Of a DNA stretch of 64,000 nucleotides, positions 1 through 64,000 are shown piece after piece. The first letter of the stretch is position 1, and each line of letters opens with the position of its first letter. A program made the translations under genes and the position numbers. The notes below the pieces were generated by a model. The model worked only from the letters and a program-made list of their open reading frames with translations, was not told the DNA's origin and ran no database searches. Location of the stretch: positions 1,327,367 to 1,391,366 of the forward strand of contig FN649737.1 of assembly GCA_000310025.1 (NCBI GenBank). The letters are read 5' to 3'. Origin of the DNA: Ectocarpus siliculosus. Taxonomy: Eukaryota; Sar; Phaeophyceae; Ectocarpales; Ectocarpaceae.

Positions 1-62
1 TGCATGTGCCTCACGCGTAATACCTGTCATTCGTTGGATGTCCCTTGACCTCTGCTTTGCAG

Positions 63-209
63 GTAGCGGAGATGAATCTCCGGCTAGAGGGCCGCAGACA
101 GGAGCTCGTGGACCTTCGAAACGGATACGACTCGGACGATGAGTCACACTACGTCGTGGACAGTCGGACGGGGGAAGTAGTATTGAGCGTGAAGGAAGTC
201 ATCCAGTAA
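63..209 (+). CDS. 3' terminal exon of an unidentified upstream gene
   Basis: An acceptor (TTTGCAG) ends at 62 and the frame that follows is open for 48 codons to a TAA at 207-209. The peptide is charged, with an acidic centre (YDSDDES) followed by YVVDSRTGEVVLSVKEVIQ. I do not recognise the family. A GTAAGT donor starts at 206 and overlaps the stop, so the exon could instead splice onward; the stop reading is simpler because the next gene starts at 1940. The rest of the gene lies left of the window. Confidence 0.45.
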   Translation, partial: VAEMNLRLEGRRQELVDLRNGYDSDDESHYVVDSRTGEVVLSVKEVIQ

Positions 210-1939
210 GTGACGGAGGCTCAAGAGCGGGTGGCCTCGTTTGTGTGGACAAACTCATTCGTCCCAAAGAGAAGCTGGACGGACGTCGTACAGAATGATG
301 CGTTCGACAAGTCGTGTTAACTACAGTAACTACAAAGTCCTTTTCAGTACGTGCTTGGCAGGTCGGCGAACTTGAAGTGGAGGTGTATGCATATACGTTA
401 GATATGTCATGTCTCCCAGTGGTCCGACTAAATTGTTTTTCCCGCCGTGACGGAAATCACCTGTTTTCGTTGGATCTTGCAGTTGTTACTCTGGTAACGA
501 GGTACATGGTGTAGCTCTTGGTTCCAGGACGTGTGTGAGGTTGATGTCGAAGTTGCACTTTAAGTTTCGGCGATATAGTTGCGCACGAATGTCTTACAAC
601 GGGCGCCTCGACTCTTGGAAGTTGCTGAGCGACTCGAAAAATTGGAGTATCATTGGAAGTCCAAATCCCAAGGATTCACAAATGGGAGAGCAAGTACCCC
701 ACATGTATGTGTACGGGGAAAAGTCGGGAAACGAACGGTCTTGCAGTGATACCGGAGACATCGTGACCTCTCCCGGAGAGTACCTCCCCACACACAATTA
801 AATCATACTCTTCGCGCAATGGTAAAGGATGCCACGAGTGAGTTGTGTTTTCGTGCCACTGAGAAGTAATTCTTATTGTCTTACTTATCCTACTTGAATC
901 CGCACGGAGGTCGTTTTGAATGCTGGGATGCGCTGATTCCAGGAGAACGGGTTGTGCTTTCACGAGTGAGTGCCTCGCGACAGTTTACGTAGGATATTGA
1001 GAGTGTTTGAAAGTACCTTGTTCGAAATGTGTAAACGGTAAACGGGGCGCCGAGTAATCTGTGTTTTCTTCCATATCGCACGAGGTGCCTGAAACAACAA
1101 ATAATTAGTGACCGAGCGTTTGTTACCGCGTTTGGATATAACATGCTCTGAACGCCGAGTTGGCGCCAGGTGTGCGCGAGAAAACAAAATGGAACTTCGC
1201 GGGGTCCCCTACTTCTAATTTCTTTTCATATGGAACAAAAATAATTTCAAAATACACGGCAGCATGTGTTACGGTTAGGAAGGGGATGAAGAGGGCGGCC
1301 GATCGGTCTCTTGGCCTGGTCTTTTTTTCTTGTGCAGGAAGAATAGTTCACATTCAAAAGTCATGTTATTTGGTATTATGAAGTATACATTGTTACTCGC
1401 GTACACAAGAGATGGGGGGGGAGTAACAAACAAAAACAGGTTCTTTTTTAAAAGTCTTGGGGGCCACCCCGTCGATCCTCTTTCTTCCTCTATCTCTCTT
1501 GCTTCATGATCGGCGATACGTCATGCGTTCTTCTCTCCAGAAGAGTGTACCACGCGCGTGGCACTGAAAGTACATTGGATTTCCGGAGTCACTACTACTT
1601 CAGAATTCTACAATCATTAGGAAAACATAAATACACACACACACAAAGACAACCCATTCGAGATATACCCACCCACAGTCGAACGGACTGTGGAACGTAC
1701 ATGTTATTGAATGATACTCTAAATTCTGTGTGATGCATCGGACATACGTGCATGGTACAAGCAAGTACACGACATCGGGGGCTACTCAAATGGTACAACC
1801 GCCCGACCCCCCAACCAATTTTTAAAAAACATGTCCATCTGATCTGTCATCTTATGTCATATCGCCCCGCACCCTGCACCTTGCTTACCCAGAACCGGGA
1901 AGGGTATTACCGATAGCTCCCAAGTGACGAACAATCATC
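210..1939. other. intergenic / 5' flank of the Codanin-like gene
   Basis: No exon with convincing splice sites or recognisable protein is seen on either strand. There is a short CA run near 1631-1645. The 5' untranslated region and promoter of the downstream gene presumably lie here, but I cannot place a TATA box or start site. Confidence 0.4.
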
Positions 1940-4773
1940 ATGGGAGAGCAACACCTTCTACTCGACATTCTGCAAGAGGATGTCCCAGTTCAAGACGTCA
2001 AGAGTTGGTTGGACGACGCGTTCCAGGTATCTGTGTGGCGTTTCAGGTGGTGTCCTGTTCCCAATCATGAACAAGTTACCTCGTGATGAACTGCGGGTGA
2101 TCGAACAATCTTTGGCACATGTGACGTATGCTTGACCCTGACCCTGGATACAACACGTCACAAATGGTGTATTGCTGCAGGGCGTTCATGAGGCTGCGAA
2201 TGAGGCGAAGTCGTCAAAATTCAAACAGTACGATGCGCTGACGTTCGTGGTGACTGTCCTTAATTTCCTTCGTGAGGATGCCGCTCCGCTGCTCGCGCCG
2301 AGCGTTGAGCGTTCTCACCAGGTGGCTGACCACTCGTTACCAGCGTCTGCAGTGAAGGAAAGCGCACCAGGTTAGTGGGGAAACGATATTTCCAGCTATT
2401 GGTGGTGATGGATGTAGCAGTAGAATGTGTACCTCATCTGTTGGTGGGTCGATAGACACCACATGCAACTTGGATGTTGACAGAACACTGCCATAACGCG
2501 GAGACATGTCAACTCAGAGGTGTACCGCAGCGCTCGATCGCGTAAACCAGTTTGGCTTACCGGACCCCCCTGGGAAGAAGTAGCGAGTGGCGCGTGAACT
2601 CTCGATCCAATCTCTTATGTCGAATCTCGTTCGTGTCTGTTCTGTGTGAGCAGATGTGCCCAAGAATGAGAGGAATGAGAGTCAACCAAAGGGCCTTTTC
2701 CCGACAACGGCGTTCGACATCTCGTCTGCAGATGACTTCCCTGCCCTTCCAATGGGTGAAGTCCCTCGCGGTTTGCGTCCGGTGAGATTGCTTCGTGATG
2801 TGTATGCCACCGTGAGGGAACATATTATCACTGCACTTTGCTGGGTGTTTGTTTTGGTTCCGCCCCAACGCGGGCGGACCCCCTTCCGTCAACCGGGCGA
2901 GACTCGTAGAACCAACCGTTTGGCGGGCCGCAGCCACAGAGAATGAAACCCTACAATGGAGGACCGTTTTGACACATGAAGCAAAGCTGTGTCCTAAGAA
3001 CTCTGTCTCGCTGTGTTCTGTACAGTAGATGCATATGGGGTGCGTGTGTTTGTCTTTTACTTTTTTGGTTATTTTCTATTTTCAGTATCGGGGACACCAT
3101 AAATTACGCTGAGAGTTTCGGAGCTCATGCTATCCTTACCGCCACCGCCGTTACAATCGACGGCTAGCGATTGTGACCGCACCGCGCCCGAAGATGTAGT
3201 CGTAGATTCGGCGGCGGTGGCGGCTGCGGCGGGCGCGCTTGCCGGAGCACCGGCAGCCGCCGCCACCCCGGCGGTACTTGTATTTATTTTTGTCTTCAAA
3301 TCAGCGCTCACAGCACTTGTGCCGTTTACTCCGACCCTGGTCACACTGAAGGGTTCCTCTCCCTGAGGTTCCCCGCCCACCCCTCCTGCGGAACTTTGCC
3401 TTCGATTTTTAATGCGAGAAGAATGCACCACTCTCTTTCCCGCTGTGTACACACGAACTACTGCAGCGCTTCCCACCCAGGCCACAGGAACGGAAGCGAG
3501 AGAGAACTCACCTTGCAAGAAAGCTCGCTTAGGCCGGGATTCGAACCTCTGACCCTGGCCACTTTTAGAAGATTTTACCAACTAGACTACTGGGGCGACC
3601 GGTATATGTTCAAGAATTGCAACTTTCAAAGTAAATCCACGGGTGGCCCGCATGCGTTTCTTTTTCTGGGGAGAAAAACACAGGCTAAGGCATGATTCTA
3701 ACACAACAACCCCCGGCGAAATAAGGCACAGACCTACAGCAGATAGACTTTTACCTATAACGCGGTTATCTAGCGCTTGTAAGTGAGTCACAAAGGCCCG
3801 AGTGTTTCGTTTTTTCTTGCCCGATCAACACATCACCAGACCAACTGACACTGAAGGGAGAGAGCAGAAGCAGGTGTTCCCGAGACCGTCTTGGTTGCGC
3901 AGTAACCTTCTGTTTTTCTTGTCCGTTGAACGCGTACCAGTTGGCTCGGGCTGTTACGCACTTCTTTTTCCGTTTGTTTTTCCGCCACTCTGCCTTCGTG
4001 CAGGGGTTTTTCTGCCTGCGCGCAAGGGAACTTAGAGCCAAATCTTAATTCGAGCGAAGCGAGATTTCCAATCTGGCCTGAGGTCTCAGAGCAATATGGC
4101 GCTCCATCAAGAACAATATATATCTGCGCGTGTCTGTTCGCTTTGTCTAGGTTTTAGACCACATCACTTGGTTTTAAAGGGGGTTCAGCAGACCGCACTC
4201 GACCACACAGCAGATTGCAGCTATTGCATCTGCAGAACACACGCACAGCAGACAACACACACTCAGCGGGCACAGCGACACACGCACAGCGGGCAGAGCG
4301 AGTACAGCGAGCGACAACATACATCGGCCAGCGAAATAGAGGGAGTAGCAGTTGTGAGCTCATGGCAATTGAATGAATAGACGTCCGTAGCGGTCGATCG
4401 ACCCGAACTCCCTCCGTGAAGTAGAGGCGCACACGGACTCCCGGCGCGGACAAAGCCGCGGGGAGAAGGAGTCCCTAGGCAGCCCACAGCTTGACGGGGC
4501 GAGAGCTGCTGCTCGTCAGAGGACTGCCGCCAGGCGTGCGAGGGAGACCGATGGAGCACGGACAGAAAGGTGCGTTGGTGCGTGTGGGCGATTGCCCGAT
4601 TGCCTCAGAATTGAACTACATAACGGCCCCTTTTTTGTCTTCTTCCACACACACACAGCACACACAGAACAAGTCGTACGCACGGCAGGGTACAAACGGC
4701 ATGAACCTGGACGGGCACGAGCGATCACACCGCATATGGCACGAGCGATCACATAGCATAGGGCAAAAACACA

Positions 4774-4849
<76 letters not shown>

Positions 4850-7800
4850 ACAGGCTGCGGGCGGACCGGCAGAGAGCCGCCGCTAGGCGACAGCGTAGGC
4901 AGCCGCCGACACCAGAACAGCGGGCGGCTATCCGAGAGAGAGAGGCTCCGAGGCGCCAGCAGCAGACACCACAGCAGCTGGCGGCTAACCGGGAAAGAGA
5001 CGCTGCGAGGCGCCGGCGGGAGACACAACAAGCGACAGAGGCCAGATTGCACGACAAAGTCAATTGCAAACAAAATGTCTCTTTTCTTGCAATCACACGC
5101 ACTTCCTCTCGTGGACGCACACGTCTGACGACAGTTGCATGTATCAGCTATCGCCCGACTGCTGTAATCTTTCGTTCATACAAAGTCAAGTTGGGCGCTT
5201 GATATATGGACATGTCTGGTTTCCTCGGTTTTGTGCAAGCTTCGCGGACCCTGCGATGATTCTCGGGCTGCGCGATTGCTACAATTCGTGATTGCCTCGG
5301 GAGTAGTTTCTTGGGTGCCAAATACGAGGGGCGATGCAAGGTGCAAGGAGAAAAATGAAATATGAATTGCGTGCTATGCTCAGTTCCTTCTAACATCCGT
5401 ACCAGGTCCAACGGACGCGGACGCCTTGGTCACAGACCAACTACCCCAAAACGGGCACACAATTATAGAAATCAAAGAACGGCAAAAGAGCTAGACTTAG
5501 AGAATCCTCTAACACGATAGCATCACAAAAGCTAACCGGGAGACAAGCGAACCGGGAAAAAGCGAGGAATAGAAACTGTGTAGACAGAGGATCAAGGTAG
5601 AGAGTAGATTCGATGTGTGTGCTAAGGTATCAATCATCCCGACCGGATGCTACACCAACGCCACGTCTTCCTGTGTCGACATATGTATGTTCTACTACCG
5701 GAGCATGTTTCTCTCGTGATCGCCAAGAACGACGTGGTGGCGAGGCCCGTTGGATTGTCGGCTCGGTAGATACAAGCAAGACGACACGTTACTCTTTTTT
5801 GGCAGGAGAGCCAAAAGCACCGAGTCTGGCCGCCGGCGTTGAGCGACGGCTCTCCGCACAAGGAAGGTTTCATCGTCGGGTTACGTTTGCTTCGGAGAAA
5901 AAGTACAAACAAATCAGTTTTAACTGTCAGGCGAATTGGTCAAAAGCTGCTCTAAACCGGCCGACAGCCGCCGGAATGCAGATGCTCTAATGTTTGTTTA
6001 TCTCTACGTGTTCCGTATAGCAGCTACGATTTGTCCCGTGTGCTCTACATGACTCAATCACTTTCACTACCCCGCCTTGCGACACTTGGACAGACAAACA
6101 AGCAAAAAAGGCGCATTCGACCAACACCCTTGAGCAACGCGGACAAGCCCATGGAGGTGAGAGAGATATCAACATGAGAAACATGCAGAGATGGGTCTGA
6201 AACTTCTTCTTTGCGGAGTACCCAATATGGGATTAGTTGGCTTGAGGATGTTGTTCCGATCGGGCTGAGGTGTTTGGACCGGAAGTAATTCCTCCTGCAC
6301 TGAAAATGGTTTACGATTGGTTATCGCAAACGAACGGCAACGGTACTTTCTTCGCCACTGCTTGATTTTCGTCATGTGCCGGATTTGGTGCGCAAAGTCG
6401 AAACTCTTTTCATGTCTGAGAATTAAAAGAAGTTCCGTTTCCAGTGCCTGCTTTAGTCCTGGTTGGGCTACAACTTGTCGTCGGGTGCAAGCGAGGTTAC
6501 ACTTGACTGCAGTCGCTTTTTCCGCAACGTGGTGAGACGAACTGGTGGCTGAAATGCAATATTTGTTCGTTGAACGTGTTGGTACAAGTATTTACTTTAA
6601 GCCATGTGTGCTCAAGTTGGCTCGTTGCCACGCCTGAGCCAAGCTCAACCACCCTCTCGCAATTTAGTCTGAGTCGAGTCGTTGGCGAATATGGCGTTTC
6701 TAACCCCTGCAGCAGTAGCGACCTTGGACTCAGCGGGTTGGTGTTAGCCAACTGCAACGAACGGTGTCGGAAAGCGAACTTCAGCACAGCGGTTGTCTTC
6801 TTACCAGCTCTCACTTTCGCTGGTGGCATGAATATACGGTGGTTCTGGCTCGTGCGTGCTGCAGGGAGACATCACCGCATTGGGTGCTATAAATACTGCA
6901 GCGCCTTCGTTCGTCAAGTCAGGCGAGGTTGCAAATGCCCGCCTAACATTTCGTGCGCAAGGCGTACCACCATCGGTTGAAACGGCGGAGTTTCGACCGA
7001 GCACGACCTTTAAAGAAGAGAGGGCGAAAGCAAAGATCGTGCATAAGTCAAGTGACATTCTACCGGGAGGTACGAAGCCGCGCGCTGATCTGGCGATCGA
7101 GCAACATGATGCTGAAGGTGAGACATTCGTGTGAAAGACCTATTGTGTCTTAAGGGTAGCGTGCACGAGGTTTCTCCCTTTGCTGGACTGGTCCAGGTAC
7201 TAGTGCCCTTGGACCACCCAAGAGCGCAGCTTGCTTATAATGTTATTGCGTTCTTGCTTATGTCCTCGATAATTTTATGGAAATCCATGCCCCACGGATA
7301 AAGATTGAAATGTGACCTTCCTCCGCGCAAGGTTTCGGTGAAAATGAGGGAGGGATCACAAATCTTCGGGAGGCAACATCTGGTTCTTTACCGGAGCCGG
7401 CTCATCCGGAACAACGAAGGTTTCTGGAGCAAGGTGGTGCGGTTGGAGCACCCTCCAGAATGCCAATCGAGCCGATGACTGGTGAAACTGAAAGAGCGGG
7501 GAGACGTGCAGATGGAGCCCGTACCGAGCATAGCCTCTTCCCCGAAAGCACCGCCGCATCGAACCCCATGCTATCGCCTTCAAACGGTGCGGCGAAAACC
7601 AATTCTTTGTTGCAGACTCCGACAAGGTCAGCCAAGGCTGTTCCCATATCACCATCTGGTGGTGGAGTTGCTTCCCGGAGCGGTTGCGTTCCACCGATGC
7701 CACCAGTCAATACGCCGACATCATTCGCAACTCCTGTTGAAAAGGTGCGACACCCTGACATGAATGGGCACCAGTCTGCGAATTTTGATGTCACCATGGG

Positions 7801-10800
7801 GGGTGCCACTCGTGGTTGTGTTTTTCACTCCAAGCGTGTAAGGTGATTTGCCATGAACAGCTCGTCGGGCTTGGGCGACGTAGTCGTTTATCAGTGGATG
7901 CTGATCTGAAACTAAATTCTAACGTATTACTGTGGTCTTCATTGGTTTACGACGCAGGGGCGCCTGCCGGGAAGTGAGCAGTCCCTCGCCATCTTGGCAT
8001 CGCTGTATGTGCACATCATGATCCGAAGATTTGTGCCAAGTCTGGCAACGGAGATGCACCTTACAATACGGCTACTGCACGTGCACTCGGAGGTTACACG
8101 TAGCGGGGGCGATAGGACCTTGAAATTCAAGCAGGACCGTCGGGAGGATAATTCACCAAGCGGCAGCTCCGCAATTAGCTCAAAGGAAATCAGAGATGGC
8201 CAACATGGAACGAGTGACAAGCCCGGGATGAAGATCATCTTCAAGACCGGCCTGGACTGTCGGTTGTTCGCTGCTGGTGTCCTCCTTGGGCTCAAGTCTC
8301 TGCTCCCTCACATTGGAACGGACACGATCGACCTCTTGGCTGAAAGTTTGGCCCTTGCTTCTCAGGTCAACATTACGTCTTTCGGGCAGTTGATGGAATA
8401 TCGGGAGGTTTGAATTGCTGCACTCTATTAAGTACTATCAGCACCGCTTGGAATTGCGTTCGACTGGTGCTGTGGACCTCACACCCTTTTGGGTACTTGT
8501 TTACGAAGCGTTTACTCATGACATGTGCCCATTTGATGTGCTTGAACGCCTGTTCGATTGCACTGTTCTTGTCGTTTTGGCCAGTCGGAGGAGCTCATCG
8601 AAGACTTGCGCCATGTTCTCTGTGAAGCTAAAGGTGACGGTGTCCACTCTGACGGCAATGGCTCACGGAATGTTGGGCAGCAAAATGCCGATGATACGGC
8701 CATCGTGCAGAGTGTAGGGGCACCGTTTGCTGCTCTCCAATGGCGGGAGGAAGACTCGATAAAGAATTGGAGGTGTGGAGAATCCGAATGAGGGTTGTGG
8801 TGTACCCACTATTTACTTTTCGGTCCGACCTTGTTCTTCCAGTAGCCCCAATAGAGAGGTCACATTCCCACTTGAGCCCTTGGTTTTCTGAACCTGTGGA
8901 TCGACCGCACTTTCCTTGAATCAACTAACCTAGGACAATATCTGACCGAAGCATGTTCCAGAATCGCCAGGAGAGTGTCGACCGGTTCGGAGCCTTGCTT
9001 CGCGACTACCAGGGTTCCAAGAAGGGGCTTCAGCAATACCCGGATCGTGCTCTGCAAGATCTAAGGTGCTGGGGTGGTTTCTCCATTTCTCACCAGCGAT
9101 GAGGCGTTTGTCGCTTTGCTTCGATGGCAAGGGTCCAGGAAGCAGGGGATGCTTTCACCCAGCATTCGTGTTCTTTCAATCCCGATCAGGCACTGCTTGC
9201 CCCTGATAATCTTGACCTATGCATAGTCGCTTTCAACTATGATGCCGTTCTTGTCGTTTTCTTTTTTTTGGTGCCGGTGCGATCCTGTGGAGTAGAACAG
9301 CGGCATCTGCTTTGATAAGCGGTCTAGCCCCGGAAAATTTGGGATGGCTTGCTCAGTACTTTCTGGATCAGCTGGTCGGGTGGGGTCTTGCTCCTCCAGA
9401 GGAAACTGACTCCGAAGTAATGGCGCTTGTCGCTCCCGCTGGGGACAAGGGCCGTGCGACTCTGCAGAAGCTTCATCGCCGCATCAGCACACCTAGCTCC
9501 GGCGAGGTAAGCGGACAAAACGAAGACTCTGCGGCAGTATAGCGAAGACTAATCGGCAATGCGTGTCGCATAGAGAAGCTAGTCACGAATATGACGAGTA
9601 CGGTCCAATCGATATTATTTTTCGCGCTTGTTGCGTCCGGCTAGGTGGTGGTTCCTCCCTCTCTAGTTGCACACGACTGCGCCTCCCGTGAAGCGCACAT
9701 AGTGTCTGCTTGAGTGAAGCCGCCGTAACTTCGTTGATCCGAAAAGAAAATAAACGTTCACGCTTTCCTGCACATACCCACTATCAGACGGCCATGCCCT
9801 CAGGTTTTTGCTTGCAACTGTCGTGACTACTCGCTAGGCATGGTTATCGCCAGAAAAGATGTCGAAGCCTTGGCGGTACTGACCAAGTTAGGAGCCCTGT
9901 CAAACGTTTCTAATCTCGATTCCTCTAGGTATCCTCACCAAGAAACGCTGCAGCGTTTGGAGAATGGTTCAGCATGTTACGCACGTCTACAGTAGTTTGT
10001 TCCTTTTTGTCATGCACAATTTTTGCTGTGTTTTCCTGCCGCCATAAACACAACTGACAGGATGGCAACGCTTTGAAGAGTAGCCAGAAACTTCGGCATC
10101 CTGGGACACAACCTCGGCAAACACATGCTAAACAAGATCGAGGCTCTCACGTTGTCGGAGGAATCCGTACAGCCAAGGGAGGAGTGCGACAACCACAGTC
10201 TCGCAAGTCCAGCACGGGCCCACGGTATGGCAAGGGTCAAGCTCCAGCACAAAGCACACGGGTTCCGACGGCCCCATTGCAGCTCCGCTGGTTCCCCGGC
10301 AACCAGGTGGGATGACTTGATAACAACCAAATGAATATGATCATGGGGTGCACGTAGTCTGCTTCATCATGGACACGCGCGCGCCTGTGTCCCTTTCGAT
10401 CTTCGTCAACGGAGATGCCCTTGCATGCTTGCTGGTCGTGCGTGGGTTGTGGGGCGCAACAGGAATTTTTCTACCACGTGCTGCTGGTGTTAGATAGTTA
10501 CACCTTTAACAGCCACTTGAAGGCAGAACTCGTGGCAAAGATTGCTAGACTTTATCAGCAACTACACACCTTCAAGGGACGGCGAACGAGAGTCGGAAAC
10601 GTCGACGAACGTGGCGCGGCGAGCGACACGAGCAGCCCAGCAGTCAACAAGGGCGTCAGAGGGTTCACGGGAACCATGGTAAAATTAAAGGTGCGCCGAA
10701 TGTGAATGAAGTATGAAAGGCTACGCCAGCTACGACACGATGAGACCGTGTTTGCGGATAATCTCTGCTTTGAGCATCCTAGGTCATCCGCATTCGACAT

Positions 10801-13800
10801 GACATTCGTGCGTTCACGTTGTACCGGACTGGTTCGGGCCCGGATTGTATGCAGCATACAGTATGTTAACGAACCCGCAGAGGATCCTGCCTCAACCTAT
10901 GCCAGCTTATTGGTCGGCGTGGATATCGAAGTGCTGCAATTTGTTTGACTCAATAAGTAGGTTAGTCACATTTAATCACATTCATGGGTGTTTCTTTTCA
11001 CAGGTGCTCGCGAAGTTTCTCGGCCTCTTGACCTTTAGTCCCAACTGGGGCATTTCAGCCTTAGACTCCACGTCAAGTAGGCACGAGCCTCCTTTGGCAT
11101 CCGCGAATGAACAGGTACGACTCGAAAAAGGGATCGCGTTCGTTTTATAGGGCAAGTTTCGAGCATTGCTCCAAGTGCCTAAAACTATAGTAGGCTGCAG
11201 GTACAGGAACTTGAGGTCGCCATGTTCACCACAAGACAAGAGCCGTGAAAGGTCACATTTCATTCGAGCGTGGGGCGACCGATGCGCCATGCCAATGGGT
11301 ATCCCGGAGACCAGTTCCACGCAGTGCATGAGAATTATCTTCCCTCGTCTCTATTTTGTTGGTTTCTACCTGGGTTCACAGGCCCATACGACAGGCTGTC
11401 CGCTACCCCTGGAAGCGTACCTTGACCACGCTTGGTCGACGGCTGGACTTATGGGTGCTGTGCCATGGATGGCGGACTTTCTGCGGATGATGAAATGGGA
11501 TGAAATTTCTGCGCAGGTGACTACGAACATCTGCTTAGCTTGTCAGGCGATTGCCTCTTGCCCCCCTGCTCTGCGTTTCCCCTTGATATTTTGTTCTGTG
11601 TTTACGGCGGGTGCAGGTGTACCAATCAAATTTTGTTGCTTTTGCAGTCCCGCATCGTTGACTTGTTTCCTCACCTACCTAGATGAAGTTTTTCGAGTTT
11701 GGGACGAGGTCTACAACGCAGGTGAAATGGGTAGATGCTGGGAACGATGACATTGTCCGATCTTCGTCTTGCACGATGCAGGCCAATTCCTATCGACGTA
11801 TCCTGGGCACTTTGGCGAAGCTCCACGCTCAGCCATTCATGCAGCCTGACCATCCTGCTTTCACCGAGTCCCTACTTGCCGTGAGCTGCGAGGTGATGGA
11901 ACTCCGATCGCGCGCCCGATAAACTTATGAATCGCTTTCACCATGCTACTACACCTGCCTGTGCTTTTTTGATTGATAAGCTTTCTCATTGCATATTGAT
12001 GTTTCATAAAAACCATTGGCGAATGCATTCGGCCAGGGTGACGTGCGTTTGCAGGAATTCGCTGTTTATTATTGGTAAGGAACGTGAACGATGAATTGCT
12101 TTCTACTAAGCTCCTAACGATACCCCCGTGTCACGGTGTCATCTCGATACGACCGGCTTTGCGCCAGGGACCAGATCCTGAACGTTTTATGTGTTTACCC
12201 TGTGGTGTTCCTCTCAGGTCGAGAGTCTGTTCCAAGATTTGGGTTCTGATCTTGGTGTGCACGGGTATCGCCTGTTTCCCCCAGAAACCACTACCGTCAT
12301 CGACTTTGGTGCCCCGAGAGATTGCGGCAACCAATACACGAAGCTTCGCGATAAACAATACGCAACCCTGGAACTGAAGTCTGCACCTGGATCGTTGGAT
12401 GGTGAAGTGGTGCTGAGCCGCCGCCTCATACAGCACTGCTGCCCTTACCTGGAAGATGTCCTGACCTTGACAAGAAACCTTGGTCGGGTGTGGAAGCAAG
12501 GTTTCGTTGTTGGAGGAAACACTACCCCGCTCCGGGCGGGTCAGTCTCCACGAACGTTTGGGGTGAGCGGCACAAGTCCTCGCAGTAGACGGGTCATCAA
12601 GCCGCATCCGTTGAAACCGATACGCGCGCTGCCGAGCCTCCCTGAGCAGATACATCGTGGACGTTCGGATGAAAACGCTGGAACAGTCCGAGAAAGCGCT
12701 CACACCGAGAGTGCCCGCCTTCGATTGGTGGAGGCTTTTTTTCACTCTCTGCCGGGCGAGTTGCAGGCATCCGCTGATTTTGTCGTCAGTCGTGCCGTGC
12801 AAAATGCGAGCGAGGAGGTCTTGGTGTCGGTCGTTAGGCCCGCGGTGGCTGCTGCAGTCAGACGACTTCCAGTGGCCTTCAACCAGACCGATAGGCTGGA
12901 CTACGAACGGCCCGCATCAAACACTTTGATGGGGGCCTCCAACGAGGCAGGCGAAGGACTTATCAGGCAGCACCTTGACCAGCAACTTGCTTGGACAACA
13001 GCTGCTCTTGGTGAGGGCCTCGCTTCCAACGCCAGGGCTCTTGCTGGAAACCGGGGCAACGCTATCGCCAAAGCTACCACGTTAGCGCTTGTTCCGCGTT
13101 CGCTCTCACTCAGGTACCACAAGCTCTGCATTGATGCTGGCGGTTGTGTGTGGTGCGAAGTTCCGGTAGAGGTTGGCAATTTCCTCGTTACAATCGGGTG
13201 TGATGTCTGTTGTTGCCCAACGCTGCACGATAGTTATCCACCACAGTTCCTAGTCAGACGTGTATTGGCACCACTCATTTGCCGAGATAGGTGGAAAGGT
13301 CTGAGCCTGTTGCTGATCTAACCCTACGTTTTGCTTGCTTGCCTTTGTCGGAATGGACCATGACAAATTTACACAATGCTCTTGTCGAATGTGGCAGGGT
13401 TCGTCAGACGGCGGCGGCGATCGCTGGTCACCACGCACAGCAAGCAGCTGCCAGCAAAATCGAGGAACTGATAACTGCCACGGTAACGCTTCGTTGTTTG
13501 TACGGAGCAAAAAGCGTTTGTGTGGGTAGATGTCTGTCTAGGGTTGTGAGTGCGGTGTCCTTGACTACCCGGCCATCGTTGAGCCAGCGTACATGCCTAT
13601 CTATTGAGCAAGTGCGCTTGGTCGCGATCCAGTTCTCGCGGCACCTGACGGCGGTCTGTTCTCCACCCATGATGCACTTCCATGCAGGTTTTGGAGGCGG
13701 TGAGTGCGTACCACAGCGACCTTGAACGGGCTCAGAAGAAGCAGCCGACAGGTGGTGTGGAATGCCGGAGCCCCAAAAGCCCGGAGGTACTCGCAAGCCT

Positions 13801-14686
13801 GCTTCCTAGAGATCCAGCATCTGACCTATGTGCAATTGCATCGAAGCTATGTGCTCATGTCGACAAGTGCGAAGGTCACAGAGAGCGAAGGTTTTTAGAA
13901 GCGGTGCACCGCGTGTCCATCAGCAGCACCGACGACGATATCGAGTCAAACGACCCAAAAAGCATCATTGGCGAGACGTGGCAGCTGGTGGACGCGGTTC
14001 GACGGTGTCGAGATTCCAGTGGTATCCCAGAAACCATTCACGACACCCACGATGTGTCTGAGGAACTTGAGAGGACACCGGCGCAAAGGTTTCGTGATCA
14101 TGTGACACAGGATCCAAACGTCCTGGAAACCTTTCTGGCTTCGCTGGCACTCTTCTACCGGACGTTGCCTGACTGCATTTGGCGACCAATTCCAAACAGT
14201 TCCACGCTGGGCTCCATGTCAAGTGACGTTGTTGGAAATCTGGTTCACCTTGCTGCAAGGGCATGGGAACGAAACGCGAGATATTGGCAGAAGGACAAGG
14301 ATCCCGGCCAAGAACGTTGCCTCCGTTTCCCCCCTTGCGAGCCTGTACTACAGCTCATGTTGTGGGGCGCTATTTCTGTTGTCACTGCGGAGAATGTACT
14401 TCTGTCGTGTATACAAACCGCGACTAGGGGATCTACTTCGCAAACAGGTGTAATGTGTCCTGAAGCACGTTGGGATGAGACGAGCCCGTCATCTGTGATA
14501 GCCGTGGCCACAGCTGTTGTGAAGGGCTACCATAGCCTCGCTCTCGGCAAGGATTTGTGGACGGTATTCCTCGACGATCTTTTGGACGTTACGGCAGGCT
14601 CGGTACCTGCCATGGACCTTTCCAAGCCCTTCCGCTACCACCCGATGGACCTTTGCCGGCTTATTGCTCGTCTGTGCCGAACTTAG
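1940..14686 (+). CDS. CDAN1: Codanin-1 homologue, 17 exons
   Basis: Codanin-1 binds the histone chaperone ASF1 and, with CDIN1, controls its cytoplasmic pool. Exons seen: 1940-2026, 2181-2370, 2654-2781, 6865-7117, 7332-7837, 7958-8409, 8585-8772, 8952-9065, 9293-9506, 10061-10306, 10463-10690, 11004-11114, 11382-11516, 11782-11892, 12218-13113, 13398-13482, 13688-14686. All junctions are AG/GT and phases agree, giving roughly 1,650 residues (human about 1,230; the excess is linker). Matches recalled from human CDAN1 run in order: the N-terminal ILQEDVPVQDVKSWL block, VLNFLRED, an FPAL motif, LDCRLFAAGVLLGLKSLLPH, EFFYHVLLVLDSYTFNSHL, VLAKFLGLLTF, VPWMADFL, CCPYLEDVL and VEAFFHSLPGEL. The start is chosen because residues 1-29 match the human N-terminus. 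The exon 6 end could be 8365 instead of 8409. A short block at 11648-11683 also resembles the family but lacks an obvious GT donor, so it is left out. The C-terminal 330 residues are least similar. The family call is from memory, not a search. Confidence 0.82.
3278..3600 (-). mobile_element. tRNA-derived SINE, copy 1 (in intron 3)
   Basis: Read on the minus strand, the element starts at 3600 with a tRNA-like head. It has an A-box-like TAGTCTAGTTGG and a perfect B box GGTTCGAATCC, then a second A-box-like GGCCTGGGTGGGAAGCGC, and ends near 3278 in an A-rich tail (GACAAAAATAAATACAAG). It matches the copy at 37540-37854 along its whole length, including the head, the TGCATTCTTCTCGCATTAAAAATCG-type body and the CAGCGCTGATTTGAAG-type 3' end, with scattered differences. 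Confidence 0.8.
4390..5060 (+). CDS. STPR-like arginine-rich repeat exons inside intron 3
   Basis: Two exon-like blocks, about 4390-4569 and 4854-5060, are separated by a GT-AG interval (donor GTGCGT at 4570, acceptor CATACAG ending 4853). Phases join cleanly (2 then 1). The second block codes about three ~19-residue repeats of the form TPEQRAAIREREAPRRQQQ and TPQQLAANRERDAARRRRE; the first ends in similar RQRTAARRARETDGARTER. This spacing and composition resemble STPR (score-and-three-peptide-repeat) DNA-binding repeats known from silkworm FMBP-1 and from the N-termini of some Helitron-type proteins. It could be a nested gene piece, a transposon relic or alternative Codanin exons; no start or stop is placed with confidence. 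Confidence 0.35.
4780..4848. repeat. (CT)n-(CA)n compound microsatellite
   Basis: About 27 CT units run directly into about 7 CA units, ending at the acceptor of the STPR-like block. It acts as a very long polypyrimidine tract if that splice site is used. Confidence 0.95.
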
Positions 14687-15589
14687 GAATAACGATAGCT
14701 GGTACATTAGTTTAAAAGCTTTTCTCTCGTTGAATTTACAGTTCACACATTGCTTTTTGGTCTTAACCATGGCATTTACGATGCCTACGTTCAATCAGAG
14801 GGAGTAGTTTACCTCCGACTCGACATGTGAACGTGTAAATGTAGATAAGTTGCCTACCTGCCATAAAATTGAAACCCCGTTGTCCGATATATATCCATCA
14901 TTCCCCGTCTCGAGGCCAGGAGGACAAGCCTGCCAACGAGAGGTTCGGGGCACACCTCTGCCACGTGCTCCGTGATAGATTACTCCACCACCGTGTTTGG
15001 ACGGAAAAATAATTTATTTGTTCTTGTTACTCGCGCGCGCATATATATGTTTATTGTCGGGGCTTCTTTGACAATACAGTTGTGATACATAACTTTATAT
15101 ATTTGTTTGACATTGGCTTTACGAATCTCTACGCTCTAGGTGTAGTAGCACACGACGAGTGGGCACCTTCTTCGCTTTTACCTAGGATGAGAGGTCGTGC
15201 CCGTGGTTTCAACTGGGATGAGCGGTCGTGTCGTGCCCGTGGTGTGCTGTACAGCAGCATAGGGCCGTCGAAATTGTTTTGGCGTGGCACCACAGTAGTG
15301 AACGTATGTATGTAGTACAAAGTAGAAGTAACATAGTAATTACTCTGGCACACATCATCATCATCTGTCGCTGATCAGTTCACCCGCAGATGATGCGTGC
15401 GACATCGAACGCTGTAGGATGCACCAACAATAAAGCGCGCGTACGTTTTGCACGCACTCCACTGGTTTGTCGTGGTTACATGCATACATGTGCATATACT
15501 GAAGTTTGTGAGTCTTTTTATCGTCTGTGCTCTCCCCATCAAATTGAGTATTATTTGCCTATGGTCGTCAGTCTGTACCTACCACTTTC
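14687..15589. other. 3' flank of the Codanin-like gene, no gene seen
   Basis: AT-richer sequence with short alternating GC/AT stretches near 15033-15050. No exon, repeat copy or polyadenylation signal is called with confidence. Confidence 0.4.
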
Positions 15590-16362
15590 TTCGTGACCAA
15601 AACGTCGTCGTAAGGAAGGAACAAGCGGAGAGCAATACGTCTTCAGCTGCCCCCCATAGACCGCTTCCAAAGGGTGTAAGGGGAGAAGCCGTGCCCCCAA
15701 GCCCCCATGGAGAGAGTAGAGAGGAATATGTCATGCTCGCAAGTGAATGGAGACCCCCCGGAGGAAACAACAGGGGCGTACCATCACTAGTGCCAGGAGC
15801 CATTTCCAAGCTCCTAGCAGAGCTCGATCTACAATGTAGCGTCGGCAGGTCAATAAACCCCACGGGAGCCTGGACGTTCATGTAACCACAGGCAACGAAG
15901 TACGTTGAAGTGCGCAGAGGTGACTACTCTAAGCATGGAGGTGACTACTCTGAGCATGGAGGGCGTGGATTGATAGCGTCGAGGACCTAGGTGTGTCACC
16001 ACCTCTCGATTTCAATCCGCGGGTACCCGCATCGGATTCCTCCATCCGATGCCTACCTGGTGATTCTGATCACCACCAAGTGTGAGAAAGAGATCTATGC
16101 TATTGCCACTACTGTGCCTGAGTGTATAACTGCCTATGTGCCTAATCGTGAACTAACTGCTGTGACCGCAGACCTAACGGAGTGGAGATTGGATAGCGAT
16201 TACTGCGCTAACCTGCCTGCTTTGCCTGACATCGAAATCACAGTATACAGGTAAGCCAGATGGTCTGATGACATAAAACCTGAGAGCGTGCGTATCTCTG
16301 TAGACTACCGTAATATCCTCTGAATTGTCCCCGGGGGGACATGTATTTTTTTGCCCACACCG

Positions 16363-16802
16363 ATATCCCCGGGGCTATCTCTACGGCAGGGGGGACATCT
16401 TAGAAAAAAAAAAAACACCCCGGGGACAGATTGCCCCGGGGAGATTTACGGAAAACACACACACATGAGATCAATTGAACAATACTAGGTACTCTGTTGA
16501 ACGTAAATGGCTTCGGCTTGGTTGGGTACGACTGACTGATTGAATTATGGTTCGGTTGCACCGATTTCAAGGAACGATGTTTGTGCCATCATGCCACATT
16601 ATTGCTGAAACACGCGGACGGAGCCCGTGAACCTCGGACCTTATTCCGACGGCATTCAACAAAACACACACACCGATTTCCATGCACTCCTCCCCCGGGG
16701 AGGCGATTTTTATGCGCAGAAAAATATGTCCCCGGGGATATGTATCTCTACGGTAGGGGGGATATCTTCAAAAAAAGCAACAAAAAAAATATCCCCGGGA
16801 TA
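16363..16802. repeat. paired CCCCGGGG-bounded subrepeats
   Basis: Two related blocks, 16363-16433 and about 16728-16802, share the order ATCCCCGGGG, a TATCTCTACGG(C/T)AGGGGGG core, an A-rich stretch and a closing CCCCGGGG-like sequence. They lie inside the TIR element and look like subterminal repeats of it or small nested MITEs. Confidence 0.6.
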
Positions 16803-16835
16803 ATTCAGCGTTTTTGTACCCATTTCGGCCAAATT

Positions 16836-17510
16836 GGGGGGGGGGGGGGGGTGTACTCATAGTCGTGCATGCCGTAGTCGTTTGACCATTGACCTCGCAT
16901 CCCTACAAAGCCGGGACGGAGCACGCCGGGTTCTCACCGGACCAGGCTCTCACATCACCAAGCGCGAAGCGCCGTGAGGTATTTGGCGAGTCGCATGAAG
17001 GGTGAGCTGCATCCTGCTAAGGGTGTTCGGCATCTTGTGCTTACTTCCTTGCGTACGGATGACAGCTACGTATGACTTAGTTTATTTTCTGGTGCTTTCA
17101 CTTCCATTGACAGTTGTAAGCACTGTGTAACTGCCTCGAGGAAGCTTGACCATTTTAACACAACGTGGTGCGATCATCCCCCGTTGCGCGGAGTGAGGGT
17201 TCTCGACCCCGCACAACATGATCTACTCGACCACCATTTTGGTTACCGCCAAAAAAAAAAACCGAGGTAAAAAAAAAAACGGTAACCTGGTTGCCGAGTT
17301 CACGAAGTGAATTGGCTTGTTTTACAACGTCGTTGCCAAGCGACGAAAACCCAATCCCGATGGCAAACCACCGAGTGGGGGGCTTGTTTTACAACGTCGT
17401 TGCCAAGCGACGAAAACCCAACCCCGATGGCAAACACCGGGGGGGGCGGCTTGTTTTACAACGTCGTTGCCAAGCGACGAAAACCCAAACCCCGATGGCA
17501 AACGAGGGGG
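16836..17510 (-). mobile_element. C-tailed retroposon, copy 1
   Basis: On the minus strand the unit begins with about three ~65-bp tandem units (17312-17510) containing GTTGCCAAGCGACGAAAACC, passes through a conserved body, and ends in GCATGCACGACTATGAGTAC followed by a long C run (G run at 16836-16852 on the plus strand). It matches 35045-35665 over its length and 39658-39970 over its 3' half. No protein is encoded. Confidence 0.7.
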
Positions 17511-18110
17511 GAGGGGGGGGGGGGGGGGGGGACAATTTTTGGGGGGGGGGAAATTTAAAGAAATTTAGGGGGCCCTGAAAAAAACCGGCCCCCCCCCAAA
17601 AACGGCACAAGGGAAACCGACCGCGGGGGGGGAGGGCCAAAAAGGGGGGATTTAAAAAAAATTTTGCCAGAATAACCCCATTTCCAAATTTGGGGCCCCC
17701 CCCCACCCCCCCTTTAAAGTTTCAAATTTAATTGGGACCCCGCTGAAACTTTTCCGGCCAATGGGGGGCCCCCCAGGAAAGATTTAAAGGGGCCCAATTC
17801 CCCCAAAAGGGGGGGGAAAAAAAATTCCCGGGGGGGGGTTTTAAAAAGCGGGGGCGGGAAAAACCCGGGGGTACCCCAAATAAAAGCCTTTGAGGAAAAC
17901 CCCCTTTTTCCCGGGGGGGGAAAAAACAAAAAGCCCCCCCCCAATCCCCTTTCCCAAAATTTCCCCCCCCTAAAGGGGNNNNNNNNNNNNNNNNNNNNNN
18001 NNNNNNNNNNNNNNNNNNNNNNNNNNNNNNNNNNNNNNNNNNNNNNNNNNNNNNNNNNNNNNNNNNNNNNNNNNNNNNGGGGGGGGGGGGGGGGGGGGGG
18101 ACAATTCATG
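17505..18110. other. low-quality poly-G/poly-A block with 100-base assembly gap
   Basis: The sequence is dominated by runs of G, C, A and T in doublet patterns (GGGCCC, AAATTT) that look like homopolymer-inflated or error-laden reads rather than biology. N bases fill 17979-18078. Reading frames here should be disregarded. Confidence 0.85.
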
Positions 18111-18182
18111 GGGGGGGGACAATTCAGAGGACATTACGGTAGCCATGAATAGACCGAGCCCTACCCTAATACTGCTACATGG

Positions 18183-19399
18183 TACACGTACGTCGAGCGC
18201 GTAGGCCTAACAAGTGGTAGTTTAACGATACTTTGCCATGATTACTCACATCTCGAATCTTGCGTCTCCGCGCATCAGCCTCTTGAAGTTTCGAATTTGA
18301 TTGCGTACGCAGCTGAACAGTGTTGACATCTACTTGTATCTCAACCCCCACCCTACTCACGTTGCAATACAATGCACCACGAGTGACACCTAAGGGTGGG
18401 TCTTAACGAAGAAATCAGATCTCAAAAATCATATTTAGTATCTCTACGGTTCAGCGAATGCAGCACACACACGGTTCATGCTTTCCAGGCTTGCGTGTGC
18501 AGTGTGGTGATAAGACCGCAAGATCCACAGAACTCTCTTGTTGATTGGCTGAAAAGTTATTCCACCGGTCGAATCTTTAGGACTTAAAAACAGGACGACC
18601 CAAGCTAAATCAGGTTTTGAAAAAAGGTGAAATGATTTAATCGAATCCCGATTTGGGTGAACCGCGACCATAGTTGCGGGACCACCGTCTACTCGCATGC
18701 ACGACGCGTGCCCACCTATCCCCATCCACACGAATACCACCCACCGCCGAGCACAGAGGAGAGAGAGAGCACAAAAAGCCAACCCAAAGGGAGGGTACAC
18801 TGCGCATCGTTGTTGCACGTGACTGCCGCCGAAAAACAACATGTGTAGGGTGTGTTGGAGTTGAAAACTAGACTGGAATCGTGACTGTAGAGGAAGAAAA
18901 CGAACTGCAAAACGATTGTGAACCATCCTGTGCGAAGCCTCGAACGAGTATTTGATCTGCTGGGTGACATGTAGACACGGGGGTGACATGTAGACACGCC
19001 GTGACGACTGGCCGAGGCAACCACCGCCCAACCAATTCGGTTCGAAGAATACCCGAACATCGAGACGACAGATTGATGATTTCAATGGTTTCAACATGCA
19101 CTCGAGACACTGTAGGACGATGAGGTAGAAACGCCCCACACCGAGAGACGACTACTCGTATGACGTAGGATGATGAGGGCGATCACGACCACTAACCCTA
19201 ACTCCTTTCCTTTGAGATTGACCTGCGGCCTGTACCAAATATGACATCTTAGTTGTCCACAGAAGACCCACATCCAGACGTATCGGCTGACCCGGTCGAT
19301 GACTAGCCACAACTAGTACTTCCACGTACGAGGCTCCCTGCATCTTCACCTACCGACCGGATGGACCTCGATACCAGACTTACGGACTGCGGCTTCGTC
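18183..19399. other. no feature recognised
   Basis: Open frames occur on the minus strand (for example 18444-19139), but they lack similarity, domain motifs or splice context. A 17-bp direct duplication (GGGTGACATGTAGACAC) lies near 18960-18998. Confidence 0.35.
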
Positions 19400-22230
19400 G
19401 ATGTCTCCAACCTGAACCAGCATCCTGGACAAACAGTTCACTAACCGGGGGCAGCCCAATCTGCCCACCATGGTGGAGTGCACCACTTGCCTTCACCACC
19501 TTCCCCTGTTCTACCGCACGGAACGGGGGTTGTTCTCCACCCCCACCAGCAGGGAGGGGCTCGCGGTGGCCTGCAGCAGCCGCCGCCGCCGTCGCCTCCG
19601 TCACTCCCTCGCTGCAGAGCGGCGCCCCACCCAATGCGCCACCTCAGCAGAGAGGTGCTTCCCAGCCGCTGGGCTCCTACTCGCCACAGGTGCATCTTCA
19701 TCAGCAGCAACCGTACCACCACTACGGGCAGCAGCGGCACCAACACCCGCCGCCGCCCCACCATCGCCAAAGAGGGACACACCATACATGAGGAACGCGG
19801 GAATCGCCGCGCGGATCGTCACGCGAGCCCATCCATATCGCGCCGACTACCGCGGTGAGGCTCAGCCGCTGGCCGTTCGGTTCGCCGGTTCGATACCAAC
19901 CGCAATGGCCGTGCGCGGACCGATGACTTGCCTACGACAGCGCTGGTGGGCACGTCACACGAACGGGAAGCTCCCCGACACTACCGGCCGGAGCCACCAG
20001 CGAAAGGAACATTCGCCGCCTTCGTGGAAAAGGGGGCCTGCTCCCGAGGCTAGGACCCACAGACCCCGCTCCCGATTCGGTGGGCAGTATAATCCAGAAG
20101 TGCATCATGAACAGCCAGCCGGGTGTGCTTCCACCACGCTTTGGGCTGCACGTGTAGCGTCCCTACTCCCATGCCGAGGACATCACTCCGTTTGGCTCTG
20201 ACCAGAGTGCCCACACCACCGCAACAGCTCCGGGGGGAACAGACGAGAACCTGCTCCATGAAGCACCGGAGATGTTGTCCGCACTCACCAGGGCCGATCC
20301 GCCCCGGATACAGAGACCGCGGAAATGGCGACCTCAGCGGATCCGCAGGATGCCGAGGCGTGCTGGTGCGCTTGGGGGACGGTCATTCCGCTGATCAGCC
20401 GGGGAGATCTACGCGTGAGCATCGCGGGCGGGAGTTGGCGGTCGGCACGTCTCGGGACTCACAGGCCACAGCTCCCACTGCTGCTCTTTCGGGGTCCAAA
20501 GGATCCCATCAATCATGGGTCAAGGCTTGCCTGTGGAACCCCATCTAGCGCAAGGGGGGCTATACTGTTACAGTCTTGCTGGATACCGGAGCCGGAGAAG
20601 GAAACTATGCTTCGGCCAGGTTCATCTGCGCTGTGCAACACCACGTGTTCGGCGACAAGGGCATCATCTTCAAAAAGGGCGAGGGCTCCTTCACGTAGCC
20701 AACCCTAACCCTGCCAAGGACGCGATACCACCGATGTCGGTTGTCTGGACGGCTATCCTACCGCAGACAGCTGAGTTTCCGCCTGTGGATCGCGTCTTTC
20801 GTGCCCGAGTACGTGTCGTGGCTGGCCTTCTTTTTGGACTGAGCTCAGGAGTGGCCTACATGCGCCACTACAACAGCGTTCTTGTCTTCGAGGGTAGACT
20901 CATCCAAACCATCGGGGACACTCCTAGAGTTCCCCTCGGTGGAACATCATCGGAGTGCTCAACCGTGGAGAAGCAAGCGAACTACCTGCACCCTGCTGGT
21001 AACACGTGAGTGTCCATGACTCCTGGTTGGAAGGCCGCCCACTTCGCTACGCGATTCGGGCGTGTGCGCGACCAGGAGACAGGATCGACGTCGACCGGGG
21101 CGGATGTTGATTGCGCGACCTGCGGACCACCGGCTCGAGACGGCTTCTGGCGTGCATCGCAGCAGGAGGAGATACGGGTACTGAACCCCTGGAGGCCGCT
21201 TTCCTGGCGGCGCTCGACCGGGGTTCTACCGCGTGGGAGGACACCACCTCGCTCAAGTGGCCGGTGTACTTTGTCCACAAACAGGTGGTCACGGGAAGCG
21301 TGAGTGTCGAAATAGACGCACTCATGCACGGTCCTCCGCCGTTTTCGGCGCAGTTGTTGGTCGTGCTTCCCTGGCGACCATTCGATCCTGGGGAAGGGTT
21401 GACATCGGGGTGGCCAGGGGAGTACAATGGTGGACCCCGGGGACATCCCCTAAAGTCAAACTCACCGACCACACGAACTCTACCCCATCGATGTGGATCC
21501 CGGGATATGACCGGTAGGGTTAGGACTCGTGAGTCCGTAAACCTCACGCTCACGCTCGGAGAAATCCCACTGGGGGTCAACCTCCACCCATGCGATATGC
21601 ACGAGACGTCCGTTATGATTCCCCTGGAAGATAAGACAGAGTCAAGATAGCTTGCCCATGAGGGCACTGATCGCCAGGGCATCACGGGAGTCCGGGGGCT
21701 GGTGCCATTGTTCGAAGTACTGTCCCGAAGGCTACCTTTACCCGACCCGACGAGCTTGGCAAAATCCAGGCCACCAGCGAGCACTCTAATGATGTCGCCA
21801 AATGCCGGAAGTCGTGCAAGTTTTTGGAGCATTTCTGGACCTTCACCAGGTCATCGACCCGGTATCACGACACGTCCCTCTTGACGGAGGTGTTCAAGGA
21901 GTACAAGAACTACGCTGCGAGCGTGGGGGTGGCCAGGAACCAACTCGAGAATTCGCTGAAGAAGAAGGGGCACGGCGGAAAGGTTGCTAAGGGGAGGGCA
22001 CCGTACATGTCACTGGACGAGTTGGCACACCGCCTTGACATGATCAATACTGTGGTCGGGCGCAACTCGTGCGGGGCCATCATGGAGGCGGCGGCCATCA
22101 TAGAGGCGGTCGGAGAAGTTGGGATAACGATGTACCAAGATGTGCTCCTGGTGGACCCAAACACTCGGCTACACGTCCAACGAGGACAGTACCCTGTAGG
22201 CTACATGGAAAACGGGTCCGTATAATATGC
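19400..22230 (+). mobile_element. fossil LTR-retroelement fragment (Gag/protease side)
   Basis: A proline- and glutamine-rich Gag-like stretch (about 19470-20200) is followed by an aspartic-protease motif, VLLDTGAGEGNYAS, at about 20560-20620. Past it are further coding-like stretches up to 22225 with no clear family match. No LTRs are identified at either side. The region is broken in several places and reads as an old, decayed retroelement. It may belong to the same family as the integrase remnant at 45.6-46.5 kb. Confidence 0.55.
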
Positions 22231-22884
22231 TTCACATATCATGCATGTCCCTTGGCAATGTCGCTTCTCCGTACGTTGCTGGCTTGTTTTGCGTGTATAC
22301 ATGGTGTTGACCATAGAGTTGTGTTGAACACTTGAGTAACGAAGTCACCGTACACTTAACTGGTAAGACGCACCCCTTTCAAATGTCCTCGATAGATCCA
22401 TTCGAAGGCCTGCCAGACGATACGAAGATCCCTGTCGTGCGTGCGCGTGTCATTCGATCGCTGGGTATCGCACGCTTGGGTCGCCGCCAAATGGCTTTGG
22501 GGTCTTGTCGTGGCGCTCTTCTTGGGGGGCCGTCGTAGTAGGCATCGTGGAAGTGGAGCATGTCCTCTGGAAGAGTTGCTTGGCGGCCGCCGATCTCTTG
22601 TTAGCGCTGCCTGTAGTAGAATCGGTTTTCGCGTACAGAATGGGCACCCACGGCGCTCGTGGCGAATAGGGTCAGAACGGAAGTCAACATGAAACACCCG
22701 CGGACGTCGTTACAGTCTTTGCATGACCTCAAAGGCCTTCTAGGCCGTAAACCAGGGCTATAGCGTGGTCCACCCGGTTCATCCAGTCCAATACTAACTT
22801 CAAGACACGCGCCTGGTTCCGTCTTGATTCGCCCTGATCCCAGCCATTTTAGCTGCATTTCTAGTATGGACGTATTTTTATACA
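22231..22884. other. no feature recognised
   Basis: Unique-looking sequence between the fossil retroelement and the left LTR of gypsy copy A. No exon or repeat copy is seen. Confidence 0.35.
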
Positions 22885-23157
22885 TGTAGACACGCCTGAA
22901 GTCAGGCAGGGCCTAGGACCAGTATCCTCCCCCCGTGGCCTCGGGGGGCTGGTGAATTCACCTCCTTGGTGATGGTAAACACAGTGTATTATTATTGCAC
23001 ACGAGTCTCGTTTCTCTCTCTCCATCTCTATCTCTCTCCTGCCAACATGCCAACCAGGCAGATAGACACCCCAATCTACCATATCTTTGACATGCATACA
23101 TGTCCAACGGCAGCTTCCCACCGTGAACTACTGCTACCCAGGTGCGCTGCGTCCACA
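22885..23157 (-). repeat. LTR of gypsy copy A (3' LTR)
   Basis: 273 bp; read on the minus strand it begins TGTGGACGCAGCGCACC and ends GGCGTGTCTACA, so it has the usual TG...CA ends. It differs from the partner at 27504-27776 by roughly ten bases by eye. Confidence 0.9.
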
Positions 23158-26100
23158 ATGTCCCCAAAGCTTATTACTACCGGAGTAGACACTAATCACC
23201 TTGAACTCAAACAGCAGTAGGCACCTGGTTGTACTCAAGAAGAAAACGACAGCGGTGTTTGTGAATGATAAACATCCTCACGGCGATATCATGCCTGACT
23301 AAATCATGCCACACCAATTCGTCAGTCAGCGCAAGTGTTCAACCTCCCATGCGAACCGTAGAATGCCTACATTCAACAGTGAAGGACCTCGACGCTTCAA
23401 ACGACAAACAAGCACGTGGCGGACGACCACACAAAGTCCGGTAGATACGCGTACAGAGAAACTTACGCGACCAACACACCGCAAACAACGCGAAATGGGC
23501 AAAGTTGCCACACGCAAGAAAAATGATGAAAAAACAACAACCCAGAGGCAACGCTGAAAACTGTTACGAGGCGCTTCCAGGGTTGAGTTGAAATATCTCG
23601 AAATACCAAATATGGCGAAACGATCGGCATGATCGTTGAACAAGCCAATGTCGCGAAATTAGACAAACGTACGTAGCTCGCGAAGAAATACCACCAACAC
23701 GCTGTCATAAGGCGGCCTCCACGCAGTTCAATCACATGCAAAAGACAGGCACGCCACAACATAAATGCGCGGCGAGCTAAAGAATGTACAGAAACAGGCA
23801 GCGAAGAAATGCTATCAAAGCTCGACAAGATAGCCCTCACTCAACTCAAACAAATAATCACAGGGCATGCCGTATTGCTGCTTCAACTGAGCCCGAACCT
23901 TATTCGGCAGATCCAGCCGCCGCAGCTCGGATTTGACGAACTGCGGCGCGGCATTCCACACCTTGGACAACTCTTCCCAGGTGTTCTCTTCCTTGTCGAA
24001 ACACCTTGGACAACTCTTCCCAGGTGTTCTCTTCCTTGTCGATTCCGACCCACTCTACTTCCACGTCGAACCCAGGGCCATCTTCCCCCACCGACATGTC
24101 CACGATCGCCGCCATCTCGAACTCCCCCTGCGTGAAAGCATGCTGAAAGACCTCCTTCAACTCGGCCGTGATTTCGAGAGCGGCATCGGCGTAGAACCGC
24201 AAACGCGCGACATGGACGTCCCGAACTTCCCCCGACACGATGTTCTGAACTCCGTACACATGCAGTCTCCCGGCGGCGACAATCCTCCACGGCCCTGTCC
24301 ACGTCATGAGAAGTTTCGGTGTCGAACCATGCCGGCGAACACGCGCCACCAACACGTAGTCCCCCACCACGAAGTCAGGCAGGCTCCCAACTCGCGCAGA
24401 CGCCCGGTGCTTACTCCGACTCGCCTGCACCTTGTCGAGAACTTCCTTGTGCAGGTGACGTTGGGCCTCGACAACGTGCTGCACCTTCAGCCGCAAAGAC
24501 TTCTCATCCAGGACGTCTACCTTCCATTCGGCGCCTGTGGACGACGCCAAAGTGGAAAGCGCGGTGCGTGGCGCTCTACCAAACATGACGTGGTACGGCG
24601 TCGAGCCGTATCGTTCGCGGAAAGCGGTGTTCAACGCCTATTCCACAGCTGGTACCAGATCAAGCCAGTCACGAGTACTCCTCCACTCTTCCTGAACCAT
24701 GGCCTTGAGCGTACGAACCACCTCGCGCATCATGCGCTCGCACGTACCGTTAGACCAGGGAGAGTTGGCGACTGAAAATTTCCGGTCAACACCGAGTGCA
24801 GTCTCAAGGGCAGCCATCATGTGACTTTTGAAATGGGAAGCGGTATCACTCACCCAAACCTCCGGCACACCCAAGATCTTACACCACGTCATGAGATGTT
24901 GCGCAGTCAGGCGGGCAGTGCATGCCCCGGTGGGCTCCAGCCAAACCCAGTTGGACATGTCGTCCATCATGACCAAAATGTACTTGAACCCTCTTCCAAG
25001 CCATCATCCCCCAGCGGGCCACTCGCTCCCACGTAGAGGTAGTCAAAATGAACAACTTCGCCAGGGCGCGTGCCATGGACGGTCGGTCCAAGCGGGCGAG
25101 GCACCTTTTCTCTCGCCTTAGAGTCCATGCAATGCAGGCACTGCTTGACGAAGTCAGTGACATGCTCTTCCATCCGAAACCAGCAACAGTGCTCGGATAG
25201 GCGCTGCAAGGTGGCGACGGCGCCACGATGCCCGGCTTCTTTCATGTGTGCACAGACCATCAGTCGCACCTGCAACGCACTCGCCTGATCTGGAATCCAA
25301 AGCACGTCTCGCCCGTTCATGCCCACGCGAAACAATCCCTCGTCATCCAGAGTCGCCGTCCCCACCGCCGTCGAAAATGACGTGGCAGGCCCGGCAAGCG
25401 CGCCGAGCTTACTCCACGCCGCTTGTTGTGCATCACATACTACTTGCTTCGACGGCATGGCGGCATGAGGTTCGCTGGGGGCGTGAACCGCGGCAGCGCG
25501 AACACTCACCGACGGCACAGAGACCCACCGCGACAGAAAGTCCCCCTAGCAATTGCGCTCACCCGAAATGTGCCTGATGGTGTAATCGTACTGGCCCAAG
25601 ACAGCTTTCCACTGGTCCAGGCGCTGAGCCGTGGTTTTCGCTACGGCAGACACGCAAGCCTCCGGGTCGAAGATGTACGCGAGATTACGGTGGTCGGTGA
25701 AAATGTGCACGCCATCCCAAAGCAAATACTCCAACCGCTTGAACGTACTCACAATCGCGTACCCTTCCTTGTCCACCGTGGCCCACCGCTGCTGCGCGCC
25801 CTTGAAAGTGCCGCTCAGAAACCCCATCGGTTCATGAGCCATATCCTCCACAGGAACGCCACGATCCAGCTGGTGTTGGGGCACTTGCGTGAGAAAGCTC
25901 CCCCAATGCTCATCGGATGCATCGGGAAACATGAGGACGGCGCAACCTGGGCGAGGGTGAGACAGGGCAACAGCACGGGCAACAAGGTCTTGCGCGGCAG
26001 TCCACGCTTCGACGAGCGCGGGCGTGTCCACGCATCCTCAGCCATCGCGCGATTCTCGGCCACGCGCTTCGTCCGGCTCTTGGCACCAACCAAATGCTGC

Positions 26101-27130
26101 TCCAGAAACATGCGAAGCGGCCACACAACCTCCGCCATCCGCGGCAGAGACGTGCGCAGCCACTTTACCGCCTGCAGGAACTGCATCAGCTCGCCAGCCG
26201 TCTCAGGACGCCGCATTGTAGCCAACCCGCTGAGCCGCTCGGGATCGTGCTCGACCCGACCCTCCGAGTACACCTTCCCGCACCAAGTGATGCTGGTCTC
26301 AAAGAATGTGCACTTGTGGGCGGCCACGTAAAGGCCAGCCCCCTCCAGACAACCCAGAATCAAGTCAAGGGTGTCAAGCAAGTCGTCTTCATCCATCCCC
26401 CAATACACGACATCGTCTACCCAGACGAAGAAATTCAGCCCGTCCAAGATGCGCGTAAGGGTGGCCTGGAAATACGACGTGGCGTTCAAAATACCTTGCG
26501 GTACCCTCTTGGGCCTGTAGAGGCCGCCCGGCGTAGCAATCGTGATAATTTCCTGCGCCTCCGGAGCCAACGGGCACTGCCAATACCCTTGCAAGAGGTC
26601 CAAGCTCCCATAGAACTTGGCCGCACTGAGCTGAGCCATACTGGCTTCAGGGTTCGGCATCACACCAGGCACCTTCTCTACTTGCTTGTTTGCCGGACGA
26701 AAGTCACTCACCAGCCGGTATCCCCCTTTCTTCGGAGTCGCCATCGCGGCGCTGGCCCACACGGCCTGCATGTTGAGCACCGACAAGCTCACTTGGCACC
26801 ATTTTTCCTGCGAATCAACCGCGATACCTTCAGAATCAAACCCAGACAAACCTTCAGGCTGAACTCCACGAAACGCCGGCACGAATGGCCCCTCAGGGCC
26901 TGGTGGCACCCCCACACCCTCAGACGGCGCTGGAAAAGATGCGGGGGGAGTGGTAGCGGACGGGAACGGGTCGGGCGGCAGAAAAGGCGTCGGAGCGGCC
27001 TGCCCCTGGGATTCCCCGGAAAAAACAGCCCTACCTCCGACATGGCGTTGGTGAAAGTTGGTGGACGATGCCCCCCCGGAGCCTCGTCCCCCTCCTGAAG
27101 ACGGCTGTTGCTGCTGTTGACGGGAGAGCG

Positions 27131-27166
<36 letters not shown>

Positions 27167-27503
27167 ATATCCACGGGTGTCCCCGGTGCCGCGAAAATGC
27201 CCCCCATGCCCAGCGTGCTGGGTAGAGGCTTTGGCGGGGAACCGCTGAAGCGGACAGTTCTGCGGGGAGTGGCCGGGCTTCTTGCACCTGAAACATTGGA
27301 GCGTCTCTGAGCCATCGTGCCGTACGATGCCCGGGCAGATCCAGACAGCAGCTCCGCGGGAGATCAGGACAGCAGCTCCAAGACCGCAGCCTTGCACTCA
27401 GCGAAGCAAGAAAATCGCGGAGGAATAGCTCGCCCAGCTGTTGTCACGAAAATGGTTTTTGACCCTGACTGACCCTGGTCGGTCAGCCTGAGTTATCGAT
27501 AAC

Positions 27504-27776
27504 TATAGACACGCCTGAAGTCAGGCAGGGCCTAGGACCAGTATCCCCCCCCCGTGGCCTCGGGGGGCTGGTCAATTCACCTCCTTGGTGATGGTAAACA
27601 CAGTGTATTATTATTGCACACGAGTCTCGTCTCTCTCTCTCCATGTCTATCTCTCTCCTGCCAACAAGCCAACCAGGCGAATAGAAACCCCAATCTACCA
27701 TATCTTTGACATGCATACATATCCAACGGCAGCTTCCCACCGTGAACTACTGCTACCCAGGTGCGCTGCGTCCACG
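27504..27776 (-). repeat. LTR of gypsy copy A (5' LTR)
   Basis: 273 bp, matching the left LTR and both LTRs of copy B. The palindrome GTTATCGATAAC sits just inside the internal boundary in both copies. Confidence 0.9.
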
Positions 27777-30700
27777 TACACTTTATATCAGGTCAGTCGA
27801 TGATGCCTCAAATTTGCGTGTTTTTCAGATACCGGTCTCCCTCACGTTCTTCGTCGCATCTTTGGCATTCGACAAGACATGTCGAGAGCCACATGTTGTT
27901 TTTGTGGGGCAGTCTACGTGGAACCGGCACACGAATATTTTGGTATGTTTGGATGTGCCGTGAGAGGGTAGAGCTAATGTTTCTCGTTTATGCTCGGCAC
28001 GGGCGGCGTATATTTCCCGTCCGGCCGGGGTACAACTGGGCAGCGTGCGGCCTGCACGAACGTGGAGGGGGCTCCAGCTTGCAGAAGAAGGGCGTGGAGA
28101 GAGGAAACAGGTACATGACGACTAAACATGTGCAAAGCCATTCGACCGTGTGTCAGTCGACGTTATCAGACGCGGTTGTGCCATCATGATTACCGTCCCC
28201 CCCCCCACACAAGGAACAAGCAAAAATGTTACCTGCCGCCCCTCCACCCCTCACCCTGCAACGGGAGGGGTTCATCAAACCCTGCGCTGGTGACAGCCTG
28301 CCCGTTCCCCCAGATGTTTTGATCTGTATTTCTTTCGTGTTTTGGATGGTGGGTTTCTCTTGACAGTTGATATCGTTGATGTTGCTGGCGAGCCTTGATG
28401 CTGATACGCTGTGCACGCTGCTGCTGAGAAGACAAATTGTGTTGTGTTCCTCGATGGAGTGATGTGAAAGAACTTTTTCTTGTGGCATACTAAGTCAGGC
28501 ACATAAACAAACCCACCTCCTAATGGCCATACCTTCACAACTTGGTATTTTGTATGTATGTCGCATGCATATATATATGACGCGTATATATAAATCAATA
28601 TATGACGCATATAATTAACATATGCATATGGTAAGGTATCCGTTCGACTGGTGATGACGCCCCATCTTACTATTTCTACGTCGCATGACGTGTGGAGGGG
28701 AGCGGAGGGCTCCAACCAGGGTTGTGTGTTTATGATTTTGTTTTCGTATTTTATCGCTCTGCTAATGCTTGTGGTCCATTTTTTTTTTCTGTATTCCTTT
28801 TTTTGGTAAGTTAGCCTGTGACCACGGAAATTGGCCGCGTCACGTGTTGGATAAGTACGGCGAGGTTGAGACAGAAGGAGGTACTGGATAGAGAGACCGG
28901 GATGGTTTTTAATGTGAAGACAATAACAATACAGTTGACGGACCGCTCGCAAGAAAATTTTCATAAGAAATTCAGGCTCACTTTTCCGTGAAAAGTGTAG
29001 AGTCTTTCGAACTGAGATTTTTTCTTCCTTTTAACATAAAAAGTTCGTTTTAAGCTTTCAGTTATAGGAACGGTTCCGAGAACTGAGGAACGGTACCCAA
29101 AGTCTCGTTAAAGCAGACTTTGGTCGGCCCAGACTCAGCTTTTAACAGCCAAATGGCCCACTAAAGCTGAGTTTCGTTGAGTTCAGTTTTTAGCGACACA
29201 GGTTACGGAGATCATGTTGGAGCGGCCAGCATCAGCGAGAGTTAGCCAACCCAGCCAAAACTTTCTGGATTAGTGCTGCATGGTACATGCCGTGTGTGGG
29301 GTGCTGCTACTGCTGATGATGGCAAGAGGGTGTGCTCGGTCATCGTGGTGCTCGAAATATGTGGATCAAAATATGAACCACGCATACACAAGGCCGAGAT
29401 CAACCGTGGCAACAGGAGAGGAGCTCTCTCGGCACGCGGACATAAACCGAAGAGACGAGAGCAAGCACAGGAAACATACGGCGCTCTCACCACCACACAC
29501 ACATACTCCTTCTCTGTTGCGATAGGTACTGGCTGGTGTTATGAGAGAGCAGAGAGCGTACGCGTCTCCTGCAAAAATAGCAACCTCCTGCCTCTATTTG
29601 CTCTCCGGGCGCGCTGATACTTTTAATTTTTTTCGTGCACAGAAGAAGGAGGTGTAGGGAATTCCCGGTGCACACTCTACACCGTGATGCCGACCCTACT
29701 CGAGTGCTAGAGGTACCACAAAGTGTTGGCCGCATGCTCATCTCGCTCTGTGGGACCTCAAAAATGTTGGCCTCCTGTCGTCTGCGCAGGGTATAGCCCG
29801 ACCTGAAAATAGCCCACTTAATCTGAGTCTGTTCGCGAGAGCGCGGGAAATTTCTGAGGAAGGCTCTTGAAGCTAAAAGCTTAAAACGGAGTCGCGAAAG
29901 CCAGCTTTCAGCAGACCGGTCCGAAATAGTTTGGTAAGAGAATTGAGATAAGAAACAGAGCTCAATCGTGGATCCTACACTTAACCCTATACAAAGCCCC
30001 TACAACGACTGTGGCTGTGAAATAAGAAATCGAGCCTCAACCCATATTTGACATTTCTTGTCAGCGGGCGTCAACTGTATGCGGGGGGGGGGGGTACGCA
30101 AAATGGAAAATATGGTCCACCGGTGACCCGTGAATGAGTTCGCAAAAGTGGTGAACCTCGGGGAGAGAAAAATTACCTCGTTAATTGTCGAAAATCATGT
30201 ACAGAGCAGAAGGCAAGACAAGAGCGAGAGACATAGAGCATAAATGTTCCGGCACAGCAGGCGGGTTCAGTTTCTACTGCGGTGAACGACATATACGAAC
30301 ATCAAACTTATGTTGAGGAATAGTCTATCTACACTCGTCCATCTTGACTCGCCTGTACAACGGGGTGGCGAACGAGACCACGGCGGGACCAAAGGGCTGA
30401 ACAGCGGGTCGCCGATACCGACTCCGTAAGAGGAGACACGCTGATCCAGCTTTCCGGCTTCGTCGATGGTCCGACCGCTAAGTACAAGGACACAGAAGGC
30501 GAATCTAGATTTCATAATTCGGCAAAAGGGACGGCAGGGCTGGGGTGGAAGTGTGAGAGGCTCGTAGAGTGTTGGACCCACCTTGGTGTACGGTCGTAGA
30601 AACGCGCCCAACTCCGACTTTATTTACCGCTTGTCGTTCTAGCTAGTACCGGCCGAAGCCAGAAGAAGCGCACGTCTTTTTCTATATGTATCTGTCCCCT

Positions 30701-31763
30701 CCCCCTCCCACGGCATGCTTGTCTTGACCACACGTAGCAGCATGGCACATACGAGAAATGAAATCAGTAGCATGAGCATATTTACCGCTCCCAAGGTCCC
30801 ACAAGACACCCCGTGCAAATATTTCGGAAGTTCGGGCGAGCCCTGTGTGTGCCTTCTACTCTCGCGCTCTCAACAACTCCCCTCAGTATACCATCCCGTT
30901 TTACTCGCCTCTCCCTACAGCCCAAAGTGAGAGTATCCCAGGCCACTTACACGCCCTAGTGCTGCCGCGGAGACAGCGGTGGCCCCTGCGCTTGTCACGA
31001 CCGGCGACAGAGCCGCCTTGCAACGCGCATAAGGAGGAGCGGAGGAGCAAGAAAGTAGGCCCCCGGATTGTAAGCCGACGTGCCCGGCCGCGAAACCAAA
31101 CAGAGTCGCCAGGTCTATCGACAAGATAGCTCCCACGTACGCTATCGGGAGAAGTAGATAATCGTAGGCCCCCGGGAGGTTTTTCCTGATGTTTTTGGGT
31201 CTAGACCTGCGGATCTAGACACAACCCCTGACGCCACGGCCTAAACCCCCAGCCTCCGAACAAGCGTCGGACAGAAGAACCCCCGGTCGAAGGTGTCATC
31301 AAAGCCGTTCTCGGGGGTGAAGAAGCCGCGACGGGAGCTACGGCAAGGGTGGACAAGGCGGGAGAAAAACCGTCACCGGGATCAAGCCACAGCAGCGGTG
31401 GGGATAGCCAAGATCATCGATGGGTGCGGCACCCTGCTGTGGACAAACGTGGGACTTCGGCGCCACAGCCTTGGTTGCTCCCCCATTTTTTTGCTCTCCC
31501 GCCCGCCCCTTTTCACCTGCAAACAGCCCCACAGCATACCGGCCACGCTGAGTGGAAGCGACCACCGGAAGCGGGAAATAATACTCCGCAGCCCAAGGTC
31601 CGCGGCGACGATCGACAGCATCGACAAACTCGACGCCAACGGCGGCCGCCCTGCTCCGCCGGATACAAGAAGGTCGTGACGCACTCCGAATCTAACAAAG
31701 GTTTGGCGTGATTCACCATACATTAATTCCATATTGGCGGGAGTAGTGCTTACTTCGGCCGCA
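27777..31763. other. 4 kb with no recognised gene
   Basis: The first ~26 bases resemble the internal sequence next to the 3' LTR of gypsy copy B. The rest holds short ATAT tracts (28560-28625) and G runs near 30080. Frames such as 28275-28964 minus show no domain or splice context. Confidence 0.35.
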
Positions 31764-31772
31764 TCTTTAAAA

Positions 31773-33066
31773 GGGAAATAGACACAAGTGGGTATACCCA
31801 CCCCTTTCTCGGACAAAAGTGGGTACTCGAAAATCCAGCGTGCGCGCACTCCATAGGCGACCCCCAAACGACTCAAAACCCCATTCTGACACCTGGGCGA
31901 CACAGCCAGGGACCACACACAGCATGGGCATCGATTGTTTCCCACTTTTAGGCACACCTTTGGCCCTAATACCGCCGACGCGCGCAAGGCCTCACCAGAG
32001 TGCCCACTTATGTCCGACATCGCGGTGGGTATACCCACCGGCGTCAACTAATTTTTTCATGTACCCACTTGTGTCTGTATTTTGACCCACTTTTGTCCAA
32101 ATTGTACCAACTTTTGTCCACTTACGGACGGCAGAAATCGAGCGGAAATCGACCTCCACGTCACCGCACGGCAGAACATCGAATAGACTCGGAACGTCTC
32201 AGAACCTCCCAAAACCGTATCCATGGCATCTTTCCTATCCATGGCTGCCGACTGCGGACCGACCACGGAGGAACATGTCAGAAACATGCCAGACCCCTTC
32301 GGTACCGGCACGGGAAGATACCCGCGGCAAGCCGACTGCTGCCGTGACGAGTCGGTGTGCACTTGTCGTGGTGGTTAGTGTTTTTGTGTGTGTGTGTTGT
32401 TGCTGTTTGCGCGTCTTTTTGTTCTGTACGCGCGACCCGTTGGTTGTGTTGTCCGTTGTGTGTCACGCATTTATGTGTGGCGTGCCGTTAGTGCGCTGCT
32501 TGCCGGGCTTGCCGCGGGTATCTTCCCGTGCCGGTACCGAAGGGGTCTGGCATGTTTCTGACATGTTCCTCCGTGGTCGGTCCGCAGTCGGCAGCCATGG
32601 ATAGGAAAGATGCCATGGATACGGTTTTGGGAGGTTCTGAGACGTTCCGAGTCTATTTGATGTTCTGCCGTGCGGTGACGTGGAGGTCGATTTCCGCTCG
32701 ATTTCTGTCGTCCGTAAGTGGACAAAAGTGGGTACAATTTGGACAAAAGTGGGTCAAAATACAGACACAAGTGGGTACATGAAAAAATTAGTTGACGCCG
32801 GTGGGTATACCCACCGCGATGTCGGACATAAGTGGGCACTCTGGTGAGGCCTTGCGCGCGTCGGCGGTATTAGGGCCAAAGGTGTGCCTAAAAGTGGGAA
32901 ACAATCGATGCCCATGCTGTGTATGGTCCCTGGCTGTGTCGCCCAGGTGTCAGAATGGGGTTTTGAGTCGTTTGGGGGTCGCCTATGGAGTGCGCGCACG
33001 CTGGATTTTCGAGTACCCACTTTTGTCCGAGAAAGGGGTGGGTATACCCACTTGTGTCTATTTCCC
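31773..33066. mobile_element. foldback DNA transposon with 9-bp target duplication (MULE-like)
   Basis: Arms of about 560 bp (31773-32333 and 32507-33066) are near-identical inverted repeats around a 173-bp GT-rich loop. The termini are GGGAAATAGACACAAG and its complement. The 9-bp sequence TCTTTAAAA abuts both ends (31764-31772 and 33067-33075). Long TIRs with a 9-bp duplication are characteristic of Mutator-like elements. Each arm carries about eight copies of a GGACAAAAGTGGGTA-type motif in both orientations, two of them fused into the palindrome GTGGGTATACCCAC. There is no transposase gene, so it is non-autonomous. Confidence 0.88.
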
Positions 33067-33169
33067 TCTTTAAAACCTTTTTGGCGTGATACGTTATACT
33101 CACACATATTGAAGACTAAGCGCGTATCCTACTGTGGTTGATAGTACACTTCATCGTTCGGAGTGTTAC

Positions 33170-34010
33170 TGCTTGGTCTTGGCGTGCCTGCTGTACCGGG
33201 ATACATTCTCTATCATTTCGGATTGTTGGTGTTTGGCAGCTACCTACCTGACACGGGTGTTTGTATGTTTGTATGCTGGCGAAATATCTACGATATCTAC
33301 TTTCGAGATGAGGGCGTTTGTGATGGTGCGTAACATTGCTGGTCAACATTCTGTAGGATACTTGTGAGACTTGGTGTTTGTGTGAGGTTTCCATTTGCTT
33401 TTCTTGATGTTGATTAGGCGATTTGACCGTTCTTTGCGATTGGTATGATTCAATGCTCGCGTTGCGTCTGTGTTTTTGGCTTGTAGTCAGAGCCCAGTTT
33501 GCTTTCAAGCTTATCGGGCTCTACTCGGGTTCTACTGAGAAGTAGCGATGTGCTTCGGAAGCGTTGTGGACAAGGCTCTTGCTCAGGGCCCAGATATGGT
33601 AGTTGGAGATGTTGATTGTACCCCCTTGTCGTCCCATCCAGGAGTCTCTGCTGAAGTCTGCACAAAATATAATCTCCTCGCTTGTCTTCCCTTCTACCCC
33701 CCTCTATGAGGGCTTAAGGGCCTAACCTTCCCCCTCACACCTTGGGGAGGCTGGCCTAGGGGTCAGCGGAGGGCATGGCTCTCTTGTTCACATCCCGCGA
33801 ACAGTGGATGCCGATGTGAGGGGGGAGGCTGAGCCCCTAAGCCCCAGTAGAGGGGGGTGGAAGGGAACAGGAGTATTATTATTGACTGACGTCAATAGAG
33901 GCGTCCGAGAAGGGACAACAATGGAGTACCATCATCTCCAACTACCATGTCCGAGGCCCCAGCAGCGCCCTGTCCACAACCCTCTGGCACCGGACCCTCT
34001 TCGGAGTCTG
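33170..34010. repeat. diverged repeat with inverted arms (family X relative)
   Basis: Positions 33290-33545 are a diverged copy of 38385-38645 (shared TTTGTGATGGTGCGTA and TTTTTGGCTTGTAG-type blocks). Positions 33540-33770 and 33790-34010 form imperfect inverted arms meeting near 33780, each with GTTGTGGACA, CATGGTAGTTGGAGATG-type and CTTCCACCCCCCTCTA-type blocks. It appears to be an old foldback or a tail-to-tail pair of the dispersed family. Confidence 0.55.
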
Positions 34011-35040
34011 GCGTAGGAGAGCTGCCTGTAGGTGCCCTTTTTGCTTTGTATCCGATAACTCGCGGGAACAGCAGGTGGCGTACCTCGATAGAGGTTGCAG
34101 CGTGAGACTCATGCTCCGCAACCGTATACAGTGCCTCCGTCGTCTCCGCCTGGAGCAGGCGGGTCTTGAGTCAAAAACGTGCTCTCGGCCTGTCGAAAAA
34201 CTCACAGGTATATCTCAGGTAGTTGACCCCTCGGGTGCAGTTGCCACCCTCGTTGACGAGTGCACGTAGGTACCAGAACTCAGTCATCTGGGCGTCTTCG
34301 ATGATCAGCGGTGACGACGGTGGCGGCGGGGGGAATAGTGGTCTCTGAATGACTTCAAGGCAATTGCGGCTAAGAACGGATCTACAGACGCCGAACCACG
34401 GGTGTTGGAGTCCCGTAATGAACTTGGACGGAAGCAGCGACGGTGGAGCGTGTATCTACAGGGAGGTAAGAGGTTTATGAAATTCTGACATTATTTAAGG
34501 AAAAATACGTACACACACAGAGACTACCCATTCGAGATATACCCACAATCGAACGGGATTTGGTGGAGATTTTTCAGTGAGTGGAGGAAAACCGGCTGGG
34601 TCTGTACACTGATGATTTACATCAATGATGCCAGCTGGTGCTATGTACAAAAACATCTGTATAGGTAACGTACATTTTACAATACACTCCCTACAGTTCT
34701 CTACTGGGTCAACGACAAAATATCGGGGAGAATCCATCCGTCGTGTCGTGCGTTGTGAAATGTAACCTTCACAGAGGACACGGCGCATTGTCTATTGACA
34801 ACTTGCTGGTTTGTTAGATTTTAGGAATAGTATTGTTGTTGTAAAAATCATGGAAGAAGAGGAGGCTAGACGACAAAGAACGCTCAGACGAGACAACACG
34901 CTCAGCAACAGTACAGCCATGGCAACAACCAATGAGTCGGGAGGAGGGCAGCAGACGGACCAGACGAAGAGAGTAAACGAGGAGAAGCGGCCCGAGTAGC
35001 GCAATTCGTGCCGGATTGAACTCCTCGGATATATCCCCCC
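34011..35040. other. no feature recognised
   Basis: No convincing exon or repeat copy. The stretch around 34500-34560 resembles 1620-1690 (ACACACAGAG...CCCATTCGAGATATACCCAC), a short dispersed similarity. Confidence 0.35.
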
Positions 35041-35044
35041 CCTA

Positions 35045-35665
35045 TCACATCCCCCGCCCCCGATGATTGCCATCGGGGTTGGGTTTTCGTCGCTAGGCAA
35101 CGACGGTGTATTTCATGCCGCCCCCCGGTGTTTGCCATCGGGGTTGGATGTTCGTCGCTTGGCAGCGATGTTGTAAAACAAGCCGATCACTTCGTGAGCT
35201 CGGTCGGCAGCCAGGTTACCGCTTTTTTGTACCTCTGACTTGTTGTTGGGCGGTAGCCATAATGGTGGTCGAGTTGATTATGTTGTGCGGGGTCGAGAAC
35301 CCTCACTCCGCACGAAGGGGATAATCGCACCACGTTGTGTTAAAATAATCAAGCACCGTCGAGGCAGCTACCCAGTGCTAATAACTGTCTCTGGAAGTGA
35401 ACGCACCAGAAAATGAATTAAGTCATACGCAGCTGTCATCCGTACGCAAGGAAGTAAGCACAAGATGCCGAACACCCTTAGCAGGATGCAGCGCACCCTT
35501 CATGCGGCTCGCCGAATACCTCACGGCGCTTCGCGCTTGGTGATGTGAGAGCCTGGTCCGGTGCAAACCCGGCGTGCTCCGTCCCGGCTTTGTTGGGATG
35601 CGAAGTTGATGGTCTAACGACTACGGCATGCACGACTATGACTACACCTCCCGCCCCCCTCCCCT
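35045..35665 (+). mobile_element. C-tailed retroposon, copy 2
   Basis: Two ~65-bp tandem units (about 35068-35190, each with CGGGGTTGG and TTCGTCGC) are followed by the same body as copy 1. The unit ends GCATGCACGACTATGACTAC and then a C-rich tail (CTCCCGCCCCCCTCCCC). It is noncoding and more diverged from copies 1 and 3 than those are from each other. Confidence 0.7.
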
Positions 35666-36364
35666 CCCCAAATTCACTGCATTATTGCACCAACCCACAG
35701 CGAGCGAAGAAACGTGCCTTCTGCTATATCGCTGGTGGCCCTGTTTGGTTGTTCGGTACAGTAGTGTCTTTGGCGTGTGTCTTGTCTTTCCAGATGGCAT
35801 TCTCTCTCTTTTCCATGAAGTACCAACATTGAACCAGGGATTTACTTCTCTCTCTGACCTCTCTGACCCGTGACGTTAACTTCCAGTTTCATTTTTGAGT
35901 CTCATCTAGCGTGTAGAGGCGAGCGGGGGGCTCTTGAAGATCTATCGTTGATTTCTATTGGCTTGTGCATTCTGGTCCATCACATTTGAACACACCTCTT
36001 TCAGGGTAAGTTAGATGGTGACTACGGGAATGGACCGCGTCAAGTGTTTCATCAGTACGAACAGAGGGAGCTACTGGATTACTAAGACGGTCGGAACAGT
36101 TTTTAAATGTGAAGACAGCAACAACAACAGCGTGGCTAGGGTGTGCGTTTCTGTTGTGTCTGGTGTGTGTTGGAGCGCGCCTCGTGTCTTCCTGTCCGTT
36201 GATGTGTATGCAGCCAGGTCCAGTCGAACAGGAAGCCTCTCGCTGTCTGTAGATCGCTCACTGACTTTCTCTTCAAACACATCCCAATCACATGTGCATA
36301 TGCGCAGGCGTTCGCAGTCACCCCCGCTTAGAGCAAATGTGAGTCACCCGTCTTCTCTAAGACC
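35666..36364. other. no feature recognised
   Basis: No exon or repeat copy that I can support on either strand. Confidence 0.3.
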
Positions 36365-37539
36365 CCGATTTGTGGTAACAAAATCTTGTCGATAAATCTT
36401 GATCTTGGCCAAGATCTGCCAGTTTTACGATTTATGGGAGCGAAATCTTCCGATTTATCTTGGCCAAGATTTCTCGAGGCCCGAAATCTTGACCCACGAT
36501 CTGTCGAAACGAGCCTTCCGACAAATCTTGAGGCGGCGAAACAAATCTTGCCTACGTGCGGCGCGATTACCGAAGGTCAGTCAACCTAATCGTCCATAAC
36601 GCCATGAAATCTGCTCGTGGCACACTCGCAAGGGTCTCTAACGCACCCGGCGTCACTGTGTCGGCGCCACGGGCGCCGACACCAAACGAAAACGACCAAG
36701 GCGCGCGAAAAAAATGCGTATTTGCCCTGGCTCGTTCCACGTGCGTCATCACCAGCCTGTCGAGGGACCGTTCAAAGAGTACTTTATTTTGAAGTAGAAA
36801 AATAGAAGAGGAGGAACGTTTTGCCAACACAGCTCTGTCGTGTGCGACGCTTCTATCTCTTCATCGAATCACCCCACACCCAATCCGTTTGCACCCGAGC
36901 CAGATCCGTGAGTGCAGATGACAGCGCCGGAGGTTTGATCTCGGTACGCCTGCTACATAGTGAGATACGTGCACGGGTGTAATCGGCTTCGGGTTGATGC
37001 ATTTTCTTGTCAGTTGGACAGCAATGGAACAATTTTGTTTCTTGGCTTGACATGAGCTCGTGGGCAACGTCTTCTATTTTGCACCCCAGGTAGGCGCCCA
37101 TCGCTAGTATCCACCCATAGTGCTGAAGCAATACAGCTGGGGGAGGGACGCTCCTTCTACAACTGCGTCATGGTCACTTTTCGCCACACCTTGGCATTTT
37201 CTGTGGACCAAGTGGCCTTTGTGCCTTTATCAACTTCAAGCAGAAGAGAGGAACAACACACCGCTTTTTCAACATTCGACATATTCTCCCCATAAATCGG
37301 GATACTGCAAATCTTGGTGGAGATATATTGTGAGCAAATCTTGGGGTCAAAATGCCAAGATACAATTGCAAGATTCTGTTTCCATAAAGAAGGGTCTAAC
37401 TTGGTCTCCCTCTAGAACAACGTGTGTGGTGTGTGGTAGATATTTGTTGCAGCAAGGTGCGCGAACGAGTGGAATGACACGCCATCCTTGTGGATAATTC
37501 ATCTCGGAATTTTCGAGGTCCTTCCGCGCCAAGATAACC
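36365..37539. repeat. AAATCTTG iteron-like array with palindromes
   Basis: From 36368 to 36556 the octamer AAATCTTG or a close variant recurs about seven times, with the perfect palindromes GATCTTGGCCAAGATC (36401-36416) and ATCTTGGCCAAGAT (36457-36470). A second cluster at 37305-37375 and 37528-37536 has both orientations (CAAATCTTGG, GCCAAGATA, GCAAGATT). The clusters may be the ends of a decayed mobile element or a protein-binding array. Confidence 0.55.
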
Positions 37540-37854
37540 GGTCGCCCCGGTGGTCTAGTTGGTATCCTCGAATCCTTCTAGAGGTCACATTAGGGGTTCG
37601 AATCCCGGCGTAAGCGAGCTTTTCTTGCAAAGTGAGTTTTTCTCTCGCTTCCGCTCCTGGCCTAGTGGATAGCGCTAGTTCGTGTGTACACAGAGGGAAG
37701 AGAGTGCTGAACTCTTCTCGCATTAAAAATCGAAGGCAAAGTACCGCAGGAGGGGAGGGTAGAGAGGGGGACGTTCTGTGTGACCACGGGTTGGAGTAAA
37801 CGGCACTAGTGCTGTGAGCGCTGATTTGAAGTGAAGACAAAAAAAAAAAAAAAA
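37540..37854 (+). mobile_element. tRNA-derived SINE, copy 2
   Basis: The head starts GGTCGCCCCGGTGGTCTAG with an A box (TGGTCTAGTTGG, 37551-37562) and a perfect B box (GGTTCGAATCC, 37595-37605). A second A-box-like segment, GGCCTAGTGGATAGCGC, follows near 37660. The body ends at GAAGAC followed by a 16-base poly-A tail, closing at 37854. The same element is at 3278-3600 on the minus strand. The pure A tail suggests a younger copy. Confidence 0.85.
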
Positions 37855-37959
37855 CGATAGAGGGAGAGCGTTTGAAAAACCAAGATATGTCGTGGAGATT
37901 CCTGACCCATGGTTCGGGAAAGGAAATACTACTAAGGAACCAGGAACGCAGGGTTGAAC

Positions 37960-39125
37960 TTCTTCAAATGCTGTAATTTGTTTCGGATCATGCTTGACGC
38001 CAAGTCAGGCATGCCATAGCGTCGTTGGTGTTGGCAGTCGCCTACCTGACTGGTGTTTGAGGCTAGTGAGACAAATATGACGTCGTGTGTTTTAATATGG
38101 CACTTGTATTTTTTTATTTGACTATATTATATCGTCTGCCCCTCTGGCCCCTATCCTCCACTTCTACTAGCTAGACGACCCAACCGGGGTCACACAGGAG
38201 TGGAGGGTTGGACCCCCTCCTGCGGTTCCTGCCTGAGATATTTTAACGCCAAAAGGGTACAGCAATCCCTTCCCTCGCGACTTATGAAGTCGATCGAGTT
38301 TAGTAACAACGAGCTTCGCAGCGCGTCGCTTCCAACTTAGACCGGGATTTATTCGGTGAGAAAAAACTCACTTTGTCGTATGCACCATGCGGGCTTTTTT
38401 ATCGATGCTGAGAACGTTCGTGATGGTACGTACGATTCCTGGTGAAGAGTCCATAGGATACTTTTGGGACCTGACGTTTGTGAGGCGCTCATTTGCTTTT
38501 GCGCTCAAGGCTGCCCAGGCTGTTTGGCCGTTCATGGCGACATATCCATTAATTTTCCCGCTTTGTCCGTGTTTTGGCTTGTATGCAGAGCCCGTTTGCA
38601 ATCAAGCTGGGCGATTTCTTCTAAGATGTAGCAGTAGAGGTTGGGAGCTCGGTCTATTCATGGCTAGTCTACGGAGATACGCACGCTCTCAGGTTCTATA
38701 TCATCAGACCATCTGGCTTACCAATATACTGTGAGTTCGATGTCAGGCAAAGCAGGCAAAGCAAGCAGGTTAGCGCAATTATGGCTATTCAATTTCCACT
38801 CCGTTAGGTCAGCGGTCACAGCAGTTCACCGTTAGGCACGTAGGCAGTTATGCACTCAGGCACAGTGGCAATGGCACACATCTCTTTCTCACATTTGTTG
38901 GTGATCAGAATCACCAGGTAGGCATCGGATGGAGGAATCCGATGCGGGTACCCGTGGATTGGAATCGAGAGGTGGTGACACACCTAGGTCCTCGACTCTA
39001 TCAATCCATGCCCTCCATACTCAGAGTAGTCACCTCTGCGCACTTGAACGTACTTAGTTGCCTGTGGCTACATGAACGTCCAAGCTCCCGTGGGGGTATC
39101 GACCTGCCGACGCTACACCCCCCCA
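37960..39125 (-). repeat. dispersed repeat family X, copy 2 (contains the empty site)
   Basis: Positions 38622-39125 are the reverse complement of 15838-16307 plus 18140-18182, continuous across the point where the TIR element sits in copy 1. The part at 37970-38645 is related to 33180-33545. No coding content is recognised. Confidence 0.7.
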
Positions 39126-39433
39126 GTATCGACCGTCGTGAACGTCGTCTAAGAGGCGGCCGGTAGAACTACCCACGGGTCGAGCCTCTTCCCTATGTTA
39201 CCGCGAGGTACAAACCGAGTGAGAATCTTCCATATTGGCCGCGGTCGACCTTAGAGCTGAATTCTACGTGGGAGGTGGCCCAATTGAATCTCTTGGCCCC
39301 CCTCCGATGAATCGGCGGCCGCTGATGGCGGTGCGCAGGGAAGGTCCTCTGGGGCGATGTAGGTCCCCTCCTTGTGTTCCCCAGCGCTCTCTACCCCCGC
39401 TACACCCCCCCCAGACTACTACCCGTCTAGGCA

Positions 39434-40038
39434 TGTGGACGCAGCGCACCTGGGTAGCAGTAGTTCACGGTGGGAAGCTGCCGTTGGATATGTATGCATG
39501 TCAAAGATATGGTAGATTGGGGTTTCTATTTGCCTGGTTGGCTTGTTGGCAGGAGAGAGATAGAGATGGAGAGAGAGAGACGATACTCGTGTGCAATAAT
39601 AATACACTGTGTTTACCATCACCAAGGAGGTGAATTGGCCACCCCCCCGAGGCCACGTTGTGTTTAAATGGTCAAGCTTCCTCGAGGCAGTTACACAGTG
39701 CTTACAACTGTCTCTGGAAGTGAACGCACCAGAAAATAAATTAGGTCATACGTAGCTGTCATCCGTACGCAAGGAAGTAAGCACAAGATGCCGAACACCC
39801 TTAGCAGGATGCAGCTCACCCTTCATGCGACTCGCCAAATACCTCACGGCGCTTCGCGCTTGGTGATGTGAGAGCCTGGTCCGGTGAGAACCCGGCGTGC
39901 TCCGTCCCGGCTTTGTAGGGATGCGAGGTCAATGGTCAAACGACTACGGCATGCACGACTATGAGTACACCCCCCCCGAGGCCACGGGAGGAGGATACTG
40001 GTCCTAGGCCCTGCCTGACTTCAGGCGTCGTGTCTACA
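39434..40038 (+). repeat. 5' LTR of gypsy copy B, interrupted by a retroposon
   Basis: The LTR begins TGTGGACGCAGCGCACC and ends TGTCTACA. It is 605 bp instead of 273 because a 313-bp retroposon plus its 16-bp duplication sits inside it. Confidence 0.9.
39658..39970 (+). mobile_element. C-tailed retroposon, copy 3, 5'-truncated, nested in an LTR
   Basis: This is the 3' half of the unit seen at 16836-17510 and 35045-35665, ending GCATGCACGACTATGAGTAC. The 16-bp sequence CCCCCCCGAGGCCACG is present on both sides (39642-39657 and 39971-39986) but single in the other LTRs. Target duplication plus loss of the 5' half is the usual signature of target-primed (LINE-driven) insertion. The insertion is younger than gypsy copy B. 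Confidence 0.8.
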
Positions 40039-41204
40039 GTTATCGATAACTCAGGCTGACCGACCAGGGTCAAGCAGGGTCAAAAAACATTTTCGTGACA
40101 ACAGCAGGACGAGCTATTCCTCCGCGATTTTCTTGCTTCGCTGAGTGCGAGGCTGCGGTCTTGGAGCTACTGTCCTGATCTCCCGCAGAGCTGCTGTCTG
40201 GATCTGCCCGGGCATCGTACGGCACGATGGCTCAGAGACGCTGCAATGTTGGCAAGGGGGCGCTTGGCGGGCAGCAAGGTTCTGCTGGAGATATTTGTGA
40301 GCTCGAGGCGGGGCTTACTGACTTGGTTTTGGGCAACGGGCCCAAGCCGCCCGAGTACGGACGCACTTTTTCACGAGCTTCGTCCTTGTGTTTCTACACG
40401 CAATACACCGAGTACGAGCGAAGCATGGGTCTCGGCAACAGTGGGCAATCCATCAGACGCCCGCTGCTCACTGTGTCTCAACTGCTGGGCCAGTCTATCC
40501 GGAAATGCTTGTCGCGCACCTACTTTGGTGGCACTGCACTTGAAGAAGCTGACCTGCGCAAGGCCCTGGCCAAACATGCTGAATGCTGGACGGATGATAC
40601 CCTTAAGCTTTCGATTGCGGCCGCCACCGTGTCCCGTATGGTAGTAATGGGGACTGAGACTACTGCTGTAGATCGGATAGACGCTGTCCAAAGCCGCCTC
40701 GAGCAATACTTTGAAAACCCGAGTGCGGAGCGTGTTTTTCGAGACTCCAGTGGCGCGTTCAAGAAAGGTCCGGCTGCTGTCCTCAGCAAAGCAGTTGTGG
40801 CAGATCTGTCTCCGTCCAGGTTCAAGGTCAAGGTGGAAAGCAAACTCGACATGCAAGGTAGCTGGAAGGACAAACCTGAGCTAGTCTTTGAGATCGTTCG
40901 GGATGTTGCGGTCGAGTGGCGCACGGTTGAGTTGGCAGACAGGCAGCGCGGTTAATCGCGTGGGGGTGGCGTTCATGCTAATAAAAAACCGTCTCAGCAA
41001 CAGTCATGGGCGAGAGCGAAAGCGCCTGATGGGGCTGGAGGTGCAGGTACGTCTCCCTCTGCCGAGCTTGTCACATGTTTCAGGTGCAAGAAGCCCGGCC
41101 ACTCCCCGCAGAACTGTCCGCTTCAGCGGTTCCCCGCCAAAGCCTCTACCCAGCACGCTGGGCATGGGGGGCATTTTCGCGGCACCGGGGACACCCGTGG
41201 ATAT

Positions 41205-41240
<36 letters not shown>

Positions 41241-44200
41241 CGCTCTCCCGTCAACAGCAGCAACAGCCGTCTTCAGGAGGGGGACGAGGCTCCGGGGGGG
41301 CATCGTCCACCAACTTTCACCAACGCCATGTCGGAGGTAGGGCTGTTTTTTCCGGGGAATCCCAGGGGCAGGCCGCTCCGACGCCTTTTCTGCCGCCCGA
41401 CCCGTTCCCGTCCGCTACCACTCCCCCCGCATCTTTTCCAGCGCCGTCTGAGGGTGTGGGGGTGCCACCAGGCCCTGAGGGGCCATTCATGCCGGCGTTT
41501 CGTGGAGTTCAGCCTGAAGGTTTGTCTGGGTTTGATTCTGAAGGTATCGCGGTTGATTCGCAGGAAAAATGGTGCCAAGTGAGCTTGTCGGTGCTCAACA
41601 TGCAGGCCGTGTGGGCCAGCGCCGCGATGGCGACTCCGAAGAAAGGGGGATACCGGCTGGTGAGTGACTTTCGTCCGGCAAACAAGCAAGTAGAGAAGGT
41701 GCCTGGTGTGATGCCGAACCCTGAAGCCAGTATGGCTCAGCTCAGTGCGGCCAAGTTCTATGGGAGCTTGGACCTCTTGCAAGGGTATTGGCAGTGCCCG
41801 TTGGCTCCGGAGGCGCAGGAAATTATCACGATTGCTACGCCGGGCGGCCTCTACAGGCCCAAGAGGGTACCGCAAGGTATTTTGAACGCCACGTCGTATT
41901 TCCAGGCCACCCTTACGCGCATCTTGGACGGGCTGAATTTCTTCGTCTGGGTAGACGATGTCGTGTATTGGGGGATGGATGAAGACGACTTGCTTGACAC
42001 CCTTGACTTGATTCTGGGTTGTCTGGAGGGGGCTGGCCTTTACGTGGCCGCCCACAAGTGCACATTCTTTGAGACCAGCATCACTTGGTGCGGGAAGGTG
42101 TACTCGGAGGGTCGGGTCGAGCACGATCCCGAGCGGCTCAGCGGGTTGGCTACAATGCGGCGTCCTGAGACGGCTGGCGGGCTGATGCAGTTCCTGCAGG
42201 CGGTAAAGTGGCTGCGCACGTCTCTGCCGCGGATGGCGGAGGTTGTGTGGCCGCTTCGCATGTTTCTGGAGCAGCATTTGGTTGGTGCCAAGAGCCGGAC
42301 GAAGCGCGTGGCCGAGAATCGCGCGATGGCTGAGGATGCGTGGACACGCCCGCGCTCGTCGAAGCGTGGACTGCCGCGCAAGACCTTGTTGCCCGTGCTG
42401 TTGCCCTGTCTCACCCTCGCCCAGGTTGCGCCGTCCTCATGTTTCCCGATGCATCCGATGAGCATTGGGGGAGCTTTCTCACGCAAGTGCCCCAACACCA
42501 GCTGGATCGTGGCGTTCCTGTGGAGGATATGGCTCATGAACCGATGGGGTTTCTGAGCGGCACTTTCAAGGGCGCGCAGCAGCGGTGGGCCACGGTGGAC
42601 AAGGAAGGGTACGCGATTGTGAGTACGTTCAAGCGGTTGGAGTATTTGCTTTGGGATGGCGTGCACATTTTCACCGACCACCGTAATCTCGCGTACATCT
42701 TCGACCCGGAGGCTTGCGTGTCTGCCGTAGCGAAAACCACGGCTCAGCGCCTGGACCAGTGGAAAGCTGTCTTGGGCCAGTACGATTACACCATCAGGCA
42801 CATTTCGGGTGAGCGCAATTGCTGGGGGGACTTTCTGTCGCGGTGGGTCTCTGTGCCGTCGGTGAGTGTTCGCGCTGCCGCGGTTCACGCCCCCAGCGAA
42901 CCTCATGCCGCCATGCCGTCGAAGCAAGTAGTATGTGATGCACAACAAGCGGCGTGGAGTAAGCTCGGCGCGCTTGCCGGGCCTGCCACGTCATTTTCGA
43001 CGGCGGTGGGGACGGCGACTCTGGATGACGAGGGATTGTTTCGCGTGGGCATGAACGGGCGAGACGTGCTTTGGATTCCAGATCAGGCGAGTGCGTTGCA
43101 GGTGCGACTGATGGTCTGTGCACACATGAAAGAAGCCGGGCATCGTGGCGCCGTCGCCACCTTGCAGCGCCTATCCGAGCACTGTTGCTGGTTTCGGATG
43201 GAAGAGCATGTCACTGACTTCGTCAAGCAGTGCCTGCATTGCATGGACTCTAAGGCGAGAGAAAAGGTGCCTCGCCCGCTTGGACCGACCGTCCATGGCA
43301 CGCGCCCTGGCGAAGTTGTTCATTTTGACTACCTCTACGTGGGAGCGAGTGGCCCGCTGGGGGATGATGGCTTGGAAGAGGGTTCAAGTACATTTTGGTC
43401 ATGATGGACGACATGTCCAACTGGGTTTGGCTGGAGCCCACCGGGGCATGCACTGCCCGCCTGACTGCGCAACATCTCATGACGTGGTGTAAGATCTTGG
43501 GTGTGCCGGAGGTTTGGGTGAGTGATACCGCTTCCCATTTCAAAAGTCACATGATGGCTGCCCTTGAGACTGCACTCGGTGTTGACCGGAAATTTTCAGT
43601 CGCCAACTCTCCCTGGTCTAACGGTACGTGCGAGCGCATGATGCGCGAGGTGGTTCGTACGCTCAAGGCCATGGTTCAGGAAGAGTGGAGGAGTACTCGT
43701 GACTGGCTTGATCTGGTACCAGCTGTGGAATAGGCGTTGAACACCGCTTTCCGCGAACGATACGGCTCGACGCCGTACCACGTCATGTTTGGTAGAGCGC
43801 CACGCACCGCGCTTTCCACTTTGGCGTCGTCCACAGGCGCCGAATGGAAGGTAGACGTCCTGGATGAGAAGTCTTTGCGGCTGAAGGTGCAGCACGTTGT
43901 CGAGGCCCAACGTCACCTGCACAAGGAAGTTCTCGACAAGGTGCAGGCGAGTCGGAGTAAGCACCGGGCGTCTGCGCGAGTTGGGAGCCTGCCTGACTTC
44001 GTGGTGGGGGACTACGTGTTGGTGGCGCGTGTTCGCCGGCATGGTTCGACACCGAAACTTCTCATGACGTGGACAGGGCCGTGGAGGATTGTCGCCGCCG
44101 GGAGACTGCATGTGTACGGAGTTCAGAACATCGTGTCGGGGGAAGTTCGGGACGTCCATGTCGCGCGTTTGCGGTTCTACGCCGATGCCGCTCTCGAAAT

Positions 44201-45195
44201 CACCGTCGAGTTGAAGGAACTCTTTCAGCACGTTTCACGCAGGGGGAGTTCGAGATGGCGGCGATCGTGGACATGTCGGTGGGGGAAGATGGCCCTGGGT
44301 TCGACGTGGAAGTAGAGTGGGTCGGAATCGACAAGGAAGAGAACACCTGGGAAGAGTTGTCCAACGTTTGGGATGCCGCGCCGCAGTTCGTCAAATCCGA
44401 GCTGCGGCGGCTGGATCTGCCGAATAAGGTTCGGGCTCAGTTGAAGCAGCAATACGGCATGCCCTGTGATTATTTGTTTGAGTTGAGTGAGGGCTATCTT
44501 GTCGAGCTTTGATAGCATTTCTTCGCTGCCTGTTTCTGTACATTCTTTAGCTCGCCGCGCATTTATGTTGTGGCATGCCTGTCTTTTGCATGTGATTGAA
44601 CTGCGTGGAGGCCGCCTTATGACAGCGTGTTGGTGGTATTTCTTCGCGAGCTACGTACGTTTGTCTAATTTCGCAACATTGGCTTGTTCAACGATCATGC
44701 CGATCGTTTCGCCATATTTGGTATTTCGAGATATTTCAACTCAACCCTGGAAGCGCCTCGTAACAGTCTTCAGCGTTGCCTCTGGGTTGTTGTTTTTTCA
44801 TCATTTTCCTTGCGTGTGGCAACTTTGCCCATTTCGCGTTGTTTGCGGTGTGTTGGTCGCGTAAGTTTCTCTGTACGCGTATCTACCGGACTTTGTGTGG
44901 TCGTCCGCCACGTGCTTGTTTGTCGTTTGAAGCGTCGAGGTCCTTCACTGTTGAATGTGGGCATTCTACGGTTCGCATGGGAGGTTGAACACTTGCGCTG
45001 ACTGACGAATTGGTGTGGCATGATTTAGTCAGGCATGATATCGCCGTGCGGATGCTTATCATTCACAAACACCGCTGTCGTTTTCTTCTTGAGTACAACC
45101 AGGTGCCTACTGCTGTTTGAGTTCAAGGTGATTAGTGTCTACTCCGGTAGTAATAAGCTTTGGGGTCATCATCGACTGACCTGATATGAGGTATA

Positions 45196-45468
45196 TGTGG
45201 ACGCAGCGCACCTGGGTAGCAGTAGTTCACGGTGGGAAGCTGCCGTTGGATATGTATGCATGCCAAAGATATGGTAGATTGGGGTTTCTGTCTGCCTGGT
45301 TGGCATGTTGGCAGGAAAGAGAATGAGATGGAGAGAGAGAGACGATACTCGTGTGCAATAATAATACACTGTGTTTATCATCACCAAGGAGGTGAATTGA
45401 CCACCCCCCCGAGGCCACGGGAGGAGGATACTGGTCCTAGGCCCTGCCTGACTTCAGGCGTGTCTACA
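45196..45468 (+). repeat. 3' LTR of gypsy copy B
   Basis: 273 bp, TGTGGACGCAG at the start and GGCGTGTCTACA at the end; it defines the uninterrupted LTR length. Confidence 0.9.
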
Positions 45469-45553
45469 TACCCTCCGGGCTGTCGGGGTGTAGAGTGGTA
45501 GGACGACCATGGAAGTGTCAGTCTGACCCAGGAAAGCCGACCAGATGAGGTGG

Positions 45554-46500
45554 CTAAACTCGTCCTCGAAGGGGAGTCGGAGATGTGCGGGGCGTCGGTG
45601 GACGGGCTTGATGTCGGCAGCCACTACTCGGCGTTGTCGAATGCGTCGCCCGTTGAGTTGCACCGTAAAGCGCAGCCGACATGGCTGCGTGGCGGGCGAC
45701 CAAATAGTATCGGATACGGCAAGGCCCATCCCGGCAGGGCCGGGTCGGGCGTAACCCGGTGGATTCAGGTCGCCACAGGAACGTAGTCCTCCCACAGCTT
45801 GGGCCATGCCTTGCACAGGGAGGGAGAGGGCTTCCTGTAGCTAACCCCCATCCGTTCCACCGCCTCCTGAGCTCTGGGGTGCTTAACGGGGCCGTAGTCC
45901 AAGCCCACTTCCTCCAGCGGCACGGGCATGACAAGACGTAAGCTCGGAAGCCCCGCTTTAGCGCTGGGCAGTGAAACTTTCTCTCGATCAGCAGGGTCGT
46001 TCGTGCAGGTTCCGGATGCCCGTAGATCCTCTGGATCAATGCCAACACTCCTGGCACTAACCGAAGTGGAACGGCGATCGCGTACGTCCCTCCCCGCGGT
46101 GCGGGCCACAGCAGGTGGTCGTCCGTGAGTACGTAGTCGGTGTCGTCGCCACGACCTTCCTCGAGCATGGCTCGGGTAGGCCTCAGGGTCCGGTCCCGTT
46201 TCTGTGCCTCCGAAAGCTGTGCCGAGTCCCGAAGGACGATCTCCATCCGCTCCAAGTTCGTGGAAAGTCCTCGGCGTAGTTCTGGTGTGTCCAGCCGTTC
46301 GTGGTCTCCATCGTGACCCTCTGGGGCCCCCGGTGGGTCCTCCGTGGTCTACGGTGGCGAGGTTCGTACCGGTGTCGTGACCGGCTCCTCCGCCTCGCGT
46401 TCCTCCCGGGACCAAAGGCAAACAAACTAGGGAATGCCACCGAATAACATGACGTCCAAAAGGTTTTTTTGAGAAACGCACGATTTTCAACTCGGGAGTA
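45554..46500 (-). mobile_element. fossil LTR-retroelement fragment (integrase side)
   Basis: A minus-strand stretch at about 46000-46160 reads as an integrase zinc-binding (H2C2) domain, including IYGHPEPARTTLLIERKFHC, in the style of retroelement Pol proteins. No intact core domain or LTR is identified, and the region is broken. It is unrelated in sequence to gypsy copies A and B. Confidence 0.55.
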
Positions 46501-47003
46501 GTGGTTCGTCCAACTTGAACCACAAAGAAAGTCAAAGAAGCGCGTGTCACCATTCGCTAAAATATAACACACCACCACCACATCCTTCGGAAGGCCGCTG
46601 CTCATGCGCCTCCGTGATTGGTCGATAATTGATCGATGTTTCGCTGGCGAACAAAAAACCTTCAAACCCAAGATTGACTGGGCATCGGCCTGTTGTCGGG
46701 AAGAACAACTAGTTATTGTAGACACGCAAGGCCTATGCTATTGTCAGAGACCATGCCAGCCCCTATCCGGTGGGGGCTGGCGGCCTCAGTACCCCGCAGG
46801 GATCACTGTTATGGTGTATAGATAGATTAGGAGATATAGTGAAAAGTATCCCATGAGGGGTCACACAGCAAGTAACACCAGGATATCCCCTATCTCACCG
46901 TAAAACCCTAACGGTCAGATCCTCATGGTCCAGGTCAATCATACCCCAGTAGGTGGCATATGTCTACAATCCCCTGTCGCGAGGATTGCGCGGATCGGCG
47001 AGC
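46501..47003. other. possible non-coding part of the fossil retroelement
   Basis: A GC-rich dyad around AGCCCCTATCCGGTGGGGGCT (46755-46775) and a run of short polypurine or polypyrimidine blocks are seen. It could be leader or LTR sequence of the fragment on its left, but no repeat partner is found in the window. Confidence 0.25.
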
Positions 47004-47239
47004 TCAATGTCTATGATCCTTGCACGGCCATCCTGAATCAGTTGTATCAGACGTGGGTGATTCTTCGCGCCGTACAGGGCTTGCTGAACCTGCGCCCGAT
47101 GAAATCCGCCGTTCACCACCAGGCACCACTTCGTCACAGAAAGATCGCCGCAGTAGTTCGCGCCGAAATTCTCCAGCCAATACAGGCCCAGTTCGCGAAG
47201 AGCGCACGTGTTTTTCTTGTCCAAAACAGTGAACACCAT
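47004..47239 (-). CDS. unidentified 91-residue frame or relic
   Basis: The peptide has balanced, protein-like composition (for example WCLVVNGGFHRAQVQQALYG) and ends IIDIELADPRNPRDRGL. I know no family match. It sits on the same strand as, and upstream of, the fossil integrase fragment, so it may be a piece of that element rather than a host gene. No promoter or splice site is assigned. Confidence 0.3.
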
Positions 47240-47481
47240 GTTTCACTTATTTGCATCGCACGAGGGGAGTGGGCATGTTACCGCAGTGTTAGTATTAGTA
47301 GTGTAGTAGTGTGCTGGTGACGATTCATCTCTTGCCATTATATCAATGAAGGGGACGAGGGCGGGGTGAAGCATGGTGTTATAGTGTTAGTATTGTTTGG
47401 TAAGCTTTATATATCGACTTTGATCTCAATCTTGACATGGTGGCATGGTGGCATGCTGTTAAATCGTGTATGACATAGGCT

Positions 47482-47560
47482 TCATCTCGATATTCATCTC
47501 GATTTTCATCTTGATGATTTCATCTAGATTTTCATCTCAATCTTTCCATCTCAAATTTGA
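47482..47560. repeat. degenerate TTCATCTCGATT tandem array
   Basis: About six copies of a 12-13-bp unit (TTCATCTCGAT, TTCATCTTGAT, TTCATCTAGAT, TTCATCTCAAT) follow in tandem. Related CTCAATCTTGA lies slightly upstream at 47430. Confidence 0.7.
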
Positions 47561-50500
47561 GGAAAGCGCCGAATCCTCGGTCCATGGGTGCGGAATCCAA
47601 AGATGTCCTGTACAAATATCTTTGGCAGGCCTTTCGGCACTAATTTTTAAGAGCTTTTTGTTATCTTTGTTTATATATTAGATAAGACACGGGCTGAAGA
47701 GAGGAACCTGGTGAATTATACCTCATGTCGTCAGCCCGTTGATATTCTTTTCTGGATTTTCGATGGGGAGGCCCGCGGACCGCATGCATGCTGCATTGCT
47801 TGTGACTGATCATTCATCAACTACCGCTTTATACATGTCCCAACCAACCTCCACCGCCTGCACGGTCTTCGGTTTGCTCTGCACCTTTGCTGGCACTGGC
47901 ACGATATGGCTTGACTACTAGAATCTACATCTGGGGCAGCTGGTTGACTGCAGTACATGCAGACATGTACACGTCTGAAGAAATCGAGGGCTTGCTTTTT
48001 TGTGTGTTCCGAATATTGTTCTCACTCGGAATCTCTGAATTTGGCCAATAGGTTGTTTTTATTGAACAGGTGCACTCATGAAGAATAGTTTTCGTTGCTG
48101 TAAGGGTAGCACGCACTGTGCAATCTGGAGGACCCGTGATGAAGAACCTACTTGGTATTATCTCTCGCAGGACAGCAGCTGTTGCTGTTGCCCTCGCCTA
48201 ATCAAGATATACCAATGGTAGGAAAAACAAAGATGGGGGAAGGATCAGCTCCCTCAAGGGGGTACTAGATTGTGTATTATTTTAGTATCCTTCCATCGTG
48301 GAGTTGCATCTCACATCACCTTCTAGAAGGAACCAATTCCCTTCTATGTTCCCTACATCTTGAGCCCATAACATCACCCACGTCCTACGCTGCAGTCGTT
48401 GTTTCTCTTACGTCATATGTGCGTCGTCGGCCATCACTCAAACACTCTGCAACGAACCGCCATTGGAATCGTCACTCGTCATCACGTACCTTGCCATCGT
48501 ATGTTTTTCGGGTGATTCTTTCTGCACCTACTGAAACTAGCTTTGTTTTGTGTAGCGGCTGGCTGATAAGAGCCCAGGAACGATAGCAGGTATGCACAAT
48601 ATGGAAGTTGAGGTAGTGAGGTCGACAACATGCATAAATAAAGAGATGGCGACCGTCCAACTCATCAAACAGATTATTTTCCTTCGGTCGTGTTTTTTGT
48701 GTAACCCCTCTCCATCCGCTGAATGACGTGACAACAATAACAAAGTTATCCACGAGTTGTGTGTGTGGTACGTCTTTGGCGGTTGATACCGAGCATACCG
48801 AACGGCTAATGGAGACTCAGAAGTAATTCGGAAGAGTCTAGAGCACGCGAGAGTATACCAGCGTCCACGTCCCCCAATCCTTAACCTATCGGCCTTGAGC
48901 AAGCCACATGACACAACTCGTGTGGCCACCGTTCCAGGTTCCAGGGATCAATTATCGAAGAAGTCAAGTTTCTTTGTAGGTGACGGACCCTCTGTGAGAT
49001 GAAGAAGAAGAGTCGATCAAGCGGTCTCCAAAAAAGGACAACAGCAGCCCCACCACCCTATCCAATGTCACCGAACAAAATGAAACCCCCTGACAAATCA
49101 CACTGCCTCGACGTGGAGGTGACAATGTCTCACGCCCAAAACGACGCCTTTCTATGCGTCCGCCTTCGGACGACAATCAATCCTCGCCCTGACGAATCCG
49201 TTATACGCCTTGGAGGCGCTACGCGTGACGACGCGTTGTTAGCAGCTGTCCGGGCAAGTCGCACTGCAATGCAACTCTTCCGCTCCAAACACTGTGAATA
49301 TGATGTGTTTAACCTGCCTGGTAGGCGCGGATGGTATGGTACGGAGAGCGTTTTTGTACATGTTTTTCTCTCTTTCTCATCTCTTCTTTCCACATACTCC
49401 AATGCGCATCATGGGAGAGCACTCTCTCCGTCTAGTTACTTGTTGTTCCTTGGCGCGACCCATTTTCGGGAGTTCTCTCTTGAGGCGACCCTTCTTTTGT
49501 AAACCCGTTGCCAGAAAGGAAAAGGACTTCAGTTGAGGCCGGGGCTACCCCCGGGCTGCTATTTTAGGTATTATTCAGCTGCTTGACAAAATGGACCACT
49601 TCTAACTCTCACCAATCCCCACTTTTCTTACGCGCTTGTCCGAAAAGGTAATATTTGGACCATCCGAAACTGACACACCTTTGTCGGGGAGTTTCCTTCG
49701 GCGGCATAAGCGGGAGACAACTCCAAAATCATAGCGACAACCGCCTGGAAAGCGACAAGCAACCTAGCCCACGTGATGCATGCTTTGTTGCACATGTGTG
49801 TGAGAGACGGAAGGAAGTCGAAGGCTCTGATCTGTAGGTGTATGGTTGGTTGAAAATTGTGCTGCGCATCCCTATGTTTTCGATGCGATGATGATGTATG
49901 TGTGGGCAAACGAAGGGAACCAATTCCAAAATGCTGCATGCTGGTTACATGCGGTCGTTTTCAATGTCCATCTTCTCGCAATTATAGGGAACTACTACTT
50001 ACTTCAAGCTGCGAGTTGTCCTGCCTGTGTGTGCTAATATATATGGTGCGTATCGTGTGTGTGCGTGTATTTTGTTGACCGTGCCTACAGCAGCGGTGTC
50101 TGTACTCACTGCTGTGCAAGCGATACTATGTAGGCCCGTGTTCAAATAAGTGGATGGTTCTGATCTATAGTTCGAGTTACATTATACCACGGTCAGTCGG
50201 CATCTGACTGGCCCTAGCGCACAGTGGGTCAAAAAATACAAAATAATGCTGTAGAAGTGTTGTTGCACACCGGTGGTTCCAAGCTTCTATTTTTTTGGAA
50301 ATTACAAGGGATGTCGGGAGGGGGCTCATCATGAGGAAGATAATTTAGAAATTTTAACTCTGCCGGCGCGTGTGCCCCACAGTCTGAAAGCAGACCAAAC
50401 ATATGTCCAACTGTGGTCGCCCGTGTCGTCCACAGTCTGGAAGAAGACCAAATTGTGTCCAACTCAACTTTGGTACTGTTATGGCAGCTTGTGTGTATGG

Positions 50501-50826
50501 ACACGCCCAATATAAACGTGCCGGGCCGTCAGGAGTTAGGCCGAAAAGCTTCAACGAACGGGCAAACAGTTTAGTTACGTTTCTTTGAGGAGGCGTTCTC
50601 GGGGTCGAGGCCTGTCTACCAAGCACCTGGTTTTCAGTCAAAAAACCACCCCCGTGAACGAACTTAAAGGACCCTGCGAACACTGCCCACTGTCAATGTA
50701 TCACGTGCATACTTGTCCACTTGTCGTTTCGTATCACGTACCGCAGTGATATTCGAACGCATGCGACCGTTTGTACGTAAATCGGAGCTCCAATCAAGCC
50801 ATGACCCGGTCTCGAGACATCAGCTC
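47561..50826. other. 3.3 kb with no recognised gene
   Basis: No repeat copy of the families above and no exon supported by splice sites plus similarity. A plus-strand frame at about 49000-49335 has fair composition but no partner exon. Confidence 0.35.
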
Positions 50827-50833
50827 GAGAGAC

Positions 50834-50887
<54 letters not shown>
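50827..50887. repeat. (GA)n microsatellite
   Basis: About 29 GA units with one interruption. Reading frames through it (poly-RE, poly-SL) are artefacts. Confidence 0.95.
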
Positions 50888-50889
<2 letters not shown>

Positions 50890-51687
50890 CAAAGAAATAC
50901 AACTTAGGTCTCCGTACAGCTTAGGTCTCCGTGAGTCGTCACGTCCGCGAACCGAGAGCGAAGACAAGCGGTGAGAGTTTAAGGCTCTTGAAGGGGGGCA
51001 AAAGTGAAACATTCGGGAAACAATGCCAATGCATTTGGCTTTGATTGGATCAAAGGCAATCATGGTATCAAGCTTCCCTCTCCGTGTAGCAAATTGCCCG
51101 GTCCGCACAACAACACAACCGTAGAGCGGGATGGGAGATTGGTGGTCTGATGTATCATTAGTGGGACGTGTGAGCCCTTTTGAATTTTGTCGTTTGTGGA
51201 GATTTGCCGATGTTGACGCGTACCTCGGACTTTGAGAATGCAAGACGTTGTATATGTATACTCATTGAAGCGTCGCGAAAGCGGTTCGAGATGACGGGTG
51301 CGAGGGAGCAATGAGCAGACTTGCACAACCAACCACAATTATTTTCCTTCGTGTTTAGACTATGTCGTTTTGTTCCTGTGTCCGACTGTCTGTGTCTTCT
51401 CGCTTGTGGCTGCTCACACAATAATTTCGTTTGGTCTCCAAACGTGACAACGCGATCAGAGACAACGTTGTGACACGGTGCGGAGACCGTCACACTCAGA
51501 AGCGGAAGGAAGCTTTGTCCGTTGTCAGCATTATACATGCATGCCTGGATGCGCCACAATGTTGCTCGAAAGCTTTCAAACCCACACTACTCGTTCGCGT
51601 CCTGTCTGGCCCACGAGTTTTTTTTCATTCAAACATTGTATATTTAATTTCAGTTTTTTTTTTAGTCTAATATTATTGTAACACAAT

Positions 51688-52804
51688 TCAATTCGTGTGA
51701 ATTCTACCCCCCTCCCTCGTACAATCACCCACCCACTCCCTGCAATGACGGTCTTCAATCCCCTCTACCCTAATAACTGAACTCTTACGCTGCAACGCTG
51801 GCGATAAATGACCGACAACGACCCCGACCCACCCTACCAAATCCAAGTCGTGTCCTTTGAATACCCGATAGGAAATCGCGGCATGTAAAACTTTGAGATC
51901 ACCAAACACGCGTCGATCACCATCCGCCGGCAATAGTTTTCTAGCGGCGATGTTGGCTGACTTGCTGTAACGTTGGTTTATCTGTGCGGCAGTGAGACAG
52001 CAGGTATCTTTTATGTCGCGCAACCTCTTGAGACCTTCGATGAAGTGGTCATACTCGCACAACAAGAGGAGCCGGGTCAAAGTTCCCATCTTAACCTCTG
52101 CCTCGTAGGGGCAACGCGTGCTTGATGAAAAAGTCAGCGTTCCCGGCAATCTCCGCTAGACCCCTGCCGGACACAAACGACAACGCGCAAGCAAGTTCAA
52201 AGTAATTCGGGCGTGTGTATCTGATGATGGACTCCATGGTGTCGATCAGATCACTCGCGTGCACCGTTAGTCCACGTCTGCACTTGACCTCCAAGGACTC
52301 CCGGCGTTTTATTCTCGGAATGCTCTTCTCCTCCGGCGTGAGCTCTAATCGGGAAACGTAGGGCGGTAGCAAGCGCACCTTCCTAAGGAGGTCGTCAATA
52401 TCGGCGAGTCCAGTGAAAGACACCTTCCGCGAGTGTATCGCGCGCCGGGCCGACCACTTTCCGGGAAGGTCTAATTTCCCGAATGACACAACGCGATCCC
52501 AGGCCGTCTGTAGCTGTTTCAGGTATCCCTTCCGCCCCTTCGTCTTCTTTGCCGTGGATGACCTTTTCTTGATAAGGACGAGCAATTGCCGGATTTCTGT
52601 CTTGACAGGACCTGCATTGTGTCGGGCGCCGAACGTTTGCATCCAAACTTCCCGAACCCTTCTGACGTTCTTGTTTAAGGAGGAGCCAGGGTGCAGCTTC
52701 CTCAGAACATCCAAAACCTCTCGTGGATTCTCGTGTTCTTCTAGCCATTTGGCGCACATCGATATCTTTTGGTCCATGTTGAACACTGCTACTGACAAAA
52801 ACAC
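51688..52804 (-). pseudogene. telomere-resolvase (protelomerase)-like region
   Basis: Telomere resolvases cut and rejoin a palindromic site to give covalently closed hairpin ends; they are known from linear phage-plasmids (N15, PY54, phiKO2), Borrelia ResT and Agrobacterium TelA. The N-terminal part is basic and helical. A central segment, ALSFVSGRGLAEIAGNADFF, matches the first catalytic-arginine region of the family. A following segment has the pattern LRDIKDTCCLTAAQINQRYS, like the conserved linker before the second half of the active site, and then a VGH motif. The coding potential is spread over more than one frame, so it is broken or spliced; I treat it as a fossil and have not verified all active-site residues. 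It lies 56 bp downstream of, and on the same strand as, the polymerase-helicase gene. A generic tyrosine recombinase is the main alternative. Confidence 0.55.
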
Positions 52805-52860
52805 ATTATTTCCTGTACTTTGTTCAAGATAGGGCTACCTCTCCTCCTTCCCACTATCAT

Positions 52861-55800
52861 CTACCTTTTTCTTTTTCGTCCTCTCCCCAGGCTACCACGA
52901 GCGCGATTGCACCTCAAGCACTTAACGTCCACATTTCCGATCGTGTGAGGCAAAGCACAGTCAAGACGGTCGAGAGTCGGTTGGCGTTCACTGTAAATGG
53001 CCCAGACAAGTTCATGGTCGCACAGATTGCACCTCCCCCCAAAGGAGCGGTGAAGTTCTTCGACAAGAGCTTCCCTATGCTGCACACCCTTGTTTGGTTC
53101 AAGACGGCCTGCCGTTACATCGGCATAGATATAGCTCGAGACCTTCCTAGAAACCCACGACAACCTCTCTCGGTCGGACATGTTGCTCTCGCTGCGGTGA
53201 ATGTCGTCGACGACCACCATGTTCGAGGGTCCGGTCGCTCGACTTACAGCCGTGTACAGCCAGTGGACGTCAGCGTAAAAGTGCCGCGCCTGATGTATGA
53301 TCAACCTCCCTTCCACTGTACGGCCTTGGACAGCGTGCACGGTACATGCTCCTGGGGGATCGAACAAATTTTCTGCCTCCGCTCGACAGAGTGAAGTTTC
53401 CTCAAGACTAGCACCATCGTCAAATGCACTTGCGACAACGACCTCATCTGCCGATGATCGGATGACATTGTACATGTGGTTCTTGTGTATCTTGCCCGGG
53501 TTCCCGAGGTCCCTGTATTGTGCACCGACAACCGTCTGACACTCCAGCCCATCCCAGCCACCGAGTTCGTTGCACCCCAACAAACCTCGGAAGGCATGGA
53601 ATCGAGCGCATTCTCTTGTGTACGCGAGGTGAAAATCTGACGGGCTATGGTGATAAGTCGAGCGCCTGCATCCAAACCTCTCGATAGCTCTTGTCTGTGC
53701 CATGTGACGGTCGTCTCCCGCGCCGAGAATATACAAGAGGCCATCGTCCATCTCCACTTGTTCTTCGATAGTTTTATCCCGCTTGCGCGCGAAGAGATGG
53801 AAGCAGGTGGGGAAAGCCCTTTCGAGGACGATCCTCCTGTCCACATTGTCCCTACTTGTCGACATACCGCTACTGTCCTCAACCGGTTGGAGTTGGTGCG
53901 TGTCGTATGTCCCGATCACGTGGGTGCCGCTGCAATGGGCAGCAGCCAATATCATGCTTAGTGTCCGGAGAGGCATATACGCAGCTTCTTCAATGATGAT
54001 CACGTCAACCTTGAGCGTTCGTATCGACCCGGCCGTTTTCTTCACGTGAGAATCATCCCCCAGATAGAAACCGAGCTGGTGGTCGGCGGTCTTTACACTC
54101 CACCCACGTGGCATGTCTGTGAAGGACGTTCTCAAACTATTGGTGGGGGTTACGACAAGCCCAGTTTTGAACATGGCCGTTGCAGCACGGGTTGCGCAGT
54201 AACTCTTCCCCGCTCCCCCATGCTCCCCGGTCACCGCGCAAACGATCCTTTGCTCCTCGAACTTCAGCGCACGTAGTAGTCGTTCAAGGGTTGCTGGTGA
54301 CTCCGTCTCGCACACCTCCGGCCAAACCTGTAGTTTTTGGTCTTTGGTGAGAGAAAGCCAGGCTCTGTGGGTGTCATCCATGGATGGGAAGCTCGTCCCA
54401 ATGCCATCCCAAAGCGGAACCACCCGTAGGACCCGTTTAGGCGGGCATGGGATTTGCCTTAGAGCGGGCGGTAACGCACTCAGGGATAGTTTGGTTTGGA
54501 TGCCATGGAAGACGCGACTCTCGGAGGTCTGTGGATTCTTCAACGCTGGGCAAAACTTGAGCGTTCCGGGAGTATTGAGCTCACCACTGAACAGATGGCC
54601 AAAGCGGAGCCTCATTTCATCCTGGACTGCGGGAGATCCCTTGAAGAATACCGCGTCACATTGGTAGCTAAAGTCTGATGCGCCGCAGGATTCAAGAGCA
54701 TTCTGTACCCCCGACACACGCAGTCGAGTTTGGTCGAGAATTTCTTCACCCAAGGCCCAGAAGCCGTCTCTGAACCAAGTTCGTTTCGCTTCGAAGCAAA
54801 GGTAAGCGTCCCCGGTAGCGAGTGGTTCGAAGACCAGCTCTTTGTGGCCTGTGCGTAGGCCGGCCTTTACATGTTGGACTTCACCGAGGACCGGTACGAC
54901 CTTTGCACCCACAGCTAAGGCCTCGTCACTGCCCGTAACCATGACAGCATCGATCCTGTCCGCATATCTCTGCTGCAACATTCCACTGGTCCGCACGAAC
55001 ATCCCTTTCTTAAATTTGCGAGCGCTTTCGGCGCCCTCCAGGAGGGGGTCCCCAAGCTCCCGTGTGAGCAGCTCTCTGGCCACGTAAGGTATGTGGCATC
55101 TTTCGACCGTCCTTGCCGGCCTCACAAAGTGGGTCACTCGATGGCGAACACATCTGCGAGTTTGCTGAATGTACCGTTTGTAGTTCCGACCCGTGATTGG
55201 GGTCACGTCAGCGTTAAGATACACGTCAGGGTCCCCTGTGTCATCCAGCCGAACGACGTAAAGCGTCGAATCCTCGATTTCGTGGTCATCGTACTCCTGC
55301 ACTTCGTCCATGTGGGCGAACACCGACACCGTATCCATGCTCAAAAGGGCCGCCGTGTGTGCCCCGTTGATGTCGCACTGCCAGTCTTCCGGCCCGTACG
55401 AAGTCCCAGACGCTTGCTCGGCGCCTACGATTGGTCCGCGCCAGCATATCTCGAGAAGGGCGAGGAGGGACTGGCTGTACTGGCTCGAAACTCTAAAGTC
55501 CATGACACGACGATAAAACTGCTGACCCAACGCGTTTTGCAGCTCAATCAACCGGGTAGCCTCACCGGGCCGAAAGTCGTTCGGGTCCAACCCGCCCATG
55601 CTTGCGGCGCACCACGTTCGGATAGTGATGCCAAGTGAGGGTAAGGTGAGGGAGTCCCAATGGCTGTAGTTGGTAAGTTTCCCCCTGCATGAGATTCCGC
55701 GAACGTGCAGGTGGAGCATCAATTCGTCGAGAGCAGTTCCCGGAGGCGAATACCACGTCGTGAATTCTGATGCGTCTGTTCCTCGCTTCCGCTTCTGCGC

Positions 55801-57255
55801 CGACCTCGGGTCGTGATCCTTGTCTAATCGACTCATGGACATGATCTCTTTTTCGATGTCCGCAACACGCAAAAAAGTCCTGCTTCCACACCCAGTGGTG
55901 TCCACTTCCTCTTCCTCTTCGACAGCCTCGGCAACCCGACGGAATCTTCGCTGGGTTCTAACACTGTGCTCGATGGCCACGTCCAAGGATGATCCAAACC
56001 GGTCCCTCCATGGCCCGTCGACCTCCAATCGGTATACGTGTCCCTCGCGAACCCCAACGTGTAATGCTGGCGGCCGGAGATTTGTTTTTTCGTCGACTGG
56101 CCCAAGAACATTGTCGCCGGAGCCCCTGTGTGACCACACGACGACGATCGCCTTGGTCATACTTAGCCACTGCTCGAGGTTTCGCAAGGTGAGCGGTGGC
56201 GGTTCACTTACCCCCGCAAGCCACGTATCGAACTCTTCGCTCCCCACGTCTCGACCCAGAAGCACTGAATACAGGTTGCGGAAGTAGTTGTCACCATCCA
56301 ACGCATTCCTCAGCGGTTCAGTGGCACCCTCCCTTCGCCGTCCACCACCGGTCGAGATCGTGAATGATCCCGTTACAGGGTCGACATCCCTAAAGCCAAA
56401 TCTCCGTCGATCTCGTTTCAAAAGTTCGACTTGACAGTCTCGCCAGGTGTCCGCAACGAGCACAGCGAGGCAAGCACCAGGGAGTCGTTTCTTCCATGTC
56501 ATGCCGAACGTGGTCAGAGGTTCGTATCTCACAACCCTGTCACCAAAGGACGCGATGTTGAGTTGTCTGAAGCTAGGGCTTGGCGAGTCGATACCGGCGC
56601 GGACCTGGAGGTTCGACAAGGAAGCCGGGATGCCTTCATGATCGACCTCGATTCTTCTGCCCGCCGATCCCCAGCAGAGGATCGCTCGCCAGGTGTCATC
56701 CGCCGCTGAGACTACGAGCTGCCCGCGGCCACCGCCCTCGACGTCGATAAAAGCGGTCTTCCATGCATCGGCATCCCTCGGGTGGACCAGGCCGCGTCGC
56801 CACTTCCTTCTTGCCCAGGACTGGAAATTTTCCAGTGACGGATCACCTCCAACTGGATGCGAATTGAACCATCTATATCCCGGTCCATGGGACGAGGCCG
56901 AGATACGAACCCGGTATCCTGCACCGAAGACCGCCTGGCGACGATACATAACCCCTCGCGGGCCTACATAGCGCCACCCATTGCTCCTGTTTGCCAGGGG
57001 TTCGGCTTGATCCACTTGCTCCATGTAGCACCATCTGTATCCTGGCTGTTGTTGGGATGATGACCTAGTCGTCGGTGCTGCAAGTATTTTTTTGAGGTGG
57101 TGCAACATTTCTGTGTTTTGTATATCTAATTGTAAGACACAAAATTTATCTGCGGATTGGGGCGAATCGTCAACCACGGTGCTTGTTACTCCGGATTTGT
57201 AGAAGTGTGAGCGAAAGTGGGTACTGTTTGGAAGTAGGGAGATATCCAAATCCAA
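52861..57255 (-). CDS. polymerase-like / SF1 helicase / HNH fusion protein (1,464 aa)
   Basis: One uninterrupted frame, apparently whole. Residues 1-500 are unassigned, with repeated GYRW/GWRY motifs (72, 93, 126) and an acidic stretch at 445-451. A family-B-polymerase-like palm is suggested by WQCDINGAHTAALL (625-638, motif A position) and YQCDAVFFKG (864-873, motif C position). No clear exonuclease or motif B is seen, so this is tentative. The helicase part is clear: Walker A GEHGGAGKS (1010-1018), Walker B VIIIEEA (1085-1091), motif III GTYDTHQLQPV (1115-1125), and motifs V/VI TVHAVQGR and YTAVSRA (1305-1340). The C-terminus is an HNH-like finger, CNLC (1409-1412), DRLD...PHTIGN, CLRCN (1446-1450), then a basic tail. 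It likely acts in self-replication of a mobile replicon. Absence of introns and tight spacing to the resolvase-like region are unlike the host gene. Confidence 0.8.
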   Translation of the reverse strand: MDLDISLLPNSTHFRSHFYKSGVTSTVVDDSPQSADKFCVLQLDIQNTEMLHHLKKILAAPTTRSSSQQQPGYRWCYMEQVDQAEPLANRSNGWRYVGPRGVMYRRQAVFGAGYRVRISASSHGPGYRWFNSHPVGGDPSLENFQSWARRKWRRGLVHPRDADAWKTAFIDVEGGGRGQLVVSAADDTWRAILCWGSAGRRIEVDHEGIPASLSNLQVRAGIDSPSPSFRQLNIASFGDRVVRYEPLTTFGMTWKKRLPGACLAVLVADTWRDCQVELLKRDRRRFGFRDVDPVTGSFTISTGGGRRREGATEPLRNALDGDNYFRNLYSVLLGRDVGSEEFDTWLAGVSEPPPLTLRNLEQWLSMTKAIVVVWSHRGSGDNVLGPVDEKTNLRPPALHVGVREGHVYRLEVDGPWRDRFGSSLDVAIEHSVRTQRRFRRVAEAVEEEEEVDTTGCGSRTFLRVADIEKEIMSMSRLDKDHDPRSAQKRKRGTDASEFTTWYSPPGTALDELMLHLHVRGISCRGKLTNYSHWDSLTLPSLGITIRTWCAASMGGLDPNDFRPGEATRLIELQNALGQQFYRRVMDFRVSSQYSQSLLALLEICWRGPIVGAEQASGTSYGPEDWQCDINGAHTAALLSMDTVSVFAHMDEVQEYDDHEIEDSTLYVVRLDDTGDPDVYLNADVTPITGRNYKRYIQQTRRCVRHRVTHFVRPARTVERCHIPYVARELLTRELGDPLLEGAESARKFKKGMFVRTSGMLQQRYADRIDAVMVTGSDEALAVGAKVVPVLGEVQHVKAGLRTGHKELVFEPLATGDAYLCFEAKRTWFRDGFWALGEEILDQTRLRVSGVQNALESCGASDFSYQCDAVFFKGSPAVQDEMRLRFGHLFSGELNTPGTLKFCPALKNPQTSESRVFHGIQTKLSLSALPPALRQIPCPPKRVLRVVPLWDGIGTSFPSMDDTHRAWLSLTKDQKLQVWPEVCETESPATLERLLRALKFEEQRIVCAVTGEHGGAGKSYCATRAATAMFKTGLVVTPTNSLRTSFTDMPRGWSVKTADHQLGFYLGDDSHVKKTAGSIRTLKVDVIIIEEAAYMPLRTLSMILAAAHCSGTHVIGTYDTHQLQPVEDSSGMSTSRDNVDRRIVLERAFPTCFHLFARKRDKTIEEQVEMDDGLLYILGAGDDRHMAQTRAIERFGCRRSTYHHSPSDFHLAYTRECARFHAFRGLLGCNELGGWDGLECQTVVGAQYRDLGNPGKIHKNHMYNVIRSSADEVVVASAFDDGASLEETSLCRAEAENLFDPPGACTVHAVQGRTVEGRLIIHQARHFYADVHWLYTAVSRATGPSNMVVVDDIHRSESNMSDRERLSWVSRKVSSYIYADVTAGRLEPNKGVQHREALVEELHRSFGGRCNLCDHELVWAIYSERQPTLDRLDCALPHTIGNVDVKCLRCNRARGSLGRGRKRKR

Positions 57256-57309
57256 CTTTCAGTTTTCGCCTTCTCCTGGTTGGCCCGCCGAATAGCAATC
57301 TATATGTGA

Positions 57310-58010
57310 CGTGAGTAAGGAGATCTTGTGATCGGTATTTTGTCACTTCTCCTTCATAACTGCTGCTATAATAGTAATCATTATCGAAGTCAGCAGGCTA
57401 CGAGCTGATGTGACATGAAATTCATCAATCATCAGTCACCCACGGCGAATTTGAATTTTTCGAGATTTCACGAGAAGTGACGTCACAACCGTGGCTGACG
57501 TCATCGGTCGACCATGGAATTTTCGACCAAAGGAAATTTCCTGTCTAAAAAATTGGCCAATCAGAAAACTGCGGGCACCTTTTCTCTCTCTCAATCACAT
57601 AATGAAGAAGGTTGGGAGGACACGGACACAGCAGATCGCACACATGTTGAAGTTTTTCCTGTGATGCCGCAATAATGGAGCCTAGCCTACCCATTCCATC
57701 CAACACCTCTTAGCCTTGAGGAGACCTTGCGATCGGTGTTTTGTCACCCCTGCTCCATTGTTGACTGAGAGTCCTTCCTTGTTTGGTTGGGTGATTCCCG
57801 AGAGGGCGTGTGTGACTACTGCTGCTGTGCTGGGATCATCAATCAGTCATCCACGGCCAAAATTCAAAATTTTGAATTTCGCCGAAAGGCGACTTCTCGA
57901 CCGTGGGTGATGTCCTTGGACGACCAGGGATTTTTGCCCTTTCTTTGGAACGGTCCTTAAAAAAATTGGCCAATCAATTAATTGCGGGCACCTTTTCTCT
58001 CTCTAGTGCA
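57310..58010. promoter_or_regulatory. two diverged ~290-bp direct repeats with palindromes
   Basis: Unit 1 (about 57310-57600) and unit 2 (about 57712-58010) share, in order, AAGGAGATCTTGTGATCGGT-like sequence, ATCATCAATCAGTCA, a CCACGG...CCGTGG inverted pair with outer span of 55-56 bp, a GGTCGACC-like core, AATTGGCCAATCA and GCGGGCACCTTTTCTCTCTC. Unit 2 contains the perfect 20-bp palindrome AAATTCAAAATTTTGAATTT (57860-57879); unit 1 has GTGACGTCAC instead. The repeats lie directly upstream of the polymerase-helicase gene, so they may be promoter, origin or terminal sequence. CCAAT-box-like sequence is present in both. Confidence 0.7.
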
Positions 58011-59470
58011 ACTCCTCGCTGCTGCGCGGATAAGAAGCAATACATTGCGCAGTCCTACGGCATGCTCCCTTCGGAATCTTGCACTACTTTCGCCATAACT
58101 CTCTTTTGCAGAATGCAGGTTTTACAGGATCGATAATTCCTTACAAGACGCACTGGAAACCGAAGTGCTTGTTTCGCTCCGATTTCGATACAATTTCCAA
58201 GTGCCTGTTTCGTCAAGGTAGAAGCTCAGTGGCAAGGCTGTGGTTCAGAATCTAGAAGGAGACCAAACTTTTGTGCAACTCAGCTTGCGCAACCTTGTAG
58301 TTGGTGAGGAGGTTGGAGTGCTTATGAGATCTGCTCTGCCTTGTGAAGCGCTGCCTTGACTTGCTTGTCACACACAAAAAAGTGGGTCTCGGTACATACC
58401 CTTTACGCATTGTCATGAGGAGCTGTACCCTTGACACAATCGATTGCGGCTCAAATCGTGGACCTGCACGAATGAAACCGCGGAGGGACGTGCATCCTTG
58501 CCGTCGAGTGCGGCAAGTTCAGAGCAGAAGGTCACGACCCGTGGGCGTAGAAAGATGAGAAGGAGGGTGCGTTTCGGGCCTTCGCACAGGGGGACCTACG
58601 AATACGACGTACAACTACGGACGCGTTTTCAAAAACTGACACAAGCTTTTTTTGCACCAAACTTGCAGGAAGGAGGGGCGGAAGGGGCCAGGAGGGACAC
58701 CGCTTCCAACCCACGGGAAAATCTGTCGACGGAATCTCGAGAAACATCGACCGAAGAAAAATAACTTGAATTTAGAGAAGAGACCGGACATCGACAACTC
58801 TAAAACCAAGTGAATACACAGAAAGTGGGGTCACTTCTTCGTGCGTCACTTTTTTTTTAGGGTCAGGTTTGGGGAATACATATTTAATTAATAATTGTTT
58901 TTTGGGGTTTTGGTTTGGTAGACAAGTGAAGCTGATTGACGGACATCGCCATTCATTGGTGTACATATTCGACGCGAAAGCCCTAAACAGACATAAAATA
59001 AAACACATAAACGCGCGTTTAAATTAGAGGTGCTACATCATCTTTATTTTACAGGAATCATTTTACAGGAAGCAAATCAGCACACCAAGACTAACAAAAA
59101 GTGCATGCGGTCGAAAACATCCGTGACACATCAGCTCAGCGGCGTCATAGTTCTCGTATTGGCTGCAACCCTCGTTCGTGAAGCATTTTGGACCTATGGA
59201 CCATATGGAGACCAGCAGACAGCATACGGCACACCAAAGCCGTCTGGTCTGGTGTCTGGTAGCTGGTTGGGGTATCGGTATCGTGGAGCAGGAGGGTGGA
59301 TGGCAGCGGCGCAGCGGCCACTCGTTATGGATTTTTTTTAATTTTGGCGGGGGGCCCGCAGGATTGTGCGCCGAAATTCCGGCAAGATTGGATATTCTCT
59401 TCGGCGGCCGACGGCCGGCCTATCTGCGTTGGCGGCTTTGCCCCGAAATCGAAGCTATACCCAAAAAAAA
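58011..59470. other. no feature recognised
   Basis: No exon, repeat copy or continuation of the direct repeats on the left. An AT-rich low-complexity stretch lies at 58845-58920. Confidence 0.35.
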
Positions 59471-60233
59471 GAGCAGTGGCCAAAATCGGGTACACCCGGT
59501 CAGAACACGGCCATAATCGGGTACCCCTGCTAGACGCTGCTGGGAGCGACCGCATGCCACCATCTGATTGGCCGGCACCCGGCCCTACCTGGCCTTGGCC
59601 GTCTTTCCACCGGGTGCACCCGATCTTGGCTACTCACCCCCCGGAGGGATACCCGGTTTTTCTTTCCCCTACCCGAAAATGGCTGGGCTGTTCGACCAAA
59701 ACCCATGCACACAATCACGGGTCGGACGCACACCACTGGCCCTCGTTTGTCACCAATGAGCAAGTAGCGGGAGGGAGAGAATATGTCGCATCTCTAAATG
59801 AGTCCCCGTGTGTGTAGCATCTCGTGAGGGAGGGATTCATCCAACTCTTCTTCTCGATCATTTGCACAGACAGACCGCCAGCCGTTTCCCCCAAGGGAGA
59901 CTTCCACCGCCGGCGGAGGGTCTGCCTCCGCCCGGCGGGCCGTCAGAACGTCCGAATTTTCGAGGGCAGGGCGTTGCTGACGTGTACTTGTGGGCATGGG
60001 TTTTGGTCGAACAGCCCAGCCATTTTCGGGTAGGGGAAAGAAAGACCGGGTACCCCTCCGGGGGGTGAGTAGCCAAGATCGGGTGCACTCGGTGGAAAGA
60101 CGGCCAAGGCCGGGTAGGGGCGGGCGCCGACCAATCAGATGGCGGCATGCGGTCGCTCCCAGCAGCGTCTTGTAGGGCTTTATCCGATTATGGCCGTGTT
60201 CTGACCGGGTGTACCCGATTTTGGCCACTGCTC
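59471..60233. mobile_element. second foldback element
   Basis: Arms 59471-59708 and 59991-60233 are inverted repeats of about 240 bp around a 280-bp loop. They start GAGCAGTGGCCAAAATCGGG. The arms carry recurring GGCCAAAATCGGGTAC, GGCCATAATCGGGTACC and CGGGTRCACCCG motifs. Poly-A tracts flank both ends (CCAAAAAAAA left, CAAAAAATC right), so the target duplication is ambiguous. There is no coding part. Confidence 0.75.
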
Positions 60234-62225
60234 CAAAAAATCGGCGCTCCGCGCCGTTTTGTGCGATTTTCGGCGCAGCCCCGAAGCCCCGAAGGCTTTT
60301 CCCACCATACTATCGTGCCGCCGTCGCTCCGTCGATCGTCGCCGTTAGTCGCCCTTGTCGAATATAGGTCCGAGAATTTCGGCGACAGAAATCCCTATCG
60401 GGCTTCAGAACCTACCCACAAAACGAGAAAATGAGGACACGAGCCGCGGGTGGACCTGCGTGGAGGGAAGGGAAGGCATCTAAACCGCTGTGGGGCGTGG
60501 AGCGTGCCTCGCGCCCCGTGGAGGCGCGATCAAGCGCAGCGAGCTTGCAGAGATATGGCGGCGCGACGGCTTACAATATCACACGAATACTGCTTTATGG
60601 GTTCCCGTGTTCCGTACTTTGGCCACAAACTCTGCAACGGGTCGCTAGGGACGCGTTTCTTCGCTTTCTCACTTGGAAACCATCACGCTGTGTTGCGCAA
60701 CCACGCTCCACCTTGTGGTGCGGCGCAACTACATACAGCGGCGATTTTTTACAGTGGTGCATGAAAAAAAAAAGAAAAAGGAAAAGGAGGAAACCCCGGG
60801 TTTTGTAGGAAGAGTTCTGCGATCCGTCACGTGTTTGACTCGACCTTACCCGACCATCCCGCCCTCGATTAACTCGCGAGTTTTTGCACTAGATGCGCAA
60901 AGAAAGCCAGTACCCTGGATCGACTGCTGAGAGTCGTTTAGGCACCCTGACACATAGTCCTGTTTGATTTTGACGAGCCACCTCTATGACATACCACATG
61001 GCATATCATACACACACACATAGACTGCATGCATGTACGGTGTGGCTTTCTCTCTATCCAACAGAACCGTGTGACCACCAGTATCATTACAGTATTCGGA
61101 TAGCATGCAGACAGCCCGCAGCCCGCACTGCATGGGAGTAGTAGCCGTCGCGAGCAGAGCACAGGACAATGGCGGGCGCTGCCTCGACAGATCATGCAGA
61201 GGATGATGAGAAGATCCAAGTTTTAAAACTCTCCAACGGCCACAACTAGTCTCGCTTCTAAAACTCAGCAGACCAACCCAGCGCTGCGTCATAACTAAAT
61301 AAGCAGCAGGGCAAGGAACAAAGACCTGCTTGGGAAAGCGTGTGTATTGGTCTGAAAGGGTTCATTCGGCTGCCAGACTCTCTGTTTAGCCGGGGGGCGC
61401 ACCCTCTCTCTCTCTGTCATCAGCTGTCGCATCAGCTTCGAGGCTCTCTGGTGGGCGGCGTACGCTCTCGAGACTCTCTCTCTCTCTGCTCTGGGTCGCT
61501 GTTGTTGCGGCAGCAGCAACCAGCTGCTAACACTCTTTATTGCTGGCGTGGTGAATGTCCTGTAGCGGCTGTGTCTGTGGCAGCTGTGAGGTCTCTAACA
61601 CGTCAAAAGAGTGTTACAGTTAGTTGCTGTCGGTATTGGACATTTCCCCCTCCTCTATTTTCTCTATATATGTCCAATACCGACGGAACGTGCACCACCA
61701 GTAAAAAATCGGCCTCCCCGGAGGCCGATTTTTTCGCAGTGGCGAAAATAAATTACTTGGTTTTTGGGGGTCGGATCGGATCGGATCGGATCCGGATCGG
61801 CCTCCGTGGAAGCCAGAACTTGCTTGTTCGAGTCTCTGTGGGGACCCCTTTTTTTCCTTTTTTTTCCCCCAGCGGTTGTATTTTCCCTCCCAAGTCTTTC
61901 GGCTTTTTTTGTCTCGATTAAAGTATGCATTTGACGATATTTGACGATATTTCGATACAATATTTCGATACAACATTTCGATACTTCGCCCGGCGCGCCG
62001 ACATCCCACGAGTACCATACATACAGCGTGTTCTATTCTTGAATATATAGACTTATTATCATATTATAGACTGCCTATCTATTTTTTTCATTTCCGTTCG
62101 CAGCTTTTTACTTTATACAAGGTCGCCTTTTATACAAGGTCGCCTTTGGACGACCGCCGAAATAATGTACAAAGACACACACGTACACGATACAAACAAA
62201 AACTACGGCGATGCGGCGTCTTCCC
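60234..62225. other. 2 kb with no recognised gene
   Basis: Contains a terminator-like palindrome (see separate entry), a run of GGATC units near 61770-61795, degenerate tandem TTTCGATACAA units at 61930-61985 and a 17-bp tandem duplication (TATACAAGGTCGCCTTT) at about 62114-62147. Confidence 0.4.
61703..61734. repeat. perfect 15-bp-arm palindrome, terminator-like
   Basis: AAAAAATCGGCCTCC is followed by CC and then its exact complement. It looks like a bacterial intrinsic terminator, but the surroundings are eukaryotic. Confidence 0.8.
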
Positions 62226-63960
62226 TTATCTTCTCCAGGCCTTCCGCCAAGCTGAGCCCTTTATTTGCTCTAGGTCGCGCACTCTTTTCACCAGCATCTG
62301 CCTTAGGAGGTCAATGTTTATTCCGTTCGAATGCTTCACCCCTCGTCTACGAAGTGCCTCTCCGCACGGCTTCTTCTTCATGCTCAGTATCTCAGCTTCG
62401 GACAACACAGGTTCGTCAAGGGGGTCCACCGACAATGCTTGCCACGCCCCTCCCCCCCCTCCCCCCNNNNNNNNNNNNNNNNNNNNNNNNNNNNNNNNNN
62501 NNNNNNNNNNNNNNNNNNNNNNNNNNNNNNNNNNNNNNNNNNNNNNNNNNNNNNNNNNNNNNNNNNCTCCCCCTCCTCCCCATCCTCCCCCCCCCCTTCC
62601 CCCGCCCCGCCCCCCTCTTTCTATTCTGCCTCTTCGTCCTCCGTGGAGATGTCCCCCCTCCCGTGGCAACCTCTCCGCGCTGCAAGCGCCGTGCAGCTGT
62701 CCATAGACACCCTTGGCTTGGCTCTCCCAGAATTGCGACATCTGTGTCCCTCTGATGACCCCGTGTAACTGTTGCACATGCTGCAAAGTCGCCCCACTAC
62801 CCCCATGTCCCCTGCCTTGCTCTTGTGCGATGGCCACGTTCCGAACCACCACCTCGTTGTACAGGCGCGCAGCCTCCGCAGCCACTTCTGGCGCCATCAT
62901 GTGCCGTTGTGAACTTGCTACCGCTGCCGCTTGACAGGAAGCGGCGAGGTTGAGCTCGTCAGTTGTGCGGATTGGTGGGGTCTTACGGTTGGTCGGGGAC
63001 GTGGGATTTTACGTGCGAATTTTGCCGCAATGGGCTCGCTTATTTCCTACCACACCCCCGGAGGCAGTGGTGACGCGGCCTGGCCGATGCCTGTTTCCTT
63101 CGGCGACGCCACCTTCCACGGAGACATCGACGTTGGATTGCAACGGGCCGAAGGGGGGCAACCAACCGGTGCTGGTGAGAAGTCTGGAACAGAGTGTAGA
63201 GTGTCGACATACCGACAGACATACCGACAAAACACAACGGCTGCATGGAAAACAACGAAAAGGATGTACGTGCCACCAAACGTTCGCCAAGATAAAATAT
63301 GCCGAGATAAGCTCGAGGAGAAAGGGAGAATGCTTGATTTCGGGCCATCCGTTTTCAGACACCTACTTCTTCTACTACTTGGCGTTTGTTCGCACCTGTC
63401 CGTCGCCCCCCCTGGTCTGCTGTCCTCCTTTGCCTCAAGTCACCTTGCCGCAATCCATCGGCTTCTGGCACCCCACTTTGTAGACTACCCGCCCCATACT
63501 GCATCGCTCCCCCCCCCACCGACCCTGTTGCAGTGGGTCCGACACCCCCGGCACTGGCACCACGCACGGCAGCATCAAGTGCTGCTAGCCTAGCTGCCGC
63601 GCCTGGGCGAGTAGGAGCGGACAACGTGCTTCGACTCTCAGTCGCACAAGAGTCCGGCCTTCTTCTCAAGAGCTCGCTGCCCGGTGTGATGCTCGAGTGT
63701 GTTGTCGGGACGCTACGCATCGCACCACTGGCGGCAGAATCTCCGCGCGTCGAACCTCCTACACCCCTTGACTGCTGGCTGCCACGTACAGAGGCTCCGG
63801 GTACTCCGTCTCGCGCCGCCCAGCTACCGCGATCTGCGAGATAGTGGGTGCAACAGCGGAATCGGATTGTAGGGAATGTAGGGCACACGTAGGTAGGGTG
63901 ACACGTAGGTAGAGCACCACCTGTGGACAGCACAGGAAGGCTGAACTTCGGGGTGTGGAG
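62226..63960 (-). CDS. partial unidentified minus-strand gene with assembly gap
   Basis: Two minus-strand exon-like blocks are visible. The right one (about 63398-63850) codes a serine-, alanine- and glycine-rich stretch. The left one (about 62226-62935) starts after an AG-type acceptor, codes helical sequence (MMAPEVAAEAARLYNEVVV), passes through a glycine-rich segment interrupted by 100 N (62467-62566), and ends with the basic, helical LLRQMLVKRVRDLEQIKGS. I know no family match. The glycine-rich part may be inflated by poor assembly. Splice sites are tentative and the gene may extend beyond the window. Confidence 0.4.
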
Positions 63961-64000
63961 GGGGGCGGTAAAGCTTGCGCAAACAGACAAAAGCATGCAG

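Follow-up and report, generated by a model that had tools for sequence, protein, structure and literature searches.

The locus at positions 51688–58010 of the window, by which we mean the whole 64,000-nucleotide stretch of Ectocarpus siliculosus DNA that was analysed, raises the question of whether it encodes a linear replicon that closes its own ends as hairpins. A sequence-only reading proposed this from three components: a protelomerase-like region, a very large replicase-like protein and palindrome-bearing direct repeats. All three indeed lie on one strand, the minus strand. The explanation preferred here, which is considered moderately probable, is that the window holds a decayed copy of an autonomous brown-algal element that is bounded by terminal inverted repeats (TIRs), would carry out its own linear replication and encodes a dead resolvase that would bind ends.

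The replicase is encoded by an intact single open frame of 1464 amino acids without introns (52861–57255, minus strand), and helicase and HNH profile matches bear out the large intronless replicase-like protein originally proposed. The order in the protein is an N-terminal region, a PolB palm of the protein-primed type, an SF1 helicase and a C-terminal HNH domain. The putative palm region (54250–55680, minus strand) contains the motifs DINGAH, KKG...SG and CDAVF, which we take to be A, B and C, and its AlphaFold model has a pLDDT of 72 and a pTM of 0.65. Foldseek with this model returned phi29 DNA polymerase as all of the top eight PDB matches (E = 1.6e-4 and probability 1.00, but TM-scores of 0.32–0.40 and an rmsd of ~7 Å or more), together with matches to viral protein-primed polymerases. 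As modeled, the palm resembles a phi29-like, protein-primed-type polymerase, which points to a non-hairpin way of replicating the ends of the element. The polymerase of the sequence-only reading is recovered as a fold but not as a sequence family: no sequence profile searched with the replicase matched PolB, and the palm is read from the fold model alone.

The SF1 helicase domain (53230–54255, minus strand) matches AAA_30 (E = 3e-5) and UvrD_C_2 (E = 8e-4), both under the Pfam cut-offs, and a Dda-like helicase in PHROG (E = 1e-11); NCBIfam gave weak partial helicase matches only. The C-terminal HNH/endonuclease VII-like domain (52891–53061, minus strand) matches endonuclease VII (E = 9e-4) and HNH (E = 0.007) in PHROG. 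A PDB sequence search with the replicase returned nothing useful, and IMG/VR scans gave no relative confirmed by tblastn. A partial protein of Hapterophycus canaliculatus is 97% identical to the window replicase across 67% of the part used as query. The dN/dS values are 0.09–0.36 in all ten pairs from five copies.

Downstream of the replicase, positions 51688–52804 constitute a single gene, in which a frameshift splits the telomere-resolvase-like frame into two overlapping ones (52091–52804 and 51688–52149, both minus strand). The first frame was recognized by a profile match and comparison with relatives, the second by its relatives. In Pfam, the first piece matches ResT-TelK_cat with an E-value of only 0.073 and the second has no match. 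Intact relatives match this family (PF16684) in eight of nine cases, with E-values of 5e-5 to 1.3e-3 that are all under the Pfam cut-off. A single pairwise hhalign comparison of the element family with telomere resolvases gave 98.3% and an E-value of 2e-14 over 172 columns, and three of three element members tested matched PHROG 5272 (best E = 2.3e-7), which a control search established as the TelN family. Tblastn of single sequences against protelomerases yielded E-values of 0.03 to 9, a hint only. No ordinary recombinase family was matched in the profile searches. PDB sequence searches with the two window pieces gave chance-level matches and no resolvase, an NCBIfam scan of two members returned nothing of use, and IMG/VR scans gave no relative confirmed by tblastn. 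A structure model of the protein was too poor to use (pLDDT 58). Among 25 relatives, the named organisms number five, every one brown algal; in a separate search, the one that bears on Tribonema and Heterococcus, only the 7,995 best-sharing candidates were scored. At the level of profiles, homology of this gene to telomere resolvases is secure, and the protelomerase-like region of the sequence-only reading stands as a relative of these enzymes, the resolvase-profile similarity being found in the relatives of the window copy.

The equivalents of TelN R275, K300 and Y425 are absent in all 17 full-length members compared. Throughout this set, position 275 is Gly or Ala, position 300 is missing or Glu, and position 425 is Ser or Cys. 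Position 383 is Arg in four members and Lys in 13, and His is found at position 416 in four of the 17; TelN residues 275, 300, 383, 416 and 425 are the catalytic Arg, Lys, Arg, His and Tyr. In the window copy, Ser replaces the catalytic Tyr within the VVGHLSPALQRKS stretch of the second frame, the position having been set by comparison with relatives. The protein is also shorter, at ~360 amino acids versus 509–667 for the ten protelomerases compared, with the profile-level homology to TelN, TelK and ResT running along the catalytic domain. The dN/dS values are 0.08–0.37 in the 12 of 28 pairs that could be estimated, one of which has a dS of 3.9, synonymous sites being saturated in the other 16. 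Judged by these residues and rates, the gene is catalytically dead but kept by selection. According to the account in PMC12624138, the catalytically dead TelN(Y425F) still binds and protects hairpin ends, and by analogy the dead resolvase of the element probably binds or protects ends.

The direct repeats at ~57318–57592 and 57719–58004 are 73% identical over 175 columns (E = 3e-18). The repeats and dyads of the sequence-only reading are real, but by comparison with other copies the repeats are two left TIR ends. The outer 171 bp of the inner TIR, which belongs to the window copy itself (57422–57592, minus strand), is up to 99% identical to the ends of other copies and has a GA tract at its edge (57584–57592, minus strand). 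The second, outer left TIR end is a remnant (57836–58004, minus strand; GA tract at its edge, 57997–58004, minus strand) that is closer to the C271/C455 type. The dyad within the inner TIR (57435–57498, unstranded) comprises GTCANCCACGG, a spacer and CCGTGGNTGA; its counterpart within the outer remnant spans 57846–57910 (unstranded). The number of occurrences of the pattern expected by chance in the window is 0.00, and the dyad is conserved in 13 of 16 TIR ends. For the C9 copy, a search allowing one mismatch missed the right arm at all three ends; at the left one it is present at the expected place with two mismatches. Within a TIR, the arms are 36–51 bp apart with variable centers and form no continuous palindrome; a TIR-TIR junction is not among the sequences seen. 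Single-strand DNA folding of four stretches of the repeats gave weak z-scores (-0.5 to -2.3), so the case for the dyad rests on conservation of the pattern and not on folding energy. Rfam had no match in the window.

Five copies are flanked by TIR matches that face in opposite directions. For three of these, the sequence at either end was read; their TIR pairs are 93.7–97.8% identical over 539–701 alignment columns, and no target-site duplication longer than 2 bp was found. The 12 left ends examined have the TIR in common but do not share the sequence outside it. Better-preserved copies are 12–16 kb long, with TIRs of 540–700 bp, a ~1,460-amino-acid replicase, the resolvase homologue lying downstream of it, and a cargo gene in convergent orientation; the copies are mosaic, and the cargo differs from one to the next. 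No integrase was recognized in the cargo frames scanned, which cover the 16-kb copies in part. Replicase matches were found at no fewer than 20 places in the host genome, the copy numbers being lower bounds because the genome searches scored the best candidates only. At six of the 20 places, the window's included, the replicase is near full length without stops. The gene neighborhood recurs, with the replicase-resolvase pair at 13 of the 20 places and also in the Ectocarpus gene models P0001 and P0009. Neither of the outcomes named as refuting the sequence-only reading was seen.

The extent of the element at this locus is wider than the sequence-only reading had it, as a region homologous to other copies (50993–51687, minus strand) continues 3′ of the resolvase-like gene. 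Element homology ends at ~50993, and the cargo gene and right TIR are therefore absent from the window copy. This copy is defunct: its resolvase gene is frameshifted and its right half is gone. The long TIRs of the better-preserved copies agree with the linear replicon that had been envisaged, but what the window holds is a frameshifted piece of such an element, without a right end.

The element reads as Tlr1/transpoviron-like, linear and TIR-replicated. Intact 12–16 kb copies would probably replicate as linear DNA starting at the 540–700-bp TIRs, presumably by protein priming. Copying would be done by the element's own fused replicase, with its protein-primed-type polymerase, SF1 helicase and HNH nuclease, and the copies would insert at many unrelated places in the genome. 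The dead resolvase would most likely bind the conserved TIR dyad and mark or protect the ends in the manner of TelN(Y425F).

That the element instead has a functional protelomerase of its own and persists as a linear replicon with hairpin ends appears quite unlikely. Homology to protelomerases, the TIRs and their dyad are consistent with it, and a catalytically complete relative in the same genome (C16) might act in trans; against this stand the loss of the R275, K300 and Y425 equivalents in 17 of 17 members, the separated dyad arms with their variable centers in place of a continuous palindrome, and a palm model of the protein-primed type. Given the residue loss and the complete relative elsewhere in the genome, hairpin closure of the ends is most likely not something the element does for itself, and this part of the sequence-only reading is not upheld. 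The C16 relative is a 349-amino-acid frame (208 residues read), with a PF16684 score of 60.4 bits and 30% identity to P0035. It lies ~91 kb from the sole PF04451 capsid match found, which is on a contig other than the window's, and from this distance a viral origin of the gene is probable. It resembles part of the element family in length, in an LT..EIN..YS stretch and in its WTF C-terminus, but differs in its full catalytic set and its identity of only ~30%. In a quick FastTree tree of catalytic domains it falls outside the element family, among bacterial and phage sequences (support 0.63), and hence no descent from a phaeovirus is claimed.

The C16 gene bears on a further reading, tentative and rather unlikely, in which the element belongs to a class of phaeovirus satellites or parasites. 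A phaeovirus-related resolvase would have turned into a noncatalytic end-binder that protects the element's own ends and, acting as decoy or inhibitor, competes at viral telomere sites; alternatively, the element would borrow the viral enzyme in trans for resolution. A conserved telomere resolvase is described for phaeoviruses and for Ectocarpus EVEs, one of which has a telRL-like site (PMC13236599); the resolvase of EsV-1, FsV-158 and the EVEs has superfamily and hosts in common with that of the element, a comparison made via the C16 copy, whose position ~91 kb from the capsid match fits the same reading. Its placement in the tree, a viral origin argued from distance alone and an IMG/VR scan that gave no confirmed relative weigh against it, as does the cargo, in which no capsid or packaging gene was recognized and no significant Pfam or PHROG match was found among the frames scanned (C3 and C6, the 16-kb copies, being read in their right halves only in part). 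That the element is, or once was, a packaged polinton-like virus with unrecognized capsid genes is considered very unlikely. The same cargo frames speak against it, and in the 12-kb copies the two genes and the TIRs leave only ~5 kb. In its size, its TIRs and its pPolB-SF1 helicase fusion, the element does resemble polinton-like viruses and Tlr1 as described in PMC12721341, PMC3671162 and PMC10120064. An endogenous phaeovirus remnant is extremely improbable: phaeoviruses carry a telomere resolvase, but a unit bounded by TIRs and carrying this gene pair recurs at many sites, and the one giant-virus capsid match that was found lies on a different contig. For the latter reason, an origin of the window itself from an endogenous phaeovirus was rejected.

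Among known systems, the autonomous TIR-bounded element is closest to Tlr1 of Tetrahymena and the transpovirons. Tlr1-type elements and transpovirons have TIRs. In their published descriptions (PMC12721341, PMC3671162), as in the element, a palm is followed by a C-terminal SF1 helicase and no exonuclease is recognized; the replicase itself includes a nuclease, a feature shared with Tlr1. The likeness is one of architecture, with the palm known by fold model only, and the element differs in having HNH where Tlr1 has GIY-YIG, a resolvase homologue as companion, a brown-algal host and no recognized capsid. OmPLV of Oxyrrhis marina is likewise integrated in a protist genome and has TIRs and a ~1,500-amino-acid polymerase-helicase fusion, but as described it has the reverse domain order, a full exonuclease, a major capsid protein and packaging ATPase, and a length of ~25 kb (PMC12721341). 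Polinton-like viruses in general are portrayed as integrated, with long TIRs and roughly 14–40 kb; the element at 12–16 kb with TIRs is similar, three of five copies being just under that range. A tyrosine-recombinase-related fold is shared with Crypton and other tyrosine-recombinase transposons. In contrast to these, the only recombinase-like gene recognized in the element lacks the catalytic tyrosine, and the element has long TIRs and encodes its own replicase.

The sequence-only reading regarded the set as undescribed. The pairing of a Tlr1/transpoviron-like replicase with a telomere-resolvase fold was not found in the literature searched, but the replicase architecture itself resembles published fusions. 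The resolvase-like gene offers a natural experiment in which an end-forming enzyme would have become a pure end-binding protein, in agreement with the protection by TelN without catalysis seen in the laboratory. Because latent giant viruses of brown algae encode a telomere resolvase, interference with viral telomeres by a satellite, or their use, is testable. Most transposable element families of brown-algal genomes are described as unclassified so far (PMC12477816), and one repeat family of these genomes now gains boundaries and gene content.

The sequence-only reading had proposed a linear, hairpin-ended replicon with its own telomere resolvase, on the strength of three features at 51688-58010 of the window: a region resembling protelomerases, a large replicase, and direct repeats that bear palindromes. 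All three were found, on the minus strand. The replicase frame (52861-57255, minus strand) encodes 1464 amino acids and includes an SF1 helicase, with an HNH/endonuclease VII-like domain at the C-terminus. The protelomerase-like gene is a single gene split by a frameshift into two pieces (52091-52804 and 51688-52149, minus strand). One sequence, present in two diverged copies, makes up the repeats. The window copy of the element has two left terminal inverted repeat (TIR) ends arranged in tandem, of which the outer is nearer to the type seen on contigs C271 and C455 of the same genome, and has lost everything beyond about 50993.

A search for the replicase covered the genome from which the window comes (189 Mb in 492 contigs) and scored 32 of 59 candidates, so that the counts are lower bounds. 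At least 51 matches were obtained, grouped into 20 places, and at six of these, the window's included, the replicase is near full length and stop-free. The gene neighbourhood singled out by the earlier reading recurs: at 13 of the 20 places a resolvase match lies directly downstream of the replicase; measured in ten copies, the two matches are about 60-100 bp apart. The Ectocarpus gene models P0001 and P0009 also run from replicase into resolvase, and the neighbourhood is therefore conserved between species.

The copies become homologous abruptly, at the repeat's outer edge. Among the 12 left ends examined, the TIR is common to all and the sequence outside it is not; all except that of C271 start in a GA tract (11/12). 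With 171 bp of the repeat as query, at least 45 matches were found (40 of 121 candidates scored). TIR matches in opposite orientation flank five elements, at separations of 11.9, 12.3, 12.5-13.2, 15.6 and 16.2 kb. The TIR pairs of the elements on C18, C54 and C9, in which both ends were read, are 93.7-97.8% identical over 539-701 aligned columns, and none of these three shows a target-site duplication of more than 2 bp; the right ends of the C3 and C6 elements were placed by position only. A 2-kb pair of opposed TIR ends around a replicase N-terminal fragment (C26:2580214-2582182) is probably an internally deleted derivative of the same element. At another locus (C455:164019-165623), two left TIR ends stand in tandem with replicase fragments between them. 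Such doubled ends, here and in the window, suggest that elements may insert at, or recombine through, one another's ends.

A database search with residues 550-1464 of the replicase scored 7,996 candidates, of which 34 are relatives at E ≤ 0.001. Some are metagenomic, and the named sources include Ectocarpus, Pylaiella, Hapterophycus (97% over 67% of these residues), Heterococcus and Tribonema. The middle of the protein contains three spaced motifs, which we take to be PolB motifs A, B and C. A structure model of 54250-55680 (mean pLDDT 72, pTM 0.65) was compared with the PDB using Foldseek, and phi29 DNA polymerase accounts for all of the best eight matches (E 1.6e-4 to 2e-3, probability 1.00). 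Against a viral library the top two hits are nameless, the best named ones are DNA polymerases, including those of bidnavirus-like viruses, a tectivirus, phage GA-1 and His1, and bat adenoviruses appear lower down. The matches have TM-scores of no more than 0.3-0.4, and PolB was not detected in the replicase by any sequence profile, so that the polymerase assignment is one of fold alone. With a polymerase preceding the SF1 helicase and no exonuclease recognised, the modelled domain order is that described for Tlr1 and transpovirons and is the reverse of that of OmPLV (PMC12721341; see also PMC3671162).

For the first resolvase piece, 576 candidates yielded 25 relatives at E ≤ 0.1; the five with an organism name are all from brown algae (Ectocarpus, Laminaria, Scytosiphon), and nine relatives are full length (355-373 aa). 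The proposed similarity to telomere resolvases is borne out by these intact proteins, eight of which match ResT-TelK_cat, below the curated cut-off (E 5e-5 to 1.3e-3). A profile built from the nine matched only ResT in the PDB below E 1 (E 0.003), and profile-profile comparison with ten known protelomerases gave 98.3% probability (E 2e-14 for a single comparison). All three members tested matched PHROG 5272 (best 2.3e-7), which a control identified as the family of TelN. Tblastn with the family member P0041, at an E limit of 10, offers a weaker hint of homology: two of four phage records are protelomerases (E 2 and 9), and among ten listed of 12 plasmid records (best E 0.03), eight are annotated "protelomerase family protein", one is a "hypothetical protein" of the same extent and one is unrelated. 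The window's own pieces resemble resolvases weakly (E 0.073 and 0.059), but PDB searches with them gave no link.

A joint alignment combined the ten known enzymes with 17 members of the family: nine proteins from databases and eight own-genome copies, some closely alike. In TelN numbering, the catalytic residues R275, K300, R383 and H416 fit conserved columns of the known-enzyme alignment. Y425 is the catalytic residue of TelN as described in PMC12624138. R275, K300 and Y425 are present in 10/10 known enzymes and 0/17 members, where the positions hold Gly (14) or Ala (3), a gap (12) or Glu (5), and Ser (8) or Cys (9), respectively. R383 is kept in four members and replaced by Lys in 13, and H416 is kept in 4/17; each of the two is kept in only nine of the ten known enzymes. 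No internal stops occur in the eight own-genome copies. Pairwise dN/dS is 0.08-0.37 for the resolvase (12 of 28 pairs estimable) and 0.09-0.36 for the replicase (all ten pairs of five replicases). As judged from sequence, the resolvase-like gene has lost key catalytic residues while selection on it has been maintained. The loss is old, since it is common to subgroups with saturated synonymous sites.

A dyad in the TIR, GTCANCCACGG / CCGTGGNTGAC with a spacing of 36-51 bp, is present at 13 of 16 ends examined when each arm is allowed at most one mismatch. At the three C9 ends its right arm is unrecognised within this limit, and at the left one of them it is in the expected place with two mismatches. 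Chance predicts 0.00 occurrences of the pattern in the window, where three were found, at two sites of which one reads on both strands. Conserved arms and variable centres would suit a protein-binding site. The element would replicate as linear DNA from its TIRs by means of its own polymerase-helicase, the HNH nuclease or another factor may open the target, and the dead resolvase would bind the TIR dyad. The best precedent for such an end binder is TelN(Y425F), which is described as unable to resolve telomeres, yet binding hairpin ends and protecting them from Mre11-Rad50 (PMC12624138). The literature covered, which excludes preprints and most subscription journals and includes parts of a study of Ectocarpus transposable elements (PMC12477816) and of a review of brown-algal giant viruses (PMC12993054), yielded no account of an element that pairs these genes. 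Within that scope the pair seems new, in an element of a known kind, the polinton-like or transpoviron-like TIR elements.

A PF16684 search of the genome identified two places, the C271 element copy (25.6 bits, below the cut-off) and C16:4529765-4530238 (60.4 bits, above it), the latter within a 349-aa open frame. In the 208 residues read of the C16 protein, all five catalytic positions are intact (R, K, R, H and Y), and the Y follows the H by nine residues. A single NCLDV capsid match was found in the genome, on the same contig at a distance of about 91 kb. The phaeoviruses EsV-1 and FsV-158 and the Ectocarpus EVEs studied are described as carrying a telomere resolvase, and EVEc as having a palindromic telRL-like site (PMC13236599). 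Given the nearby capsid match and these viral resolvases, the C16 gene is probably viral, and C16:4438430-4530238 is probably an endogenous phaeovirus with a capsid gene and a catalytically complete telomere resolvase. A quick tree groups the C16 protein with bacterial and phage enzymes (weak support, 0.63), although its best pairwise matches are element family members (34% identity, E 3e-13).

Downstream of the resolvase lies a convergent cargo gene whose identity varies from copy to copy. One family occurs on C9 (4.23 Mb), C455 and C9 (6.06 Mb), another on C54 and C18 with fragments at two further places, and a third on C3, C6 and C9 (0.18 Mb); in none of the long cargo frames scanned did Pfam or PHROG give a significant match. 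A cargo stretch of 291 residues is identical between C3 and C6, although the left parts of these two elements, consisting mostly of replicase, have 91% DNA identity and the resolvases fall into different subgroups (89% and 57% identity to the database protein P0035); modules are thus exchanged between elements. At C9:4231550-4231876 (minus strand), an N-terminal stretch of the replicase recurs close to the right TIR, in the opposite direction; the right arm may thus give the cargo gene the replicase promoter.

Elsewhere in the window, assembly gaps of 100 N each lie at 17979-18078 and 62467-62566, and frames on both strands of 43596-46553 resemble, by eye, polyprotein fragments of Ty3/gypsy-type retroelements. 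A 246-bp inverted repeat at 59471-59714 and 59988-60233, whose arms are 94% identical and contain 39-bp sub-repeats, is possibly a small non-autonomous element.
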